A stretch of 64,000 nt of DNA from Agromyces sp. SYSU T00194 (lineage in GTDB: Bacteria > Actinomycetota > Actinomycetes > Actinomycetales > Microbacteriaceae). A program made the translations under genes and the position numbers. Numbering within the stretch: position 1 is the stretch's first letter; each line of letters opens with the position of its first letter. This document shows positions 1 through 64,000 of the stretch, piece after piece. Below the pieces are notes generated by a model. The model did not search any database, had not been told where the DNA came from, and saw only the letters and a list, made by a program, of their open reading frames with translations. The stretch is taken from NCBI RefSeq assembly GCF_040496035.1, contig NZ_JBEPJZ010000002.1:918442-982441 (forward strand), given 5' to 3'.

Positions 1-1011
1 CTCGACCTCGGCGGTGAGGGCCGCGGGCGGGTCGATCAGTCCGTAGCCGTAGAGCGGGCTCGGCACCTCGTGCCCGTCGGGGTCGGCGGTCGCGATGACC
101 CGCTGGATGACGTTGTTCGCGTCGAGGTCGGGGTACGCCGAGCGCACCAGTGCGACGAGTCCGCTGACCAGCGGCGCCGCGCCGCTCGTGCCCTCCCAGA
201 GCACGTAGCCCGCGTTGCCGGGCTGCACGCCGACGAGCTCCTCGCTCGGCGCCGACACCCCGATGGTGATGCCCTGGGAGGACGCGTCGAAGCTGACCTC
301 CTTGTCGATGTCGACGCCGGCGACGGTCAGCACGCCCGGGATCGTCGCGGGTGCGCCGACCTCGGTCGTGCCGCTCCCCCGGTTGCCCGCCGCAGCGACC
401 ACGACCACGTCGTTGGCGAAGGCGTAGCCGAACGCGTCGTCCCAGCTCTCCGGCCAGTCGCGGGTGTTGCGGGTCAGCGACATGTTGATCACGTCGGCGC
501 CGTTGTCGACCGCCCAGCGCACGCCCGCGGCGATCTGGTCGTCGGTGCTCACGGCACCCTCGTCGGACTGGCCGAACGCGACCGAGATCGACAGCAGGTC
601 GGCCTGCGGGGCGACGCCGATCACGCCGTTGCCCTCGCCCGTGCCGCGGCCGGCGAGCAGCGACGCCACCCACGTGCCGTGGTTCGCGTCGTCGCCGACG
701 GGCGTCTGCCCGTCGGGCGAGCCGATGCCCGAGACATCCGTGCCGCCGACGACCGCGTCCGCCAGCTCCGTGACCGACGAGTCGATGCCGGTGTCGATGA
801 CTGCGACCGTGACGCCCGCGCCCTGCGTGGTCTGCCAGGCGGTGGTGAAGCCGTAGTCGGTGAGCCAGTACTGGCGGTCGCGCACGGTGTCGGCCTGCGC
901 GGGCAGCGGCACCGCGACCAGCACGGCGACGGCGGTCGCGGTCGCGACGACGCGGGCCAGGCGGCGGGCGGCGCGACGAGAACGACGGCGGGGCGGATGC
1001 TCCGGGCTCAC
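1..1011 (-). CDS. S8 subtilisin-like (mycosin-type) serine protease, 3' end beyond window
   Basis: Predicted exported serine endopeptidase; 337 codons are visible and the frame is still open at the window edge. The N terminus is Arg-rich (residues 8-20), then hydrophobic, with a likely signal peptidase site after AQA at residue 40. The subtilase triad is complete: Asp73 in VIDTGID, His111 in NHGTW and Ser276 in GTSGAAP; the oxyanion Asn lies in AAAGN. The GTG start overlaps the DUF501 stop by four bases (GTGA), so the two are probably translated together. Mycosin-like proteases normally end in a membrane anchor, which would lie outside the window. Substrate unknown; no type VII secretion genes are visible here. 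Confidence 0.88.
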   Translation of the reverse strand, partial: MSPEHPPRRRSRRAARRLARVVATATAVAVLVAVPLPAQADTVRDRQYWLTDYGFTTAWQTTQGAGVTVAVIDTGIDSSVTELADAVVGGTDVSGIGSPDGQTPVGDDANHGTWVASLLAGRGTGEGNGVIGVAPQADLLSISVAFGQSDEGAVSTDDQIAAGVRWAVDNGADVINMSLTRNTRDWPESWDDAFGYAFANDVVVVAAAGNRGSGTTEVGAPATIPGVLTVAGVDIDKEVSFDASSQGITIGVSAPSEELVGVQPGNAGYVLWEGTSGAAPLVSGLVALVRSAYPDLDANNVIQRVIATADPDGHEVPSPLYGYGLIDPPAALTAEVE

Positions 1012-1565
1012 GAGGCTCCGTCGTCGGGCGTGCCGCCCGCGGCATCCGGCTCGTCGTCGACGCCGTAGTCGACGCAGACGCACACGGTCGGCTTCCACGA
1101 CGACGCCTCGAGCGCGAGGTCGCCGATGGGGTTGAGGCCCGGGCCGGCGGCGAGCGCGTGGGCGGCGAGCGCGTGCAGGCACTTGACGCGCACGGGCATG
1201 CCGCCCGCGGAGACGCCGTGCAGCTCGGGCACGACGAGGAAGCTCTCGCGGTCGGCGAGGTACGACTCGTGGGCGGCGACGTACGCGGCGCGCACCTCGT
1301 CGTCCTGCTCGAGCAGCTCGGCGTACTCGACCATGAGGTGCGCGGCCTCGAGGTAGCTCATCGCCGCCGTGGCCGCCGGGTGGGTCAGGTAGTAGAGCGT
1401 GGGGAACGGGGTGCCGTCGGCGAGGCGCGGCGCGGTCGCGACGACCGTCGGCGCACCGCAGACGCAGCGCGCGGGAATGCCGATGACGTCGCGCGCCGGG
1501 CGACCCAGTTGGGCGGAGACGACGCGGATGTCGCGTGCGCTCGCCTGCTCGAACGGTGGTCGCAT
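1008..1565 (-). CDS. DUF501 domain protein
   Basis: A 185-residue actinobacterial protein of the DUF501 family. Seen in the sequence: a Cys-containing segment near the N terminus (ARCVCGAP), a long helical middle and a CLHALAAHALA helix near the C terminus. No catalytic motif is recognised. The ATG shares one base with the stop of the upstream FtsB-like gene (TGATG), and its own stop overlaps the protease start, making a tight eno-ftsB-DUF501-protease run. This gene order recurs in actinobacteria. Function unknown. Confidence 0.85.
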   Translation of the reverse strand: MRPPFEQASARDIRVVSAQLGRPARDVIGIPARCVCGAPTVVATAPRLADGTPFPTLYYLTHPAATAAMSYLEAAHLMVEYAELLEQDDEVRAAYVAAHESYLADRESFLVVPELHGVSAGGMPVRVKCLHALAAHALAAGPGLNPIGDLALEASSWKPTVCVCVDYGVDDEPDAAGGTPDDGAS

Positions 1566-2005
1566 CAGCCGTCTCCCTCGGATGCATCGGTGGCGGTGCC
1601 CGCCGCGATCAACGACGCCAGCAGCGTGCGCGACCAGTCGGCCTGCGCCTGCTCGACCTCGGTCGAGATCGGCGCGGCCTCCTCGGCCACGTCGGCGGGC
1701 TCGAGGTCGTCGATCACGAGGTAGCTGACCTCGCCCGGCAGCACGTAGTAGAGGCGCTCGCGGGCCTGCGACATGACGAACGTGCGGTCGTCCCATCGCT
1801 CGCGCTCGGCGCGCAGGTCGCGCACGTCGGCCCGCTGCGCGGCCACGTCGGCCTCGAGCGCCGCGATCTCGGCACGCTGCTCGGCCCAGACGCGGAGGGT
1901 GGGGGCCAGCACCACGACGGCGAGCACCGCCAGGGCCAGCATGATGATGGTGAAGCCGGAGAAGCGGATGCCGCGCAGCCAGGCGCCCACGGAGGACTCG
2001 GGCAT
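1565..2005 (-). CDS. ftsB: FtsB/DivIC family septum formation initiator
   Basis: Small bitopic cell-division protein of 146 residues. It has a short cytoplasmic N terminus, one membrane helix (about residues 17-37), then a coiled coil with heptad-like Ala/Leu/Glu spacing (about 42-75). The C-terminal domain contains the YYVLPGE motif typical of the actinobacterial family. Such proteins bridge FtsL/FtsQ in the divisome. The ATG at 2005 is preferred over the GTG at 2023 because a strong GGGGAGGAG ribosome site sits about five bases upstream of it. It lies downstream of eno, as in many actinobacteria. Confidence 0.88.
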   Translation of the reverse strand: MPESSVGAWLRGIRFSGFTIIMLALAVLAVVVLAPTLRVWAEQRAEIAALEADVAAQRADVRDLRAERERWDDRTFVMSQARERLYYVLPGEVSYLVIDDLEPADVAEEAAPISTEVEQAQADWSRTLLASLIAAGTATDASEGDG

Positions 2006-2066
2006 GCGACTCCTCCCCGGCACGGCGCGGTCGGGGCGGCCCCGCGGCCCCCCCGACCCCCGTGCG

Positions 2067-3356
<1,290 letters not shown>

Positions 3357-3462
3357 TTACGTGGTGGTGGTGTCCCGGACGACCCCATCGTGGTCCGCGT
3401 TCCCGAGTCTAGTGACGGGCCCGGCGACGAACCCAAGTCGCGCCGGACGGCCGGACCTCGGC

Positions 3463-4503
3463 TCACGGCGCCCGCTCGAGGGTGACCGGCGTCTCGCCGA
3501 GCGAGCGGGGTGCGGATGCCACGGGGGCGCGCCAGCTCCGCAACGGCCGGAGGAGCAGTCGATGCCCGACGGCATCCGCGATGCGCAGGATGCCGGCGAC
3601 GGGGCGCCCCCGGCGGAGGAGTCGTCGACCGTCGGCGAACTTCTCGGCGGACCGCCGCTGCTGGTGCGCACGCCAGATGGCCGCGAGCGCGGCGGCCTGC
3701 TCCGGCGTGTTCGCCGGCGAGTGGTACGTCGTCGACCAGACGCGGCGGATCGTGCGCACGGCGAGCGCGTCGTCGTTCGAGAGGTTCGACCCGTGCCGCC
3801 GGTAGGCGACCAGCGGGCGGTCGACGAGGCGCAGCGGACCGAGTCGCGCGAGCCGCGAGATGAAGTCCCAGTCGCTGCCGACCGGGTAGCTCGGGTCGAA
3901 TCCGCCGGTGCGGGCGAATGCGTCGCGTCGGACCATGAGGCAACTCATCGGCACCACGGGAAGGGCGAGGAACACGTGCTCCAGGCCCCGCTCGGCGCCG
4001 AGCTCGGGGCCGCCGGGATCGGCCATGCGTTCGCGCCCGCGCATCTGCCGTCGGAAGAGCCCGGGACGCACGGGCGCACCCTCGGCATCGATCAGCTCGG
4101 CACGCGTGAAGGCCCCGACGGCGGCCGGGTGCGACGCCAACGTGTCGACCAGGGTCGCGAGCACCCCCTCCGACCATGCGTCGTCGTCGTCCAGGAAGAT
4201 CAAGTGGGTCGCCTCCGGCGAGGCGAGCGCGGCTCCGGCGTTCCGATTGCCGGCGACGCCGGTGTGGGCCTTCAGCGCCAGTGACACCCGGGAATCGCCG
4301 AGGAATCCGCGCACCACGTCGGGCCCGTCGTCCACCGAGCCGTCGTCGATCACGATCACCTCGAACCGCTCGTACGTCTGCGCGAGCACCGACCCGAGCG
4401 TCTGCGCGACGTAGTGCCCGCGGTTGTGGAGCGTGAGGACGACGGTCACGAGCGGGCGGGCACCGTCGGGAGCACCCGCCTCCGCATCCCCGATCGCCGT
4501 CAC
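3463..4503 (-). CDS. Glycosyltransferase family 2
   Basis: Predicted inverting GT-A fold glycosyltransferase of about 346 residues. The N-terminal domain shows the family pattern: TVVLTLHNRG nucleotide-binding strand, VIVIDDGSVDD and the metal-binding FLDDDDAW. The C-terminal part (LVAYRRHGSNLS) matches GT2 proteins of polysaccharide pathways. No membrane helix is seen. A GTG at 4503 is chosen because it lies outside hisS; the frame stays open further upstream, so the start is uncertain. It has no cell-wall or capsule neighbours, so the acceptor cannot be inferred. It sits between eno and hisS, which is not a typical position. Confidence 0.85.
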   Translation of the reverse strand: MTAIGDAEAGAPDGARPLVTVVLTLHNRGHYVAQTLGSVLAQTYERFEVIVIDDGSVDDGPDVVRGFLGDSRVSLALKAHTGVAGNRNAGAALASPEATHLIFLDDDDAWSEGVLATLVDTLASHPAAVGAFTRAELIDAEGAPVRPGLFRRQMRGRERMADPGGPELGAERGLEHVFLALPVVPMSCLMVRRDAFARTGGFDPSYPVGSDWDFISRLARLGPLRLVDRPLVAYRRHGSNLSNDDALAVRTIRRVWSTTYHSPANTPEQAAALAAIWRAHQQRRSAEKFADGRRLLRRGRPVAGILRIADAVGHRLLLRPLRSWRAPVASAPRSLGETPVTLERAP

Positions 4504-4546
4504 GGTCCGAGGATCCCACGATTCGCCCGGCCCGCGCCGAGCGAGG

Positions 4547-5803
4547 TCAGTCGAGCGGGCGGAACTCCAGCTCCGCGGCATCCGTCACCCCTGCGTTCAC
4601 GAACGCGAACCGGGCGAACCCGTCGGCGGCGACCCGTTCGAGCAGCGCCCGGGTGTTCTTCACGCGCCGCTCCAGGCGCACGCGCGACCCCGCGGCCACG
4701 AGCTGCGCCTTGAGCCCCACGAGCACCGCCGGGTCGATGTCGCGGTCGTGCACGAGCACGACGTCGTCGTGCGCGCCGTCGCCGCCGAGCTCGACGAGGT
4801 CGACGATGCGCTCGAACCCAATCGAGAAGCCGCAGGCGGGCACCTCCTGGCCGAGGAACCGGCCGATCATGTGGTCGTAGCGTCCGCCGCCGCCGAGCGA
4901 GTAGCCGTGGTCGGGGTGCGCGATCTCGAAGATCGTGCCGGTGTAGTAGCCCATGCCGCGCACCAGCGTGGGGTCGAAGTCGACGGATGCGCCGGGCAGC
5001 GCGTCGCGCAGCGCACGCAGCTCGCCGAACGCCTCCGCGTCGAGCCACGCGGGCGCGCCGTCGTCGACGACGCTCCAGTCGGCCGCGGCGAGCGCCTCGA
5101 TCTCCGCGACGATGCCGGGCCGGTCGATGCCGATCGTGGCGAGCTCGTCGGCGACTCCGGTCGCGCCGATCTTGTCGAGCTTGTCGAGCGTGATCAGCGC
5201 GCGCTCGCGCAGCCCCGGGTCGTCGACGCCCCAGCTGCCGAGCAGCCCCTGCAGGATGCGGCGGTCGTTCAGGCGGATGCGGCAGCCCGCGAGCCCCAGC
5301 GCATCGAGGGTCGCGAGCGTCGCCTGCAGCAGCTCGAGCTCGGCGACCGGGCCGGCCTCGCCGATGATGTCGATGTCGCACTGCATGAACTGGCGGTACC
5401 GGCCCTTCTGCGGGCGCTCGGCGCGCCACACCGGGGCGACCTGCACCGCGCGGAACACGGGCGGCAGCGCGCCGCGGTTCGACGCGTAGAAGCGGGCGAG
5501 CGGCACCGTGAGGTCGAACCGCAGGCCGAGGTCGGCGAGGGCGAGGCTGTCGCCGGATGCCGCCGCGGCGGCCAGGTCGTCGGCGGTGAGGCCGCGCTTC
5601 ATGACCGCGAAGGCGAGCTTCTCGTTGTCGCCGCCGAGGCCGGCGTGCAGGCGGTCGGAGTCCTCGACGACCGGGGTCTCGATCTCGTCGAACCCGTGCA
5701 CGCGGTACGTCTCCCGGATCACGGCGAGCGCGCGCTCGCGGCGCGCCTTCTCGGCGGGGAGGAAGTCGCGCATTCCGCGCGGGGGCGTCACGGTCTTCGG
5801 CAT
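4547..5803 (-). CDS. hisS: Histidine--tRNA ligase
   Basis: Class II aminoacyl-tRNA synthetase charging tRNA-His; about 418 residues. Visible are the N-terminal PPRGMRDFLPAE, motif 2 (VFRAVQVAPVWRAERPQKGRYRQF, in part), the histidine-specific GMGYYTGTIFE and LGGGGRYDH segments, motif 3 (GFSIGFERIV) and a C-terminal anticodon-binding domain. ATG 5803 has a GGAAG about ten bases upstream; an in-frame ATG at 5812 is the alternative. Downstream is the glycosyltransferase gene, upstream mazG, with a GC-rich tandem repeat in the gap. Confidence 0.97.
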   Translation of the reverse strand: MPKTVTPPRGMRDFLPAEKARRERALAVIRETYRVHGFDEIETPVVEDSDRLHAGLGGDNEKLAFAVMKRGLTADDLAAAAASGDSLALADLGLRFDLTVPLARFYASNRGALPPVFRAVQVAPVWRAERPQKGRYRQFMQCDIDIIGEAGPVAELELLQATLATLDALGLAGCRIRLNDRRILQGLLGSWGVDDPGLRERALITLDKLDKIGATGVADELATIGIDRPGIVAEIEALAAADWSVVDDGAPAWLDAEAFGELRALRDALPGASVDFDPTLVRGMGYYTGTIFEIAHPDHGYSLGGGGRYDHMIGRFLGQEVPACGFSIGFERIVDLVELGGDGAHDDVVLVHDRDIDPAVLVGLKAQLVAAGSRVRLERRVKNTRALLERVAADGFARFAFVNAGVTDAAELEFRPLD

Positions 5804-5883
5804 GACGGCCATTCTTCCAGTCGCAGGCGATGGCGGCGTGCGCGTGACGGCCGGCGGTCTGCCACGCCGCGGCTCCAGGAGCG

Positions 5884-5954
5884 GGGCGGCCGGGGCCGCG
5901 AGGGGCTGGGCGGCCGGGGCCGCGAGGGGCTGGGCGGCCGGGGCCGCGAGGGGC
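5884..5954. repeat. Three tandem copies of a 24-bp GC-rich unit
   Basis: Three head-to-tail copies of the unit GGGCGGCCGGGGCCGCGAGG plus GGCT at 5884-5907, 5908-5931 and 5932-5954 (last copy one base short). Each contains the palindrome CGGCCGGGGCCG. The repeats lie in the gap between hisS and mazG, are period-24 and have no spacers. Read on the minus strand they would encode a Leu-Ala-Ala-Pro-Ala-Ala-Gln-Pro repeat, but this is upstream of the hisS start. Copy number is likely variable between strains. Confidence 0.85.
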
Positions 5955-5969
5955 GGGGGGCGGATGCCG

Positions 5970-6743
5970 CTAGGCCGACGCGGCTTCGGCGGCGCGCACG
6001 TCGTCCTCGAGGCGGCGCGTCGCGGCGCGCAGTGCGCGTTCGGCGTCGAGCCCGTCGGCGCGGGCCCGAGCGACGATCGCGAGGAGTTGGTCGCCGAGCG
6101 CGGTCTCGTCGGCGGGCGCGACGTCGGGCGCTGCGCCGGGGACGACGTCGGATGCGTCGGCCGGCGCGGGGATGGGGTCCGGGCCGGGTTCGCCGGAGGC
6201 ATCCGCCCGCCCCTCCCCTGCGCCTGCGGGCGCCACGCCGACGCGACCGGCACGGCCGAGCACCTTGTCGGCGCGTGCGAGGGCGGGCATGCCGCGCGGG
6301 ATGCCGTCGAGCACGCTGGTGCGGTGCGGCTTCTCCTCGGCCTTCAGGTCGTCCCAGAAGCCGACCACGTCGTCGGCCGACTCCGCCTGCCGGTCGCCGA
6401 ACACGTGCGGGTGGCGCGAGATCATCTTGGCGCTCATGTGGTCGGCGACGTCGTCGATGTCGAAGCCCTCGTCGGGATCGTGCGCGGCGAGGTCGGCGTG
6501 GAAGAGCACCTGGTAGAGCACGTCGCCGAGCTCCTCGATGAGCTCGGCGCGGTCGCCCGCCTCGATCGCGTCGATCAGCTCCCACGACTCCTCGACGAGG
6601 TACTGCACGAGCGACTCGTGGGTCTGGTCGGCGTCCCAGGGGCATCCGCCCGGCCCGCGGAGGCGTGCGGTGAGCCGCACGAGCCCGTCGAGGCCGCGGT
6701 AGTCGTCGAGGGTCTCCTGCTGTTGCGCCTGCGCGTCGCCCAT
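5970..6743 (-). CDS. mazG: MazG nucleoside triphosphate pyrophosphohydrolase
   Basis: House-cleaning enzyme hydrolysing NTPs/dNTPs to the monophosphate and pyrophosphate; 257 residues. The all-alpha MazG fold shows GGCPWDADQTHESL at the N terminus, the metal-binding EESWEL and EELGDVLYQVLFH helices, and FWDDLKAEEK. Residues about 165-215 form an Ala/Pro/Asp-rich linker, followed by a short helical tail, so the second MazG domain of the E. coli enzyme is not complete. Start ATG 6743. It lies in a conserved neighbourhood with eno and mfd. Confidence 0.93.
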   Translation of the reverse strand: MGDAQAQQQETLDDYRGLDGLVRLTARLRGPGGCPWDADQTHESLVQYLVEESWELIDAIEAGDRAELIEELGDVLYQVLFHADLAAHDPDEGFDIDDVADHMSAKMISRHPHVFGDRQAESADDVVGFWDDLKAEEKPHRTSVLDGIPRGMPALARADKVLGRAGRVGVAPAGAGEGRADASGEPGPDPIPAPADASDVVPGAAPDVAPADETALGDQLLAIVARARADGLDAERALRAATRRLEDDVRAAEAASA

Positions 6744-6872
6744 GCGCCCATCACATCACGCGGGCCCGGGCGCCGCACACGCGCACGCACGTTCGCGCAG
6801 ACGCACACGCGCATGCACGCGGGGGCGAGTACACGCAGGAGCGCGTGCAGCGCTGCCCCGTCACGCGTCCGG

Positions 6873-6894
6873 GCGCGACGTTAGACTGTCGCGC
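6873..6894 (+). promoter_or_regulatory. Probable nhaA promoter within a GCGCGAC/GTCGCGC inverted repeat
   Basis: Perfect 7-bp arms GCGCGAC (6873-6879) and GTCGCGC (6888-6894) flank an 8-bp centre containing TAGACT (6882-6887), a good actinobacterial -10 hexamer. A regulator bound to the arms would cover the -10 region. Transcription from here would give nhaA a leader of about 100 bases. Confidence 0.5.
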
Positions 6895-6992
6895 AGGTGT
6901 GCCGGGAAGTCTGGTCGGCCGGCGTGCGCGTCGTGATTCCCTCGGCGTCGCGCCGCCAGCGATGCAGCTTCCCTCCCCGACGAAAGGCCTTC

Positions 6993-8270
6993 ATGACCTT
7001 CCTCCGCTCCGAGCGCAACGCCGCCCTGCTGCTGCTCTCCGCCGCCGTGCTCGGCCTCGTGATCGCGAACTCGCCGGTCGGCGAGCAGGCGCTGCACCTC
7101 ATCGAGGCGCACATCGACATGCCGTGGATCGGGCTCGACCTCTCGGCCGAGCACTGGATCGCCGACGGCCTGCTCGCGATCTTCTTCTTCGTCGTGGCTG
7201 TGGAGCTGAAGCGCGAGTTGGTGCTCGGCGAACTGAACTCGGTGCGGAAGGCCGCCCTCCCGACGATCGCCGCCCTCGGCGGCGTGCTCGTGCCCGCGGG
7301 CGTCTACCTCGCGTTCGCGGCGGGCACCCCGGAGCTCGTCAACGGCTGGCCCGTGCCGACCGCGACCGACATCGCTTTCGCGCTCGGCGTGCTCGCGCTG
7401 TTCGGCCGCTGGATCCCGACCCGCGTGCGCGTGTTCCTGCTCGCGTTGGCGGTGCTCGACGACCTGGTCGCGATCCTCATCATCGCCTTCTTCTTCACCG
7501 CCGACGTGCGGCTCGACTACCTCGGCTTCGCCGCGATCGCGCTCGTCGCGTTCGCCGGGCTCAGCCGGTTCATGAACCCGCGCTCGCGCTGGATCCTCGC
7601 CCGCCGGCCGCAGGTGCCCATCACGCTCGCGCTCATCGTGCTCGCGGCGCTCACCTGGTACTTCGTCTACCTGTCGGGCGTGCACGCCACGATCGCCGGC
7701 GTGCTGCTCGGCTTCGTGATCGCGCGTCGCCCCGGCGGCCGCGTCGCGCACATCGTCGAGCCGTGGTCGAACGGCGTGATCCTGCCGCTGTTCGCCCTCA
7801 CGGCCGCGATGGTGCCGTTCCCCGAGGTCAGCCCGAGCGAGCTCAGCCCCGCGTTCTGGGGCATCGCGGTCGCACTGCCGTTCGGCAAGATCGTCGGCAT
7901 CACGCTCGCCGGCTTCTTCGGCGGGCTGCTCACGCATCGCAACGCCGAATCGAAACCGCTCACGTTCAGCGACCTCATCGGCGTGGGCGCGCTCGGCGGC
8001 ATCGGCTTCACGGTGGCGCTGCTCATGAACGAGCTGGCGTTCCGCAGCGACGTGCTCGTGCGCAACGAGGGCGTGCTCGCGGTGCTGCTCGGGTCGGGCG
8101 TCGCGATCCTGATGTCGGCGGTCATCGTGTCGCTGCTGTCGGCGCGGTACAAGAAGGCCGCGCAGGCGCCGAAGCACGAGGAGACGGTCGGCGAGGCGCC
8201 GAGCGTCATCGTCGGCGAGGGTCCCGAGTTCGAGGGCGAGATCGACGGGCCCGAGACGCCGAAGCGCTAG
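6993..8270 (+). CDS. nhaA: Na+/H+ antiporter NhaA
   Basis: Cytoplasmic-membrane antiporter exchanging protons for sodium; 425 residues, about 11-12 membrane helices. Family segments are clear: the FFFVVAVELKRELVLGEL region, VPTATDIAFALGVLALFG, the ion-binding Asp pair in LAVLDDLVAILIIA, and the late GIGFTVALLMNELAF helix. The C terminus ends in an acidic cytoplasmic tail (residues about 390-425). ATG 6993 is preceded by AAAGG at about five bases; the frame extends upstream but lacks a better start. It stands alone on the plus strand between two minus-strand blocks. Confidence 0.95.
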   Translation: MTFLRSERNAALLLLSAAVLGLVIANSPVGEQALHLIEAHIDMPWIGLDLSAEHWIADGLLAIFFFVVAVELKRELVLGELNSVRKAALPTIAALGGVLVPAGVYLAFAAGTPELVNGWPVPTATDIAFALGVLALFGRWIPTRVRVFLLALAVLDDLVAILIIAFFFTADVRLDYLGFAAIALVAFAGLSRFMNPRSRWILARRPQVPITLALIVLAALTWYFVYLSGVHATIAGVLLGFVIARRPGGRVAHIVEPWSNGVILPLFALTAAMVPFPEVSPSELSPAFWGIAVALPFGKIVGITLAGFFGGLLTHRNAESKPLTFSDLIGVGALGGIGFTVALLMNELAFRSDVLVRNEGVLAVLLGSGVAILMSAVIVSLLSARYKKAAQAPKHEETVGEAPSVIVGEGPEFEGEIDGPETPKR

Positions 8271-8572
8271 GTTCCGGATGCCTCGGGGCGGCGCGCGCGG
8301 GGGGCGGCGCCGGCTCCGGGGCATCCGTCGTCTCGGTGCTCGCGGTGCGTCGCTCGCGTCGGTGGACCTGTCACTGATGGTTCCGTAGGTCGTGGCGTGC
8401 CTACGTCCGCGCGGGCGCGCCACCGCGGGCGCGCCACCGCGGGCGCGCCACCGCGGTACGCGCGCCCACGCGTCCGCGCGCCCACGCGTCCGCGCGTCTG
8501 CGCACCCGCGCGGCTTTCGGGCGCCCACGCGACTGCGCGCCACAGGTTCGGCGCGCGGCCCGGGGCATCCGC
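8271..8572. other. Intergenic region between nhaA and mfd with tandem repeats
   Basis: A 302-bp gap between convergent genes. Just after nhaA the octamers CGGATGCC (about 8275) and GGCATCCG (about 8319) form inverted arms around a GC-rich core, plausibly a terminator. Three tandem 14-bp copies of GCGGGCGCGCCACC fill 8411-8452. They are followed by two exact 16-bp copies of CGCGCCCACGCGTCCG (8461-8492) and one diverged copy. No gene or RNA signature is seen. Confidence 0.7.
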
Positions 8573-11500
8573 TCAGGCCTGCGCCGCCGCCGCGGGCTCG
8601 GGCTCGGGGTAGAGCGCGCCGATGAGGTCGCCGACCCAGGCGATGAGGGCGGCGTCCTGCAGCGGTTCGCCGTGCTTCACCGGCAGCGGCACGAGGATCA
8701 CGTCGTTCTGCGGGAAGTGCTTCGCGCCCGGGTAGAGGCGCTGCATGCGCACGAGCTTCGAGTCGGGCAGGCGCGCCGGGCCGATGCGCAGCTTCGAGCC
8801 GGTCGCGACCAGTTCGCCGATGCCGGCGCGCTGGGCCCGGCGACGCAGGCGCGAGACGAGCACGAGGTTCGCGACCTCCTCGGGCGGGGTGCCATAGCGG
8901 TCGGAGAGCTCCTCGACCACGAGGTCGATCTGGTCGTCCTTCGCGTTCGGTCCGCTCGCGGCCGAGAGCTTCTGGTACGCCTCGAGGCGCAGGCGCTCGC
9001 TGTCGACGTACGCGTCGGGGATGTGCGCGTCGACCGGCAGCTCGAGCCGCAGCTCGGTCTGCCCCTCGGCGACGTCGCCGCGGAACGCCGACACCGCCTC
9101 GCCGATCATGCGCAGGTACAGGTCGAAGCCGACGCCGGCGATGTGCCCGGCCTGCTCGGCGCCGAGCAGGTTGCCCGCGCCGCGGATCTCGAGGTCCTTC
9201 AGCGCGACCTGCATGCCGCTGCCGAGCTCGTTGTTCGCGGCGATCGTCGAGAGGCGGTCGTGGGCGGTCTCGCTGAGCGGCTTCTGCTCGTCGTAGAGGA
9301 AGTACGCGTAGGCGCGCTCGCGGCTGCGGCCGACGCGGCCGCGCAGCTGGTGCAGCTGGCTGAGGCCGTACTTGTCGGCGCGGTCGATGATGATCGTGTT
9401 CGCGTTCGAGATGTCGAGGCCGGTCTCGATGATGGTCGTCGAGACGAGCACGTCGAACTTGCGCTCCCAGAAGTCGACGACGATCTGCTCGAGCACGTGC
9501 TCGTTGAGCTGGCCGTGGGCGACGGCGATGCGCGCCTCGGGCACGAGCTCGGCGAGCTGGGCGGCGACGCGGTTGATCGACGAGACGCGGTTGTGCACGA
9601 AGAACACCTGCCCCTCGCGCAGCATCTCGCGGCGGATCGCGGCGCCCACCTGCTTGTCGGAGTACGGGCCGACGAAGGTGAGGATCGGATGCCGGTCCTC
9701 CGGCGCCGTCGCGAGCGTCGACATCTCGCGGATGCCCGTGACCGCCATCTCGAGCGTGCGCGGAATGGGCGTGGCGCTCATCGCGAGGATGTCGACGTTG
9801 GTCTTCAGCTGCTTGATGCGGTCCTTGTGCTCGACGCCGAAGCGCTGCTCCTCGTCGATGACGAGCAGCCCGAGGTTCTTGAACACGATCTTCTCGGTGA
9901 GCAGGCGGTGGGTGCCGATGACCATGTCCACGCTGCCGTCGGCGAGGCCCGCGATCGCCTCCTTGGCCTCCTTGTCGGTCTGGAACCGGCTGAGGGCGCG
10001 CACATGCACGGGGAATCCGGCGAACCGCTCCTGGAACGTCTCGAGGTGCTGCTTCACGAGCAGGGTCGTGGGCACGAGCATGGCGACCTGCGTGCCGTCC
10101 TGGATCGCCTTGAACGCGGCGCGCACGGCCACCTCGGTCTTGCCGAAGCCGACGTCGCCGGCGAGCAGGCGGTCCATGGGGATGGGCCGCTCCATGTCGG
10201 CCTTGACCTCGTCGATGGTCTGCAGCTGGTCGGGCGTCTCGGCGTACGGGAACGCCTCCTCGAGCTCGTGCTGCCACGGGGTGTCGGGGCCGAACGCGTG
10301 GCCCTTCGCCGCCATGCGGGCGGAGTAGAGCTTCACGAGTTCGACGGCGATGTCGCGCACGGCGCGGCGGGCCTTGCCCTTGGCCTGCGCCCAGTCACTG
10401 CCGCCCATCTTGCTGAGCGACGGCGCCTCGCCGCCGACGTAGCGGCTGAGCAGGTCGAGCTGGTCGGTCGGCACGTACAGTCGGTCGCCGGCCTGACCGC
10501 GCTTGCTGGGTGCGTACTCGAGCACGAGATACTCGCGCACGATGGTCGGCGCCTGCTGCACGCCCGCGGTGCGACTGGGGCCGGTTGGCCGGGCGCCGGC
10601 GGCGACCTCGCGCTGCACCATCTCGACGAAGCGGCCGATGCCGTGGGTCTGGTGCACGACGTGGTCGCCGGGCTTCAGCTGGAGCGGGTCGACGACGTTG
10701 CGGCGGCGGCTGGCGAGCTTCTTGCCCTGGCGGGCGTCGTAGCCGGCGGCGCGGCCGTAGAACTCGGCCTCGGAGATGAGGCCCAGCTTCGCGTCGGGCA
10801 GGTCGAAGCCGGTGGATGCCTCGGCCTGCACGAGGTACGCGACGCCGAGTTCGGGGTCGGCGGGCACGGCGTCGACGATGCGGCCGGCGAGCTCGTGCTC
10901 GGCGAGCACGTCGCGGGCGCGTTCGACGAGGCCGGATCCGGCGGCGGCGATGACGAGGCTCCAGCCGTCGCGGAGGCGTGCGGCGACGTGCGCGACGGCG
11001 CCGTCGACGTTGCCGTGGAAGCTCGGGACGGGGGTGGCGACGACGCGCAGGGCGGAGCCGGGGGTCGAGGCGGAGGAGGGCGGGGCGGCGGATGCTGCGG
11101 GGCCGGCGCTCGCCGCGGCGGAGACGCTCGACCCGCCACCCGTGGTCGCGAACCCGCCGGCCGTGGTCGCGTTCGTGTTCGAGGGGCCTGCGCTGCCGGA
11201 GGCATCCGCTCGCCCTGCACCCGTGCCGGCGTCGCCGACGACGTCGACGGCATCGCCCATGTCGAAGGCGGTGAAGGTCCACCAGACGCGGCCGGGGTCG
11301 GGTTCGCCGGGGGCGCTGAAGAGGGCGTCCTCGCGGAGTTCGGCGACGGAGAGGAAGTCGCCGGAGGCGAGGTCGATGGGTGCGGCCGCGCCGGCGGTGG
11401 CGGCGCTCCAGGCGGCGGAGAGGAACTCCTGGTTCGTCTCGGCGAGGCTGACGGCGCGGCTCTCGACGCGTTCGGGTGAGATGACGGCGACGGCGGCGCC

Positions 11501-12391
11501 TTCGGGTAGGTAGTGCGTGATCGGCACGAGGCGTTCGAGGAGCGCAGGGGCGAGCGATTCCATGCCCTCGACGGGGATGCCCTCGGCGACCTTCTCGAGC
11601 ATGCCGGCGAGGCCGGGGAACTCGTGCACCATCTCGCGGGCGCGCTGGCGCACCGGCGGGGTGAGCAGCAGTTCGCGGCTGGGGGCGAGCACGGCCTCGT
11701 CGATGGGCTCTGCGAGGGAGCGCTGGTCGGCGACCGAGAAGGCGCGGAGCTGTTCGACCTCGTCGCCGAAGAACTCGATGCGCAGGGGGTGGTCGGCGGT
11801 GGGCGGGAACACGTCGAGGATGCCGCCGCGCACGGCGAACTCACCGCGGCGGGCGACCATGTCGACGCGCGAGTAGGCGAGGTCGACGAGCTGTTCGCTG
11901 ATGCGGGCGAGGTCGTGGCCGCGGGACCCGGCGCGGAGGCGGATGGGTTCGAGCGCCGCGAGGTTGTCGGCGACGGGCTGGAGGGCTGCGCGCACCGAGG
12001 CGGTGACGATGAGCGGATGCCGCGGGCGTTCGGATTCCGTCCACTCGCGCATGCGGCGGATAGCGTGGAGGCGTCGGCCGACGGTCTCGGCGCTGGGGCT
12101 CAGGCGTTCGTGCGGGAGCGTCTCCCAGGCGGGGAACTCGAGGAGTTCGGTGTCGTCGGGCAGGTAGGGGGCGAGGGCGCCGCGGAGCGATTCGGCCTCG
12201 CGGCTGGTAGGTGCGATGAGCAGCAGGGCGGGCGGTTCGTCGGCCTCGATGCGGCGGCTCAGGAGTCCCGCGATGAGCGGTGCGTCGAGCCCCGGGAGCG
12301 CCGAGAAGTCGGCGCTGCGCGTTGCCTGCGCGAGGGCTTCGTCGAACGTGGAGGCGCGCGAAAGCGCCGTGAGAAAGCCCTGGAGGATCAC
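8573..12391 (-). CDS. mfd: Transcription-repair coupling factor Mfd
   Basis: DNA translocase that removes stalled RNA polymerase and recruits UvrA; 1272 residues, GTG start at 12391. Order of domains: UvrB-like N terminus (1-350), RNA polymerase-interacting CarD-like domain around residue 570 (PGDHVVHQTHGIGRF), and a RecG-like translocase. The translocase has Walker A GDVGFGKTEVA near 747, DEEQ (VIDEEQRFG) near 847 and a GRVGRS motif. The C-terminal D7 domain follows. Odd: residues about 380-450 are a Gly/Ala/Ser/Thr/Pro low-complexity insertion, and there is a short extra segment after the CarD-like core. Located upstream of pth/rplY as in other actinobacteria. Confidence 0.97.
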   Translation of the reverse strand: MILQGFLTALSRASTFDEALAQATRSADFSALPGLDAPLIAGLLSRRIEADEPPALLLIAPTSREAESLRGALAPYLPDDTELLEFPAWETLPHERLSPSAETVGRRLHAIRRMREWTESERPRHPLIVTASVRAALQPVADNLAALEPIRLRAGSRGHDLARISEQLVDLAYSRVDMVARRGEFAVRGGILDVFPPTADHPLRIEFFGDEVEQLRAFSVADQRSLAEPIDEAVLAPSRELLLTPPVRQRAREMVHEFPGLAGMLEKVAEGIPVEGMESLAPALLERLVPITHYLPEGAAVAVISPERVESRAVSLAETNQEFLSAAWSAATAGAAAPIDLASGDFLSVAELREDALFSAPGEPDPGRVWWTFTAFDMGDAVDVVGDAGTGAGRADASGSAGPSNTNATTAGGFATTGGGSSVSAAASAGPAASAAPPSSASTPGSALRVVATPVPSFHGNVDGAVAHVAARLRDGWSLVIAAAGSGLVERARDVLAEHELAGRIVDAVPADPELGVAYLVQAEASTGFDLPDAKLGLISEAEFYGRAAGYDARQGKKLASRRRNVVDPLQLKPGDHVVHQTHGIGRFVEMVQREVAAGARPTGPSRTAGVQQAPTIVREYLVLEYAPSKRGQAGDRLYVPTDQLDLLSRYVGGEAPSLSKMGGSDWAQAKGKARRAVRDIAVELVKLYSARMAAKGHAFGPDTPWQHELEEAFPYAETPDQLQTIDEVKADMERPIPMDRLLAGDVGFGKTEVAVRAAFKAIQDGTQVAMLVPTTLLVKQHLETFQERFAGFPVHVRALSRFQTDKEAKEAIAGLADGSVDMVIGTHRLLTEKIVFKNLGLLVIDEEQRFGVEHKDRIKQLKTNVDILAMSATPIPRTLEMAVTGIREMSTLATAPEDRHPILTFVGPYSDKQVGAAIRREMLREGQVFFVHNRVSSINRVAAQLAELVPEARIAVAHGQLNEHVLEQIVVDFWERKFDVLVSTTIIETGLDISNANTIIIDRADKYGLSQLHQLRGRVGRSRERAYAYFLYDEQKPLSETAHDRLSTIAANNELGSGMQVALKDLEIRGAGNLLGAEQAGHIAGVGFDLYLRMIGEAVSAFRGDVAEGQTELRLELPVDAHIPDAYVDSERLRLEAYQKLSAASGPNAKDDQIDLVVEELSDRYGTPPEEVANLVLVSRLRRRAQRAGIGELVATGSKLRIGPARLPDSKLVRMQRLYPGAKHFPQNDVILVPLPVKHGEPLQDAALIAWVGDLIGALYPEPEPAAAAQA

Positions 12392-12587
12392 CGGGCAAGT
12401 CTACGCGGGGCTGCAGACATGGAGGCTGAGGGCAAGCGGCTGAGTACGCGAGTGACGGCCGTCGCCGGGTCGGGGCGGCCTGGTCCGCGGTCACTCGGGC
12501 CCGGCAGCCGGGGTCGCTGCGTGCCACCGGGACACCGGGTCGCCGGTCGCCAGGTCACCCGAGCACCGGGTAGGTACACCCGCGCGG

Positions 12588-13958
12588 CTACGCGGCCGCG
12601 TCGATGCGCACCTCGAAGCGGGCGCGGCCGCCGAGGCGTGGAGCTCGGGTGGGGTCGACGTGCGGGGGTGGGATGAACCAGACATTGCCGTCGCGCACGG
12701 TGATGGTCCAGCCGTCGTCGTGGACGCGGTGGTGACAGAAGCTGCAGAGGAGCACGCCGTTGTCGAGGTCGGTCGGGCCGGCGTCGCGCTCCCACCAGCG
12801 GATGTGGTGGGCCTCGACGTAGCTGATGTTCTGGCCGCAACTGGCGCAGCCGCCGTCGCGTTCGCCGAGCGCGAGGCGCTGCTCCTTCGTGAAGAGGCGT
12901 GCGGCACGACCCAGGTCGAGCGGCACGCTGTCGCCGCCGAGCACGGCGGGGATGAGCTCGGCGTCGGCCGCCATGCGCCGGGCCGTCGCGGCCGAGACCG
13001 GCTGGTCGATGCCGTCGATTGTCGCAACGCCGAGCCCCTCGCGGAGGGTCTCGAGGTCGACGCGCACCACGGCGGTCGTCTTCGCGAGCGGTGGAAGCGT
13101 GTCGCGGCAGCCCAGGCAGTGCCGGGCGAGGTCGGCGAGCGCATCGGCCTGCAGCTGCGGGATCGTGCGGAGATCTTCGATGGGTGCGTCGGGCCGCCGG
13201 CGCAGGGCATCGCTCACGAGCGACTCGAGCGCGGCCTTCACGGGTGCGGCGGTCTCGGGGTCGAGCCGACCTGACACGTGCACCATGCCGTCGCGTCCCT
13301 CGCGCAGCGTGATGCCGCGCTGCTGGCGCAGTTCCTCCTCGCGGGGCGCCACCCCATCGACGTCGAGCATCGCCTCGGCCTGCCGGATCGCCCGCTGCAG
13401 CATCGCCAGCGGCAACGATGCCGCGTGCGAGACGAGCGTCTCCTCGACCCCGCGCATCGCCTCGGGGTCGGCGCGCAGCGCCACCCGCTCGAGCATCGAC
13501 GTGATCGCGGACGCCGCGTCGAGGCTGATCGACCCGGCACCCACGGCCGCGGCGACGGAGGGGTGCTTCGCGGGCATCCGCTCGCCTGAGAACGACTCGC
13601 GCTCGCGCGTCGCCGCGCCGACGCTGAGCAGCCGCATGGCATCACCGGTCGACCCGCCGGTCGACGACGCCACCAGCCGCGCCGGGTTGTGGAACCCCTG
13701 CTGTTTCGCCAGCCCCTCCGACCCGAACTCCGACCGCGACCGCCGCGCCACCTCGTCGGCGACCCGCGCGAGCAGCGCTTCGGTATCGCGACGCACCTGC
13801 GCCACCGCATCCGTCACCCGCACCAGCCCGGCGTCGCTCATGCGCTCGACCTCGGACTGCAGGTCACCGCGCACCCCACCGCCCGCAGGCAGCGCCCCGA
13901 GCCACTCGCCACCCAGCGCATCGACGTGCGACGCGAGCACTGCGAGCGGGTTCGACAT
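12588..13958 (-). CDS. DUF222/HNH endonuclease domain protein (13E12-type family)
   Basis: A 456-residue protein of the DUF222 plus HNH family that is multicopy in many actinobacteria. The N-terminal two thirds are the helical DUF222 region. The C terminus carries an HNH nuclease module: CASCGQ, then VEAHHIRWWERDAG and LLCSFCHHRVHDDGW, giving a Cys4 zinc site and catalytic His pair. ATG at 13958 has only a weak AGAGG upstream. It is divergent from rnhA and separated from mfd by about 200 bp. Cellular role unknown; possible selfish or repair nuclease. Confidence 0.9.
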   Translation of the reverse strand: MSNPLAVLASHVDALGGEWLGALPAGGGVRGDLQSEVERMSDAGLVRVTDAVAQVRRDTEALLARVADEVARRSRSEFGSEGLAKQQGFHNPARLVASSTGGSTGDAMRLLSVGAATRERESFSGERMPAKHPSVAAAVGAGSISLDAASAITSMLERVALRADPEAMRGVEETLVSHAASLPLAMLQRAIRQAEAMLDVDGVAPREEELRQQRGITLREGRDGMVHVSGRLDPETAAPVKAALESLVSDALRRRPDAPIEDLRTIPQLQADALADLARHCLGCRDTLPPLAKTTAVVRVDLETLREGLGVATIDGIDQPVSAATARRMAADAELIPAVLGGDSVPLDLGRAARLFTKEQRLALGERDGGCASCGQNISYVEAHHIRWWERDAGPTDLDNGVLLCSFCHHRVHDDGWTITVRDGNVWFIPPPHVDPTRAPRLGGRARFEVRIDAAA

Positions 13959-14075
13959 GCCTCTATTCTGGCAGAGATCGACCCAACATTCGAAACTTTG
14001 TTCGAACAGTGGAGAACTCGAAGGGCGCCTGTGGATAGCATGGTCGCCGCCCCGCACGCCCGAGGAAGGACCCGC

Positions 14076-14981
14076 ATGATCATCGCCGCCGCCGACGGAT
14101 CCGCACTCGGCAACCCCGGCCCCGCCGGGTGGGCCTGGTACGTCGACGACGGCTGCTGGGCCGCGGGCGGCTGGCCGCACGGCACCAACAACCAGGGCGA
14201 GCTGACGGCGGTGCTCGAGCTGCTGCGCGCGACGGCGCACCTCGACGACGAGCTCGTGATCCACTGCGACAGCCGTTACGTCATCGACGCGATCACCAAG
14301 TGGATGCCCGGCTGGAAGCGCAAGGGCTGGCGCAAGCGCGACGGCTCCCCCGTGCTCAACCTCGAGATCATGCAGGCACTCGACGCCGAGTTCGCCGGCC
14401 GCAACGCCCGCTTCGAGTGGGTGCGCGGCCACACCGGCCACGACCTCAACGAGGCCGCCGACGACCGGGCGCGCGCCGCCGCCACCGCGTACCAGCGCAA
14501 GACCGAGGTGCCCACGGGTCCGGGCTGGTCGAACGCCTGCGTGACGGATGCCTCCGAAGGCGACGCCTCGAATGCGGCGACGGATGCCCCTGAGCCCGAC
14601 GCCCCCGAGACCGCGACGGATGCCCCTGAGCCGACGCCCGCCGACGCTGACGCGCAGCCGGCGCCCGCAGGTCCGACCCCTGCCGCGACGACGGCGCGTG
14701 CCAGCGCGACCTCTGCGTCGACAGCGCCCGCGGGCGCGACCCCAGCCGCGACAAAGGCGCGTTCCAGCGCGACCCCGGCGTCGACGTCCGCGCGCGGCCC
14801 CGCGGCATCCGCTCGCCCCGACCGCGCCGACGACGACGCCGCCCTCTTCGACTTCGACGAGCCCGAGGCCGACTGGCGCACGCTGCAGCTCGAGCTCACG
14901 ACCGAGGAGCACACGCGCCTCACCGAGCGCGCCCGCGCCGCGGGCATCACCCCCGAGGAGTTCCTCCGCGGCCTGATCTGA
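14076..14981 (+). CDS. rnhA: Ribonuclease HI with long low-complexity C-terminal extension
   Basis: Degrades RNA in RNA:DNA hybrids; 301 residues, about twice the usual 150. The catalytic fold lies in residues 1-145: Asp in AADGSALGNPG, Glu in NNQGELTAV, Asp in HCDSRYVID, and NEAADDRAR with the last Asp. GRNARFEWVRGHTGH supplies the loop His. Residues about 150-250 are Ala/Pro/Thr/Asp-rich with repeated TDAPEP-like units. The last 45 residues (ALFDFDEPEADWRTL and the helical end) look folded and conserved-like. A very strong GAGGAAGGA precedes the ATG. Divergent from the HNH gene. Confidence 0.93.
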   Translation: MIIAAADGSALGNPGPAGWAWYVDDGCWAAGGWPHGTNNQGELTAVLELLRATAHLDDELVIHCDSRYVIDAITKWMPGWKRKGWRKRDGSPVLNLEIMQALDAEFAGRNARFEWVRGHTGHDLNEAADDRARAAATAYQRKTEVPTGPGWSNACVTDASEGDASNAATDAPEPDAPETATDAPEPTPADADAQPAPAGPTPAATTARASATSASTAPAGATPAATKARSSATPASTSARGPAASARPDRADDDAALFDFDEPEADWRTLQLELTTEEHTRLTERARAAGITPEEFLRGLI

Positions 14982-15027
14982 GCCGCTGGCGCGCTCCGCG
15001 CGCTCCGTCGTCCGCTCGCGCACCCGC

Positions 15028-15091
15028 CCGAGAGCCGAATCTTGGCCCGAGTGCTGAAGCTTTGGCCCTCAGACCAAGGAACGGCCCTCAG
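15028..15091. repeat. Four-box 19-bp-period palindromic repeat, copy A (left half degenerate)
   Basis: The right two boxes are exact CCCTCAG heptamers at 15066 and 15085, 19 bp apart. At the two positions expected for inverted boxes (15028 and 15047) only degenerate CCGAGAG and CCGAGTG remain. It shares the TGAAGCTTT centre with copy C, and the following ACCGAAATGGGGG with copy B. Confidence 0.75.
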
Positions 15092-15153
15092 ACCGAAATG
15101 GGGGCACGGAGGGCGGTCGCTGGCGAGCGTGACGGGCGGGCATGCTCCACCGC

Positions 15154-15217
15154 CTGAGGGCCAAATCTTGGGCTGAGGGCGAAAGGAATCGCCCTCAGCG
15201 CGAGGAACGGCCCTCAG
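15154..15217. repeat. Four-box 19-bp-period palindromic repeat, copy B
   Basis: CTGAGGG boxes at 15154 and 15173 and CCCTCAG boxes at 15192 and 15211, every step exactly 19 bp. The central hairpin GCTGAGGGCGA / TCGCCCTCAGC (15172-15182 and 15189-15199) is perfect with a six-base loop. The two 27-bp arms of the whole element match at about 21 positions. The rest of the gap from 14982 to 15308 is plain GC-rich sequence without a gene. Confidence 0.85.
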
Positions 15218-15308
15218 ACCGAAATGGGGGGGGCGCGAGAGGCGGGCGTGAGGGGCGGGCGCGACGGCGGGCGACCGTGACGGACGCGGGCGGACGCGCG
15301 CGGCGCGC

Positions 15309-15935
15309 CTACGCCGGCGAGTGGAAGCGCTGCTGCGCCGCCACGAGGCCGTCGTCGACGATCGCCTCGACGGCATCCGCGGCATCCGACAGCAGCGAGG
15401 GCAGTGCCTGGCGCTCGGCGCCGGCGAAGTCGCGCAGCACGAAGTCGGCCGGGTCCTGGCGGCCGGGCGGACGCCCGATGCCCACGCGCACGCGCACGAA
15501 GTCGGGCGTCGAGAGCGCCTTGGCGATGTCGCGCAGGCCGTTGTGGCCGCCGTGTCCGCCACCGCGCTTCAACCGAACCGTGTCGAACGGGATGTCGAGC
15601 TCGTCGTGCACGACGATCACCCGGTCGGCGGGCACCGACGCGAACTTCACGAGCGCCGACACGGGGCCGCCCGACGTGTTCATGTAGCTGTTGGGCTTGG
15701 CGATGATGAGCTTCGCTCCGCCGGGGCGCACGAAGCCCTCCGCGACGCGCGACGGTGTGCGGTGCGAGCGGAAGGTCGCGCCGATGCGGCCCGCGAGCTC
15801 GTCGGCGACCATCTGGCCGACGTTGTGGCGGTTGCCGGCGTACTGGGATCCGGGGTTGCCGAGGCCCACGACGAGCCAGGTGTTCGCGGCCACTGCGGGG
15901 TCCTCTCGGCGGCGCAGGCGATCGAACAGGCCCAT
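15309..15935 (-). CDS. pth: Peptidyl-tRNA hydrolase
   Basis: Releases tRNA from dropped-off peptidyl-tRNA; 208 residues. The family motifs are [20 protein letters not shown] with the catalytic His, [31 protein letters not shown] and [13 protein letters not shown]. The N terminus has a short basic extension ([12 protein letters not shown]) common in this group. ATG 15935 follows GGAGG at five bases; the frame is open further upstream but this start is well supported. It lies downstream of rplY, as in most actinobacteria, separated by a terminator-like hairpin. Confidence 0.97.
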
Positions 15936-16095
15936 GCGCCCTCCTGCGGTCTCAAGTGAATGGTAGAGCGGATGCGGCGTCCAGCCGCGACCGGCACGTC
16001 GGCGCCCGACGGGCGCCGACGCAGTCGACGGGTCGACCCGAGCGACCGGCCGGCTCAGGGGCATCCGCTCGCCGAATCGCCCCTGGAAACGAGCA

Positions 16096-16141
16096 GGGCC
16101 CGCACCGACACCCCGAGCGTACCCGGGGGCGGTGCGGGCCC
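16096..16141 (-). terminator. Hairpin terminator downstream of rplY
   Basis: Perfect 12-bp arms GGGCCCGCACCG (16096-16107) and CGGTGCGGGCCC (16130-16141) with a 22-base loop, starting 15 bases after the rplY stop. Only a short T-containing stretch follows on the minus strand, so termination strength is uncertain. Confidence 0.7.
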
Positions 16142-16156
16142 CGACGAAGCGAATGC

Positions 16157-16783
16157 CTACTCGGCGGCCTCGGCCGACTCCTCGGCAGCAGCCTCGGCCG
16201 GCTCCTCGGCAGCAGCCTCGGCGGGCTCCTCGCCCAGGTCGACCTTCTGCGGCTCGTGCACGTGCACGACGAGCACCTCGCCGTCGGTGAGCAGCGACGC
16301 GCCCTTGGGGAGCTTCACGTCGGAGGCGTGGATCTGCGAGCCGTCCTCGAGGCCCTCGACCGACACGACGACGTTCTCGGGGATGTGGGTCGCCTCGACC
16401 TCGAGCTCGAGCGTGTGCGCGTCGAGGTCGGCGATGAGGCCCGCGGCGGGCTCGCCCTCGAGGTGCACGGGCACCTCGACGTGGACCTTCTCGCCCTTCT
16501 TCACGACGATGAGGTCGAGGTGCTCGATGAGCTGGCGCACCGGGTCGCGCTGCACGTCCTTCACCAGGGCGAGCTGCGTGCCGCCCTCGATGTCGAGCGT
16601 GAGCACGGCGTTGGCCTTGCGCACGATGAGCGCGGTCTCGTGACCGGGCAGCGTGAGGTGCTGCGGGTCGGTGCCGTGGCCGTAGAGCACGGCGGGGATC
16701 TTGTCGGCGGCGCGGATCTTGCGGGCCGCACCCTTGCCGAACTGGGTGCGGAGCTCTGCGCTCAGCTTGTTGTCGTCAGCCAT
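16157..16783 (-). CDS. rplY: 50S ribosomal protein L25/general stress protein Ctc
   Basis: 5S rRNA-binding ribosomal protein of the long CTC type; 208 residues. The N-terminal L25 domain (residues 1-95) includes [20 protein letters not shown]. The C-terminal TL5-like beta domain follows. The last 25 residues are an acidic tail repeating AAAEEPAE; the DNA there is a short tandem repeat (about 16160-16230). Start ATG 16783. The classical neighbours pth (downstream) and prs/glmU are present, but prs is displaced by about 10 kb of inserted genes. Confidence 0.97.
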
Positions 16784-17064
16784 GGCTGTCTCTTCTCCTC
16801 ATCGGGACGTGTCGCCCCAGGTCTTGTGTTGTTCAACTCGAACGCTCGTCAGCGTGAGGAATGACCGAAAGCCACATCCACCGCGTCGATCACGGATGCC
16901 GCGAGCCGGCGAAGCACCGGCCGCGAGGCATCCCTCGCCGAAGTCCAATCGCCCACTCTACCAGCCGTCGCGCGACGTCTCCGAACTCGGGGCTTGCGCC
17001 CGGGAACACTACGCTGGGGTGCGTATCGATTCGAGGGCGGATTCACACGAGGGAGTCACGGAAC

Positions 17065-18522
17065 GTGGCAGCAACAGAGTCAACTGCGAACATCGGCGTC
17101 GTCGGACTGGCGGTGATGGGCTCGAACCTGGCCCGCAACCTGGCCAGCCGCGAGGGCAACACGGTCGCCGTGTTCAACCGCACGTGGTCGAAGACCGAGA
17201 CGCTCATCAGCGAGCACCCCGAGGCGGGGTTCATCGCGTCCGAGGAGATCGACGACTTCGTCGCGTCCCTCCAGAAGCCGCGCACCGCGATCATCATGGT
17301 CAAGGCGGGCGCCGGCACGGATGCCGTCATCAACGAGCTGGCAGACCGCTTCGAGCCGGGCGACATCATCGTCGACGGCGGCAACGCGCTGTTCACCGAC
17401 ACGATCCGCCGCGAGAAGGCGCTGCGCGACCGCGGTCTGAACTTCGTCGGCGCCGGCATCTCCGGCGGCGAGGAGGGCGCCCTGCTCGGCCCGTCGATCA
17501 TGCCCGGCGGTTCGGCCGAGGCGTGGCAGACGCTCGGCCCCATTCTGAAGTCGATCGCGGCGGTCGCCGAGGGCGAGCCGTGCGTGACGCACATCGGCAC
17601 CGACGGCGCCGGCCACTTCGTGAAGATGATCCACAACGGCATCGAGTACGCCGACATGCAGTTGATCGCCGAGGCCTACGACCTGATCCGCCGAGGCACC
17701 GGCAAGTCGCCGGCCGAGATCGCCGAGGTCTTCGCCGAGTGGAACCGCGGCGAGCTCGAGAGCTACCTCATCGAGATCACCGCCGAGGTGCTCCGCCAGG
17801 TCGACGCCGAGACCGGCAAGCCGCTCGTCGACGTCATCCTCGACCAGGCGGGCGCGAAGGGCACCGGCGCGTGGACCGTGAAGAGCGCGCTCGACCTGGG
17901 CATCCCCGTGTCGGGCATCGCGGAGGCCGTGTTCGCACGGTCGCTGTCGTCGAAGCCGGCACAGCGCGCCGCGGCATCCGACCTGCCCGGCCCCGCCGAG
18001 GCGTGGACCGTCGACGACGCCGACGCCTTCATCGAGGACGTGCGCAAGGCGCTCTTCGCCTCGAAGATCGTCGCCTACTCGCAGGGCTTCGACGAGATCG
18101 TCGCGGGGGCCGAGGAGTACGGCTGGGACATCCACAAGGGCGAGGTCGCGAAGATCTGGCGGGGCGGATGCATCATCCGCGCCCAGTTCCTCAACCGCAT
18201 CACCGACGCGTACGCCGCCGACCCGGGTCTCGTGGCGCTGCTGACCGCACCGTACTTCCGCGACGCGCTGACCGAGTCGCAGGAGGCGTGGCGCCGCGTG
18301 GTCGTGGCGGCCGCGCAGGCGGGCATCCCCTCGCCGGCGTTCTCGTCGTCGCTCGCCTACTACGACGGGCTGCGGGCCGACCGCCTGCCGGCCGCACTCG
18401 TGCAGGGGCAGCGCGACTTCTTCGGCGCGCACACCTACCGGCGCGTCGACAAGGACGGCATCTTCCACACGCTCTGGTCGGGCGACCGCACCGAGATCGA
18501 GACCGACGGCCCGAGCCACTAG
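17065..18522 (+). CDS. gnd: 6-phosphogluconate dehydrogenase, decarboxylating
   Basis: Oxidises 6-phosphogluconate to ribulose 5-phosphate with release of CO2, oxidative pentose phosphate pathway; 485 residues, the long homodimeric form. Visible: dinucleotide-binding GLAVMGSNLARNLA, substrate motif GPSIMPGGS, catalytic GAGHFVKMIHNGIEYADMQ and a C-terminal helical domain ending near THTYRRVDKDG-like sequence. The GTG start at 17065 follows GAGGGAG. It stands first in a plus-strand group with two DUF202 genes. A G6PDH that could feed it lies at the far end of the window. Confidence 0.96.
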   Translation: MAATESTANIGVVGLAVMGSNLARNLASREGNTVAVFNRTWSKTETLISEHPEAGFIASEEIDDFVASLQKPRTAIIMVKAGAGTDAVINELADRFEPGDIIVDGGNALFTDTIRREKALRDRGLNFVGAGISGGEEGALLGPSIMPGGSAEAWQTLGPILKSIAAVAEGEPCVTHIGTDGAGHFVKMIHNGIEYADMQLIAEAYDLIRRGTGKSPAEIAEVFAEWNRGELESYLIEITAEVLRQVDAETGKPLVDVILDQAGAKGTGAWTVKSALDLGIPVSGIAEAVFARSLSSKPAQRAAASDLPGPAEAWTVDDADAFIEDVRKALFASKIVAYSQGFDEIVAGAEEYGWDIHKGEVAKIWRGGCIIRAQFLNRITDAYAADPGLVALLTAPYFRDALTESQEAWRRVVVAAAQAGIPSPAFSSSLAYYDGLRADRLPAALVQGQRDFFGAHTYRRVDKDGIFHTLWSGDRTEIETDGPSH

Positions 18523-18559
18523 GCCCGGAACTCTCGACCCGGAAACGGCGGAACGACCC

Positions 18560-18913
18560 ATGGCACAACCGCGCTGGCGCTCGGAGGGCACCGACCCGGA
18601 CTACCGATTCACGCTCGCCAACGAGCGCACGTTCCTCGCGTGGATACGCACGGCACTCGCCCTGCTCGCCGGCGGCGTGCTGCTGTTCGAGTTCGCGTCG
18701 ACGATCGGGCCGCGCGTGCTGGTCGTCGTGCTCGCCGTCGGGCTCGCGGTGGTCGCCGCGGCGCTCGGCGGCCTGTCGTACGTGCGCTGGCGGGCCAACG
18801 AGATCGCGATGCGCCACGAGCGCCCGCTGCCGTACAGCATCGCCGTGCCCCTGCTCGCGGCCGTCGCCCTGCTGGCCGCGGCGATCATCGCCGTGATGAT
18901 CCTGCTGGGCTGA
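18560..18913 (+). CDS. DUF202 (YidH-like) membrane protein
   Basis: A 117-residue membrane protein. The DUF202 signature DYRFTLANERTFLAWIRTALALLAGG lies at residues 13-38 and three membrane helices follow (about 25-45, 52-72, 90-115). It starts 37 bases after the gnd stop and is followed eight bases later by a second DUF202 gene. The family is often found as such pairs. Function unknown. Confidence 0.9.
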   Translation: MAQPRWRSEGTDPDYRFTLANERTFLAWIRTALALLAGGVLLFEFASTIGPRVLVVVLAVGLAVVAAALGGLSYVRWRANEIAMRHERPLPYSIAVPLLAAVALLAAAIIAVMILLG

Positions 18914-18920
18914 GCCGCTC

Positions 18921-19262
18921 GTGAGCGCCGCCGTTCCCTCGTACCAGGGTCGTGACCCCGGGCTCCAGCCCGAGCGCACTGCCCTGGCGTGGGGGCGCAC
19001 GGCGCTCGCGATCGCGGTGAACGCCCTGCTCGTGCTGCGCTCGGGGTTCGTCTCCGACCAGCCGGTGCTCGCGGCGCTCGGCGTCGTGCTCTTCGCGTCG
19101 GCCGCCGCGGCGGCGGCCTACGGGGTCGTGCGGGCGCGCGAGCTCTCGCACGACGGCGGACTCGTCATGCCCTCGGCCTGGCCGCTGCTGGCCGTTGCGG
19201 CGGTCGTGCTGCTCGCCGCTGCGGGCGGGGTCGTGTCGATCGCGGTGGAGGCGGGGCGATGA
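18921..19262 (+). CDS. Second DUF202 membrane protein
   Basis: A 113-residue protein with three predicted helices and the DUF202-like core LQPERTALAWGRTALAIAVNALL. It begins at GTG and its stop overlaps the next gene's ATG (ATGA). Paired with the preceding DUF202 gene; the two probably form a heteromeric membrane complex, which is inferred from position only. Confidence 0.87.
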   Translation: MSAAVPSYQGRDPGLQPERTALAWGRTALAIAVNALLVLRSGFVSDQPVLAALGVVLFASAAAAAAYGVVRARELSHDGGLVMPSAWPLLAVAAVVLLAAAGGVVSIAVEAGR

Positions 19263-19612
19263 CCGACGAGCATCCGGAGCTGGCCGGCTACGAGGCATCC
19301 GACGGCCCCTACCGCCCCCGCCGCGCGAAGGTCATGCGCGCGGTCGTGCTCGTCGCGCTCGCCGCCATGCTGCTGCCGCTCGTGCTCTCGGCCGTGTCGG
19401 TCGCCCGCTCGACCGCGGCGCGCGCCTGCTTCGTCTACGTCGAGACCTACGTGCCCGACGCCGCCGCCTCCCACGTGCGCTTCGACCTCTTCGAGGAGAC
19501 CGGCGCCGGCTGGCAATGCGACTGGATCACCACCAGCGGCGTCACCCACCACCTCGGCAGCCTCGGCCTGATCCCGTCGGGCGCGGTCGTGCCGCCGGGC
19601 GTGCGGACCTGA
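19259..19612 (+). CDS. Small membrane-anchored protein, unrecognised
   Basis: 117 residues: a polar N terminus (HPELAGYEASDGPYRPRR), one membrane helix (about residues 27-47) and an exported C-terminal part with two Cys and alternating hydrophobic strands. It is translationally coupled to the DUF202 gene by ATGA. Its first 32 codons are duplicated at 21505-21600, on the other side of the toxin island. No family recognised. Confidence 0.75.
   Translation: MTDEHPELAGYEASDGPYRPRRAKVMRAVVLVALAAMLLPLVLSAVSVARSTAARACFVYVETYVPDAAASHVRFDLFEETGAGWQCDWITTSGVTHHLGSLGLIPSGAVVPPGVRT
19264..19359 (+). repeat. 96-bp direct repeat, parental copy
   Basis: This stretch inside the small membrane gene is repeated at 21505-21600 in the same orientation with only a handful of substitutions. 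It encodes DEHPELAGYEASDGPYRPRR and the start of the membrane helix. Confidence 0.9.
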
Positions 19613-19723
19613 GTAGGAGTTACTCGTCGAATCGGTGCCCCATTGCATCCCAATCGGTAGGGCCGAGTTGCGCGGACGACTCATCGTCGAGCGCAGCGAC
19701 GGCACGTGCCCCCAGATTCACGA

Positions 19724-20299
19724 TCACTCGGAGCTCCTGGGTTGCACCGACCGAATTGCTCTGAGCAGGAGTGCGATCAGCGCTCCACCCGTCGAGGCGA
19801 ACCAGAACGCGACAGCTGCGGTCGGCGCGCCGAGTGCGATTCCCAGTGCGCCGCTCCCCAGACAGAGCGCGGCCGCGGCGCCGAGCGCCGCACTACGACG
19901 TCCCGATTGCCAGAAGACCAGCGCGAGGGTGACACCGGCGAAGAACGCGCAGATCATCAGCGCCTGCAGCAGCGCGACCCACCACACGATGGGCACCCCG
20001 AGGCTGACCGCACAGAGCACGAGCACGACGAGCAGGGTGATCACGGACGCGGTCGGAAGTATTCGCCGCCGCAGTGGGCGGCCGGAGACTCCTAGGAGTG
20101 CGAGAGGGACGAATGCGAACAGCCCCGTTCCGGCTGGGATCAGACCCTGCTCCGGCAACGTCGCGACACCGAAGATGCCCACCGCGACGAACCATCCCCA
20201 CCAGACGGCGACTCCTGTCACACCCGCGACGACACCCACCACCGTGACTCGTACGACGAACCCCAGAAGCTGAGTCCTGGATTCCTTCGTCGGGCTCAC
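19724..20299 (-). CDS. Hydrophobic membrane protein in toxin-immunity cassette
   Basis: 191 residues with about five to six predicted membrane helices and a short polar N terminus (SPTKESRTQL). GTG at 20299 follows GGGGAC and lies 14 bases after the DUF4304-like gene, so it is probably co-transcribed with it. No family recognised. Base composition is less GC-rich than the surrounding core genes. It could be an immunity protein against a membrane-active toxin or a passenger gene. Confidence 0.65.
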   Translation of the reverse strand: MSPTKESRTQLLGFVVRVTVVGVVAGVTGVAVWWGWFVAVGIFGVATLPEQGLIPAGTGLFAFVPLALLGVSGRPLRRRILPTASVITLLVVLVLCAVSLGVPIVWWVALLQALMICAFFAGVTLALVFWQSGRRSAALGAAAALCLGSGALGIALGAPTAAVAFWFASTGGALIALLLRAIRSVQPRSSE

Positions 20300-20312
20300 T
20301 ACGTCCCCGCGA

Positions 20313-20783
20313 TCAGGTCGGATCTTCAAGGAGAGTACGCGCGTCCTTGCGAACGAACTGGTCCAGGTGACCCGCAGCGGCTGCCGCCCGAAGGTCAGCA
20401 AGTGTCGCGATTCCTTCCGCCACCCCAGCGAGCGCCTCGACAAGGGCGACGATCCCTGCCCTTCGTTCGTCGTCGAGCAGTCCGCTGTCGCAATCAAGTG
20501 CCCGCCACGCATCCCATCGATCGTGCCCGAGCAGGTCCACACCGCCGCCTGCGGGATCAATGATGATCGGGCATTCAGTGGCCCGCGCGGGCCACCCGTC
20601 AGGCGAGAGAGCCGCAGGACACACCCCGATGGACACGCCCACGCGCGAGGTTCTTGGCACGAGCTCGAGTTGAACAAGCCAAGCGAGCTCTGGATGGACA
20701 ACCCGGAAGTTGCGCCCGCGTCCGGTGAAGCCCAACCCAGCGAGGGTCTGGCCAAGTAGTCGAATTGCAGCTTCGGGCTTCAT
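20313..20783 (-). CDS. DUF4304-like probable immunity protein
   Basis: 156-residue cytosolic protein. Its N-terminal pattern (LGQTLAGLGFTGRGRNFRVVHPELAWLVQLEL, seen in parts) matches DUF4304, a fold frequent among immunity proteins of polymorphic toxins. ATG at 20783 shares a base with the stop of the toxin tail upstream (TGATG), the usual toxin-then-immunity coupling. Lower GC than core genes. It would protect against the nuclease tail encoded immediately upstream; this is inferred from order, not shown. Confidence 0.65.
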   Translation of the reverse strand: MKPEAAIRLLGQTLAGLGFTGRGRNFRVVHPELAWLVQLELVPRTSRVGVSIGVCPAALSPDGWPARATECPIIIDPAGGGVDLLGHDRWDAWRALDCDSGLLDDERRAGIVALVEALAGVAEGIATLADLRAAAAAGHLDQFVRKDARTLLEDPT

Positions 20784-21440
20784 CAGGGGGAGTACACGTC
20801 CAGTTGCGCGGTCCAAGGTTGACCGGTGAGTTCCTCAAGGTAGTCCTTGTACCTTGTTACCTGCCTCCAGCCGCTTGAGATCGCCGACGGGTTCGACGGC
20901 TTCAACTCGGCGACAATTCGCTGAGTCCAATTGATTGCATCGGGCCGAAGTGAAGTTCCCGGAATGGCTCGGTTGAACCAAGCACCATTCCCACCCCATC
21001 CAAGCGCGAGCTGATAGCTAGAGTGGGCGGATCGACCCGCGGCCGTCGCTGACGACTCTCCTCCCGCACCCGACGTGAACTGCGACCCACACCCCGGCAT
21101 CCGGCACCCAGAACGGATGCCCCGCCGTGGCCACCACGCTCCCGGACACCCCGCCCTCGTCCGCGACGGTGACCGTGACCAGGTCCTTCACCCCGTCACC
21201 GGTGATCAGCCGCACCACCTCACGCGGCGCCGACTCCCCCGTCACCGGATCCGACGCCCACACCACGTCCCCGAGCCCGACCTCCTCGATCGGCACCTCC
21301 GAACCGTCGCACACGGCACGAGGACCGCCCTCGTCGGCAACGGCGAGCATCGGGGCGGCCAGCAGCACCGCCACCGCCACCGCGACCCCCGTCAGCGCAC
21401 GAGCCACCCACCGACGCAGAACAAGCCGAGCGGATGCCAC
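20783..21440 (-). pseudogene. Remnant of a polymorphic toxin: Hint domain fragment plus nuclease C terminus, frameshifted
   Basis: Two frames on the minus strand together resemble the end of a polymorphic toxin. From about 21440 to 21018 a frame encodes a hydrophobic N-terminal stretch and then Hint-type sequence: DGSEVPIEEVGLGDVVWASD, VTVTVAD, and TAGHPFWVPDAGVWVA, which stops at 21018. From 21100 to 20783 another frame encodes a restriction-endonuclease-fold tail with the D-(x)n-ELK pattern in RPDAINWTQRIVAELKP, ending directly at the immunity gene. The C-terminal half of Hint is missing and the frames do not join. There is no large filament-forming N terminus, so this is an orphan, disrupted module. 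Confidence 0.65.
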
Positions 21441-21504
21441 CCCGGCAGCCTCCCACGACCCACCGCTGCACGATCAACCGCTCCACAGGCGCGCGGACGA
21501 CAGG

Positions 21505-21600
21505 CGACGAGCACCCGGAGCTGGCCGGCTACGAGGCATCCGACGGCCCCTACCGCCCCCGCCGCGCGACGGTCATGAGCGCGGTCGTGCTCGCCGCACA
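21505..21600 (+). repeat. 96-bp direct repeat, displaced copy of the small membrane gene 5' end
   Basis: Near-identical to 19264-19359 (changes such as CAT to CAC and AAGGTCATGCGC to ACGGTCATGAGC). The reading frame is preserved through DEHPELAGYEASDGPYRPRR, then runs into unrelated sequence after 21600. It has lost its ATG and is a gene fragment. Confidence 0.9.
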
Positions 21601-21638
21601 GCACCCATTGCAGTTGGTGGCTGCTGCGCCCTTCGGGA

Positions 21639-21989
21639 TCACTTGGGCGAAACGTGCAGATGTGTCGGGGCGGGCCAGACTCTTGGCGTCTCGTCTGTGT
21701 ACCACGCCTGCTCCAAGCCGATCAGCCTGCCGCCCCTCAGCCAGAGGAGCACCTCACCAACGATGACGTCGCCGATCAGCACAAATGCTTCGACGGGGGC
21801 CGGACCATCGGGAAGGTTCACCCGTTCGGCGCACGGCGGCACTTCCACGTCCACCATCGTGGGCAACAGCCGGATGACACGGGCCGACTCCGCTTGACGC
21901 ACAAGGGACCGAGCTGCGGACGCGTCCAGCGGCTCGACGACTCTCTGAATGAGCGCCAGTACGCCTGCGCTCAGGCCAGCTGCCGCCAT
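21639..21989 (-). CDS. Small probable immunity-type protein
   Basis: 116 residues. The C-terminal half (FVLIGDVIVGEVLLWLRGGRLIGLEQAWYTDE, given in parts) resembles small actinobacterial proteins found beside polymorphic toxins. The ATG at 21989 shares one base with the stop of the upstream Imm26-like gene (TGATG). No toxin lies immediately upstream, so it is probably an orphan immunity gene. No named family is claimed. Confidence 0.6.
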   Translation of the reverse strand: MAAAGLSAGVLALIQRVVEPLDASAARSLVRQAESARVIRLLPTMVDVEVPPCAERVNLPDGPAPVEAFVLIGDVIVGEVLLWLRGGRLIGLEQAWYTDETPRVWPAPTHLHVSPK

Positions 21990-22429
21990 CACTGATCTCC
22001 CGGGTCCGTCAGGAACCACGGATTCTCACCTGTGACGAGGCGGGGCAGCAAGTGCACGAGGGCCCATGCCGCCACCGGCTCGAGTCCCGCCACCTCCGCC
22101 TCCGTTGCGGGCCGCAAGACCCCACGCTCGTAGCGCTGCACGCTGCCGTCGATCGGGTCCCTGACCACCTGCGGCGGTGGCCACTCATCCTCCTCGCTGA
22201 CGCCTGGGTCGAACCCCACGACCGGGACGTCGTCGGAGCGAAGCGTGTCGTTGGAGACCCCGACGACGAACTGGTAGTCACGGTCGCCGATCGGCGGCAC
22301 GCCGGGCTCGTCGGACGTCCTGCGGTAGAACGCGACCGCGCCGTCCCTCAGTACCCGCCCGTACGCGTACCGGCCATCCGGCAGCGAGATCTGGACGACC
22401 GAGCCGAGCTTCGGGCGACGGGACCTCAC
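21989..22429 (-). CDS. Imm26-like immunity protein
   Basis: 146 residues beginning KLGSVVQISLPDGRYAYGRV, the pattern I associate with immunity protein family 26 in polymorphic toxin loci. The GTG start (22429) has GGAGG six bases upstream. The stop overlaps the next gene by one base. It opens the minus-strand immunity block that continues into the small immunity-type gene. Its cognate toxin is not in the window, so it is probably a retained or orphan immunity gene. Confidence 0.65.
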   Translation of the reverse strand: MRSRRPKLGSVVQISLPDGRYAYGRVLRDGAVAFYRRTSDEPGVPPIGDRDYQFVVGVSNDTLRSDDVPVVGFDPGVSEEDEWPPPQVVRDPIDGSVQRYERGVLRPATEAEVAGLEPVAAWALVHLLPRLVTGENPWFLTDPGDQ

Positions 22430-22493
22430 TTGTTACCTCCGAGGTAGTTCGGATCGTAGCGGGGCGAGACAAGAACGACATTGGCGGTCATGC

Positions 22494-22937
22494 TCATGCC
22501 AGCGCCGCGAGCAGATGGGCGTTCCGCTTCGCGATGAGTCGGCGCAGGTAGGGCACGAGCACCAGACGCTCGGCGAGGCGGCCGAAGATCGGGGACGCGA
22601 CCGTGATGCGGTCGGTCATCCGCGTTCCGGTGCCGGACGCCTCGAACTCGTGGACGTGCGTGAACGCCCGGAACGGCCCCCGCACCTGCCGGTCGACGAA
22701 CCGAGACGGACGCTCCAACTCGGCGATCTCCGACGTCATGGTGAACCAGATGCCGAAGTGACGCGCCCGCCAGGTCACGGTCTCGCCGAGGCCAATCTGC
22801 CCGGTGGTCACCCCGGCGACCGCACGTTCCCCCGACTGCGCCATCGACGACACATGCGCGTCGATGTCGAGCGAGATGTCGAACATCGCCTCGACGCCGT
22901 ACGGCGCCTCGGTCGTCATGACGAAGGTGGAAGGCAC
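22494..22937 (-). CDS. SRPBCC family protein
   Basis: 147-residue START/Bet v1-like ligand-binding protein. Sequence features: VFDISLDIDAHVSSM-type N terminus, TWRARHFGIWFTMTSEIAELERPSRFVD, and HVHEFEASGTGTRMTDR, typical of SRPBCC polyketide-cyclase-like proteins. GTG at 22937 is chosen; an ATG at 22919 is the alternative. It lies 19 bases after the MFS gene and so forms the last gene of an ArsR-MFS-SRPBCC operon. Ligand unknown. Confidence 0.85.
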   Translation of the reverse strand: MPSTFVMTTEAPYGVEAMFDISLDIDAHVSSMAQSGERAVAGVTTGQIGLGETVTWRARHFGIWFTMTSEIAELERPSRFVDRQVRGPFRAFTHVHEFEASGTGTRMTDRITVASPIFGRLAERLVLVPYLRRLIAKRNAHLLAALA

Positions 22938-22956
22938 CGTGCCATTCTGCCGAGCT

Positions 22957-24261
22957 TCAGACGCTCGGATCTGTGGCTGGGGATGCTTCGACCGAGTGCG
23001 CGTCGGCCACTTCGGTCGAGCCCACCCCCAAGGCATCCGCCCGCACCCGCCGCGGCCACACCGCCGCAACCGCCGAGCCGAGCACGACGAGCACGTTCGC
23101 CACGATGAGCAGCCGGTAGTCGACGATGCCGAGCAGGGCGGCGCCGAGCAGCGTCGCGAGGGTCTGCGGCACATTGATCGCGAGGTTCGCGGCGGCGCCG
23201 ACGCGGCCCTGCAGGCGGGCGGGGGTGGTGCGCTGGCGGTGGGTCGCGTAGGCGACGATGACCCAGACGACGCCGAGGCCGACGAACGGGATCGCGGCGA
23301 CCGCGAGCCACGCCCACCAGCCGGCGGTCGGCAGCAGGCCGAGACCGACGATGGCGACGCCGAGCGCGATGGTGCGCGACTCCCCCAGCCGGCCGACGAC
23401 GCGCGCCGCGGTGAGCCCGCCGACGAGCGAGCCCACGCCCTGCGCGGTGACGATGATGCCGAGCCATGCGCTGTCGAGCCCGAGGCCGCCGAGCGCCGGG
23501 AACACGGTCGCGTTCGACAGGCCGGTCGCCGCGAACGCCACGGCGATCACGATCGTGAAGACCGCGAGCATGGGCGAGGCGGCGATGTGACGCACGCCCG
23601 CGCCGAGCTCGGTCCAGTAGCGCTTGCGCTCGGCGGCGGGCGTCGGCGGGGTCTCCTGCAGATCGATGCGGGCGATGAGCACCGACGCGACGGCGAACGT
23701 CGCCATGGTCGTGCCGACGACCCAGACGGGGCCGGCGAAGACGTACAGCGCCGTGCCGATGAGCGGCGAGAGCAGGCGCGCGGCCTGGTCGATCGTCGAG
23801 AGCAGGCCGTTGCCCGAGGCGAGCTCCTCGTCGGGCAGCAGGTCGCGGATCAGCCCCGACTGCGCGGCCGCCGTGAGGTACCCGATGCAGCCGTAGAGCA
23901 GCATGACGACGTAGATGATCCAGACATCGGATGCCTCCTGCACGAACAGCAGCACGAGCAGCAGCGGCACCATGGCGGCGTTCGCGAGCACGAGCAGCTT
24001 GCGGCGCGAGAACCGGTCGGCGACCTCGCCGAGGAACGGGGCGCTGAGCGCGGCGAGCCCGAACATCACGAAGACGATCGCCGCGGCGGAGCCCGAGCCG
24101 GTGAGGTCGTTCACCCAGACCGCCATCATCAGGAACAACGCGCTGTCGCCGATGTTGCTGAACACCCACGCGCCGGCGAGGCGGCGGAACGGTCGGCGCT
24201 GCCAGGCGGCGGGCATGCGGCGCCGGGCATCCGTCGCCTGGGTCTCGGGCGCGGCGGTCAT
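22957..24261 (-). CDS. Major facilitator superfamily transporter
   Basis: 434-residue permease with 12 predicted helices, of the enterobactin-exporter/macrolide-efflux-like MFS type. The GEVADRFSRRKLLVLANA loop between helices 2 and 3 is the MFS motif A region. The ATG overlaps the regulator's stop by four bases (ATGA), so expression should be tied to the ArsR-family protein. Probably exports a drug or metabolite; substrate not predictable. Confidence 0.9.
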   Translation of the reverse strand: MTAAPETQATDARRRMPAAWQRRPFRRLAGAWVFSNIGDSALFLMMAVWVNDLTGSGSAAAIVFVMFGLAALSAPFLGEVADRFSRRKLLVLANAAMVPLLLVLLFVQEASDVWIIYVVMLLYGCIGYLTAAAQSGLIRDLLPDEELASGNGLLSTIDQAARLLSPLIGTALYVFAGPVWVVGTTMATFAVASVLIARIDLQETPPTPAAERKRYWTELGAGVRHIAASPMLAVFTIVIAVAFAATGLSNATVFPALGGLGLDSAWLGIIVTAQGVGSLVGGLTAARVVGRLGESRTIALGVAIVGLGLLPTAGWWAWLAVAAIPFVGLGVVWVIVAYATHRQRTTPARLQGRVGAAANLAINVPQTLATLLGAALLGIVDYRLLIVANVLVVLGSAVAAVWPRRVRADALGVGSTEVADAHSVEASPATDPSV

Positions 24262-24905
24262 GCCTGGGCTCCTGTCTCGTCGGTCTCGGTCTCGTCGGCG
24301 GGCGCACCCGGCGCCCCGGTGGGCACGGAGTCGGGGTCGGCGTTGAGGGTCGCGAACATGCGCGCGAGCCGGGCACCCTCGGGCCGCAGCGTCGGGTCGG
24401 CGATGCGGCCCTGGAGCGGTTCGAGGAGGGCGAGGATGCTCTCGCCGAGCTCGGCCAGCTCGTCGCGGGTCGCCCAGAAGCTCGACGTGCCGACCATCGA
24501 CGAGCCCAGCCAGTCGCCCTCGAGGCCGCCGCGCTCGGCGACGGCGATGTACTCGCGCAGGCGGGCGTACTGGCGGTCGATGACGATGCCGGCGAGGCCG
24601 AGCACCGACGCCATCGAGTCGGCGACGTCGGGGGTGGGCGCCGGATGCCGCACCGTACGGGCCACGAGCCGCCAGGGCTTCTCGCGCCCGCGCGGCTCGG
24701 CGCGCTCGATGTAGCCGTACTTCTCGAGCTGCCGCAGGTGGAACGACGCGCTCGCGACCGACTCCCCCACCTGCTCGGCGCACTCGGTGGCGGTCGCGTC
24801 GACCACATCGCCGAGCACCTCGAGGAGCGCGAGGCGGATGGGGTGCGCGAGGGCGCGGATACGTGCCGGGTCGTCGGGGTGCATCCGCTCGTCTGAACCT
24901 GCCAT
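24258..24905 (-). CDS. ArsR-family winged-helix transcriptional regulator
   Basis: 215 residues. The N-terminal winged helix (residues 12-85) shows LAHPIRLALLEVLGD, then TECAEQVGESVASASFHLRQLEKYGYIERAE with the recognition helix. The C-terminal helical domain probably binds a ligand; metal-binding Cys pairs of classic ArsR are absent. First gene of the operon with MFS and SRPBCC genes. The ATG follows a -10-like box by six bases and has no ribosome site, suggesting a leaderless mRNA. It likely represses its own operon through the palindrome upstream. Confidence 0.88.
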   Translation of the reverse strand: MAGSDERMHPDDPARIRALAHPIRLALLEVLGDVVDATATECAEQVGESVASASFHLRQLEKYGYIERAEPRGREKPWRLVARTVRHPAPTPDVADSMASVLGLAGIVIDRQYARLREYIAVAERGGLEGDWLGSSMVGTSSFWATRDELAELGESILALLEPLQGRIADPTLRPEGARLARMFATLNADPDSVPTGAPGAPADETETDETGAQA

Positions 24906-24910
24906 GTGGC

Positions 24911-24953
24911 GAGACTACAACCCTAAAGACTCCTTGTGCAAGATATCTTTAGG
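24911..24953 (-). promoter_or_regulatory. Promoter and operator of the ArsR-MFS operon
   Basis: Perfect 8-bp inverted repeat CCTAAAGA (24922-24929) / TCTTTAGG (24946-24953), AT-rich in a GC-rich genome. On the minus strand TTGCAC and TAGTCT are 18 bases apart and fit -35/-10 boxes; the operator overlaps the -35 and spacer. The -10 box lies six bases before the ATG. Confidence 0.65.
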
Positions 24954-25021
24954 ATTGGATCGCGACCGGTCACGGGGCGAACGAACGGCGCCTCAGGGGC
25001 ATCCGCTCGGCCCTTCGGCTC

Positions 25022-26719
25022 CTACGCCTCCAGCTGCTCGCGCACCTGCCGGCGGATGACCTTGCCGATCAGCGAGCGCGGCAGGTCGTCGACCTCGACG
25101 ACGCGGCGCGGCACCTTGTAGGGCGTCAGCCGGTCGCGCACGGCGGTGCGAATCGCCTCGGGGTCGAGCGTCGCGCCCGGCTGGAGCACAACCGCGGCGA
25201 CGACCTGCTCCCCCAAGTGCTCGTCGGGCATGCCGACGACGGCGCAGTCGGCGACGTCGGGGTGCTGGCGGATGACGTCTTCGACCTCGCTCGGCGCGAC
25301 GTTGAAGCCGCCCGTGATGATGAGCTCCTTGATGCGGTCGACGATGCGCACGAAGCCGCCGTCGTCGATCGTGACGATGTCGCCGGTGCGGAACCAGGGC
25401 GCGCCGCCGTCGGGGTCGTCGACGAAGACCTCGGCGGTCTCCTCGGGGCGGTTCCAGTAGCCGCTGAACACCTGCGGGCCGCGTACGACGAGCTCGCCGC
25501 GCTCGCCCGCGGGCACGTCCTGCATCGGGGCGTCGGGGTCGACCACGCGCACCTCGGTGTCGGGCAGCGGCAGGCCGACCGTGCCCGCGCGGCGGGTCGT
25601 CGCGACCGGGTTCGCCATGAGCACGGGCGACGTCTCCGAGAGGCCGTACCCCTCGACGAGATACCCGCCGGTCTTCGCCTCCCACGGCTCGACGACCGAC
25701 GCCGACAGCGGCATCGCCCCCGAGATCGCGATCGCGATGCCCTCGAGCGAGACGCCCTTCGCGTCGGCGGCCGCGGTCAGGCGCTCGTAGATCGGCGGCA
25801 CCGCCGGCAGGAACGTCGGCGGGTGCTTGCGCACCACCTTCAGCACCAGGTCGGGGTCGAAGCGCGGGAACAGCACGAGGCGCGCGCCCATGCTCATCGC
25901 GAAGGTGAGGCAGAGCGTCAGGCCGTAGGCGTGGAACATCGGCAGCACGGCGTAGACGACCGACGTGCCGCGCGGAATCTCGGGCACCCACGCGCGCGCC
26001 TGCGCGGCGTTCGCGAGCAGGTTCGCGTGCGTGAGCGTCGCGCCCTTCGGCCGGCCGGTGGTGCCGCTCGTGTACTGGATGAGCGCCACGTCGCCGACGC
26101 GCGGCGCGTGGATGTGGGGCTCGATGCGATCGGATGCCACGAGCTCGCGCCAGGTCACGGTGTCGTGCACGTCCGTGGTGAGCGCCTCGCGCGCCTCGCG
26201 GGCCTTCGCGATCGGCAGGCGCAGCGCTGCGCGCGTGGTGAACGGCATCGCGCGGGTGACGTCGACCGACACGATGTGGCGCTGGGCGATGTCGTCGGGG
26301 AAGTCCTGGATGGTCGCGACGACCTTGCTCCAGGCGACCACGACGCGGGCGCCGTGGTCCTCGAACTGATGGCGCAGCTCGCGCGGCGTGTAGAGCGGGT
26401 TGTGCTCGACGACGATCGCGCCGAGCCGGAGGATCGCGTAGAACGCCACGATGTGCTGCGGGCAGTTCGGCAGCACGATCGCGACCGGGTCGCCGGCCTG
26501 CACGCCGAGCTTGCGCAGCCCCTCGGCGGCGCGGTCGATCTGCTCGCCGAGCTCAGCGTACGTCGTGACGCGGCCGAAGAACTCGAGCGCCGGCCGGTCG
26601 GGGTACTGCGCGACCGACTCGTGGATGAGGTCGATGAGCGACCCCGTGGGCGCGTCGAGGTGGTGCGGCACGCCCGGCGCGTAGCTTGCGAGCCAGGGCG
26701 TGCCGGAGGCATCCGCCAT
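25022..26719 (-). CDS. Long-chain fatty acid--CoA ligase (AMP-binding)
   Basis: ANL-superfamily acyl-CoA synthetase of 565 residues. Signatures in order: YTSGTTGRPKGATLTH (ATP/P-loop, about 215), VLPMFHAYG, EGYGLSETSPV, WFRTGDIVTIDDGGF, and the C-terminal DRIKELIITGGFNVAPSEVE with PRSLIGKVIRR containing the catalytic Lys. It activates a fatty acid for degradation or lipid synthesis. Its ATG directly abuts the prs stop (TAGATG), so it is co-translated with prs, an unusual partner. Chain-length preference unknown. Confidence 0.93.
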   Translation of the reverse strand: MADASGTPWLASYAPGVPHHLDAPTGSLIDLIHESVAQYPDRPALEFFGRVTTYAELGEQIDRAAEGLRKLGVQAGDPVAIVLPNCPQHIVAFYAILRLGAIVVEHNPLYTPRELRHQFEDHGARVVVAWSKVVATIQDFPDDIAQRHIVSVDVTRAMPFTTRAALRLPIAKAREAREALTTDVHDTVTWRELVASDRIEPHIHAPRVGDVALIQYTSGTTGRPKGATLTHANLLANAAQARAWVPEIPRGTSVVYAVLPMFHAYGLTLCLTFAMSMGARLVLFPRFDPDLVLKVVRKHPPTFLPAVPPIYERLTAAADAKGVSLEGIAIAISGAMPLSASVVEPWEAKTGGYLVEGYGLSETSPVLMANPVATTRRAGTVGLPLPDTEVRVVDPDAPMQDVPAGERGELVVRGPQVFSGYWNRPEETAEVFVDDPDGGAPWFRTGDIVTIDDGGFVRIVDRIKELIITGGFNVAPSEVEDVIRQHPDVADCAVVGMPDEHLGEQVVAAVVLQPGATLDPEAIRTAVRDRLTPYKVPRRVVEVDDLPRSLIGKVIRRQVREQLEA

Positions 26720-27697
26720 CTATGCGGCCCCGTCGAACATGCTCGTGACCGACCCGTCGTCGAAGACCTCGTGGATCGCGCGGGCGAGCAGCGGGGCGAT
26801 CGACAGCACGGTCAGGCGGTCCCAGTGCTTCTCGGGCGGCAGCGGCAGGGTGTCGGTGACGACGACCTCGTCGATGAACTCGCTCTGCAGCAGTTCGGTC
26901 GCGGGCGGCGAGAACACCGCGTGGGTCGCGGCGACGACGATGTTGGTCGCACCGTTGGCCTTCAGCGCCTCGGCGGCCTTGACGATGGTGCGGCCGGTGT
27001 CGATCAGGTCGTCGACCAGCAGGCAGGTGCGGCCCTCGACCTCGCCGACGATCTCGTGCACCGAGACCTGGTTCGGCACGAGCGGGTCGCGGCGCTTGTG
27101 GATGATGGCGAGCGGGGCGCCGAGCTTGTCGCTCCAGATGTCGGCGACGCGCACGCGGCCCATGTCGGGCGAGACGACGGTGAGCGTCTCGGGGTCGAGC
27201 TTCTTCTTGAAGTGCTCGAGCAGCACCGGCATCGCGAACAGGTGGTCGACGGGCCCGTCGAAGAAGCCCTGGATCTGCGCCGCGTGCAGGTCGACCGACA
27301 TGATGCGGTCGGCGCCCGCGGTCTTGTACAGGTCGGCGACCAGGCGCGCCGAGATCGGCTCGCGGCCGCGGCCCTTCTTGTCCTGCCGGGCGTACGGATA
27401 GAACGGCGAGACCACGGTGATGCGCTTGGCCGACGCGCGCTTCAGCGCGTCGAGCATGATGAGCTGCTCCATGAGCCACTCGTTGATGGGCGACGGATGC
27501 GACTGGATGACGAACACGTCGCAGCCGCGCACGCTCTGGCTGAAGCGCGCGTAGATCTCGCCGTTCGCGAAGGTGCGCGAGTCCGACTCGACGAGCTCGG
27601 TGTCGAGCTCCCGCGCGATCTCTTCGGCGAGCGCCGGGTGCGCGCGCCCCGTCACGAGCACGAGCTGCTTCGTGGTCTTGCTCTTGATGTTCGACAT
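26720..27697 (-). CDS. prs: Ribose-phosphate pyrophosphokinase
   Basis: Makes PRPP from ribose 5-phosphate and ATP; 325 residues, class I length. Visible: the early FANGEIYARFSQSVRG segment, PFYPYARQDKKGRGREPISA, VDLHAAQIQGFFDGPVDHL and the PRPP-binding loop LLVDDLIDTGRTI. It follows glmU by 24 bases, the standard actinobacterial glmU-prs pair, linking UDP-GlcNAc and nucleotide precursor supply. Downstream fadD-like gene follows with no gap. Confidence 0.97.
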   Translation of the reverse strand: MSNIKSKTTKQLVLVTGRAHPALAEEIARELDTELVESDSRTFANGEIYARFSQSVRGCDVFVIQSHPSPINEWLMEQLIMLDALKRASAKRITVVSPFYPYARQDKKGRGREPISARLVADLYKTAGADRIMSVDLHAAQIQGFFDGPVDHLFAMPVLLEHFKKKLDPETLTVVSPDMGRVRVADIWSDKLGAPLAIIHKRRDPLVPNQVSVHEIVGEVEGRTCLLVDDLIDTGRTIVKAAEALKANGATNIVVAATHAVFSPPATELLQSEFIDEVVVTDTLPLPPEKHWDRLTVLSIAPLLARAIHEVFDDGSVTSMFDGAA

Positions 27698-27720
27698 CCG
27701 CTGGTGGTCCCTCCCCCGGC

Positions 27721-29175
27721 TCAGCCGGCGTCCGTCTCGTCGTCCGTCGCAGCGGGTGCCGCGGCCTCCGCCGCCTCCGCCGCGGCCGACCCGGGTCGGT
27801 GCTCCTGCACCCACCCCGGCAGGTTGCGCTGGGGGGCGACGTTCACCGCGAGCGCGCCGGCCGGTACGTCCTTGCGCACGACCGTCCCCGCTCCCGTGTA
27901 CGCTCCGTCGCCAATCCTAACGGGCGCGACGAACACGCCGTGGGAGCCCGTGCGCACGTGCGAGCCGATCTCCGAGTGGTGCTTGTTCACGCCGTCGTAG
28001 TTGGCGAAGATCGACCCGGCGCCGATGTTCGCACCGTCGCCGATCGTCGCGTCGCCCACGTACGACAGGTGCGGCACCTTGCTGCCCATGCCGATGGTGG
28101 CATTCTTCGTCTCGACGAACGTGCCGATCTTGCCGTCCGCGCCGAGCGCGGTGCCCGGGCGCAGGTAGGAGAAGGGCCCGACGGATGCCCCTGCGCCGAT
28201 GACCGACAGGGTGGCATCCGTGCGCTTGACCGTCGCCCCCGCGCCGACCTCGCAGTCGAGCAGCGTGGTGTCGGGCCCGATCACGGCGCCCGTCTCGATG
28301 ACGGTCGCGCCCTGGATGTGCGAGCCGGGGAGGATCGTCACGTCGGGCGCGATGCGCGCCTTCAGGTCGATCCAGGTCGAGGCCGGGTCCTGCACGGTCA
28401 CGCCGTTCAGCTGCCAGCCGCGGATGATGAGGGCGTTCAGCCTGAGGGCCGCCTCCGAGAGCTGCGCGCGGTCGTTCACGCCCGCGACGAGCCACGGCTC
28501 CGACACCGGCACGGCCGACACCTCGGAGCCCGCGCGGCGCAGCAGCGCGATCATGTCGGTGAGGTACTTCTCGCCCTGCGCGTTGTCGGTGGTGAGGTTC
28601 GCGAGCTGGTCGCGCAGCTCCTGCACGCCGAACGCGTACACCCCGGCGTTCGCCTCCTGCAGGGCGAGCTCCGCGGCCGTGGCATCCTTCTGCTCCACGA
28701 TGCGGTCGAGCGCCCCCTCGGCGGTGCGCACGATGCGGCCGTAGCCCGTGGCGTCGTCGTAGATCGCAGACAGCACGGATGCGGCCGCCGGCGCGTCCCT
28801 GTGGCGCGCGAGGAAGCTCTGCAGCGTGCGGGCGTTCAGCAGCGGCACGTCGCCGTTCAGCACCAGCACGTCGCCGTCGAAGTCGTCGGGCAGCGCCGCG
28901 ACGGCCTGCTCGACCGCACGGCCGGTGCCGGGCACCTCGTCCTGGTCGACGATGATCGCGTCTGGGTACTCGGCGAGGATCGCCTCGGCGACCTGGTCGC
29001 GCTCGTGCCGCACCACCGCGACGACGTACGCCGCGTCGAGCTCGCGCGCCGTGGCGAGCACGTGCGCGATCATCGGCGCGCCCGCGAGCGGGTGCAGCAG
29101 CTTCGGAACGGCGGACTTCATGCGCGTGCCCTGCCCGGCGGCGAGGACGACGACGGCGAGCTTCTCATCGGTCAT
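27721..29175 (-). CDS. glmU: Bifunctional GlmU (GlcN-1-P acetyltransferase/GlcNAc-1-P uridylyltransferase)
   Basis: Last two steps to UDP-GlcNAc for peptidoglycan; 484 residues. The N-terminal uridylyltransferase has VVLAAGQGTRMKSAVPKLLH and VLNGDVPLL; the C-terminal half is a left-handed beta-helix with hexapeptide repeats and FVETKNATIG, PHLSYVGDA, GSIFANYDG of the acetyltransferase site. An Ala/Glu-rich tail ends the protein. The ATG lies one base after the 3' end of tRNA-Gln, with no independent leader, so glmU is probably co-transcribed with the tRNA. Downstream is prs. Confidence 0.97.
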   Translation of the reverse strand: MTDEKLAVVVLAAGQGTRMKSAVPKLLHPLAGAPMIAHVLATARELDAAYVVAVVRHERDQVAEAILAEYPDAIIVDQDEVPGTGRAVEQAVAALPDDFDGDVLVLNGDVPLLNARTLQSFLARHRDAPAAASVLSAIYDDATGYGRIVRTAEGALDRIVEQKDATAAELALQEANAGVYAFGVQELRDQLANLTTDNAQGEKYLTDMIALLRRAGSEVSAVPVSEPWLVAGVNDRAQLSEAALRLNALIIRGWQLNGVTVQDPASTWIDLKARIAPDVTILPGSHIQGATVIETGAVIGPDTTLLDCEVGAGATVKRTDATLSVIGAGASVGPFSYLRPGTALGADGKIGTFVETKNATIGMGSKVPHLSYVGDATIGDGANIGAGSIFANYDGVNKHHSEIGSHVRTGSHGVFVAPVRIGDGAYTGAGTVVRKDVPAGALAVNVAPQRNLPGWVQEHRPGSAAAEAAEAAAPAATDDETDAG

Positions 29176-29176
29176 G

Positions 29177-29248
29177 CTCCGCCACCAGGATTCGAACCTG
29201 GACTTCACAGCTCCAAAGGCTGTCGTGCTGCCGTTACACCATGGCGGA
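29177..29248 (-). tRNA. tRNA-Gln (anticodon TTG)
   Basis: 72-nt cloverleaf: acceptor TCCGCCA/TGGCGGA, anticodon stem ACAGC/GCTGT around CTTTGGA giving anticodon TTG, and the T-arm with GGTTCGAATCC. CCA is not encoded. The discriminator base is G. Only one base separates its 3' end from the glmU ATG. Confidence 0.95.
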
Positions 29249-29342
29249 CCGCGCTCCCGCAGGCGGGCACGCGCGCGTCCAAGTCTGCCATGCGGGGTGC
29301 GCGCGGAGCGGTGTCGGCGCGGCCTGCCGGGTGCGGAACCGC

Positions 29343-29852
29343 TCAGGCCGGCAGCGCGTCGGCGATACGGCCGGCCCAGGCGCGGATCTCGTCCCAGTCG
29401 CGGCGGTCGCGGAACTGTTCCGGGGTGTTCTCGAGCATCGAGCGTTCGACGAAGTTGCCGGGATCCTCCGGCACGCGACCTCCGAACACCACGTGCTCGC
29501 GCACGCCCAGCGCCTCTGCGCGCTCGATCACCTTGGCGGGTTCGAGCCACTTGTCGTCCTCCGGCGGCGCATCGGCCTTCGGCTCGCCGATCGGGCCGGA
29601 GCTGAACACCCAGAACGGCACCTCCGCCAGTCGGCCGCGTTCGTGGGAAAGGAAGTGGCGCGCCTCGCGACGCCATCGACCCATGTACACGGCGCTGCCG
29701 AGCACGACGGCGTCGAAGCCGTCGGCCGTCGCGCTGCCCGCCTCCACGGCTTCGGCGTCGTGGCCCCGGGCGCGGAGCGTCTCGGCGATCGCCTCGGCGA
29801 TCTCCGCGGTCGAGTGGTGCTTGGTCGCGTACGCGACGAGGACGCGTGCCAT
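29343..29852 (-). CDS. Flavodoxin domain protein
   Basis: 169-residue predicted FMN-binding protein of the flavodoxin fold, similar to HemG-type menaquinone-dependent protoporphyrinogen dehydrogenases. Features: VLVAYATKHHSTAEIAEAIA (phosphate-binding loop), VVLGSAVYMGRWRREARHFL and FWVFSSGPIGEP. ATG at 29852. No haem genes are near, so redox partner and role are not known. It lies alone between the tRNA and an unrecognised membrane-anchored protein. Confidence 0.88.
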   Translation of the reverse strand: MARVLVAYATKHHSTAEIAEAIAETLRARGHDAEAVEAGSATADGFDAVVLGSAVYMGRWRREARHFLSHERGRLAEVPFWVFSSGPIGEPKADAPPEDDKWLEPAKVIERAEALGVREHVVFGGRVPEDPGNFVERSMLENTPEQFRDRRDWDEIRAWAGRIADALPA

Positions 29853-29982
29853 GCGTCCAGCCTGCCGCCGTCGCGAACGGCGACGGGGACCTTCGGCCCG
29901 CGGGGTGAGCCGCTGGGCACTCGACTTCTCGCCGGGAGCGCCGTGCTCGGCGCGACTCGATCACCGGCCGCCGAAGTGGTGC

Positions 29983-30849
29983 TCAGAACTCGGTGCCGAG
30001 GTACAGCACCCGAGTCGGTTCCTGCATGACGAACCCCGCCACGAACCCGCCGTCGTCACGGAACTCGCCGAAGGTGTTCGGTGTGGTGCCGGCGCGGAAG
30101 CGAGCGAGCTCCTCGCCATACACCTCGCCAGTCTCGGCGGTCATCAGGTCGAACGTCACCGCCTGCACGTCGGACGCCCCATCGAGGTCGAACGACATGC
30201 CCTCGCCGGCGTAGCCGTCCGGCGCCCAGCCGAGGAAGAGGCCGCGGTAGTTCGCCGGAGCACCGCCGGCGAACCCCTCACCGTACGCGACCGACTGCGG
30301 GCCCATGAACAGCAGCGCGTGGGTCGGCGCGTCCAGGCCCGGCACCGCGAAGGCCTCCGCGAACGTCACCTCGCCGAGCTTGCCCAGGTCGTGGCCGAGC
30401 CACGACATCTCGGGGGTGATGCCCTCCTCCATGATCGTGATCGCGTAGAACTCCAGTTGCTCGCCCTCGAAGATCGCGCGAACGGTCACGCCCTCGCCCT
30501 CGTGCACCACGAGGCGGAGGTCCTCGTCGTAGCCCTCCGGGCACTGAGCGAACTGCTCGCACAGGTCGTAGACGCTCTTCACCTCGCCGACGTTGTTCGC
30601 GAAGTACGCCTCCGTGCTGTCGAGGTCGACCTGGGCGAGCGCGTCGAACAGCTCGGCGTGCGGTTCGAGCCAGGCGCCGACCCACGTCGCCACCTGTTGC
30701 TGCGCCTGGATCGCACCGACCACCAGCCCGAAGAGGAAGAGCGCGAACGCGGGCACCGCGATGAGCGGATGCTTCTTCGCAGCGTCGATCCACCGCGTGA
30801 CGGCCGAGGTCTTCTCGGTCGTCTCCGCGTCCGGGGCGTTCGGCGCCAT
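29983..30849 (-). CDS. Membrane-anchored protein of unknown function
   Basis: 288 residues: a polar N terminus, one hydrophobic helix (about residues 29-50) followed by a soluble, probably extracytoplasmic domain with acidic character and two Cys (LCEQFAQCPEG) that could form a disulfide. Segments such as EAYFANNVGEVKSVYDLC hint at the family that includes ETEC_3214-type proteins, but this is uncertain. Divergent from the MarR gene with 90 bp between them. Confidence 0.6.
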   Translation of the reverse strand: MAPNAPDAETTEKTSAVTRWIDAAKKHPLIAVPAFALFLFGLVVGAIQAQQQVATWVGAWLEPHAELFDALAQVDLDSTEAYFANNVGEVKSVYDLCEQFAQCPEGYDEDLRLVVHEGEGVTVRAIFEGEQLEFYAITIMEEGITPEMSWLGHDLGKLGEVTFAEAFAVPGLDAPTHALLFMGPQSVAYGEGFAGGAPANYRGLFLGWAPDGYAGEGMSFDLDGASDVQAVTFDLMTAETGEVYGEELARFRAGTTPNTFGEFRDDGGFVAGFVMQEPTRVLYLGTEF

Positions 30850-30927
30850 GGCCGGAGGCTACTCCCCCGAGCACGCCGGCGACCTCCGGGAACACACCGA
30901 TCGCCCGAATGCGGCCCGGCGACCCGC

Positions 30928-30933
30928 GATACT
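30928..30933 (+). promoter_or_regulatory. Likely -10 box of the MarR gene
   Basis: GATACT lies six bases before the ATG at 30940, a spacing that would place the transcription start at or next to the start codon (leaderless). A GGAG overlaps the gap, so conventional initiation is not excluded. Confidence 0.4.
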
Positions 30934-30939
30934 GGAGCA

Positions 30940-31443
30940 ATGGCCGAAGCAGACGAGGTCGACCGCATCGTCGACGACTGGGAGCGCGAGCGCCCCGACC
31001 TCGACTTCGCGCCGCTGCAGGTGCTGAGCCGCGTCGCGCGCCTCGCGAAGCACCTCGACCGCGCGCGCCGCACCGCGTTCGCGCGCTCCGAGCTGGAGTC
31101 GTGGGAGTTCGACGTGCTCTCGGCGCTGCGCCGCGCCGGCGAGCCGTACCGCCTCTCCCCCAAGGCGCTGCTGCAGCAGACGCTCGTCTCCAGCGGCACC
31201 ATGACGAACCGCATCGACCGCCTCGTCGAACGCGGGCTCGTGTCGCGCCAGACCGACCCGAACGACGGCCGCGGCATCCTCGTCGTCATGTCGACCGCGG
31301 GCCTCAACCGCGTCGACGCGGCCATCACGCGCCTCGTCGACGCCGAGGCCGAACTGCTCGGTTCGCTGCCCGCCGCCGAACGCAACCGGCTCGCGAACCT
31401 GCTGCGGAAGCTCAGTCTCGGGTTCGACGAGCAGGGTGCGTAG
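30940..31443 (+). CDS. MarR family transcriptional regulator
   Basis: 167-residue winged-helix regulator. DNA-binding core: LESWEFDVLSALRRAGEPYRLSPKALL, TLVSSGTMTNRIDRLVERGLV (recognition helix) and RQTDPNDGRGILVVMS (wing). Terminal helices form the dimer interface. It is divergent from the membrane-anchored protein at 29983-30849, a plausible target, and has no other nearby partner. Ligand unknown. Confidence 0.9.
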   Translation: MAEADEVDRIVDDWERERPDLDFAPLQVLSRVARLAKHLDRARRTAFARSELESWEFDVLSALRRAGEPYRLSPKALLQQTLVSSGTMTNRIDRLVERGLVSRQTDPNDGRGILVVMSTAGLNRVDAAITRLVDAEAELLGSLPAAERNRLANLLRKLSLGFDEQGA

Positions 31444-31503
31444 GCCCGGCGCACCCGCTCTCCGCGGGTCGTCCGCACGGTCCGCACGCCGCGCCATCCC
31501 AGC

Positions 31504-31567
31504 CTGAGGGCCATTCCTTGGGTTGAGGGCTGAAGCTTTCGCCCTCAGCCCAAGAAGTGTCCCTCAG
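31504..31567. repeat. Four-box 19-bp-period palindromic repeat, copy C
   Basis: CTGAGGG at 31504, TTGAGGG at 31523, CCCTCAG at 31542 and 31561: all steps 19 bp, exactly as in copy B some 16 kb away. The 27-bp arms match at 23 positions around the centre TGAAGCTTTC. A further CCCTCAG lies at 31614. It sits in the gap after the MarR gene and before the ABC-F gene end. Confidence 0.85.
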
Positions 31568-31660
31568 CCGGAGGTGCACCCTCGGCCCTGGCGCGGGGAA
31601 TGGCCCTCAGTCGGCGGCGGGAGCGGCGGTCGCAGGCCCGGGCGAGCGAGGGCGCGCCGG

Positions 31661-33487
31661 CTACGCCTCGAGGCGCTCCGAGACCTCGAGCCAGCGGGTC
31701 TCCAGGTCGGCGACGGATGCCTCGAGCTCGCCGAGCTCCACGGTGAGCACGCCGAGCCCGGTGAAGTCCGTCTGGTCGTGCGCCGCGAGGCGCTCGTGCG
31801 CCTGGGCGATCTCGACCCGCAGCTTCTCGAGCCGGCGGTCGATCGATGCGAGCTCCTTCTCGGCCGTGCGGCGCTCGGCGCCGGACAGCGCCGACGCGGA
31901 CGGCGCGACGGGCGCCTGCGTGGTCGTGGCCGCGGCGACGGCGGACGCGCCGGCACCCGCATCCGTCGACCGCCGCCGGAGGTCGAGGTACTGCTCGACG
32001 CCGCCGGGCAGGTGGCGCAGGTGGCCGTCCATGACGGCGTACTGCTGGTCGGTGACGCGCTCGACCAGGTAGCGGTCGTGGCTCACGACGAGCAGCGTGC
32101 CCGGCCAGGAGTCGAGGAGGTCCTCGATGGCGGCGAGCATGTCGGTGTCGAGGTCGTTGGTCGGCTCGTCGAGGATGAGCACGTTCGGCTCCTCGAGCAG
32201 GATGAGCAGCAGCTGCAGTCGGCGCTTCTGGCCGCCCGAGAGGTCCTTCACCGGGGTCGAGAGCTGCGCGCTCGTGAAGCCGAGGCGCTCGAGCAGCTGG
32301 CCCGGCGTGAGCTCGGTGCCGCCGGCGACGTAACTCGACTTCTGGCGGCCGATGATCGCGCTGACCCGCTCGTCGCCGAGGCCCTCCAGCTCGTCGAGCT
32401 GCTGCGTGAGGCTCGCGATGCGCACCGTCTTGCCGCGCTTCACGCGACCGCTGGTCGGCGCGACCGCGCCCGTCACGAGACCCAGCAGCGTGGACTTGCC
32501 CGCGCCGTTCACGCCCAGGATGCCGGTGCGCTCGCCCGGGGCGATGCGCCATTCGATGTCGCGCAGGATCTGCCGCGGCTCGCCCGTCGTGGCATCCGTC
32601 ACCTCGACCCCCGCGTCGAGCAGGTCGACGACGTCCTTGCCGAGGCGCGCGACCGCGAGGCCCGACAGCTCGACGCTGTCGCGCACCGGCGGCTCGCCCT
32701 CGATGAGCTGGTTCGCCGCCTCGATGCGGAACTTCGGCTTGCTCGTGCGGGCCGGGGCGCCGCGGCGGAGCCAGGCGAGCTCCTTGCGCGCAAGGTTGCG
32801 GCGCTTCGCCTCGGTCGCCGCGGCCATCGTGTCGCGCTCGACGCGCTGCAGGATGTAGGCCGCGTAGCCGCCCTCGAACGGCTCGAGGATACGGTCGTGC
32901 ACCTCCCACGTCGCCGTGCACACCTCGTCGAGGAACCAGCGGTCGTGCGTCACGACCACGAACGCGCCCTGGCCGGCGGGCCAGCGGGTCTTGATGTGGG
33001 CGGCGAGCCAGGCGATGCCCTCGACGTCGAGGTGGTTCGTCGGCTCGTCGAGGAAGAGCACGTCCCAGTCGCCGACGAGCAGCGCCGCGAGCGCCACGCG
33101 CCGCCGCTGCCCGCCGCTCAGGTCGCCGACGCGCGCCTGCCACGGCACATCCGCCAGCAGCCCGCCGATCACGTCGCGCGTGCGCGCGTCGCCCGCCCAC
33201 TCGTGCTCGTCGATGCCGCCGACGACGACGTGCGCGACCGTGTGCTCGAGGTCGATCGTGTCGGCCTGGTCGAGCATGCCGACGCGGATGCCCCTACGCC
33301 GCGTCACCCGCCCGGCATCCGGCTCCAGCCTGCCTGCCAGCAACCGCAGCAGCGTCGACTTGCCGTCGCCGTTGCGGCCGACGATGCCGACCCGGTCGCC
33401 CTCGTCGAGCCCGACCGTCACCTCGTCGAAGACGACGCGGGTGGGGTACTCGAGGTGCAGCCGTTCGCCGCCGAGGAGGTGTGCCAT
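31661..33487 (-). CDS. ABC-F family ATPase (Uup-like)
   Basis: 608-residue soluble protein with two ABC domains and no membrane helices. First domain: GRNGDGKSTLL, LSGGQRRRVALAALL, LFLDEPTNHLDV; second: GVNGAGKSTLL, LSGGQKRRLQLLLIL, LILDEPTNDLDT. The inter-domain linker is Arg-rich. The C-terminal 90 residues form a coiled coil (ASIDRRLEKLRVEIAQAHERL), as in Uup. Such proteins act on ribosomes or DNA structures. It lies downstream of ispE in the conserved rsmA-ispE-ABC-F order. Antibiotic resistance cannot be judged from sequence. Confidence 0.94.
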   Translation of the reverse strand: MAHLLGGERLHLEYPTRVVFDEVTVGLDEGDRVGIVGRNGDGKSTLLRLLAGRLEPDAGRVTRRRGIRVGMLDQADTIDLEHTVAHVVVGGIDEHEWAGDARTRDVIGGLLADVPWQARVGDLSGGQRRRVALAALLVGDWDVLFLDEPTNHLDVEGIAWLAAHIKTRWPAGQGAFVVVTHDRWFLDEVCTATWEVHDRILEPFEGGYAAYILQRVERDTMAAATEAKRRNLARKELAWLRRGAPARTSKPKFRIEAANQLIEGEPPVRDSVELSGLAVARLGKDVVDLLDAGVEVTDATTGEPRQILRDIEWRIAPGERTGILGVNGAGKSTLLGLVTGAVAPTSGRVKRGKTVRIASLTQQLDELEGLGDERVSAIIGRQKSSYVAGGTELTPGQLLERLGFTSAQLSTPVKDLSGGQKRRLQLLLILLEEPNVLILDEPTNDLDTDMLAAIEDLLDSWPGTLLVVSHDRYLVERVTDQQYAVMDGHLRHLPGGVEQYLDLRRRSTDAGAGASAVAAATTTQAPVAPSASALSGAERRTAEKELASIDRRLEKLRVEIAQAHERLAAHDQTDFTGLGVLTVELGELEASVADLETRWLEVSERLEA

Positions 33488-33521
33488 GACCGTCCGAGCC
33501 TACCCGCGCGCGGAGCGCGCG

Positions 33522-34448
33522 TCAGGCCGGGAGGACGCGGGCGCCGTGCACGGGCCCGTGGGCACGGATCGCCGTGAGGCGCGACGCCGAGAGGGCGACC
33601 TGCAGCTCGAGGGCCGCGTCGGTGTCGGCCGCGAGGAACGCGACCGTGGGGCCCGAGCCGGAGACGAGGCCCGCGAGGGCGCCGTGGTCGGAGCCGAGCT
33701 GCAGGATGCCGCCGAGGCCCGGCGCCAGCTCGAGGGTCGCGGCCTGCAGGTCGTTGTGCAGCACCGCGGCGAGGCGCTCGGGGTCTCCGGCGCGCAGCGC
33801 CTGCAGCACCGGCGCGTCGACCGCGGGGCGACGCTCGCCGGGTGCGGCCGCGACGCCGCGCAGGCGATCGAGCTCGGCATAGACGGCGGGCGTGGAGATG
33901 CCGAACTCGGCGATCGCGAGCACCCAGTGGAACGAGCCGGTGGCCAGCGCGGGGCTCAGCCGGTCGCCGCGCCCGGTGCCGATCGCGGTGCCGCCGGTGA
34001 GCGCGAACGGCACGTCGGCGCCGAGCCGCGCGGCGAGCGCGTGCAGCTCGTCCTTGCCGAGGCCGACCTCCCAGAGCGCGTCGCACGCGACGAGTGCGGC
34101 CGCGGCGTCCGCCGACCCGCCGCCCATCCCGCCGGCGATGGGCACGTGCTTCTCGATGGCCAGGTGCACGCCGCTGTCGATGCCGACGTGCGTCGCGAGC
34201 ATCCGCGCCGCACGCAGCGCCAGGTTCGAGTCGTCGACCGGCAGCGCGGAGGTGTCGATCGACCCGCTGAACGCGACCGAGAAGTCCTCCGCCGGGTACG
34301 CCCGCAGGTCCTCGTACAGCGACACCGCCTGGTAGGCCGTGGCGACGTCGTGGTACCCGTCGGGCTGCAGTCCGCCGACCCGCATGAAGAGGTTGATCTT
34401 GCCGGGAGCCCGCACGTGCACGACCGGTGTGGCTTCGGCGAGGGTCAT
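33522..34448 (-). CDS. ispE: 4-diphosphocytidyl-2-C-methyl-D-erythritol kinase
   Basis: GHMP kinase of the MEP isoprenoid pathway; 308 residues. Motif 1 is [15 protein letters not shown], motif 2 the glycine-rich [18 protein letters not shown], motif 3 [16 protein letters not shown] at 34448; the DUF4287 gene ends nine bases upstream and the ABC-F gene begins 34 bases downstream, so all are in one minus-strand run with rsmA, tatD and metG. Confidence 0.96.
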
Positions 34449-34457
34449 TGCTCCAAC

Positions 34458-35000
34458 CTATCCCGCGGCTCGGGCGAGCCATGCGCGCAGCCGGTCCTTC
34501 ACCTCGGCGAACCGCTCGCCGTCGGCCATGCGGCTCCGGGTGAGGGTGACCGAGGTGCGCTCGCCGCCGGGCGTGGCCTGCGCGGCGAGCCGTTCGCCGT
34601 CGTCGAGGTTCCATCGCGCGTTCGGGTACTTCGCGGTGCGGTTCTGCGCGTCGGGCGTCCGCCCGAGCTCGGCGGCGACGACCGCGATCACGGCGTCGAG
34701 CGCCGCATCCGTGCCGAACGGCAGGGTCTTCGACACGGATGCCTCGAAGCTGCCGTCCTGCCGCTGCCCCGGTCGACGGATGCCGCGCGCCTGCTGATAC
34801 CCGACGACGATGCCCTGCGTCCACCACGGGTCCACACCGTGCTCGGCGACCAGCCACTTCACGGTCGCGGGGTGCGTCCACGACGCCGCGCCGGCCGCGT
34901 CGAGCACCGCGAACCAACCCTCCCAGTCGCGCCCGGTCGCGGCCTCGAGCGCCTCGGCGCCCATCGCCTGCTGCATGCCCCCCACGGGCGTCTCCGCCAT
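34458..35000 (-). CDS. DUF4287-containing protein
   Basis: 180 residues. The N-terminal half (ATGRDWEGWFAVLDAAGAASW, in parts, then HGVDPWWTQGIVVGYQQARG) fits DUF4287, a small helical domain. The C-terminal half resembles a short alpha/beta domain with ARWNLDDGERL. It is inserted between ispE and rsmA, which are usually adjacent, and is packed tightly on both sides. Function unknown. Confidence 0.75.
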   Translation of the reverse strand: MAETPVGGMQQAMGAEALEAATGRDWEGWFAVLDAAGAASWTHPATVKWLVAEHGVDPWWTQGIVVGYQQARGIRRPGQRQDGSFEASVSKTLPFGTDAALDAVIAVVAAELGRTPDAQNRTAKYPNARWNLDDGERLAAQATPGGERTSVTLTRSRMADGERFAEVKDRLRAWLARAAG

Positions 35001-35010
35001 GGGGCTCACG

Positions 35011-35901
35011 CTACCGCGCGGCGCGGGCGACGGCGAGGAACTGCTCGATGCCGAGCTCCTCGCCACGAGCCTGCGGGTCGACGCCCGCGGCCTCGAGCAC
35101 GGCGGATGCCTCGGAGCTGGTGCCGCCCAGCACGCCCGCGAGCGCCTGTCGGAGCATCTTGCGACGCTGCTGGAAGGCGGCGTCGATGATCGCGAACGTG
35201 GCCTTCCGCTCGGCCTCGGTGCCGGGCTCGTCGTCGGCGCGTGCGAACCCGACGAGCACCGAGTCGACGTTCGGCACGGGCCAGAACACGGTGCGCGACA
35301 CCTGCCCGGCGACGCGCCAGTCGCCGTACCAGGCGGCCTTGGCGCTCGGCGCGCCGTAGACCTTCGACCCGGGGCGGGCGGCGAGCCGGTGGCCCACCTC
35401 GGCCTGCACCATGACGATGCCGCTCGCGAGCGACCCGAAGTGCTCGAGCAGGTGCAGGAGCACCGGCACGGAGACGTTGTACGGCAGGTTCGCGACCAGG
35501 CGCACGGGCGCGGCGGGCAGCTCGGTGACGCGCAGTGCATCGGCGTGCACGACGTCGATGCGGGTGCCCGGCTGCATGACGGCGACCGTGTGCGGCAGCT
35601 GCTCGGCGAGGCGCCCGTCGATCTCGACGGCCACGACGTGCGCGCCGGCCTCGAGCAGCCCGAGCGTGAGCGACCCGAGCCCGGGGCCGACCTCGAGCAC
35701 CACGTCGCCGGGGGCGACCTCGGCGAGCTGCACGATGCGCCGCACGGTGTTGGCGTCGTGCACGAAGTTCTGGCCGAGCTTCTTCGTCGGGCTCACGCCG
35801 AGGTGCGCGGCGAGGTCGCGGATCTCGGCCGGGCCGAGCAGGCGCGGTTCGGGCGCGGGCGCGCCGGAGGCATCCGTCGCCTCGTGCCGGTGCGCGTTCA
35901 T
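35011..35901 (-). CDS. rsmA: 16S rRNA dimethyladenosine transferase RsmA (KsgA)
   Basis: Dimethylates two adjacent adenines near the 3' end of 16S rRNA during 30S maturation; 296 residues. SAM-binding motif LEVGPGLGSLTLGLLE, the KKLGQNFVHDANTVRRIV N terminus and catalytic NLPYNVSVPVLLHLL are all present. A 30-residue variable N-terminal extension precedes the core. Follows tatD with a 25-base gap. Confidence 0.97.
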   Translation of the reverse strand: MNAHRHEATDASGAPAPEPRLLGPAEIRDLAAHLGVSPTKKLGQNFVHDANTVRRIVQLAEVAPGDVVLEVGPGLGSLTLGLLEAGAHVVAVEIDGRLAEQLPHTVAVMQPGTRIDVVHADALRVTELPAAPVRLVANLPYNVSVPVLLHLLEHFGSLASGIVMVQAEVGHRLAARPGSKVYGAPSAKAAWYGDWRVAGQVSRTVFWPVPNVDSVLVGFARADDEPGTEAERKATFAIIDAAFQQRRKMLRQALAGVLGGTSSEASAVLEAAGVDPQARGEELGIEQFLAVARAAR

Positions 35902-35926
35902 CGCCGTCCCCCCACGACCATGATGC

Positions 35927-36936
35927 TCACGCATCCCCGGGCGGCGCCACCGGTGCCGCGCCGCCGGCGCGCGAAACCGATGCCGCGCCGTCGGCACCGG
36001 AAGCCGGCTCCGCGCCGTCGGCACCCGAAACGTACCCCGCGCCATCGGCGCCCGACACCGGCGCCGCGTCCCACCGGCCGTACGCGCGCTCGGTGTTCGC
36101 CGCGATCGTCGCCGACAGCTCGTCGACGTCGGCGCCGAGCACCTCGGCCATGAACCGCACGGTGTGCGGCACGAGGTACGGCGCGTTCGGGCGCCCGCGG
36201 TTCGGGGCGGGCGTGAGGTACGGGGCATCCGTCTCGACCATGACGAGCTCGCGCGGCGCGGCGCGCAGCCCCTCGCGCAGGTTCTCGGCGTTCTTGAACG
36301 TCACGTTGCCCGCGAACGACAGGTACCAGCCGTGCTCGGCACAGACCGCGGCGAGCGCCGCGTCGCCCGAGAAGCAGTGGAACACGGTGCGCTCGGGCGC
36401 GCCGACCCGCAGCAGGGTCGCGACCACGTCGTCGTGCGCATCGCGGTCGTGGATCTGCAGGGCGAGGCCGTGGCGCTTCGCGATGTCGATGTGGGCCTCG
36501 AACGACGCGAACTGGGCGTCGCGCCCGTCGTCGCCGGTGCGGAACCAGTCGAGGCCGGTCTCCCCCACGGCGACGACGCGCGGCCGGGCGGCCAGCCCGT
36601 CGATCGCGGCGAGTGCGTCATCGAGGGCATCGGCGGCCGCGAGTTCGGGCGCGTCGTTCGGGTGGATCGCCACGGCCGCGAGCACCCGCGCATCACGCGA
36701 AGCGAGCTCCGCCGACCACTTCGACGTCGCCACGTCGGTACCGACCTGCACGACGCCCGCGATGCCGACCGCGCCCGCCCGATCGAGGTGCTCGGCGGGC
36801 GTGATCGGCATCGCCCCGTCGGCCACCTCGAGGTGGGTGTGGTTGTCGTAGACGGGAACCGCGAGCGGCTCGGGCGCCGCCGGGTAGGCCGGCGACCCGC
36901 CGTCGCGGGCAGCCCGGGAGCGGAGGTGGCCCGAGG

Positions 36937-36940
<4 letters not shown>
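35927..36940 (-). CDS. tatD: TatD family metal-dependent hydrolase with repetitive C-terminal tail
   Basis: Predicted deoxyribonuclease of the amidohydrolase fold, 337 residues. Metal ligands: DNHTHLE, VGETGLDW, LQIHDRDAHDDV, FHCFSGD and VETDAPYLTP. The core ends near residue 285; the remaining 50 residues repeat SGADGA-type units, and the DNA at about 35950-36065 is a degenerate tandem repeat. The GTG start (36940) overlaps the metG stop by four bases (GTGA). N-terminal 30 residues before the first HxH are not conserved, so an internal start is possible. Confidence 0.9.
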
Positions 36941-38496
<1,556 letters not shown>

Positions 38497-38538
38497 GCCC
38501 TCGATTCTATTGGGGGCGGCGGATGCCCCGAGCCCGTG

Positions 38539-39636
38539 TTACCTCGCCGCGGAGCGCCCTCCCCCGCCGCCTGCGGCGGCCGCGCGACGGGCGTGCGCCG
38601 TGGGGCTCGCGACCACCGGCGGCAGGTGCTCCTGCACCTCCAGGTGCTCGTGCACCGTGGGCACGTCGAGCGTCGACTCCTGCTCCTTGAGGGCCGGACC
38701 GCGCACCTTCTGCCCGGGGTAGTCCACCAGCTGCATGCCGATCACGATCTTGCCCGGCGCCTCGCGCTTCTCCATCGCGCGGTAGGCGTCCTGCACGCGC
38801 TCGAGCGGGAAGATGTCGGCGACGGGCAGCCGGATCTGCCGGTCCTCCACGAGCCGCGCGACCCGCTCGAGCGTGATCATGTCGCCCGCGGAGGCCCTCG
38901 CCACGCCGCGCTCGTCTACCGCGTCCCAGTCGGTCAGGGTCGTGATGCGCTGTGGCGGCACGCCGAGCGCCTCGGCGACCGCGACGTCGCCGGCGCCGAG
39001 GAAGTCGATGAACGCGTCGACCCCCTGGGGCGCCTCCTCGCGGAGTCGGGCGGCGAGGTCGTCGCCGTAGGCGAGCGGATGCACCCCGAGCTGCCGCAGG
39101 AAGTCGAACCGCTCGGGCACCGACGTGCCGAACACGGTCGCGCCCCGCTGCACGGCGATCTGCGCCGCGATGCAGCCGAGCCCACCGGCGGCCGCGGTGA
39201 TGACGACCGTGTCGCCCTCGCCGACGCCCGTCTGCCGCAGCGCGCCCCACGCGGTGGTGCCCGCCACGTACAGCGAGCCCGCGACCTCCCAGGTCACGTG
39301 CGGGGGCTTCTTCATCAGCTGCGAGTCGGGCACCGCGACGAACGTCGCCTGCGCGCCCTCGGCCCACCCCATCACGGCGTCGTTCGGGTGGAACCGGGTC
39401 ACCCCCGGACCGACCGCGGCGACGATGCCGGCCAGGTCGCGCCCCTCGCCGGCCGGGAACGTCGACGGCGAGCGATCGGGGTGCTCCCCGCGCCGCCGGG
39501 CGCTCTCGACGGGGTTGACCCCGGATGCGACCACCTCGACGAGCACCTCGCCGGGGCCCGGCCGCGGCGCGTCGACCTCGACGACCTCGAGCACTTCCGG
39601 GCCGCCGAACCTGTTGAACTGAACTGCCTGTGCCAT
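38539..39636 (-). CDS. NADP-dependent zinc-free oxidoreductase (quinone reductase-like)
   Basis: MDR-superfamily enzyme of 365 residues. N-terminal GroES-like fold (MAQAVQFNRFGGPEVLEVVE), nucleotide-binding TAAAGGLGCIAAQIAVQRGA and a domain end near GKIVIGMQL; the structural-zinc Cys residues are absent. The last 45 residues form an unusual Ala/Arg/Gly-rich tail. ATG 39636 follows GGAGG. Likely reduces quinones or enones; substrate unknown. Confidence 0.88.
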   Translation of the reverse strand: MAQAVQFNRFGGPEVLEVVEVDAPRPGPGEVLVEVVASGVNPVESARRRGEHPDRSPSTFPAGEGRDLAGIVAAVGPGVTRFHPNDAVMGWAEGAQATFVAVPDSQLMKKPPHVTWEVAGSLYVAGTTAWGALRQTGVGEGDTVVITAAAGGLGCIAAQIAVQRGATVFGTSVPERFDFLRQLGVHPLAYGDDLAARLREEAPQGVDAFIDFLGAGDVAVAEALGVPPQRITTLTDWDAVDERGVARASAGDMITLERVARLVEDRQIRLPVADIFPLERVQDAYRAMEKREAPGKIVIGMQLVDYPGQKVRGPALKEQESTLDVPTVHEHLEVQEHLPPVVASPTAHARRAAAAGGGGGRSAAR

Positions 39637-39807
39637 CACGCACCTCCAACTTCCGTTATCGGTGCCTCCACGTCCCATTGTCCCCCCTTCGGGGGTGGAT
39701 GGGCTGGGAATCGGCGGGGATTCCGAGCGAGGCTCATTCGTCGGGCGGGCGCAGGCCGGCGCGCGCAGGCCGGCGCACGAGGCGCGGCCCACGCGCGCCG
39801 GCGCGGA

Positions 39808-40632
39808 TCAGCGCCCGTCGCGCGCGGCGAGCGCCGCCTCGTACAGCTCCCGCTTGCCGAGGCCGGTGTCGGCGGCGACCTCCGCGGCGGCGTGCTTCAG
39901 CCGGGCGCCGCCGGCGACGAGGGCCTGCACGCGCGTCAGCGCCTCGGCGGCATCCGCCTGCTTCGGCTCGGCCCCGGCGACCACGATGCAGATCTCGCCG
40001 CGCACGCCGTGCTCGGCCCAGGCCGCCAGTTCGCGCAGCCCGCCGCGGCGCACCTCCTCGTGCAGCTTCGTGAGCTCGCGGGCCACGGCCGCACGGCGCT
40101 CGTCGCCGAACGCCTCGGCCAGGTCGGCGAGGCTCGCGGCGATGCGGCTCGGCGCCTCGAAGAAGACGAGCGTGCGCGGGTCGTCGGCGAGGTCGGCGAG
40201 TCGCCGCATGCGCTCCCCGTGCTTGCGCGGCAGGAACCCCTCGAACGCGAACCGGTCGGTCGGCAGGCCGGAGATCGACAGGGCGGTCACGACCGCGCTC
40301 GGGCCGGGGATGCAGGTGACCCGCACGTCGGCCTCGACCGCGGCCTCGACCAGCGGGAACCCGGGGTCGGAGACCGTGGGCATGCCCGCGTCGGTCAGCA
40401 CGAGCACGTCGGCGTCGCGCGCGTGCGCGACGAGCTCCGCCGCGCGTGCGCGCTCGTTGTGCTCGTGCAGCGGAATGAGGCGGGGACGGTTCGCGATGCC
40501 GAGCGCGGCGAGCAGTCGCTGGGTCACCCGGGTGTCCTCGGATGCCACGACGGTCGCCTCGGCGAGCGCATCGCGCAGCCGGGCCGACGCGTCGCCGAGG
40601 TTGCCGATGGGCGTCGCCGCGAGGATGATCAC
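39808..40632 (-). CDS. rsmI: 16S rRNA (cytidine1402-2'-O)-methyltransferase
   Basis: Tetrapyrrole-methylase-fold rRNA methyltransferase; 274 residues. Visible: ILAATPIGNLGDAS, ASEDTRVTQRLL, VSDAGMPTVSDPG-like VLTDAGMPTVSDPG, and CIPGPSAVVTALS. Starts at GTG; two adjacent GTG codons (40635, 40632) are possible. Divergent from the mannosyltransferase gene with about 55 bp between, the usual actinobacterial arrangement. Confidence 0.95.
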   Translation of the reverse strand: MIILAATPIGNLGDASARLRDALAEATVVASEDTRVTQRLLAALGIANRPRLIPLHEHNERARAAELVAHARDADVLVLTDAGMPTVSDPGFPLVEAAVEADVRVTCIPGPSAVVTALSISGLPTDRFAFEGFLPRKHGERMRRLADLADDPRTLVFFEAPSRIAASLADLAEAFGDERRAAVARELTKLHEEVRRGGLRELAAWAEHGVRGEICIVVAGAEPKQADAAEALTRVQALVAGGARLKHAAAEVAADTGLGKRELYEAALAARDGR

Positions 40633-40673
40633 CACCCCAGTGTGCCCGACCGATGCGGGCGGCGCCCGTGGCC

Positions 40674-40679
40674 TAGCAT
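40674..40679 (+). promoter_or_regulatory. Likely -10 box of the mannosyltransferase gene
   Basis: TAGCAT lies eight bases before the ATG at 40688, so the transcript would be leaderless or nearly so. A short GGG is the only ribosome-site candidate. Confidence 0.4.
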
Positions 40680-40687
40680 GATGCGGG

Positions 40688-42487
40688 ATGGCTGTGCAGG
40701 ACGCCCACGGCCCCGAGTCGGGCGCGGTCCCGGCGCGCCGCGACGACGGCGGGGCGCCCGCGACGGACGGCGCCTCGGCCCCGACCACGGCTGCCGGGCG
40801 CACGTCGCCGGAGCGGCATCCGCCCGTGCCCGGCCTCTCGCTGCCCGAGTCGGCGTACCTCGCCGGACGGCCCGCGGCCCGGACGGCGCCCCCGTCGCAC
40901 CCCTCCGAACCCGCCGAACCCGCCGACGACACCCCGGGCGGCAGCACGCTCGACGCCTGGTGGGCGCGCGTGCTCTCGACCCCGCGCCGGCAACGCCTCT
41001 GGTACTGGGGCGGACCGATCCTCGTGACGCTCATCGCCGCCGTGCTGCGGTTCTGGAACCTCGGGCATCCGCAGCAGATCGTGTTCGACGAGACCTACTA
41101 CGTCAAGGACGCGTGGACGCTGTGGCACCTCGGCTACGAGGCGCGCTGGCCCGAGGGCGCCGACGAGGGCTTCGCCGCGGGCGACACCGACACGTACCTC
41201 GACGAGGGCTCGTACGTCGTGCACCCGCCGCTCGGCAAGTGGCTGATCGGGCTCGGCATGGCCGCGTTTGGCGCCGACGCCGCCTTCTGGTGGCGCGCCT
41301 CGACCGCGCTGGCGGGCACGCTCGCCGTGTTCTTCGTCACGATCGTCGCGCGACGCCTCACCGGTACCACGGCGATCGCCGTGCTGACCGGCCTGTTCCT
41401 CGCCATCGACGGCAACGCGATCGTGATGTCGCGCGTCGCGCTGCTCGACGGCTGGCTCATGCTGTTCGCGCTGCTCGGGTTCTGGTTCGTGCTGCTCGAC
41501 CGCGACCGCACCTGGCGGAGGCTCTCGCGCTCGGTCGTGTCGGCCCGCGCGGGCAGTCGCGAGTCCGCGGTGGGCCCCGCCCTGTGGAACCGCCCATGGG
41601 TGCTCGCCGCGGGCGCCGCGTTCGGCGCCGCCTGCGCGGTGAAGTGGTCGGGCGTCTGGTTCCTCGCCGCGTTCGGCCTGTACCTCGTGCTCGTCGACGC
41701 GCTGGCCCGTCGCCGCCTCGGCGTCTCGTTCTGGCTGAGCGGCGGCATCCTGAAGCAGGGGCCGATCACGTTCCTGCTGTACGTGCCCGTCGCGCTCGCC
41801 GTGTACCTCGCGAGCTGGACCGGCTGGCTCGCGACCGACGGCGGCTACTACCGGCAGTGGGCCGCCGACCCCGACAACGCGATCGGCGCGCAGCTCGACT
41901 GGGTGCCGTCGGCGATCCAGTCGCTCTGGCACTACCACGAGTCGGCGTACGGGTACCACGTGGGCCTGCACTCGGAGCATCCGTGGCAGTCGAGCCCGCT
42001 CACGTGGCTGCTGATGATCCGGCCCGTCGCGATGTACCTGTCGACCGACCCGGCGTCGTGCGCGGCCGACGCGTGCCGCGAGGTCATCACCGGGCTCGGC
42101 AACCCCCTGCTGTGGTGGGGTGCCGCGCTCGCGGTCGGGTACCTGCTCTACCGGCTCGTGCGGTACCGGGAGTGGCAGGTCGGCGCGATCCTGCTCGGCG
42201 TGGCGGCCGGGTACCTGCCGTGGCTGATGTACCTCGACCGCACGGTGTTCCAGTTCTACTCGATCGCGTTCCAGCCGTTCACGTTCCTCGCGCTGGGGTA
42301 CGCGGCGCACGTGATCCTCGGCCGGCGCGACGACCCGTGGTGGAAGCGCGACCGCGGCATCGGCGTGATCGCGGTCTTCACGGTGTTCGCGGTGCTCGTC
42401 TCGGCGTTCTACTACCCGCTCTGGACCGGCATCCCGATGGACGAGACGTTCTGGCGCCTGCACGTCTGGCTCCCGGGCTGGAGCTGA
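40688..42487 (+). CDS. pmt: Protein O-mannosyltransferase (GT39)
   Basis: Integral membrane GT-C enzyme of 599 residues transferring mannose from polyprenyl-phosphate mannose to exported proteins. Residues 1-85 are a disordered Pro/Ala-rich cytoplasmic region. The first extracytoplasmic loop has the catalytic FDETYYVKDAWTL Asp-Glu pair, followed by VHPPLGKWLIGLG. About 10-11 helices and the late WYWGNPLLWWG-like segment follow (here GLGNPLLWWGAA). Opposite rsmI, as in Mycobacterium and Corynebacterium. Confidence 0.94.
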   Translation: MAVQDAHGPESGAVPARRDDGGAPATDGASAPTTAAGRTSPERHPPVPGLSLPESAYLAGRPAARTAPPSHPSEPAEPADDTPGGSTLDAWWARVLSTPRRQRLWYWGGPILVTLIAAVLRFWNLGHPQQIVFDETYYVKDAWTLWHLGYEARWPEGADEGFAAGDTDTYLDEGSYVVHPPLGKWLIGLGMAAFGADAAFWWRASTALAGTLAVFFVTIVARRLTGTTAIAVLTGLFLAIDGNAIVMSRVALLDGWLMLFALLGFWFVLLDRDRTWRRLSRSVVSARAGSRESAVGPALWNRPWVLAAGAAFGAACAVKWSGVWFLAAFGLYLVLVDALARRRLGVSFWLSGGILKQGPITFLLYVPVALAVYLASWTGWLATDGGYYRQWAADPDNAIGAQLDWVPSAIQSLWHYHESAYGYHVGLHSEHPWQSSPLTWLLMIRPVAMYLSTDPASCAADACREVITGLGNPLLWWGAALAVGYLLYRLVRYREWQVGAILLGVAAGYLPWLMYLDRTVFQFYSIAFQPFTFLALGYAAHVILGRRDDPWWKRDRGIGVIAVFTVFAVLVSAFYYPLWTGIPMDETFWRLHVWLPGWS

Positions 42488-42686
42488 CCTCCGCGTCTCG
42501 GCGTGCGCCGCGGGGGTGCCGCTGTTCAGGAACGACGAACGGCCGGCGGAGGAATGCTGCGCGCCCGGCGCCGGAAACCGCCGGTTCCGGCCACCCGGGC
42601 CGGAAATCCGGCCAATCCGTGCGGGGGCCCCGCCACGGGTCCTGAAAAGCGACACCACCCTCGCGCGACCGCAGCATGATGGGGGG

Positions 42687-43238
42687 ATGCAGCCGAGCGA
42701 CACCGCCCTCATCGTGATCGACGTCCAGCAGGGGTTCGACGACCCGCGCTGGGGGCCGCGGAACGCCCCCGGCGCCGAGGCGAACATCGAGCGACTGCTG
42801 GCGGCATGGGCGGATGCCTCGCAGCCGGTCGTCCTCGTGCGCCACGACTCCCGGGAGCACGGCTCGCCGCTGCGCCCGGGGCAGCCCGGCAACGACCTGC
42901 GGCCGTTCGTGGCGGGCGCGGCGCACGAGCTGCTCGTCACGAAGCACGTGAACTCGGCGTTCCACGGCGACCCCGACCTCGAGGGATGGCTCACCGCCCG
43001 TGGCATCCGGCGCATCGTGCTCTGCGGCGTGCAGACGAACATGTGCGTCGAGACGACCGCACGCGTCGGCGGCAACCTCGGCTTCGACGTGACCGTCGCG
43101 CTCGACGCCACCCACACCTTCGACCTGGAGGGGCCGGGCGGCCTGCGCCTCACCGCCGACGAGCTCGCCACCGCGACCGCCGTGAACCTCGCCGGCGGCG
43201 GCTTCGCCCGCATCGCCGCCACCGCCGACCTCACCTGA
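42687..43238 (+). CDS. Cysteine hydrolase of the isochorismatase family
   Basis: 183-residue alpha/beta hydrolase-like enzyme. The catalytic triad is visible: Asp in LIVIDVQQGF, Lys in VTKHVNSAF, Cys in GVQTNMCVETTAR, with the cis-peptide region before it. Such enzymes hydrolyse nicotinamide, isochorismate or similar amides/ethers; the substrate is not predictable. ATG 42687 follows GGGGGG. The gap upstream (42488-42686) contains GC-rich inverted repeats such as GGCCGG-AAAT-CCGGCC, possibly the pmt terminator. Confidence 0.88.
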   Translation: MQPSDTALIVIDVQQGFDDPRWGPRNAPGAEANIERLLAAWADASQPVVLVRHDSREHGSPLRPGQPGNDLRPFVAGAAHELLVTKHVNSAFHGDPDLEGWLTARGIRRIVLCGVQTNMCVETTARVGGNLGFDVTVALDATHTFDLEGPGGLRLTADELATATAVNLAGGGFARIAATADLT

Positions 43239-43268
43239 GGCCCACCCGAGCGGGCACCACCGCCTGTA

Positions 43269-43349
43269 CGCGGATGCGGAGATCTACGGCGACACGCCGC
43301 GACAGGCTCCGGCGCCACCGGCGAGTCGCGCGGCATCTCCGCATCCGCG
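43269..43349. repeat. Perfect 15-bp inverted repeat with internal hairpin upstream of metY
   Basis: CGCGGATGCGGAGAT (43269-43283) and ATCTCCGCATCCGCG (43335-43349) are exact reverse complements separated by 51 bases. A second stem CGGCG/CGCCG (43287-43291, 43295-43299) lies inside. It is in the 217-bp gap between the hydrolase and metY, ending about 105 bases before the metY start. Confidence 0.8.
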
Positions 43350-43455
43350 CACACGGCCGGGCAACGCGGTCGCCACGGGCCCGAGCACGCGCCCGCGTTT
43401 CGCTCGATTACGCAGGCGTCCGGACAACGCCATCCGCGCCACTACGGTGGAGCGC

Positions 43456-44748
43456 ATGGCAGACCGCGAATACGGCTTCAAGACGCGTGCGATCCACGCG
43501 GGCAACATCCCCGATGCGGTGCACGGCAGCCGGGCGCTGCCGATCCACCAGTCGACCGCCTTCGTCTTCGACGACACGGCGGATGCGGCCGCGCGCTTCG
43601 CGCTGCAGAAGTACGGCAACATCTACTCCCGCCTCGCGAACCCGACCGTGGCGAGCTTCGAGGAGCGCGTCGCGAGCCTCGAGGGCGGCCTCGGCGCGGT
43701 CGCCACGGCGAGCGGCCTGAGCGCGCAGTACATCACCTTCGCGAGCCTCGCCGGTGCGGGCGACCACATCGTGGCATCCGCGAACCTCTACGGCGGGTCG
43801 ATCACGCAGCTCGACGTGACGCTGCGCCGCTTCGGCATCGAGACCACGTTCGTGCAGTCGTCCGACCCGGCCGACTACGCCGCCGCGATCACCGAGCACA
43901 CGAAGGCGCTGTTCGTCGAGACCATCGCGAACCCGTCGGGCGAGATCGCCGACCTCGAGGGCCTCGCCGACGTCGCGCGCGCCCATGGCGTTCCGTTCAT
44001 CGTCGACTCGACCATCGCCACCCCCTACCTCAACCGCCCGATCGAGTGGGGCGCCGACATCGTCACCCACTCGGCCACGAAGTTCATCGGCGGCCACGGC
44101 ACGACCCTCGGCGGCGTGGTCGTCGAGTCGGGCCGGTTCGACTGGCACTCCGACAAGTTCCCGCTGTTCAACCAGCCGGTGCCGAGCTACGGCGGCCTGC
44201 AGTGGAACGGCAACTTCGGCGAGTACGCGTTCCTCACGCGCCTGCGCGCCGAGCAGCTGCGCGACATCGGCCCGGCGCTCAGCCCGCACAGCGCGTGGCT
44301 GCTGGCGCAGGGCGTCGAGACGCTGCCGTACCGCATCCAGGCGCACGTCGACAACGCGCGCGCCGTGGCCGAGTGGCTCGAGCAGGACGACCGCGTCGCC
44401 CAGGTCTGGTGGGCGGGCCTGCCGAACCACCCGCACCACGACCGGGCGCAGAAGTACCTGCCGAAGGGCCCGGGCTCGGTGTTCAGCTTCGAGGTGAAGG
44501 GCGGCCGCGCCGTCGGCCAGAAGCTCATCGAGTCGGTGAACCTCGCCAGCCACCTCGCCAACATCGGCGACGCGAAGACGCTCATCATCCACCCCGCGTC
44601 GACCACGCACGCGCAGCTGACCGAGCAGCAGCTCGTCGACGCCGGCGTGCTCCCCGGCGTGGTGCGCATTAGCGTGGGCATCGAAGACGTCGAGGACATC
44701 ATCGACGATCTCGACCAGGCCCTCGCGGCCGCGACCGGAGGCGAATGA
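43456..44748 (+). CDS. metY: O-acetylhomoserine sulfhydrylase (MetY-type)
   Basis: PLP enzyme of the Cys/Met metabolism family making homocysteine (or methionine) from O-acetylhomoserine and sulfide; 430 residues. Features: FKTRAIHAGNIPDAVHGSRA, IYSRLANPTV, the PLP Lys in THSATKFIGGHGTTLGG, and a HPASTTHAQLTEQQ motif typical of MetY rather than MetB. ATG 43456 follows GGAG. Coupled by overlap to a CoA-binding protein gene, a common actinobacterial pair. Confidence 0.95.
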   Translation: MADREYGFKTRAIHAGNIPDAVHGSRALPIHQSTAFVFDDTADAAARFALQKYGNIYSRLANPTVASFEERVASLEGGLGAVATASGLSAQYITFASLAGAGDHIVASANLYGGSITQLDVTLRRFGIETTFVQSSDPADYAAAITEHTKALFVETIANPSGEIADLEGLADVARAHGVPFIVDSTIATPYLNRPIEWGADIVTHSATKFIGGHGTTLGGVVVESGRFDWHSDKFPLFNQPVPSYGGLQWNGNFGEYAFLTRLRAEQLRDIGPALSPHSAWLLAQGVETLPYRIQAHVDNARAVAEWLEQDDRVAQVWWAGLPNHPHHDRAQKYLPKGPGSVFSFEVKGGRAVGQKLIESVNLASHLANIGDAKTLIIHPASTTHAQLTEQQLVDAGVLPGVVRISVGIEDVEDIIDDLDQALAAATGGE

Positions 44749-45353
44749 TGAGCACGGCGACGGATGCCACGAGCACGACGACCACGACCGACGACGTCGA
44801 GACGGTGCGCCTGGTCAACGGCCTGAGCTGCGAGATGCCGGCGAACTCGCCACTGGCGAAGCTGCTGCGCTCGCAGCGCACCTGGGAGGGGCCCGACGCG
44901 AAGGAACGCCTCGGCATCCTGCGGAAGGCGAAGTCCATCGCGATCGTGGGCGCCTCGTCGAACCCGGCCCGCTCGAGCTACTTCGTCTCGACGTACCTGC
45001 TGCAGTCGACCGACTACCGCGTCTACTTCGTGAACCCGAACGCGACCGAGATCCTCGGCCAGCCGGTCTACCCCGACCTGGCGTCGCTGCCGGAGGTGCC
45101 CGACATCGTCGACGTGTTCCGTCGCGGCAGCGACATCCCGAGCGTGGTCGACGACGTCCTGGCGTCCGGCGCGAAGACGATCTGGGTGCAGCTCGGCATC
45201 TGGAACGAGGAGGCCGCGTACTACGGCGAGGAGCAGGGCCTGACGGTGGTCATGGACCGCTGCATCAAGGTCGAGCACGCCCGCTTCCACGGCGGCCTGC
45301 ACCTGCTCGGGTTCGACACCGGCCAGATCACGAGCCGCAAGACCCTGCGCTGA
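44748..45353 (+). CDS. CoA-binding (succinyl-CoA synthetase alpha N-domain type) protein
   Basis: 201-residue protein with a Rossmann-like CoA-binding domain: SIAIVGASSNPARSSYFVSTYL, VYFVNPNATEILGQPVYPDL, VDVFRRGSDIP and MDRCIKVEH. The N-terminal 50 residues carry a Thr-rich stretch and a short conserved-looking segment. Two adjacent ATGs (44745, 44748) overlap the metY stop; the second sits six bases after GGAGG. Probably a cofactor or regulator of sulfur metabolism, from the pairing with metY. Confidence 0.9.
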   Translation: MSTATDATSTTTTTDDVETVRLVNGLSCEMPANSPLAKLLRSQRTWEGPDAKERLGILRKAKSIAIVGASSNPARSSYFVSTYLLQSTDYRVYFVNPNATEILGQPVYPDLASLPEVPDIVDVFRRGSDIPSVVDDVLASGAKTIWVQLGIWNEEAAYYGEEQGLTVVMDRCIKVEHARFHGGLHLLGFDTGQITSRKTLR

Positions 45354-45380
45354 CCCTGCGCTGACCCGAGCGGGTTCGCC

Positions 45381-45408
45381 CGGGCGGATGCCCCGGGGCA
45401 TCCGCCCG
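45381..45408. terminator. 28-bp perfect palindrome between convergent genes
   Basis: The sequence CGGGCGGATGCCCC followed at once by its reverse complement GGGGCATCCGCCCG. It lies between the converging CoA-binding and CaCA genes, five bases from the CaCA stop, so it probably terminates both. It contains both orientations of the octamer CGGATGCC. Confidence 0.75.
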
Positions 45409-45412
45409 CCCG

Positions 45413-46414
45413 TCAGGTGCGCGCGATGAGCAGGTAGGCCAGGTAGACGAGGTAGGCGGCGACGAACGCCGCACCCTCCAGGCGGCGGATGCGGCTGCCG
45501 CTGACGAACACGGGGATGCACGCGACCGCGGTCGCCACCATCACCGGCAGGTCGACCCGGATGATGTCCGGGTCGATGCCGATCGGCGCCGGTGAGACCA
45601 CCACGGTGAGGCCCAGCACCAGCGCCAGGTTGTAGATGCTGCTGCCGAGCAGGTTGCCGATCGCGAGGTCGCGCGCGCCGCGGATGAGCGCGATGATCGC
45701 GGTCGCGAGCTCGGGCGCCGACGTGCCGAGCGCGACGATCGTGAGGCCGATGACCGCCTCCGAGACGCCGAGGGCGGTCGCGATGTCGACGGCGCCGGCG
45801 ACGAGCCAGTCGGCGCCGACGAGGATCACGACGAGCCCGCCGACCACGTACGCGGCGTCGCGCACCGTCGCCCACCGGGACGGGCGCGGCGGGTGCACGT
45901 AGATGATGCTCCCGGTCTCGGTGCGGGTGTACGCGGCCTGCTCGCGGGCGCGCCGGGCGGATGCCGCCTGGCGGCGCGCCCCGCGCACGATCACGGCTGC
46001 GTAGGCGACGCCGGCGAGCAGCAGGACGCCGCCGTCGATGCGCCCGTAGGCCCCGTCGAGCGCGAGCAGGAGGGCCAGCACGCTCACGGCCACCATCGTG
46101 GGCAGGTCGACGCGGAGCGTGGCATCCGTCACCCGGACCGGCCGCACGAGGGCGACGAGTCCGAGGATCAGCAGGATGTTCAGGATGTTCGTGCCGGCGA
46201 TATTGCCGACCACGAGCGCACCGCTGCCCTGCAGGGCGGCGTCGATGCCGATCGCGAGCTCGGGCACGCTCGTGCCGAACGCGACGACGGTGACGCCGAC
46301 GACCATCGGCGAGACGCCGAGCCGCTCGGCGAGCCGCGAGCCTCCGCGCACGAGGAACTCCGCGCCGACGACCAGGGCGACGAGCCCGGCGAGGAAGGCG
46401 ACGACCGGGGGCAT
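45413..46414 (-). CDS. Calcium/sodium antiporter (CaCA family, YrbG-like)
   Basis: 333-residue membrane protein of ten helices in two inverted repeats. Both alpha repeats are visible: FGTSVPELAIGIDAA with GNIAGTNILNILLILG, and LGTSAPELATAIIA with GNLLGSSIYNLALVLG. The central cytoplasmic loop is basic (about residues 145-180). Exchanges Ca2+ for Na+ or H+ at the cytoplasmic membrane. Start ATG 46414; single-gene unit. Confidence 0.95.
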   Translation of the reverse strand: MPPVVAFLAGLVALVVGAEFLVRGGSRLAERLGVSPMVVGVTVVAFGTSVPELAIGIDAALQGSGALVVGNIAGTNILNILLILGLVALVRPVRVTDATLRVDLPTMVAVSVLALLLALDGAYGRIDGGVLLLAGVAYAAVIVRGARRQAASARRAREQAAYTRTETGSIIYVHPPRPSRWATVRDAAYVVGGLVVILVGADWLVAGAVDIATALGVSEAVIGLTIVALGTSAPELATAIIALIRGARDLAIGNLLGSSIYNLALVLGLTVVVSPAPIGIDPDIIRVDLPVMVATAVACIPVFVSGSRIRRLEGAAFVAAYLVYLAYLLIART

Positions 46415-46605
46415 GCGTCAGCCCGTGCGGTCGGTGTCGCGGCGCGCGGGCATGCGTCCAGCCTACGGCGCGCATGGCGCTCGCCGCCCGCGGCCTCCAC
46501 CGTGCCCGCGCAGGCGAGTGATCGCCCGATCACTTGATGCCTCAGACGCGCGCGTTTTCGGGGGATATCCGTACGTTCGTACGTGAACCGTCATTCACAA
46601 AAGTC

Positions 46606-46634
46606 GTGACATCCGAGGTTCGGAATGTCATACT
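46606..46634 (+). promoter_or_regulatory. Promoter of the branched-chain type ABC operon
   Basis: GTGACA (46606-46611) and CATACT (46629-46634) are 17 bases apart. Upstream is the palindrome CGTACG-TT-CGTACG (46570-46583), and GAACC/GGTTC arms (46585-46589 and 46617-46621) straddle the -35 region. These are candidate operators in an unusually AT-rich leader. Confidence 0.55.
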
Positions 46635-46672
46635 CGACCCCGCACCACGGTCCACATTCAAGGAGGAATCAC

Positions 46673-47950
46673 ATGGCCGCCACCCGTTCCGCACTGCGCC
46701 GCCCCGCCCTGTTGGGCATCGGGGCCGGTCTCGCCGTCACCGCCCTCGTCCTGTCCGGCTGCGCCGGGCGCGAGTCCTCCGGGGGCGACGCCCCGGACGC
46801 GGCGGCCTGCGACCCCGGCTTCACCGAGACCGAGGTCCGCATCGGCGTCAGCGTGCCGATGTCCGGGCCCGCCGCCGCCTACGGTCCGATCGGCACCGCC
46901 GTCCAGGCCTACTTCGACGACGTCAACGAGGCGGGCGGCCTCGAGTTCGCCGACGGCGTCACCCGCGACGTGGTCGTCACCGTGATGGACGACGGCTACG
47001 ACCCCGCCAAGACCGCCGTCAACGTGCGCCAGCTCGTCGAGCAGGACGAGGTCTTCGCACTCGCCGGCGTGCTCGGCACGGGTGCCGCGATCGCGACCTC
47101 GGAGTACGTGACCGAGGAGGGCGTGCCCTACCTCTACGCGGGCACCGGCAGCGACGCGATCCTCGCGCTCAGCGCGGAGTCGCCCTACACGACGGGCTTC
47201 ATGCCGCAGTACGACTTCGAGGTGCAGACGCTCTCCGACTACATCCTGGCGACCGACCCGGATGCCACGGTGGCGATCCTGTACCAGAACGACGAGTTCG
47301 GCGAGTCGATCCGGTCCAACTTCGAGGCGCGCTTCGCGGGCACCGGCGTGGAGATCGTCGCCGAGGAGTCGTACGAGGTGGCGTCGGGCACCGTCGACAG
47401 CCAGGTGACCAACCTCGCCGACTCGGGGGCCGACTGGTTCCTCGACTGGGCGGTCGGCACCTTCGCGACGCAGTCGCTGAAGAAGAAGGCCGAACTCGGC
47501 TGGGATGCGACCACGGTCATCAACGCGCCGGCCGCGGACGCGACGTTCTTCCTGCTCCCCGCGGGCGAGGGCGCCTCCGACGGCGTCGTGTCGATCGCCT
47601 ACGCGAAGGACATCACCGACGCGTCGCTCGCCGGCGACCCCGGCTGGGACGCGTACGCCGCATTCGCCGAGGCGCACGCCGACGAGTACGACCCGCGCTC
47701 GGTGCCGGCCGCCGCGGGCTACTCCACGGCGCAGCTGCTCGAGCTGGCGCTCGCGAACATGGACGGCTGCACGCGCGACGCGCTGATCGAGTCGGCGTCC
47801 TCGTTCGACGGCGAGACGATCGACCTGCTGCCGAACGACGTCACGATCTCGACGTCGCCGGAGTACCCGTACGTGTTCTCCGAGCTGAAGGTGCAGATCT
47901 TCAACGGCGCGAACTGGGAGCTGCAGGACGAGGTCTTCACCAAGCAGTGA
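46673..47950 (+). CDS. Branched-chain amino acid type ABC transporter substrate-binding lipoprotein
   Basis: 425-residue Leu/Ile/Val-binding-protein family member (type I periplasmic fold). Lipoprotein signal with LSGC, Cys30 as the lipidation site. The mature N terminus EVRIGVSVPMSGPAAAYGP and the LAGVLGTGAAIATSEYV hinge region match the family. The AGGAGG ribosome site is ideal. First gene of the five-gene transporter; a homopolymer hairpin follows immediately. Substrate could be amino acids, amides or urea; not decidable here. Confidence 0.94.
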   Translation: MAATRSALRRPALLGIGAGLAVTALVLSGCAGRESSGGDAPDAAACDPGFTETEVRIGVSVPMSGPAAAYGPIGTAVQAYFDDVNEAGGLEFADGVTRDVVVTVMDDGYDPAKTAVNVRQLVEQDEVFALAGVLGTGAAIATSEYVTEEGVPYLYAGTGSDAILALSAESPYTTGFMPQYDFEVQTLSDYILATDPDATVAILYQNDEFGESIRSNFEARFAGTGVEIVAEESYEVASGTVDSQVTNLADSGADWFLDWAVGTFATQSLKKKAELGWDATTVINAPAADATFFLLPAGEGASDGVVSIAYAKDITDASLAGDPGWDAYAAFAEAHADEYDPRSVPAAAGYSTAQLLELALANMDGCTRDALIESASSFDGETIDLLPNDVTISTSPEYPYVFSELKVQIFNGANWELQDEVFTKQ

Positions 47951-47956
47951 CCATCC

Positions 47957-47994
47957 CGGTCGGGGGGGGGGGGGGGGCCCCCCCCCCCCGACCG
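47957..47994 (+). other. G16/C12 homopolymer hairpin between SBP and ATPase genes
   Basis: CGGTC, then 16 G, 12 C and GACCG: a palindrome built almost wholly of homopolymers, beginning six bases after the SBP stop and ending 16 bases before the next ATG. No T-run follows. Likely an intercistronic stabiliser/attenuator; exact run lengths may be unreliable in any assembly. Confidence 0.7.
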
Positions 47995-48009
47995 CACCCG
48001 AGGAGCACC

Positions 48010-48822
48010 ATGCGCATCATCCGACTCGACACTGGCCCCGACTCCCCCCTCGTCATCCGTCCGCTGCTCGAGGTGGACGACATCCACCTCTCCTTCGGCG
48101 GCGTCCGTGCGCTCGACGGCCCCGGCCTCACGGTCGCGCCCGGCGAGATCGTCGGGTTGATCGGCCCGAACGGCGCGGGCAAGACGAGCCTCTTCAACTG
48201 CATCAGCGGCCTGTACCGGCCCGACTCGGGCAGCATCCGCTTCGCCGGCGAGGAGCTCGTCGGCATGCCGCGCCACCGCATCGCGCGGCTCGGCGTCGGT
48301 CGCACGTTCCAGAACCTCGGACTGATCCCGCGACTGCCCGTGCTGCACAACGTGCTCGCCGGCACCTACCGCACCACGCGCGGCGGCTTCTGGGCCACCG
48401 CGCTGTCGCTCCCGCAGGTCGCGCGCGACGAGGAGCGGGCCACGCGCGACGCGATGCAGCTGCTGCACTCTCTCGACCTGCTCGACGTGGCCCTCGAACC
48501 CGTCGGCACCCTGCCGTTCGGCACCCAGAAGCGCGTCGAGCTCGCCCGCGCCCTGGTCGGCGAGCCGCGGCTGCTGCTCGTCGACGAGCCCGCGAACGGC
48601 CTCGTGCATTCCGAGGTGATGGAGCTCGCCGAAACGATCCGACGGCTCGCCGGCGAACGCGACATGGCGGTGCTCGTGGTCGAGCACCACATGGGCCTCG
48701 TGCGGTCGATCTGCGACCGGGTGGTCGTGCTCGACTTCGGGCGACTGCTCACCCAGGGCAGGCCGCGCGAGGTTGCCAACGACCCGCGCGTCATCGAGGC
48801 GTACCTGGGGACGGCCGCATGA
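48010..48822 (+). CDS. livG: ABC transporter ATPase, LivG type
   Basis: 270-residue cytoplasmic ATPase. Walker A GPNGAGKTS, Walker B LLLVDEPANGL, and in place of LSGGQ the LivG-type LPFGTQKRVELARAL. The Q-loop and the long helical insertion before the signature (TTRGGFWATALSLPQ) are typical of LivG. ATG preceded by GAGGAGCACC. A 20-residue N-terminal extension precedes the domain. Confidence 0.93.
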   Translation: MRIIRLDTGPDSPLVIRPLLEVDDIHLSFGGVRALDGPGLTVAPGEIVGLIGPNGAGKTSLFNCISGLYRPDSGSIRFAGEELVGMPRHRIARLGVGRTFQNLGLIPRLPVLHNVLAGTYRTTRGGFWATALSLPQVARDEERATRDAMQLLHSLDLLDVALEPVGTLPFGTQKRVELARALVGEPRLLLVDEPANGLVHSEVMELAETIRRLAGERDMAVLVVEHHMGLVRSICDRVVVLDFGRLLTQGRPREVANDPRVIEAYLGTAA

Positions 48823-49526
48823 GCCTCCTCGACGCCCGCGGACTCACCGCGGGGTACGGCCAGATCACGGTGCTGCACGACGTCTCCCTCCGCATCGAGC
48901 CCGGCGAGATCCTGGTCGTGCTCGGCTCCAACGGCGCGGGCAAGACCACGTTGCTGCGGGCGCTCTCGGGGCTCATCCCCGCTCGCGGCGAGCTGACCGT
49001 CGACGACGTGTCGGTCATCGGCACCGGCACGCACCGGCTCGCGGAGCTCGGCATGGCGCACGTCCCGCAGGGGCGCGGCACGTTCGGCGACCTCACGGTC
49101 GAGGAGAACCTGCTCGTCGGCGCGGCCACGCGTCCCCGGCGCGAGGCGCGCACCGACCTCGACCGCTGGTACGCGCGGTTCCCGCGCCTCGGCGAGCGCC
49201 GGCACCGCCACGCCGCGGGCCTGAGCGGCGGCGAGCAGCAGATGCTCGCGATCGCACGGGGCTTCATGTCGCGCCCGCGACTCGTGCTGCTCGACGAGCC
49301 GTCGCTCGGCCTCGCGCCCGCCATCACGACCGAGTTGTTCGGCACGCTCGCCGAGCTGCACCGCGAGTCGGGCGCCGCCATGCTCATCGTCGAGCAGAAC
49401 GCCGAGCTCGCACTCCGCATCGGCGAGCGCGCCCTCCTCCTCGAGCACGGGCGCATCGTGCAGCGCGGCACCGCCGACGAGTTCCGATCCAGCGACGACA
49501 TCCGTCGCGCGTACCTGGGGGTGTGA
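48819..49526 (+). CDS. livF: ABC transporter ATPase, LivF type
   Basis: 235 residues. Walker A GSNGAGKTTLL, signature LSGGEQQMLAIARG, Walker B LVLLDEPSLGLAP, all characteristic of LivF. The ATG overlaps the livG stop by four bases. Forms the heterodimeric ATPase with LivG. Confidence 0.94.
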   Translation: MSLLDARGLTAGYGQITVLHDVSLRIEPGEILVVLGSNGAGKTTLLRALSGLIPARGELTVDDVSVIGTGTHRLAELGMAHVPQGRGTFGDLTVEENLLVGAATRPRREARTDLDRWYARFPRLGERRHRHAAGLSGGEQQMLAIARGFMSRPRLVLLDEPSLGLAPAITTELFGTLAELHRESGAAMLIVEQNAELALRIGERALLLEHGRIVQRGTADEFRSSDDIRRAYLGV

Positions 49527-49529
49527 CCC

Positions 49530-50414
49530 GTGGACCTCCTGCTCCAGCAACTCGTCGACGGCGTCGCGGCAGGCGCGATCTACGGCGCGCTCGCCCTCGC
49601 CCTCGTACTCGTCTACCGCGCCTCGCACACGATCAACTTCGCCCAGGGCGAGATGGCACTGCTCGGTGCGTACCTGTCGTGGCAGTTCACCGCGTTCGGA
49701 CTGCCGCTGCTCGCCGCGCTCGCCGTGTCGGTCATCGCCTGCGCGGCGCTCGGCATGGGCATCGAGCGGGTGCTGATCCGCCCGCTCGCGAAGCGCAACC
49801 AGCACCTGCCGATGATCATCACGACGCTCGGCCTCATGATCGCCCTGAACGCGGTCATCGCCTGGGTCTGGGGGCACCAGACCCGCGAGGTGCCGCCCGT
49901 GCTCGGGCAGGGCGCCGTCGAGGTCGCCGGCGCGGCGCTCTCCCGGCAGGACCTCGTGATCATCGCGACCGTGCTCGGCGGCGCCGTCGCGCTGGCCGCG
50001 TTCTTCCGGTTCACCCGCACGGGCCTGTTCATGCGCGCCACGGTGGCCGACCCCGAGTCGGCCCGGCTGTCAGGCGTGCGCACCGGGCGCATGCTGTCGG
50101 TCGGCTGGGGCCTGGCCGGGGGCATCGGCGCGATCGCGGGCACGCTCATCGCCCCGGAGCTCTTCCTGCAGCCGGGCATGATGGCGCCGGTGCTCATCTA
50201 CGCCTTCGCGGCCGCGACCCTCGGCGGGCTCGACTCGCCGCTCGGCGCGATCGTCGGCGGCATCATCGTCGGCCTCGCCGAGAACATCGCGGGCACCTAC
50301 GTGCCGTGGATCGGCAGCGAGTTCAAGCAGGGCCTCGCCCTCGCGATCATCCTCGTCGTGCTGCTGCTGCGGCCGGCCGGGCTGTTCGGTTCCCGGAAGG
50401 TGGTACGCGTATGA
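49530..50414 (+). CDS. livH: Branched-chain type ABC permease, LivH type
   Basis: 294-residue permease with about eight helices. Family features: VDGVAAGAIYGALALALVLVYR at the N terminus, HTINFAQGEMALLGAYLSW, and the EAA-like loop ARLSGVRTGRMLSVGWGLAG. Starts at GTG three bases after livF. Pairs with LivM. Confidence 0.94.
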   Translation: MDLLLQQLVDGVAAGAIYGALALALVLVYRASHTINFAQGEMALLGAYLSWQFTAFGLPLLAALAVSVIACAALGMGIERVLIRPLAKRNQHLPMIITTLGLMIALNAVIAWVWGHQTREVPPVLGQGAVEVAGAALSRQDLVIIATVLGGAVALAAFFRFTRTGLFMRATVADPESARLSGVRTGRMLSVGWGLAGGIGAIAGTLIAPELFLQPGMMAPVLIYAFAAATLGGLDSPLGAIVGGIIVGLAENIAGTYVPWIGSEFKQGLALAIILVVLLLRPAGLFGSRKVVRV

Positions 50415-51499
50415 CGACGCAGCTCGACGAGCAGACCGAGCGGGCGGATGCCGCTGCGCCGGCCGCTCCCCCGCGCGCCCCGCGCACCACGCCGGTGGAG
50501 TGGCTGCGCACCCCGCGCCCGCCGCTGACCCTCTCGAGGCCCGTCGGCATCGCCCTCGGCGTCGCCGGGATCGTCGCGCTGGCGATCGTGCCCTTCGTCA
50601 ACCCGAGCTGGGTGAACCTGCACGTGGCGCTCGTGCTCATCTTCGCGATCGTCGCGATGGGGCTGAACCTCCTGGTCGGCATGGGCGGCCAGGTCTCCCT
50701 GGGCCACGCCGCGTTCTTCGCGGTCGGGGCGTACACGACCGCGGTGGTGGGCGCCGCGGGCGTGCCGGCGGTCGCGACCTTGCCGCTCGCAGGCGCCGTC
50801 GCGTTCGCGATCGGCTGGCTCTTCGGCATCCCGGCGCTGCGCCTGCAGGGCCTCCAGCTCGGCCTCGTGACGCTCGCCCTCGCGCTCGTGACGCCGCCGG
50901 CGATCCGCCAGCTCGACGACATCACGCGCGGCAGCCGCGGCATCTCCATCGACGGCGACGCGCCCGTCGGGGTGCCGCTCGACCAGGACCAGTGGGTGTA
51001 CCTGCTCGCGCTGGCGGTGTTCGTGCTGGCCTGGATCGTGACGGCACGGCTGGCCCGTGGGCGCATCGGCCGCTCGTTCGTGGCGATCCGCGACGCGGAA
51101 CTGGTCGCCGAGACCCTCGGGGTGCCCGTGCAGCGCACCAAGGTGCGCCTGTTCGCCACGTCGGCCGCGTACGCGGGCGTCGGCGGCGGGCTGTACGCGA
51201 TGCTGCTGGAGTTCATCGGCCCGGAGAACTTCGGCCTCACGCTGTCGATCTCGTTCGTGACCATGATCGTGGTGGGCGGCATCGCGACCGTTCCCGGCGC
51301 GGTGCTCGGCGCGGCGTTCGTGCAGGCGGTGCCGGCGATCGCGGGCGAGATCGACCCGGCGGCCGCGGGCTTCACGTACGGCGTCGTGCTGCTGCTGTTC
51401 GTCTTCTTCGTGCCGTTCGGCCTGATCGGGGTCATCCGCGGCGCGCTGCGGCCCATCGTCGACCGCGTGCCGTGGCTCCGGCCGCGACGGCTGCGGTGA
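50411..51499 (+). CDS. livM: Branched-chain type ABC permease, LivM type
   Basis: 362-residue permease: 45-residue Ala/Pro-rich cytoplasmic N terminus, then eight to nine helices with GMGGQVSLGHAAFFAVGAYTTA (in part) and the coupling loop RDAELVAETLGVPVQRTKVRLFA. ATGA overlap with livH. The run ends with an Arg-rich tail. Last gene of the transporter operon. Confidence 0.94.
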   Translation: MTTQLDEQTERADAAAPAAPPRAPRTTPVEWLRTPRPPLTLSRPVGIALGVAGIVALAIVPFVNPSWVNLHVALVLIFAIVAMGLNLLVGMGGQVSLGHAAFFAVGAYTTAVVGAAGVPAVATLPLAGAVAFAIGWLFGIPALRLQGLQLGLVTLALALVTPPAIRQLDDITRGSRGISIDGDAPVGVPLDQDQWVYLLALAVFVLAWIVTARLARGRIGRSFVAIRDAELVAETLGVPVQRTKVRLFATSAAYAGVGGGLYAMLLEFIGPENFGLTLSISFVTMIVVGGIATVPGAVLGAAFVQAVPAIAGEIDPAAAGFTYGVVLLLFVFFVPFGLIGVIRGALRPIVDRVPWLRPRRLR

Positions 51500-51553
51500 C
51501 GCGCTGTGTGACCCCGCGTGTCGGCGTCGCTCGTGCCGTGCGCGGGGGCGGCA

Positions 51554-51559
51554 TAGCGT
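51554..51559 (+). promoter_or_regulatory. -10 box of a probably leaderless sulfurtransferase transcript
   Basis: TAGCGT followed by GACGGC and the ATG at 51566. The same arrangement (TAGCGT then TGACGGC and ATG) occurs at 56232 before the Pr6Pr gene. No ribosome site is present in either. Confidence 0.45.
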
Positions 51560-51565
51560 GACGGC

Positions 51566-52432
51566 ATGACGCTCACCCTCGACGCCCCCCTCGTCAGCAC
51601 GCAGTGGCTCGCCGATCGACTCGGCGCCGACGACCTGGTCGTCGTCGACGCCACCGTCGTGCACGCCTCGACGCCGCAGGGCCCCCGACCCCTCAGCGGG
51701 CTCGACGCCTACCTCGTCGACGGGCACGTGCCGGGCGCCGTGCACGGCGACCTGCTGGAGGTCTTCTCCGACCCGGCCGGTCGGCACGGCTTCCCGCGCC
51801 CCGACCTGGCGGCGCTGGCCGACGCGGCGCAGGAGCTGGGCATCCACGACGGAGCGACCGTCGTCGTCTACGACGCGGCGCTCGGCCAGTGGGCGGCACG
51901 GCTCTGGTGGGTGCTGCGCGCGGCCGGCGTCGAGCGCGTGGCCGTGCTCGACGGCGGGCTCACCGCCTGGCGCGCGGAGGAGCGGCCGTTGGCGACCGGG
52001 CACGAGGGAGCGCCCACCGAACGGCCGCTCACGCTCGTGGAGCGCCCCGGGGCGTGGGCCGACCGCGACGAGGTCGAGGCCGTCGTCGCGGGCGCGGTCG
52101 ACGCGGCGCTCGTGTGCGCGCTGTCGCCCCGCGACTTCGCGGGCGACGGCGGGGCCGTCGGCCACATCCCGGGCAGCGCGAACCTGCCGTTCGGCAGCGT
52201 GGTCGACCGTGCGAGCCGCCGGTTCGCCGGGTCCGACGCGCTCGCGCAGCGGGCGGGGTCGGAAGGCCGCGTCATCGTCTACTGCCACGCCGGCGTGGCC
52301 GCGGCGGGGCTCGCCTTCGCACTCGTCGCGAACGGCGCCGACGACGTGGCCGTGTACGACGGCTCGCTCAACGAGTGGGCGTCCGCCCCCGGGGCGCCGC
52401 TCGCGCGCCTCGACCCGTCGCCGGTCGCCTAG
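51566..52432 (+). CDS. Sulfurtransferase with two rhodanese domains
   Basis: 288 residues, thiosulfate/3-mercaptopyruvate sulfurtransferase type. The N-terminal inactive domain has DGHVPGAVHGDLLE and YDAALGQWAARLWWVLR. The C-terminal domain has GHIPGSANLPFG and the active-site loop VIVYCHAGVAAAG with the catalytic Cys. Convergent with a single-domain rhodanese gene, 24 bases apart. Physiological acceptor unknown. Confidence 0.9.
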   Translation: MTLTLDAPLVSTQWLADRLGADDLVVVDATVVHASTPQGPRPLSGLDAYLVDGHVPGAVHGDLLEVFSDPAGRHGFPRPDLAALADAAQELGIHDGATVVVYDAALGQWAARLWWVLRAAGVERVAVLDGGLTAWRAEERPLATGHEGAPTERPLTLVERPGAWADRDEVEAVVAGAVDAALVCALSPRDFAGDGGAVGHIPGSANLPFGSVVDRASRRFAGSDALAQRAGSEGRVIVYCHAGVAAAGLAFALVANGADDVAVYDGSLNEWASAPGAPLARLDPSPVA

Positions 52433-52456
52433 CGGCGGCGCGCGGCGTCGACGGGG

Positions 52457-52972
52457 TCAGCAGCCGCAGGCGACGGGCGCGCCGAGCGGCCCGGCCGCGG
52501 CATCCGACACGCCGGTCAGCGGGTCGACGGCCCGGCTGCCCGAGCCCGACTCCCCCGCGATCGGGTAGCCTTCGCGCGTCCAGTACTCGAACCCGCCGAG
52601 CATCTCCTTGACGGGGTGCCCGAGGGACGCGAACGCGAGCGCGCCCTTCGCGCCGCCGTTGCAGCCGGGGCTCCAGCAGTAGACGACCACCGGGGTGCCG
52701 GGCGCGACGAGCTCGTGCGCCTCGGCGGCGATGCGGGCGTGCGGCAGGTGCAGGGCGCCCTCGACGTGCCCCTGAGCCCAGCCGGCCTCGCTGCGCACGT
52801 CGACCACCACGAAGCCGGGATCGCCCGTGGCCAGTGCCTCGGCCACGTCGGAGGCGTCGGTCTCGAAGGCGAGGCGCGCCCGGTGGTGGGCGACCGCCTC
52901 CTCGGGGGTGGCGGCGTGCGCGAACACGCCGGAAGCGGGGGCGACGGATGCGACGGGGGTCTCTGCGCTCAT
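52457..52972 (-). CDS. Single-domain rhodanese-like protein
   Basis: 171 residues. A helical N-terminal part (HAATPEEAVAHHRARLAFET) precedes the rhodanese core with VVVDVRSEAGWAQGHVEGALHLP. The active-site loop is VYCWSPGCNGGAKGA, containing the catalytic Cys and a second Cys. The C terminus ends Cys-Gly-Cys. This loop type is found in rhodaneses acting on larger substrates. Faces the two-domain sulfurtransferase. Confidence 0.88.
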   Translation of the reverse strand: MSAETPVASVAPASGVFAHAATPEEAVAHHRARLAFETDASDVAEALATGDPGFVVVDVRSEAGWAQGHVEGALHLPHARIAAEAHELVAPGTPVVVYCWSPGCNGGAKGALAFASLGHPVKEMLGGFEYWTREGYPIAGESGSGSRAVDPLTGVSDAAAGPLGAPVACGC

Positions 52973-53065
52973 TCGGGCATCATCGCCCGGGACCCCCGCC
53001 CGCGTCGCGCGAAGATGCGTCGCCGACCGTCGATTTCCAGACAGGTTCTGGGCCACACTGGGGGC

Positions 53066-53335
53066 ATGACGAGGCTGCGCATCACCGTCACGGGCATGGT
53101 CCAGGGGGTCGGCTACCGCTGGTGGACGCGCGCCGAGGCGGAGCGCCTGGGCCTCGCCGGGTGGGTGCGCAACCGCACCGACGGCCGGGTCGAGGCCGAG
53201 GCCGAGGGCGACCCGCAGGCCGTCGCGGCACTCGTCGACTGGATGCGCGGCGGGCCGCCGTCGGCGACCGTCACCGCGCTGGAGACGGCCGAGGTCGCAC
53301 CGACCGGCGAGCCGGGGTTCCGCATCTCGATGTGA
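53066..53335 (+). CDS. acyP: Acylphosphatase
   Basis: 89-residue ferredoxin-like hydrolase of acyl phosphates. The signature GMVQGVGYRWWTR contains the phosphate-binding Arg, and GWVRNRTDGRVEAEAEG the catalytic Asn. ATG at 53066 with GGGGG upstream. Free-standing between two minus-strand genes. Confidence 0.95.
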   Translation: MTRLRITVTGMVQGVGYRWWTRAEAERLGLAGWVRNRTDGRVEAEAEGDPQAVAALVDWMRGGPPSATVTALETAEVAPTGEPGFRISM

Positions 53336-53363
53336 GGCGTCGCGCCCGGCACGACGGCACCGG

Positions 53364-54644
53364 TCAGCCCTCGAGCGCGAAGAACGCGCCGATGGCGGCG
53401 CCCAGCCCGACGAGGTCGTCGACGTGCACGAGCTCGCGCGCGGAGTGCATCGACAGCAGCGGCACCCCGACGTCGACGGTGCGCATGCCGAGCCGGGTCG
53501 CGGTCAGCGGTCCGATCGTCGACCCGCACGGGATCGTGTTGTTCGACACGAACGGCTGCGTGGAGACGCCTGCCGCGTCGCACGCGCGCGTCCACATGGC
53601 GGCGCCGACCGCGTCGCTGGCGTAGCGCTGGTTCGCGTTGAGCTTCAGCAGCGGGCCGCCGCCCGGCGCCGGGCGATGCGTGGGGTCGTGTCGCTCCGCG
53701 TAGTTCGGGTGCACGGCGTGCCCCGCGTCGGCCGAGAGGCACCACGACGCGGCGAGCGCGCGCCGGCGCGAGGCATCCGTCGCGCCGTTCGCCTCGCCGA
53801 TGCGCACGAGCACGTCCTCGAGGAACGGCCCGCTGGCCCCCGAGCGCGAGTTCGACCCGAGCTCCTCGTGGTCGAAGGCGGCGAGCATGCTGATATGCCC
53901 GGCGTCGTCGGGAGCATCGAGCAGGGCCCGCAGGCCCGCGTGCACCGACGTGAGGTTGTCCATGCGCGGACTCGCGAGGAACGCGGCGCCCTCGCCGAAC
54001 CGTGCGGGCGGCTGCGTGTCGACGGTCATGATGTCGTGGCCGGCGATCTCGCCGGGCTCCAGGCCGGCTCGCGCCGCGAGCAGCTCGCCGAGGTCGCCCG
54101 TCGACGCCTCGACCCCCCAGACCGGCTGCGTGTGCCGCTGCTTGTCGAGCGTCAGCCCGTCGTTGTTGACGCCCCGGTCGAGGTGGATCGCCAGCTGCGG
54201 GATGCGCAGCATCGGCCCGGTGCGCACGAGGCGCACGAGGCCATCCCGCGTGGCGACGCGGCCGGCGAGCTCGAGCTCGCGGTCGAGCCACGAGTTCAGC
54301 AGCGGGCCGCCGTACACCTCGACGGCCGCCTGCTTCCACCCGTTGCCGCGCACGTCGGGCACCGGCTTCAGCTTGAACCCGGGCGAGTCGGTGTGCGCCC
54401 CCAGCACCCGCACGGGCAGGGCGTCGGATGCCTCGGGCTGCACCCACGCGATGACCGCGCCGTCGCGCACGACCACGAAGCGCCCCGCGCCCCCGGGCCA
54501 CTCGTCGCCCTCGTCGAGCCAGGTGAAGCCCGCCTCGACGGCGCGCTCGGCCACCTCGACGGCGGCGTGGTACGAACTCGGGGCGGCCTGGACGAACCGG
54601 GAGAAGTCGTCGACGATCGCGTCGACGTCATGGGAGTGGGGCAT
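53364..54644 (-). CDS. M18 family aminopeptidase
   Basis: 426-residue dinuclear zinc aminopeptidase related to aspartyl aminopeptidase. Ligand motifs: LGAHTDSPGFKLKP, SPRMDNLTSVHAGL, FDHEELGSNSRSG and the late MHSARELVHVDD His. ATG 54644 is chosen, with GGATGGGGG upstream; a TTG at 54656 is in frame. Cytosolic peptide turnover. Convergent with the acylphosphatase gene. Confidence 0.93.
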   Translation of the reverse strand: MPHSHDVDAIVDDFSRFVQAAPSSYHAAVEVAERAVEAGFTWLDEGDEWPGGAGRFVVVRDGAVIAWVQPEASDALPVRVLGAHTDSPGFKLKPVPDVRGNGWKQAAVEVYGGPLLNSWLDRELELAGRVATRDGLVRLVRTGPMLRIPQLAIHLDRGVNNDGLTLDKQRHTQPVWGVEASTGDLGELLAARAGLEPGEIAGHDIMTVDTQPPARFGEGAAFLASPRMDNLTSVHAGLRALLDAPDDAGHISMLAAFDHEELGSNSRSGASGPFLEDVLVRIGEANGATDASRRRALAASWCLSADAGHAVHPNYAERHDPTHRPAPGGGPLLKLNANQRYASDAVGAAMWTRACDAAGVSTQPFVSNNTIPCGSTIGPLTATRLGMRTVDVGVPLLSMHSARELVHVDDLVGLGAAIGAFFALEG

Positions 54645-54699
54645 GCCCCCATCCAACCATCCCGGTGCGGCGGTCCGGGCCGTCGGCGTCGGCGGGCGA

Positions 54700-55641
54700 T
54701 CAGGCGAAGCGCACCGACTGCTGCAGCCGGGTGCGCACCTCCATGACCTCGCCGCCGCCGATCAGCGCGGAGCCGGGCAGGCCGGTGCGCAGCACGCCGG
54801 GCAGCCGGGAGCGCTGCACGATCGCGGTCACCGCGCCGCGGATCGACCCGAGCACCTGCAGGTCCTCCTCGGAGTCGCCGTCGGGCACCACGACGAGCAG
54901 GCACGTGAACTTCACGTGGGCCGCGCGGCCGACGGCCTTGGCGCGCTGCGCGAGCGCACGCATCGGCTTCTCGCCGCCCAGCGCCTCGCCGATGAGCTCG
55001 CCGCGGCGGATGCGCACCGGCCCGCCCCAGTCCTCGGACGCGATGGCGAACAGCCCGGTGGGCCCGAGCACGATGTGGTCGAGCTTGGCGGGCAACCCCG
55101 GCCCCGCGGCATCCGTCGCCACGTCGTGCCAGGCCGTGTAGGCGATGCCGAGCGTCGACACCGTGCGCGCGGTGGCCTCTTCGGCGAGCGCGTCGGCCAG
55201 CACGTGCCGGATCTCGCGCGGCGCGCGGCGCACGAGCTCGGCGTCGAACGGGTCGGGCAGGTCGACGCCACGGCCCGCCCACTCGCGGACGAGCTCGAGG
55301 TAGCGCACGCGCGAGACCCCGCCCGGGTGTCCGTGGCTGCGCGTGGTGGGGCGCGTGTCGCGCCGCTCGCCCTGCGTGCGCGGCATCGACCACGAGCCGG
55401 CCTCCGCATCGCCGGCCGACGTGCGCGGCCGGCCGCCCCGGTCGTACGCCGCTCGTGCCTCCGCGGTGCCGACGCGCTCCCACGCGGCCTGCACGGCGTG
55501 GAACCGGTCGGGGTCGCCGCCCGTGTCGGGATGCGTCTCGCGGAGCTTCCGGCGGTACGCCGCGCGGAGCTCGCCGGTGGACGCGTCCGCGGCCACGCCG
55601 AGGATCTCGTACGGCGTCGCCTGGAGCGGGCTGTCGGGCAT
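54700..55641 (-). CDS. J-domain protein fused to a NERD-like nuclease-related domain
   Basis: 313 residues. Residues 8-65 form a J domain with helix II/III flanking the HPD tripeptide (LRETHPDTGGDPDRF). After a Ser/Arg/Gly linker (65-105) comes an alpha/beta domain with LDHIVLGPTGLFAIASEDWGG and later CLLVVVPDG, resembling NERD/restriction-like sensor domains. No Zn-finger or C-terminal substrate domain of DnaJ. Probably recruits Hsp70 to a nucleic-acid or protein target; specific role unknown. Confidence 0.78.
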   Translation of the reverse strand: MPDSPLQATPYEILGVAADASTGELRAAYRRKLRETHPDTGGDPDRFHAVQAAWERVGTAEARAAYDRGGRPRTSAGDAEAGSWSMPRTQGERRDTRPTTRSHGHPGGVSRVRYLELVREWAGRGVDLPDPFDAELVRRAPREIRHVLADALAEEATARTVSTLGIAYTAWHDVATDAAGPGLPAKLDHIVLGPTGLFAIASEDWGGPVRIRRGELIGEALGGEKPMRALAQRAKAVGRAAHVKFTCLLVVVPDGDSEEDLQVLGSIRGAVTAIVQRSRLPGVLRTGLPGSALIGGGEVMEVRTRLQQSVRFA

Positions 55642-55750
55642 CGCGGGCAACGCCTCCGGGGTCGAGGGAACGGGAATCGAATCCCGACCCTACCGCGCCC
55701 GCCCGAGTAGACTCCGAGCACATTCCGAGCCCCGCCGAGGAAGGAACGAC

Positions 55751-56176
55751 ATGGTCCCCGAGATCAACTACTGGGCGGTGCTGGTCGCCACGCTCTCCAC
55801 GATGATCGTGGGTTCGGTCTGGTACACGCCGAAGGTGTTCGGGAACTACTGGATGCGGAAGGCGAACGTGCAGCCCGACGGCCGCAGCGCCGTCGGCGCG
55901 ATCATCGCCACCGTGCTGGTGAGCTTCGTGTCGGCGTGGGTGCTCGCGGGCGCGACCGCGATCGCCTGGCACTTCTACGGCGGCAGCTTCCTCGGCAACG
56001 CGCTGGTCACCGCGCTCATCCTCTGGGCCGGGTTCACCGCCGCGCGCTTCGTCACGCACGATGCGTTCGAGCGCCGCCCCGCGGGCCTGACGACGCTGAA
56101 CATCGCGCACGAGCTCGTCACCTTCGTCGTGATGGCGCTGATCATCGGCGCCTGGCCGCCCGCCGGCACCGTCTGA
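55751..56176 (+). CDS. DUF1761 membrane protein
   Basis: 141 residues with four predicted helices; INYWAVLVATLSTMIVGSVWYTPKVFG is the DUF1761 N-terminal signature (given here in full from residue 5 in two parts in the protein). ATG 55751 follows GAGGAAGGA. Monocistronic-looking. Function unknown. Confidence 0.85.
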   Translation: MVPEINYWAVLVATLSTMIVGSVWYTPKVFGNYWMRKANVQPDGRSAVGAIIATVLVSFVSAWVLAGATAIAWHFYGGSFLGNALVTALILWAGFTAARFVTHDAFERRPAGLTTLNIAHELVTFVVMALIIGAWPPAGTV

Positions 56177-56231
56177 CACCCTGCTGCCCGCGACCCGCCC
56201 CGGGCCGGCACTCGCGACGGCGTACCCGGCG

Positions 56232-56237
56232 TAGCGT
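56232..56237 (+). promoter_or_regulatory. -10 box of a probably leaderless Pr6Pr transcript
   Basis: TAGCGT, seven bases, then ATG at 56245; almost identical to the box before 51566. Confidence 0.45.
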
Positions 56238-56244
56238 TGACGGC

Positions 56245-56988
56245 ATGCGCGAGCGCGAGGCCCCGCCCGACCGACGCCGCCGTCGTGCACTGCGCACGCT
56301 GGGGCTCGCGCGCCTGGCCGTCGCCGTGGTCGAGGTGCTCGCGCTGATCGAGAACTTCCGGTACGTCCTCGGCTTCCGCAGCTTCGCCGCGGTGAACTTC
56401 TTCAGCTACTTCACCGTGCAGAGCGCATTCCTCACCGTGCTGGTGATCGGCGCGAGCGGCGTGGTGGCGGTGCTCGGGCGGCGCGAGCCGCACTGGTTCA
56501 CGGGCGTCCGCTGCCTGGTCACCACCTACGTGGTCATCTCCGGCATCGTGTTCGGCCTGATCGTCTACCAGGCCCGCGCGACCGGCTACCGCATCGACGT
56601 GCCGCCGTCCGACCAGGTGCTGCACTTCGTGGTGCCGGTCGTGCTCGTGGTCGACTGGCTGCTCGAGACGGTGCTCGGCGTGCGGCACGTGCCGGTGACG
56701 TGGCGGATGCTGTGGTGGGCGCCCCTCTTCCCCGCCCTGTGGCTCGTGTTCACGCTCGTCCGCGGGCCGTCGGTCGGCTGGTATCCGTACTTCTTCCTCG
56801 ACCCGCTGCAGGTCGGCGGCGCGCCCGGCATCGCGTTCTACTGCGCGATCGTGCTCGCCGTCATCCTGGTCGTGGCGGTGCTCCTCGTCGCGGCGACCCG
56901 CATCGTGCGCCGCGAGGGCGCCGGCACGCTGGACCCGGAGCCGGATGCCGCGGCGGACGCACGCGTGCTCGAGGCATCCGCTCGCTGA
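56245..56988 (+). CDS. Pr6Pr family six-helix membrane protein
   Basis: 247 residues with six predicted helices; NFFSYFTVQSAFLTVLVI and LHFVVPVVLVVDWLL are characteristic of the Pr6Pr (FAR-17a/AIG1-like) group. A basic N-terminal stretch precedes helix 1 and a polar C-terminal tail ends the protein. Function unknown; stands between DUF1761 and the permuted oxidase, on the opposite strand to the latter. Confidence 0.85.
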   Translation: MREREAPPDRRRRRALRTLGLARLAVAVVEVLALIENFRYVLGFRSFAAVNFFSYFTVQSAFLTVLVIGASGVVAVLGRREPHWFTGVRCLVTTYVVISGIVFGLIVYQARATGYRIDVPPSDQVLHFVVPVVLVVDWLLETVLGVRHVPVTWRMLWWAPLFPALWLVFTLVRGPSVGWYPYFFLDPLQVGGAPGIAFYCAIVLAVILVVAVLLVAATRIVRREGAGTLDPEPDAAADARVLEASAR

Positions 56989-57004
56989 GCCCGCACCGAG
57001 CGGT

Positions 57005-58459
57005 TCAGCCCGCGGAGGGCTCGAGACCGGTGCTCGCGAAGGGCTCGAGGCTGGTGCGCGCGAGCGCGACGACCTCGTCGTCGGATGCCTCCGCGAGCGC
57101 GTCCGCACGCTCGGCGGCGAGCAGGCCCACGAGCACCGGCTCGTCAGGGGTCGGACTCAGGTCGAGCCAGCCCGCGAACGGGTCGTCGGGTGCGCCGACC
57201 ACCGTGCGCGCCGGCGGCCCCGGCGGCAGGAACGGCTCGTCGAAACGGAGCCAGACCTGGTCGAGCCGACCCGTGCCGAGCGCCGAGATGGCCCGCGCGT
57301 GCCGCAGCGGCAACGACGGCGTGAACGCGATCGTGTGCGATCGCAGCACCCCGAGCGGCACCGTGACGATCGCGCGGTGGGCCGCGAACGACTCCCCGGT
57401 CTCGAGCCGCAGCGACACGGCGTCGCCCGAGTAGTCGATGCTCAGCACGGCGCCGCCGAGCAGCACGTCGAGGTCGGCCGCCTCGTCGCGCAGGAACTGC
57501 ACGTACGGCGTCTGGACGCGATCCTGCACGACCGCCTCGTCGGGCTCGAGTCCGCCGTACCAGGCGGAGATCCGCCGGGCGTCCGCGCCGGTGCGCACGC
57601 CCAGCACCGTGTCGAGCTGGTACGCGAGCCAGTCGGCCGGTGCGATGCCGTCGTCGCCCGGCTCGTCGGAGAGCCGCTCGGACGCGCCGGAGCGCAGCAG
57701 CGCGTTCGCCAGCGTGATGTCGTGCGGCTGGGCGCGCGCCCACTCGCGGGCCGCGGCGACCGCCTGCGCGCCGGCGTCGGAGGGGTCGACGGCCGTCCCG
57801 TCGGGCGCGTGCACGGTCGGGGTGAGGTCGAACGGCGCGGTCGACGTGCCGGCGCCGGCGAGACGTGCCTGCAGCCCGACGGCGTCGGCGGGCACGAACG
57901 CCGCGCCCAGCTCGACCGGCACGGGCCAGGCGTCGTCCTCGATGCTCCGGATCCTCCCGCCGATGCGGTCCCGGCCCTCCAGCACGACCACGCGGTAGCC
58001 CGCGTCGGCGAGCGCGCGGGCAGCGGTGATGCCCGCGAGGCCCGCGCCGACGACGGCGATGCGTTCGCCGGGCTCGGCGACCTCGGCGACCTGCACCGCG
58101 GCGCGCGCGCCCTGCTCGGCGGCGCCGCGGACGGTGCCGGGGTACGCGGTCGACGTCGCCTCGCCGGCGAGGAAGACCCGGTCGTCGAGGGGGACGGCCA
58201 GGTCGACGCGGTGCTGGGGGGTCGATCCGACGGCCTGGAAGCTGAATGCCCCGCGCGCGAACGGGTCGGTGCCCCACGCCGACCGCCGCATCGCCGCCGG
58301 CGCGGGCACCGCGTGGGCCACGGGGGTGCCGGTCGGGGTGGGCGTCGGGGTCGGGCTCGGCGTCGGCGACGCGGTCGGCGCGGGCGGCTCGGGCACGCAC
58401 CCGGCGAGCACCGCCGCGAGGCCCGCCGCGGAGCCGACCAGGAACGTGCGCCGTCGCAT
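57005..58459 (-). CDS. Tat-exported lipoprotein flavin amine oxidase with circularly permuted motif order
   Basis: 484 residues. The N terminus is a twin-arginine lipoprotein signal (RRRTF, then LAGC with Cys21) plus a Pro/Thr linker (22-46). Residues 58-125 hold what is normally the C terminus of flavin amine oxidases: SAWGTDPFARGAFSF, FLAGEATSTAYPGTVRGA. Only then comes the usual N-terminal FAD Rossmann motif VVGAGLAGITAARAL (136-150) and EGRDRIGGRI. The protein ends at ALARTSLEPFAS, the point where the normal C-terminal segment would begin. Hence the two ends look swapped. Coupled (TGATG) to the methyltransferase gene upstream. Substrate unknown. Confidence 0.88.
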   Translation of the reverse strand: MRRRTFLVGSAAGLAAVLAGCVPEPPAPTASPTPSPTPTPTPTGTPVAHAVPAPAAMRRSAWGTDPFARGAFSFQAVGSTPQHRVDLAVPLDDRVFLAGEATSTAYPGTVRGAAEQGARAAVQVAEVAEPGERIAVVGAGLAGITAARALADAGYRVVVLEGRDRIGGRIRSIEDDAWPVPVELGAAFVPADAVGLQARLAGAGTSTAPFDLTPTVHAPDGTAVDPSDAGAQAVAAAREWARAQPHDITLANALLRSGASERLSDEPGDDGIAPADWLAYQLDTVLGVRTGADARRISAWYGGLEPDEAVVQDRVQTPYVQFLRDEAADLDVLLGGAVLSIDYSGDAVSLRLETGESFAAHRAIVTVPLGVLRSHTIAFTPSLPLRHARAISALGTGRLDQVWLRFDEPFLPPGPPARTVVGAPDDPFAGWLDLSPTPDEPVLVGLLAAERADALAEASDDEVVALARTSLEPFASTGLEPSAG

Positions 58460-60003
58460 CAGTCGGTCCCGCCCGGCGCGTCCGCCGCCGCCAGCGCCGG
58501 CCCGAGCATGCCGCACAGCGCGAGCTCGAGCACGTCGGCCTCGAGCTCCTCGGCGAGGGCCGGTTCGTCGGCGTCGAGCAGTCCCGCGAGCGCGCTCGCG
58601 ATCGCCGCGACGGTGAGGCTGCCGTCGCTCGCGCCGACGAGCGCGGCCAGCGCCGTGCCCGCGTCGACCGTGCGCGCGAAGCCGCCGCCCTGCCGCAGCG
58701 TGATCGCCGTCGGGTCGTCCGACCCGGGCCAGTGGTGACGCTGCTCGGTGACGTCGCCGGCGACGACCGGACGCGCGGCGGCGACGTCGTCGGCCATGCG
58801 GTCGAACGCGGCGACGCACGCCTCCAGGTGCGGGCCGGGCGCCCCCGTCCCGAGCGGCCCGTGCTGACGCTCCTGGCGCCGGAGCCGGGCACGGCCGTCC
58901 GCGGGACGCCGTGCGAGCACGTACCCGAACCCCACGGCATCGACGCCGCGTTCCTCGAAGTCGTCGAGCCAGGCGCGGATGAGCGCGTCGTACCCGGGCG
59001 CACCGGGCCGGGTGCCCCCGTCGCGCACCCAGGTCTCGGCGTACTCGACCGGGTCGACCCGGTCTCGCTCGACCAGCCAGTACTCCAGGCCCGGTGCGAA
59101 CCAGCCCGCGGCGCGCTCGAGCCCGTCCGCGGCGCCCCGGTACTCCCAGTCGGCGAGCAGCTGCGCGCTCCCGCCCGGTGCGAGGTGCGCGTCGAGGCCG
59201 GCCAGCACCTCGGCGACGAGCGCATCGCCGACCATGCCACCGTCGCGGTACTCGTAGGCGGGCACGTCGGCCCGGCGGGGCGTGATCACGAACGGCGGGT
59301 TCGACACGATGCGATCGAACCGCTCCCCCGCGACCGGCGCGAACAGGCTGCCGAGGCGGAACTCGATGCGGTCGACGCCGTTGAGGGCCGCGTTCAGCGC
59401 CGCGTAGCGCAGCGCGCGGGCGCTGATGTCGGTGGCGACGACGCGGTCGGCGTGCCGGGCGGCGTGCAGCGCCTGGATGCCGCATCCGGTGCCGAGGTCG
59501 AGCGCAGACGCGACCGGAGCCTGCCACTGCAGCGACGCGAGCGTGCTCGACGCACCGCCGACGCCGAGCACGTGGTCCTCGGCGAGCGGGGCGCCGGTCT
59601 GCAGCTCGCCGGGGTCGGACGCGATCCACCACTCCGCCTCGCCCGCGCGGTCCTGGAACGCGTAGGGGCGCAGGTCGACGCGGGTGCGCACGTGCGCACC
59701 GTCGACGTCGACGAGGCCGAGTTCGGCGGCGCCCTCGACGCCCGCGGTCGGCAGCGCCCGCGCGAGGTCGTCGCGCAGGACGGTGCGGCCGAGCAGGAGG
59801 AGGAGCCCCAGCGTGGCCGAGGGCGCGTCGCCGGCGCGCTCCAACGCTCGCGCGGCGGGCACGGCGTCGCCGCGGTGCAGCGCGGCCTCGGCCTCCGCTC
59901 CCCAGAGCGCGTCGAGCCCGGCCACGGTGTAGCGCGCGGCGGCCAGGTCGGTCGCCAGCGCGGCCGCGAGCCGCCTCTCCGTCGCAGTCACCACGTGTCT
60001 CAT
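58459..60003 (-). CDS. Class I SAM-dependent methyltransferase (HemK-like, NPPF motif)
   Basis: 514 residues. An N-terminal helical domain (1-150) precedes the SAM-binding core ALDLGTGCGIQALHAA and the amide/adenine-methylase motif VSNPPFVI; a C-terminal domain of about 170 residues follows. This architecture is shared by a large actinobacterial group of unknown substrate; NPPF suggests methylation of a planar nitrogen in protein Gln or nucleic acid. Its stop shares a base with the oxidase ATG. Start ATG 60003 lacks a clear ribosome site; a GTG nine bases on is possible. Confidence 0.85.
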   Translation of the reverse strand: MRHVVTATERRLAAALATDLAAARYTVAGLDALWGAEAEAALHRGDAVPAARALERAGDAPSATLGLLLLLGRTVLRDDLARALPTAGVEGAAELGLVDVDGAHVRTRVDLRPYAFQDRAGEAEWWIASDPGELQTGAPLAEDHVLGVGGASSTLASLQWQAPVASALDLGTGCGIQALHAARHADRVVATDISARALRYAALNAALNGVDRIEFRLGSLFAPVAGERFDRIVSNPPFVITPRRADVPAYEYRDGGMVGDALVAEVLAGLDAHLAPGGSAQLLADWEYRGAADGLERAAGWFAPGLEYWLVERDRVDPVEYAETWVRDGGTRPGAPGYDALIRAWLDDFEERGVDAVGFGYVLARRPADGRARLRRQERQHGPLGTGAPGPHLEACVAAFDRMADDVAAARPVVAGDVTEQRHHWPGSDDPTAITLRQGGGFARTVDAGTALAALVGASDGSLTVAAIASALAGLLDADEPALAEELEADVLELALCGMLGPALAAADAPGGTD

Positions 60004-60155
60004 TCAACCGCAGTCGTGGCCGCACGCGCATCGCACCGCCGGTCATCGCCGAGGCCCCGTCGTGTTGCGGTTCGATCACGGATCGGCAAGGTCCGTGAAA
60101 CGCGGATGTCACACTCCCGGGTTAGCCTTGCGATGTCGAGTCGGAGGGGGACACC

Positions 60156-60491
60156 ATGTCGCAGGAGGCGCCGGGCATCGAGCGGCTGCGCCAGGACGCG
60201 CGCGACGAGCTCGCGGCCCTCATCGACCTGCGATGCCGGCTCGGCGAGGACCCGTGGGCGTTCCTGCCCGACCTGCCGACGGTCGACGAGCAGGTGGTGG
60301 CGACGCTCCGCGAGGAGCGCATCCACTCCGACCGGTGGAGCACGGCGCGCGCCCGTGCGTACCACCCGACGGCGCGCGACGGCGACCGCGAGCGCTTCGA
60401 GTTCGACGTCCTGCGCGACATCGCGGTGGAGCACCCCGACCTGAGCGTCGCGGTGTGGAGCATGATCGGCCGGGTCCCGACCGTCTGGTGA
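60156..60491 (+). CDS. Small soluble protein of unknown function
   Basis: 111 residues, charged and mostly helical, without Cys, signal or membrane segment. GGAGGGGG lies just upstream of the ATG, supporting expression. The promoter region (60004-60155) includes TTAGCCT about 35 bases upstream. No family recognised. Confidence 0.7.
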   Translation: MSQEAPGIERLRQDARDELAALIDLRCRLGEDPWAFLPDLPTVDEQVVATLREERIHSDRWSTARARAYHPTARDGDRERFEFDVLRDIAVEHPDLSVAVWSMIGRVPTVW

Positions 60492-60509
60492 CGGTCGGCG
60501 CATCCGCCG

Positions 60510-62369
60510 TCACCCTGCTGCGTCGAGGGATGCCGCATCGGTGACCGGCAGCCGGCACGCGAACTCGCGACACAGGTACGCCGTCGTCACACCGCCGCGC
60601 GTCGCGCGCCCCTCGAACAGCACGAACCCCGCATCGACCCAGTCGGCGACCCGCTCCTCCGCGACGACCACGGCGACGGACGCCCCGTGCCGTCGCGTCG
60701 CACGCACGAGCGCGTCGTCGGCATCGCCCGCCGGCGTCACGGTGACGAGCTGGGTCGTGCCGCGTTCGAGCGCCTCGGCGACGCGCAGCGCCCTGCCGAA
60801 CGCGAGCGGCTGGCGCACCATCGGCTCCGCCACCCGGGCGACGGCCGCCCGAGCGGCGTCGAGGTAGCGCCGATCGCCGGTCAGCCCGAAGAGGGTGACG
60901 GATGCCTCCGCGAGCGCGCTCGCTCCCGACGGCGTCGCCCCCTCCGACGGGTCCGCCTCGACCACCAGCCCCCGGGCGGCGAGCACCGGGTCGGCGCCGC
61001 CGGGTGCCGCGAACGGCGCACCGCCCTCCGATGCGGCGAGGATCGTCGCATCGACGAGGTCGCGGGCCGCGACCGCGAGTTCCGGGGCCCCGTCGGCCAG
61101 CGCGACGGCGAGGAGCCCGCCGGCGAGCATCCCGTGGTCCTCGAGCGTCGCGCGCGCCGCCGCCCGCTCCCCGTGCAGCGACATGCGCACGAGCCCTCCG
61201 GCCTCGTCGCGGTGCCGCTCGAGGAGCAGGGCCGCGGTCTCTCGTGCGGCGTCCACCCACCGGGGTTCGTCGAGCAGCGCACCGGCCGTCGCGAGCGCCC
61301 CGATCGCCAGCCCGTTCCAGCCGGTGAGGATCTTCTCGTCGAGCGCGGGGCGCGGCTGGGCGGCGCGCTCGGCGGCGTCGAGCCGGTAGTAGCCGCCCTC
61401 CGTGCGCGCGCCGCCCACCTCGCTCTCCGAGTCCTGCGCGCTGGCGAACCCGCCGTCGGGCTGCCGCAGCACGTCGAGCAGGAAGGCGGCGATCCCGTGC
61501 GCGGTCGCCGCCGCCCACGGCGCGTCCCCCCGCGCGGCGATCCGAGCGGTCGTCTCGAGCAGCTGCGCGTTGTCGTACAGCATCCGCTCGTAGTGCGGCT
61601 CGCTCCAGTCGGCGCGCGTGCCGTATCGGAAGAACCCGCCCTCGACCGGGTCGCGCAGCGGCGACGCGGCCATCGCGCGCAGGCTCCGCTCCGCCGACGC
61701 GGCCGCTTCGCCGCCGTGGGCGAGCAGGAACCCGAGCACGGGAGCGACGGGGAACTTCGGCGCGCCGCCGTAGCCGCCGAATGCGCGGTCCTCGAGCGCG
61801 ACCAGCGCGTCGGCCGCTGCATCGAGCGCTGCGCGGGAGGGCGGGCCGGCACTGTCGGGTCGCAGCGCGGATGCCTCGGCCAGTGCACCCGCGAGCGAGG
61901 ACGCAGTGGCGTCGACCTCGTCGCGGCGCTGCGTCCAGGCCTGCGCGACGGCGTCGAGCAGCTCGCCGAATCCGGGCACGCCGCCGGCGGGCCGCGGCGG
62001 GAAGTAGGTGCCGGCATAGAACGCTCGCCCCTCCGGCGTGGTGAACACCGTGAGCGGCCAGCCGAGGTTGCGGGTGAATGCGCTCGCGGCGGCGAGGTAC
62101 CCGGCGTCGACGTCGGGATGCTCCTCGCGGTCGACCTTGATCGCGACGAACCCGTCGCGCAGCTGCGCGGCGATCAGCGGGTCGCTGAAGCTCTCGCGTG
62201 CCATGACGTGGCACCAGTGGCAGGTGGCGTAGCCGATCGAGACGAGCACCGGCACGTCGCGGCGACGCGCCTCGGCGAACGCCTCGTCGCCCCAGGGCCA
62301 CCAGTCGACGGGGTTGGCCGCATGGGCGCGCAGGTAGGGGCTCAGCGCCCCCGCGAGTCGGTCGGCCAT
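60510..62369 (-). CDS. DUF255 thioredoxin-fold protein (YyaL/SPATA20-like)
   Basis: 619 residues. The N-terminal thioredoxin-like domain has the family CxxC in [16 protein letters not shown] and [15 protein letters not shown]; the rest is an (alpha/alpha) toroid with [20 protein letters not shown] and [13 protein letters not shown]. Possibly a thiol-dependent sugar epimerase-like enzyme; function unproven. Starts two bases after the G6PDH stop, so the two form an operon. Confidence 0.92.
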
Positions 62370-62371
62370 CG

Positions 62372-63754
62372 TCAGCGGTGCGGGGTGGTCGGCCAGGACG
62401 ACGGCCCGCCCGAACCCGCCGGGTACTCCTCGAGGGGCACCCGGTCCTCCGCCCACGCGGCCCGGATCGGCGTCACGATGCGCCAGCACGCCTCCGCCAT
62501 GTCACCGCTGACCGAGAGCAGCTCGTCGCCGTCGAGGATGCCGCCGAGCACCTCGCCGTAAGCACCGAGCCGCCCCTCGGTGGTGGTCGCCGACAGTTCG
62601 ACGGTGCGGAGCCCCAGCAGGTCGTCGGCGCGGTTCACGGCGACGTCGAGCGTGATGCGCTCCGGCTTCATGCCGATCCGGAGGCGCCGCCGCACGTCGC
62701 CGGCGAAGCCGACGGGCAGCGCGGTCGGCTCGCGGAACGTCACGACGATCTCCTCGCGCTCGTGGCCGATGGCCTTCCCGGACCGCAGCACGAACGGCAC
62801 GCCGTGCCAGCGCTCGGAGTTGACCTGCAGCGTCACCTCGGTCAGCGTCTCCGTCTCGTTGGCCGGGTCGACGCCGTCCTCGGCCGCGTAGTCGGGCATG
62901 ACCCGCGAGCCGATGGAGCCGGCGGTGTAGCGCGCGCGCCGGGTCGCGGTCGTCGCGTCGCTGCCCCACACGCGCGTCTGCTCGAGGACGTCGGCCATGG
63001 CGCGGTGCATCGCGTCGGGCTCGACCGACGGCGGCGGCTCCATGGCGATGAGCGCGAGCACCTGGAGGAGGTGGCTCTGCACCATGTCGAGGAGCGCCCC
63101 GGCGTGGTCGTAGTACCCGGCACGGCCCTCCAGGCCGAGGGATTCGTCGAAGACGACCTCGACGCGCTCGACGTGGTCGCGGTGCCACACCGACTCGAAC
63201 ATGTGGTTCGCGAATCGGAGGCCGGTCACGGACAGCACGGTGGTCTTTCCGAGGAAGTGGTCGACGCGCACCACCTGCACACCGTCGGGGAGTCGTGCGA
63301 GGAGGCCGTTGAACTCGCGCGCGCTCTCGAGGTCGGTGCCGAACGGCTTCTCGAGCGCGAGCACGGTGCCGTCGGGCACCGACATGTCGGCGAGGGTCTC
63401 GCACGCGGCATGGGCCACCGCGGGCGGGAGTGCGAAGTACACGGCCACGGGGCCGGGCAGGTCGTCGAAGAGCGCCTGCAGGTCGTCCCTGCTGGTGGCG
63501 TCCGCCTGGCGGTACCGAGCGGATGCCATGAGCTCGGCGACGAGCGGATCGTCCTCGTCCGCCCGCATCGACCGCCGCAGGCGCGCCCGCCACTCGTCGT
63601 CGCCGAGTGCGCTGCGTCCGACGCCGACCACGCGCAGGTGCTTGCGGCGGTCGAACATGAGCAGCTCGCCGAGTCCGGGCAGCAGCAGCCGCGCGGCGAG
63701 GTCGCCGTCGGCACCGAGGATCACGAACGTACGTCGCGTCACCATGCGGCCCAT
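62372..63754 (-). CDS. zwf: Glucose-6-phosphate dehydrogenase
   Basis: NAD(P)-dependent oxidation of glucose 6-phosphate; 460 residues (457 if ATG 63745 is used). The coenzyme motif is altered to [15 protein letters not shown] instead of GATGDLAxRKLxPAL. The active-site [11 protein letters not shown] is intact, as are ALEKPFG and [12 protein letters not shown]. It is followed by the DUF255 gene rather than by opcA/pgl/tkt, so it is probably a second, divergent G6PDH rather than the housekeeping copy. Confidence 0.88.
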
Positions 63755-63777
63755 GCTAGGACGCCCCCGGAATGCAC

Positions 63778-63809
63778 GAAACCCCCCAGCATCGCTGCTG
63801 GGGGGTTTC
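63778..63809 (-). terminator. rRNA operon terminator
   Basis: Perfect 14-bp stem GAAACCCCCCAGCA / TGCTGGGGGGTTTC with loop TCGC, located just after the 5S rRNA on the minus strand; the stem ends in TTT. Strong intrinsic-terminator candidate. Confidence 0.85.
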
Positions 63810-63820
63810 GTTCAATGAAT

Positions 63821-63939
63821 GTCCGGCGGTGTCCTACTCTCCCACAGGGTGGCCCCTGCAGTACCATCGGCGCTGCGAGTCTTAGCTTCCGGGTTCGGAA
63901 CGGGACCGGGCGTTTCCCTCGCGCTATGGCCGCCGAAAC
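63821..63939 (-). rRNA. rrf: 5S ribosomal RNA
   Basis: About 119 nt on the minus strand beginning GTTTCGGCGGCCATAGCG and ending CACCGCCGGAC, with the conserved CCGTTCCGAACCCGGAAG loop and GGGAGAGTAGG segment. The region 63940-64000 is the 23S-5S spacer, with CCACACC/GGTGTGTGG arms; the 23S gene would lie beyond the window. Confidence 0.96.
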
Positions 63940-64000
63940 TCTTGCCACACCCGCACCTGGGGGTGTGTGGTCTCGGGTCCCACCCCGGGATCACAACCCC

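Follow-up and report, generated by a model that had tools for sequence, protein, structure and literature searches.

The window, a 64,000-nucleotide stretch of DNA from Agromyces sp. SYSU T00194, carries on its minus strand a gene for a flavin amine oxidoreductase in which the segment that usually closes the protein comes first (Table 1). Both FAD-binding segments of the PF01593 family are present, the Rossmann GxGxxG motif at residues 138-143 and the C-terminal-type GEAT/GTVxGA region at residues 99-113, and the protein scores far above the curated PF01593 cut-off of 19.8 bits. The moved segment holds, in order, VPxP, W..DPFARG, GEATS, PGTVRGA, and a last helix (110-127). The gene converges on one for a Pr6Pr family membrane protein, and its start shares one base (TGATG, 58457-58461, minus strand) with the stop codon of the gene before it, a DUF7059/methyltransferase gene at 58459-60003. 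This methyltransferase was considered as a partner and rejected, a relative having been found in 1 of 26 other Microbacteriaceae contexts (L051), where it is not adjacent.

Table 1. Features of the permuted oxidase gene and its convergent neighbor, with positions in the window.
Feature	Position	Strand	Description or basis
Permuted flavin amine oxidoreductase CDS	57005..58459	-	484 aa, stop included (P0001); PF01593 186.8 bits, three stretches
Tat-type signal RRRTFL ending in lipobox LAGC with Cys21 (residues 1-21)	58397..58459	-	Sequence motif
Pro/Thr/Ser-rich linker, predicted disordered (22-50)	58310..58396	-	Sequence and low pLDDT
Moved segment, the canonical C terminus (51-127)	58079..58309	-	Segment HMM; PF01593 profile 368-442; LSD2 699-774
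GEATS (99-103)	58151..58165	-	Sequence; G99 and E100 invariant in 74-row alignment
PGTVRGA (107-113)	58121..58141	-	Sequence
Short new linker, old C-terminal helix to Rossmann strand 1 (128-132)	58064..58078	-	Model: helix 110-127, strand 133-137
Canonical N-terminal and central part, GAGLAG to last substrate-domain helix (133-474)	57038..58063	-	
GAGLAG dinucleotide-binding motif (138-143)	58031..58048	-	Sequence
Gln401 codon, at superfamily flavin-N5 lysine position	57257..57259	-	Aligns with LSD2 Lys
New C-terminal tail past break (475-484)	57008..57037	-	
Pr6Pr family membrane protein	56245..56988	+	247 aa (P0122); NF038065; convergent, 16 nt from oxidase stop

Members of PF01593 usually place the Rossmann motif first and the GEAT segment last, an order that is no requirement for homology and that is reversed here: along the minus strand of the window's genome, PF01593 profile positions 368-442 match upstream and positions 1-366 downstream, and in LSD2 and spermine oxidase, which match over these stretches, the order is canonical. 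An earlier note on this DNA had proposed a circular permutation because GEATS and PGTVRGA precede GAGLAG, and both the order and the coordinates of these motifs were confirmed in the ORF translation. The W-x-DPFxRG segment also lies where the note had placed it, though two residues and not one separate the tryptophan from the aspartate (W62-x-x-DPFARG70). The reversal is neither a product of chance nor an assembly join, the latter as the note had argued from the single open frame, and the segment HMMs find the same order in at least 120 proteins; no further GEATS segment, which would have spoken against a permutation, lies at the C-terminal end, the protein stopping shortly after the helix at 460-474. 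Both parts are thus homologous to one parent family, stand in swapped order in an uninterrupted frame, and have the old ends linked. As the PF01593 order is swapped, the protein is classed as a permuted variant of the family and not as an ordinary member.

The structure prediction suggested in the note agrees with this assignment, since AlphaFold2 folds the permuted chain confidently (pLDDT 90.5, pTM 0.86), the predicted fold is that of known PF01593 members, and the chain ends just beyond the last substrate-domain helix of the model. Structural alignment was sequential in both VIA-align, whose shown ranges omit nearly all of residues 51-127, and Foldseek, whose table lists no ranges. A search of the PDB with a profile spanning the new junction returned 229 matches; among the best 60, the best stretch was one half of the junction and never the whole, and no permuted structure was present. 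No description of natural permutation in the amine oxidoreductase superfamily was found among the open-licence PMC papers listed, as judged by their titles and the starts of their abstracts.

The same arrangement recurs in homologous proteins. The homologue set comprised the best 120 of 1855 scoring relatives, the query included, so that canonical proteins may stand further down; two segment HMMs found the permuted order in all 120, of which a stricter motif regular expression recognized it in 78. Together with 124 proteins from selected loci, some of them repeats of others, 244 proteins were classed, and the locus proteins comprised 67 permuted and 57 canonical members, none carrying the moved segment twice. 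When 23 permuted proteins were set beside 11 canonical ones, the break fell in one common loop in all 23: a typical canonical relative has ALRxxYG-xx-(V)PEPxxxxxTRWxxDP at this place, where permuted proteins have C termini such as ALRRMYG or SLEPFA and, behind any signal, N termini such as VPQPxxMxRTSWSxDP, the VPxP being missing from several. The circular permutation proposed in the note is thus borne out by HMM order, by the model, by the single loop in which the inspected breaks fall, and by its presence in at least 120 protein clusters, and is confirmed as shared by a family of proteins.

A contiguous match to the junction-spanning profile was found in 61 of 199 Microbacteriaceae genomes, and a further match, in G012, ends at the end of its contig. 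In wider samples, which overlap with one another and with the first (199, 396, 396, 148, and 13 genomes), the permuted form occurs in four genomes from two other families of the order (396 genomes), in six genomes outside the class at phylum level (396 genomes), one of them split across two frames, in 3 of 148 genomes of the class of G670, and in 2 of 13 genomes of family f16. A scan of named genomes, in which 80 of 96 matches were kept and some labels are doubtful, added Actinomycetota members from metagenome-assembled genomes (MAGs; one of the Acidimicrobiales), IMCC26207, Streptomyces abyssalis, Streptomyces sp. NBC_00620, and Nocardiopsis ganjiahuensis, and Alphaproteobacteria members from Henriciella, Oceanicaulis, and two MAGs. 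The label Bifidobacterium breve is among the doubtful ones: it is borne by L056 and L057, and the L057 protein groups with that of actinobacterium IMCC26207 (L054). The assignment of L071 as permuted follows from both the segment HMMs and a contiguous junction. In two loci, L037 (G919) and L075 (a Henriciella MAG), the permuted oxidase is split over two frames, through decay or sequencing error.

The explanation that accounts best for these observations as a whole, and that is considered highly probable, is that the product of the gene is a flavin amine oxidoreductase with a natural circular permutation, most likely reordered once and not because of its lipid anchor. Since the canonical order spans many bacterial phyla and human enzymes, the permuted one is regarded as the derived state. 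The ancestral chain would have run from the Rossmann strand through the substrate domain to the last FAD-domain segment; in the present chain about five residues link the old ends, and the new ends lie in the loop that separates the last substrate-domain helix from the W..DPF strand. A chain beginning with the old C-terminal segment would thus retain the same two-domain FAD fold, the order being read from the sequence and the fold from the model. Permutations usually arise when a gene is duplicated in tandem and both outer parts are then lost, a route that may have been followed here; duplicated (B-A-B) intermediates were absent from the 244 proteins classed by segment HMMs. By analogy with its family, the protein very probably oxidizes an amine by hydride transfer to FAD.

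In Microbacteriaceae, the permuted oxidase has a conserved neighbor. The Pr6Pr protein of the window scores 112.3 bits against NF038065, whose cut-off is 30, and the two genes lie tail to tail in 58 of 58 cases in which both were on the same contig, all in this family. The remaining neighbors are hardly conserved in 27 contexts, a subset made up of the window and 26 others chosen from genomes with the permuted gene. In L042 the Pr6Pr gene lies further away with another predicted gene between, in G029 it is present with no oxidase in the 8 kb examined, and the fragmented genome G038 (L158) holds a divergent permuted oxidase without a Pr6Pr neighbor, possibly on a contaminant contig or through transfer. 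A second Pr6Pr gene was seen near the permuted oxidase in L050, L138, and L146. The Pr6Pr model is helical with an invariant Thr and His, and some sources call relatives "FAR-17a/AIG1-like"; the window's protein has no Pfam match, no Foldseek match at E ≤ 0.001, and no match in a PDB sequence search at E ≤ 1, and the name Pr6Pr was absent from the open-licence PMC papers searched.

A second feature concerns position 401, which aligns with a lysine of LSD2, is presumably that of the flavin-N5 lysine (K661 in LSD1), and is Gln here. The lysine is present in 52 of 52 canonical rows and 29 of 29 other permuted rows, and in 8 of 28 rows of the window's type (Microbacteriaceae), where the remaining 20 carry V (5), R (4), T (4), Q (3), L (2), S (1), or A (1); it stands in 38 of 74 rows of the 74-row alignment and changes state at least four times on the quick tree described below. 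In a recent study, the flavin-N5 lysine is described as nearly universal, with Glu replacing it in the enzyme with the lowest rate with O2 and NicA2 retaining it; dehydrogenase activity was shown for Tat-exported members whose gene adjoins one for a cytochrome c, and Tat-only members are mostly fast with O2 (Akram et al., 2025, PMC12224317). A CxxCH scan of predicted genes in 42 loci and the window stretch, and then in 20 loci, gave no convincing adjacent cytochrome c gene: the matching gene of L071 is MoeB, the window ORF at 60513-62489 is not the next neighbor, and the ORFs in L144 and L147 are neither cytochrome-like nor next neighbors. Because of the loss of the lysine, the comparison with those enzymes, and the cytochrome scan, an acceptor other than O2 is put forward as a testable idea and not as a result.

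These two features raise the possibility, which is held tentatively and is compatible with the permutation while adding a function to it, that the permuted enzymes of Microbacteriaceae act as dehydrogenases and form, together with Pr6Pr, a membrane module of two genes. The amine might be linked to membrane lipids, electrons would pass to the respiratory chain or another acceptor and not to O2, and Pr6Pr, perhaps AIG1/ADTRP/TMEM164-like, would make or remove the substrate or help pass electrons on. NicA2/Pnao-type amine dehydrogenases (Akram et al., 2025, PMC12224317) are likewise Tat-exported superfamily members, but theirs is established dehydrogenase chemistry where that of the present enzyme is only proposed, and a cytochrome c gene adjoins theirs where Pr6Pr stands here and no cytochrome c was found; their domain order is taken to be canonical. 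For the partner, which matches NF038065 and, in sequence, neither Pfam nor the PDB, AIG1/ADTRP/TMEM164-like proteins are a possible comparison in view of its helical model and invariant Thr and His. A bolder extension appears rather doubtful: that a once-permuted family of lipid-anchored amine dehydrogenases became locked, in Microbacteriaceae, into the convergent Pr6Pr module and then repeatedly lost the oxygen-activating lysine, so that a rewired FAD fold would underlie a novel exported system for electron transfer or lipid amines.

How often the order changed was assessed on a quick tree of sequences restored to canonical order, built from 109 proteins out of the 244 classed (and from 23 out of the 120 listed) after near-copies and truncated loci had been dropped by hand. 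Several independent changes, always at the same loop, are unlikely, even though the free tree has five changes of order, the form is patchy outside Microbacteriaceae (present in 3 of the 148 genomes sampled from another class and in 2 of the 13 from another family), and the common break loop might be the sole site that tolerates a break: the starred branches force just one change, a tree with the permuted proteins as one clade is 5.26 log units better (p-AU 0.587), the same loop is broken in 23 of 23 proteins, and the P-x-P motif is retained in many. A single origin, not rejected and the simplest reading without being proven, is accordingly held to be most likely, as is its having predated the lineage of the window.

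The Tat lipoprotein signal reported in the note was found (RRxFL with L-A-G-C21); judged by these motifs, the protein probably leaves the cytoplasm by the Tat route and is tethered by a lipid on the outer side of the membrane. A Tat motif and lipobox can be read in 116 of the 120 listed permuted proteins, three of the other four having a predicted start that seems too far upstream and one being cut at the N terminus, and R3, R4, F6, and C21 are invariant across an alignment of 74 of the 120. The note had surmised that a new lipoprotein N terminus drove the rearrangement, by placing that terminus where a membrane anchor suits. This surmise found no support and is very improbable, for all the frequency of the signal: Microbacteriaceae include Tat lipoproteins of canonical order (L039, L040), as do other groups (L080, L102, and L099 on inspection by eye), and therefore tethering requires no permutation. 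The signal labels came from a pattern and were revised by eye, L099, L054, and L057 resembling Tat lipoproteins despite a negative label. Conversely, the permuted L033-L036 (families f15 and f16) have no recognizable signal, with no Tat-lipobox within 110 residues before the domain; start codons are uncertain in L033 and L034, where the Tat call of the pattern reflects arginine pairs in the upstream stretch, and in L035 and L036 the moved strand is preceded, at a distance of a few residues, by a methionine. The permuted L071 and L077 of Alphaproteobacteria have Tat-like signals without an obvious lipobox. As far as such motifs can be read, anchoring and permutation are separable.

That the window copy is a decaying or non-catalytic relic, as the replacement of the lysine by Gln401 might suggest, is most improbable given its intact frame and FAD motifs, its retained partner gene, and the copies in Agromyces rhizosphaerae (82% identity) and A. 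mangrovi (79%), which carry the same Gln.

The permuted oxidoreductase thus shares with the PF01593 superfamily (LSD1/LSD2, spermine oxidase, polyamine oxidase, and MAO) both FAD segments, the substrate domain, the motifs, and the predicted fold, but differs in its swapped segment order, its Tat lipoprotein signal, and its Gln for the N5 lysine; from the canonical Tat-lipoprotein amine oxidases L039 and L040, which have the same signal type, superfamily, and host family, it differs in order. Work on the monoamine oxidase/LSD1 superfamily goes back almost a hundred years, and the permuted form has been hidden in plain sight, its members carrying the annotation "flavin monoamine oxidase family protein" and the Pfam profile matching the window's protein only piecewise. 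It would show where this fold tolerates natural cutting and rejoining, and offers a natural test of fold rewiring. The conserved Pr6Pr partner and the repeated lysine loss are new leads, the former as a first functional handle on that membrane family and the latter as a natural series for testing the choice between oxygen and other acceptors. Elsewhere in the window, an ORF at 54703-55650 (minus strand) encodes a DnaJ domain followed by a weak NERD-like region.
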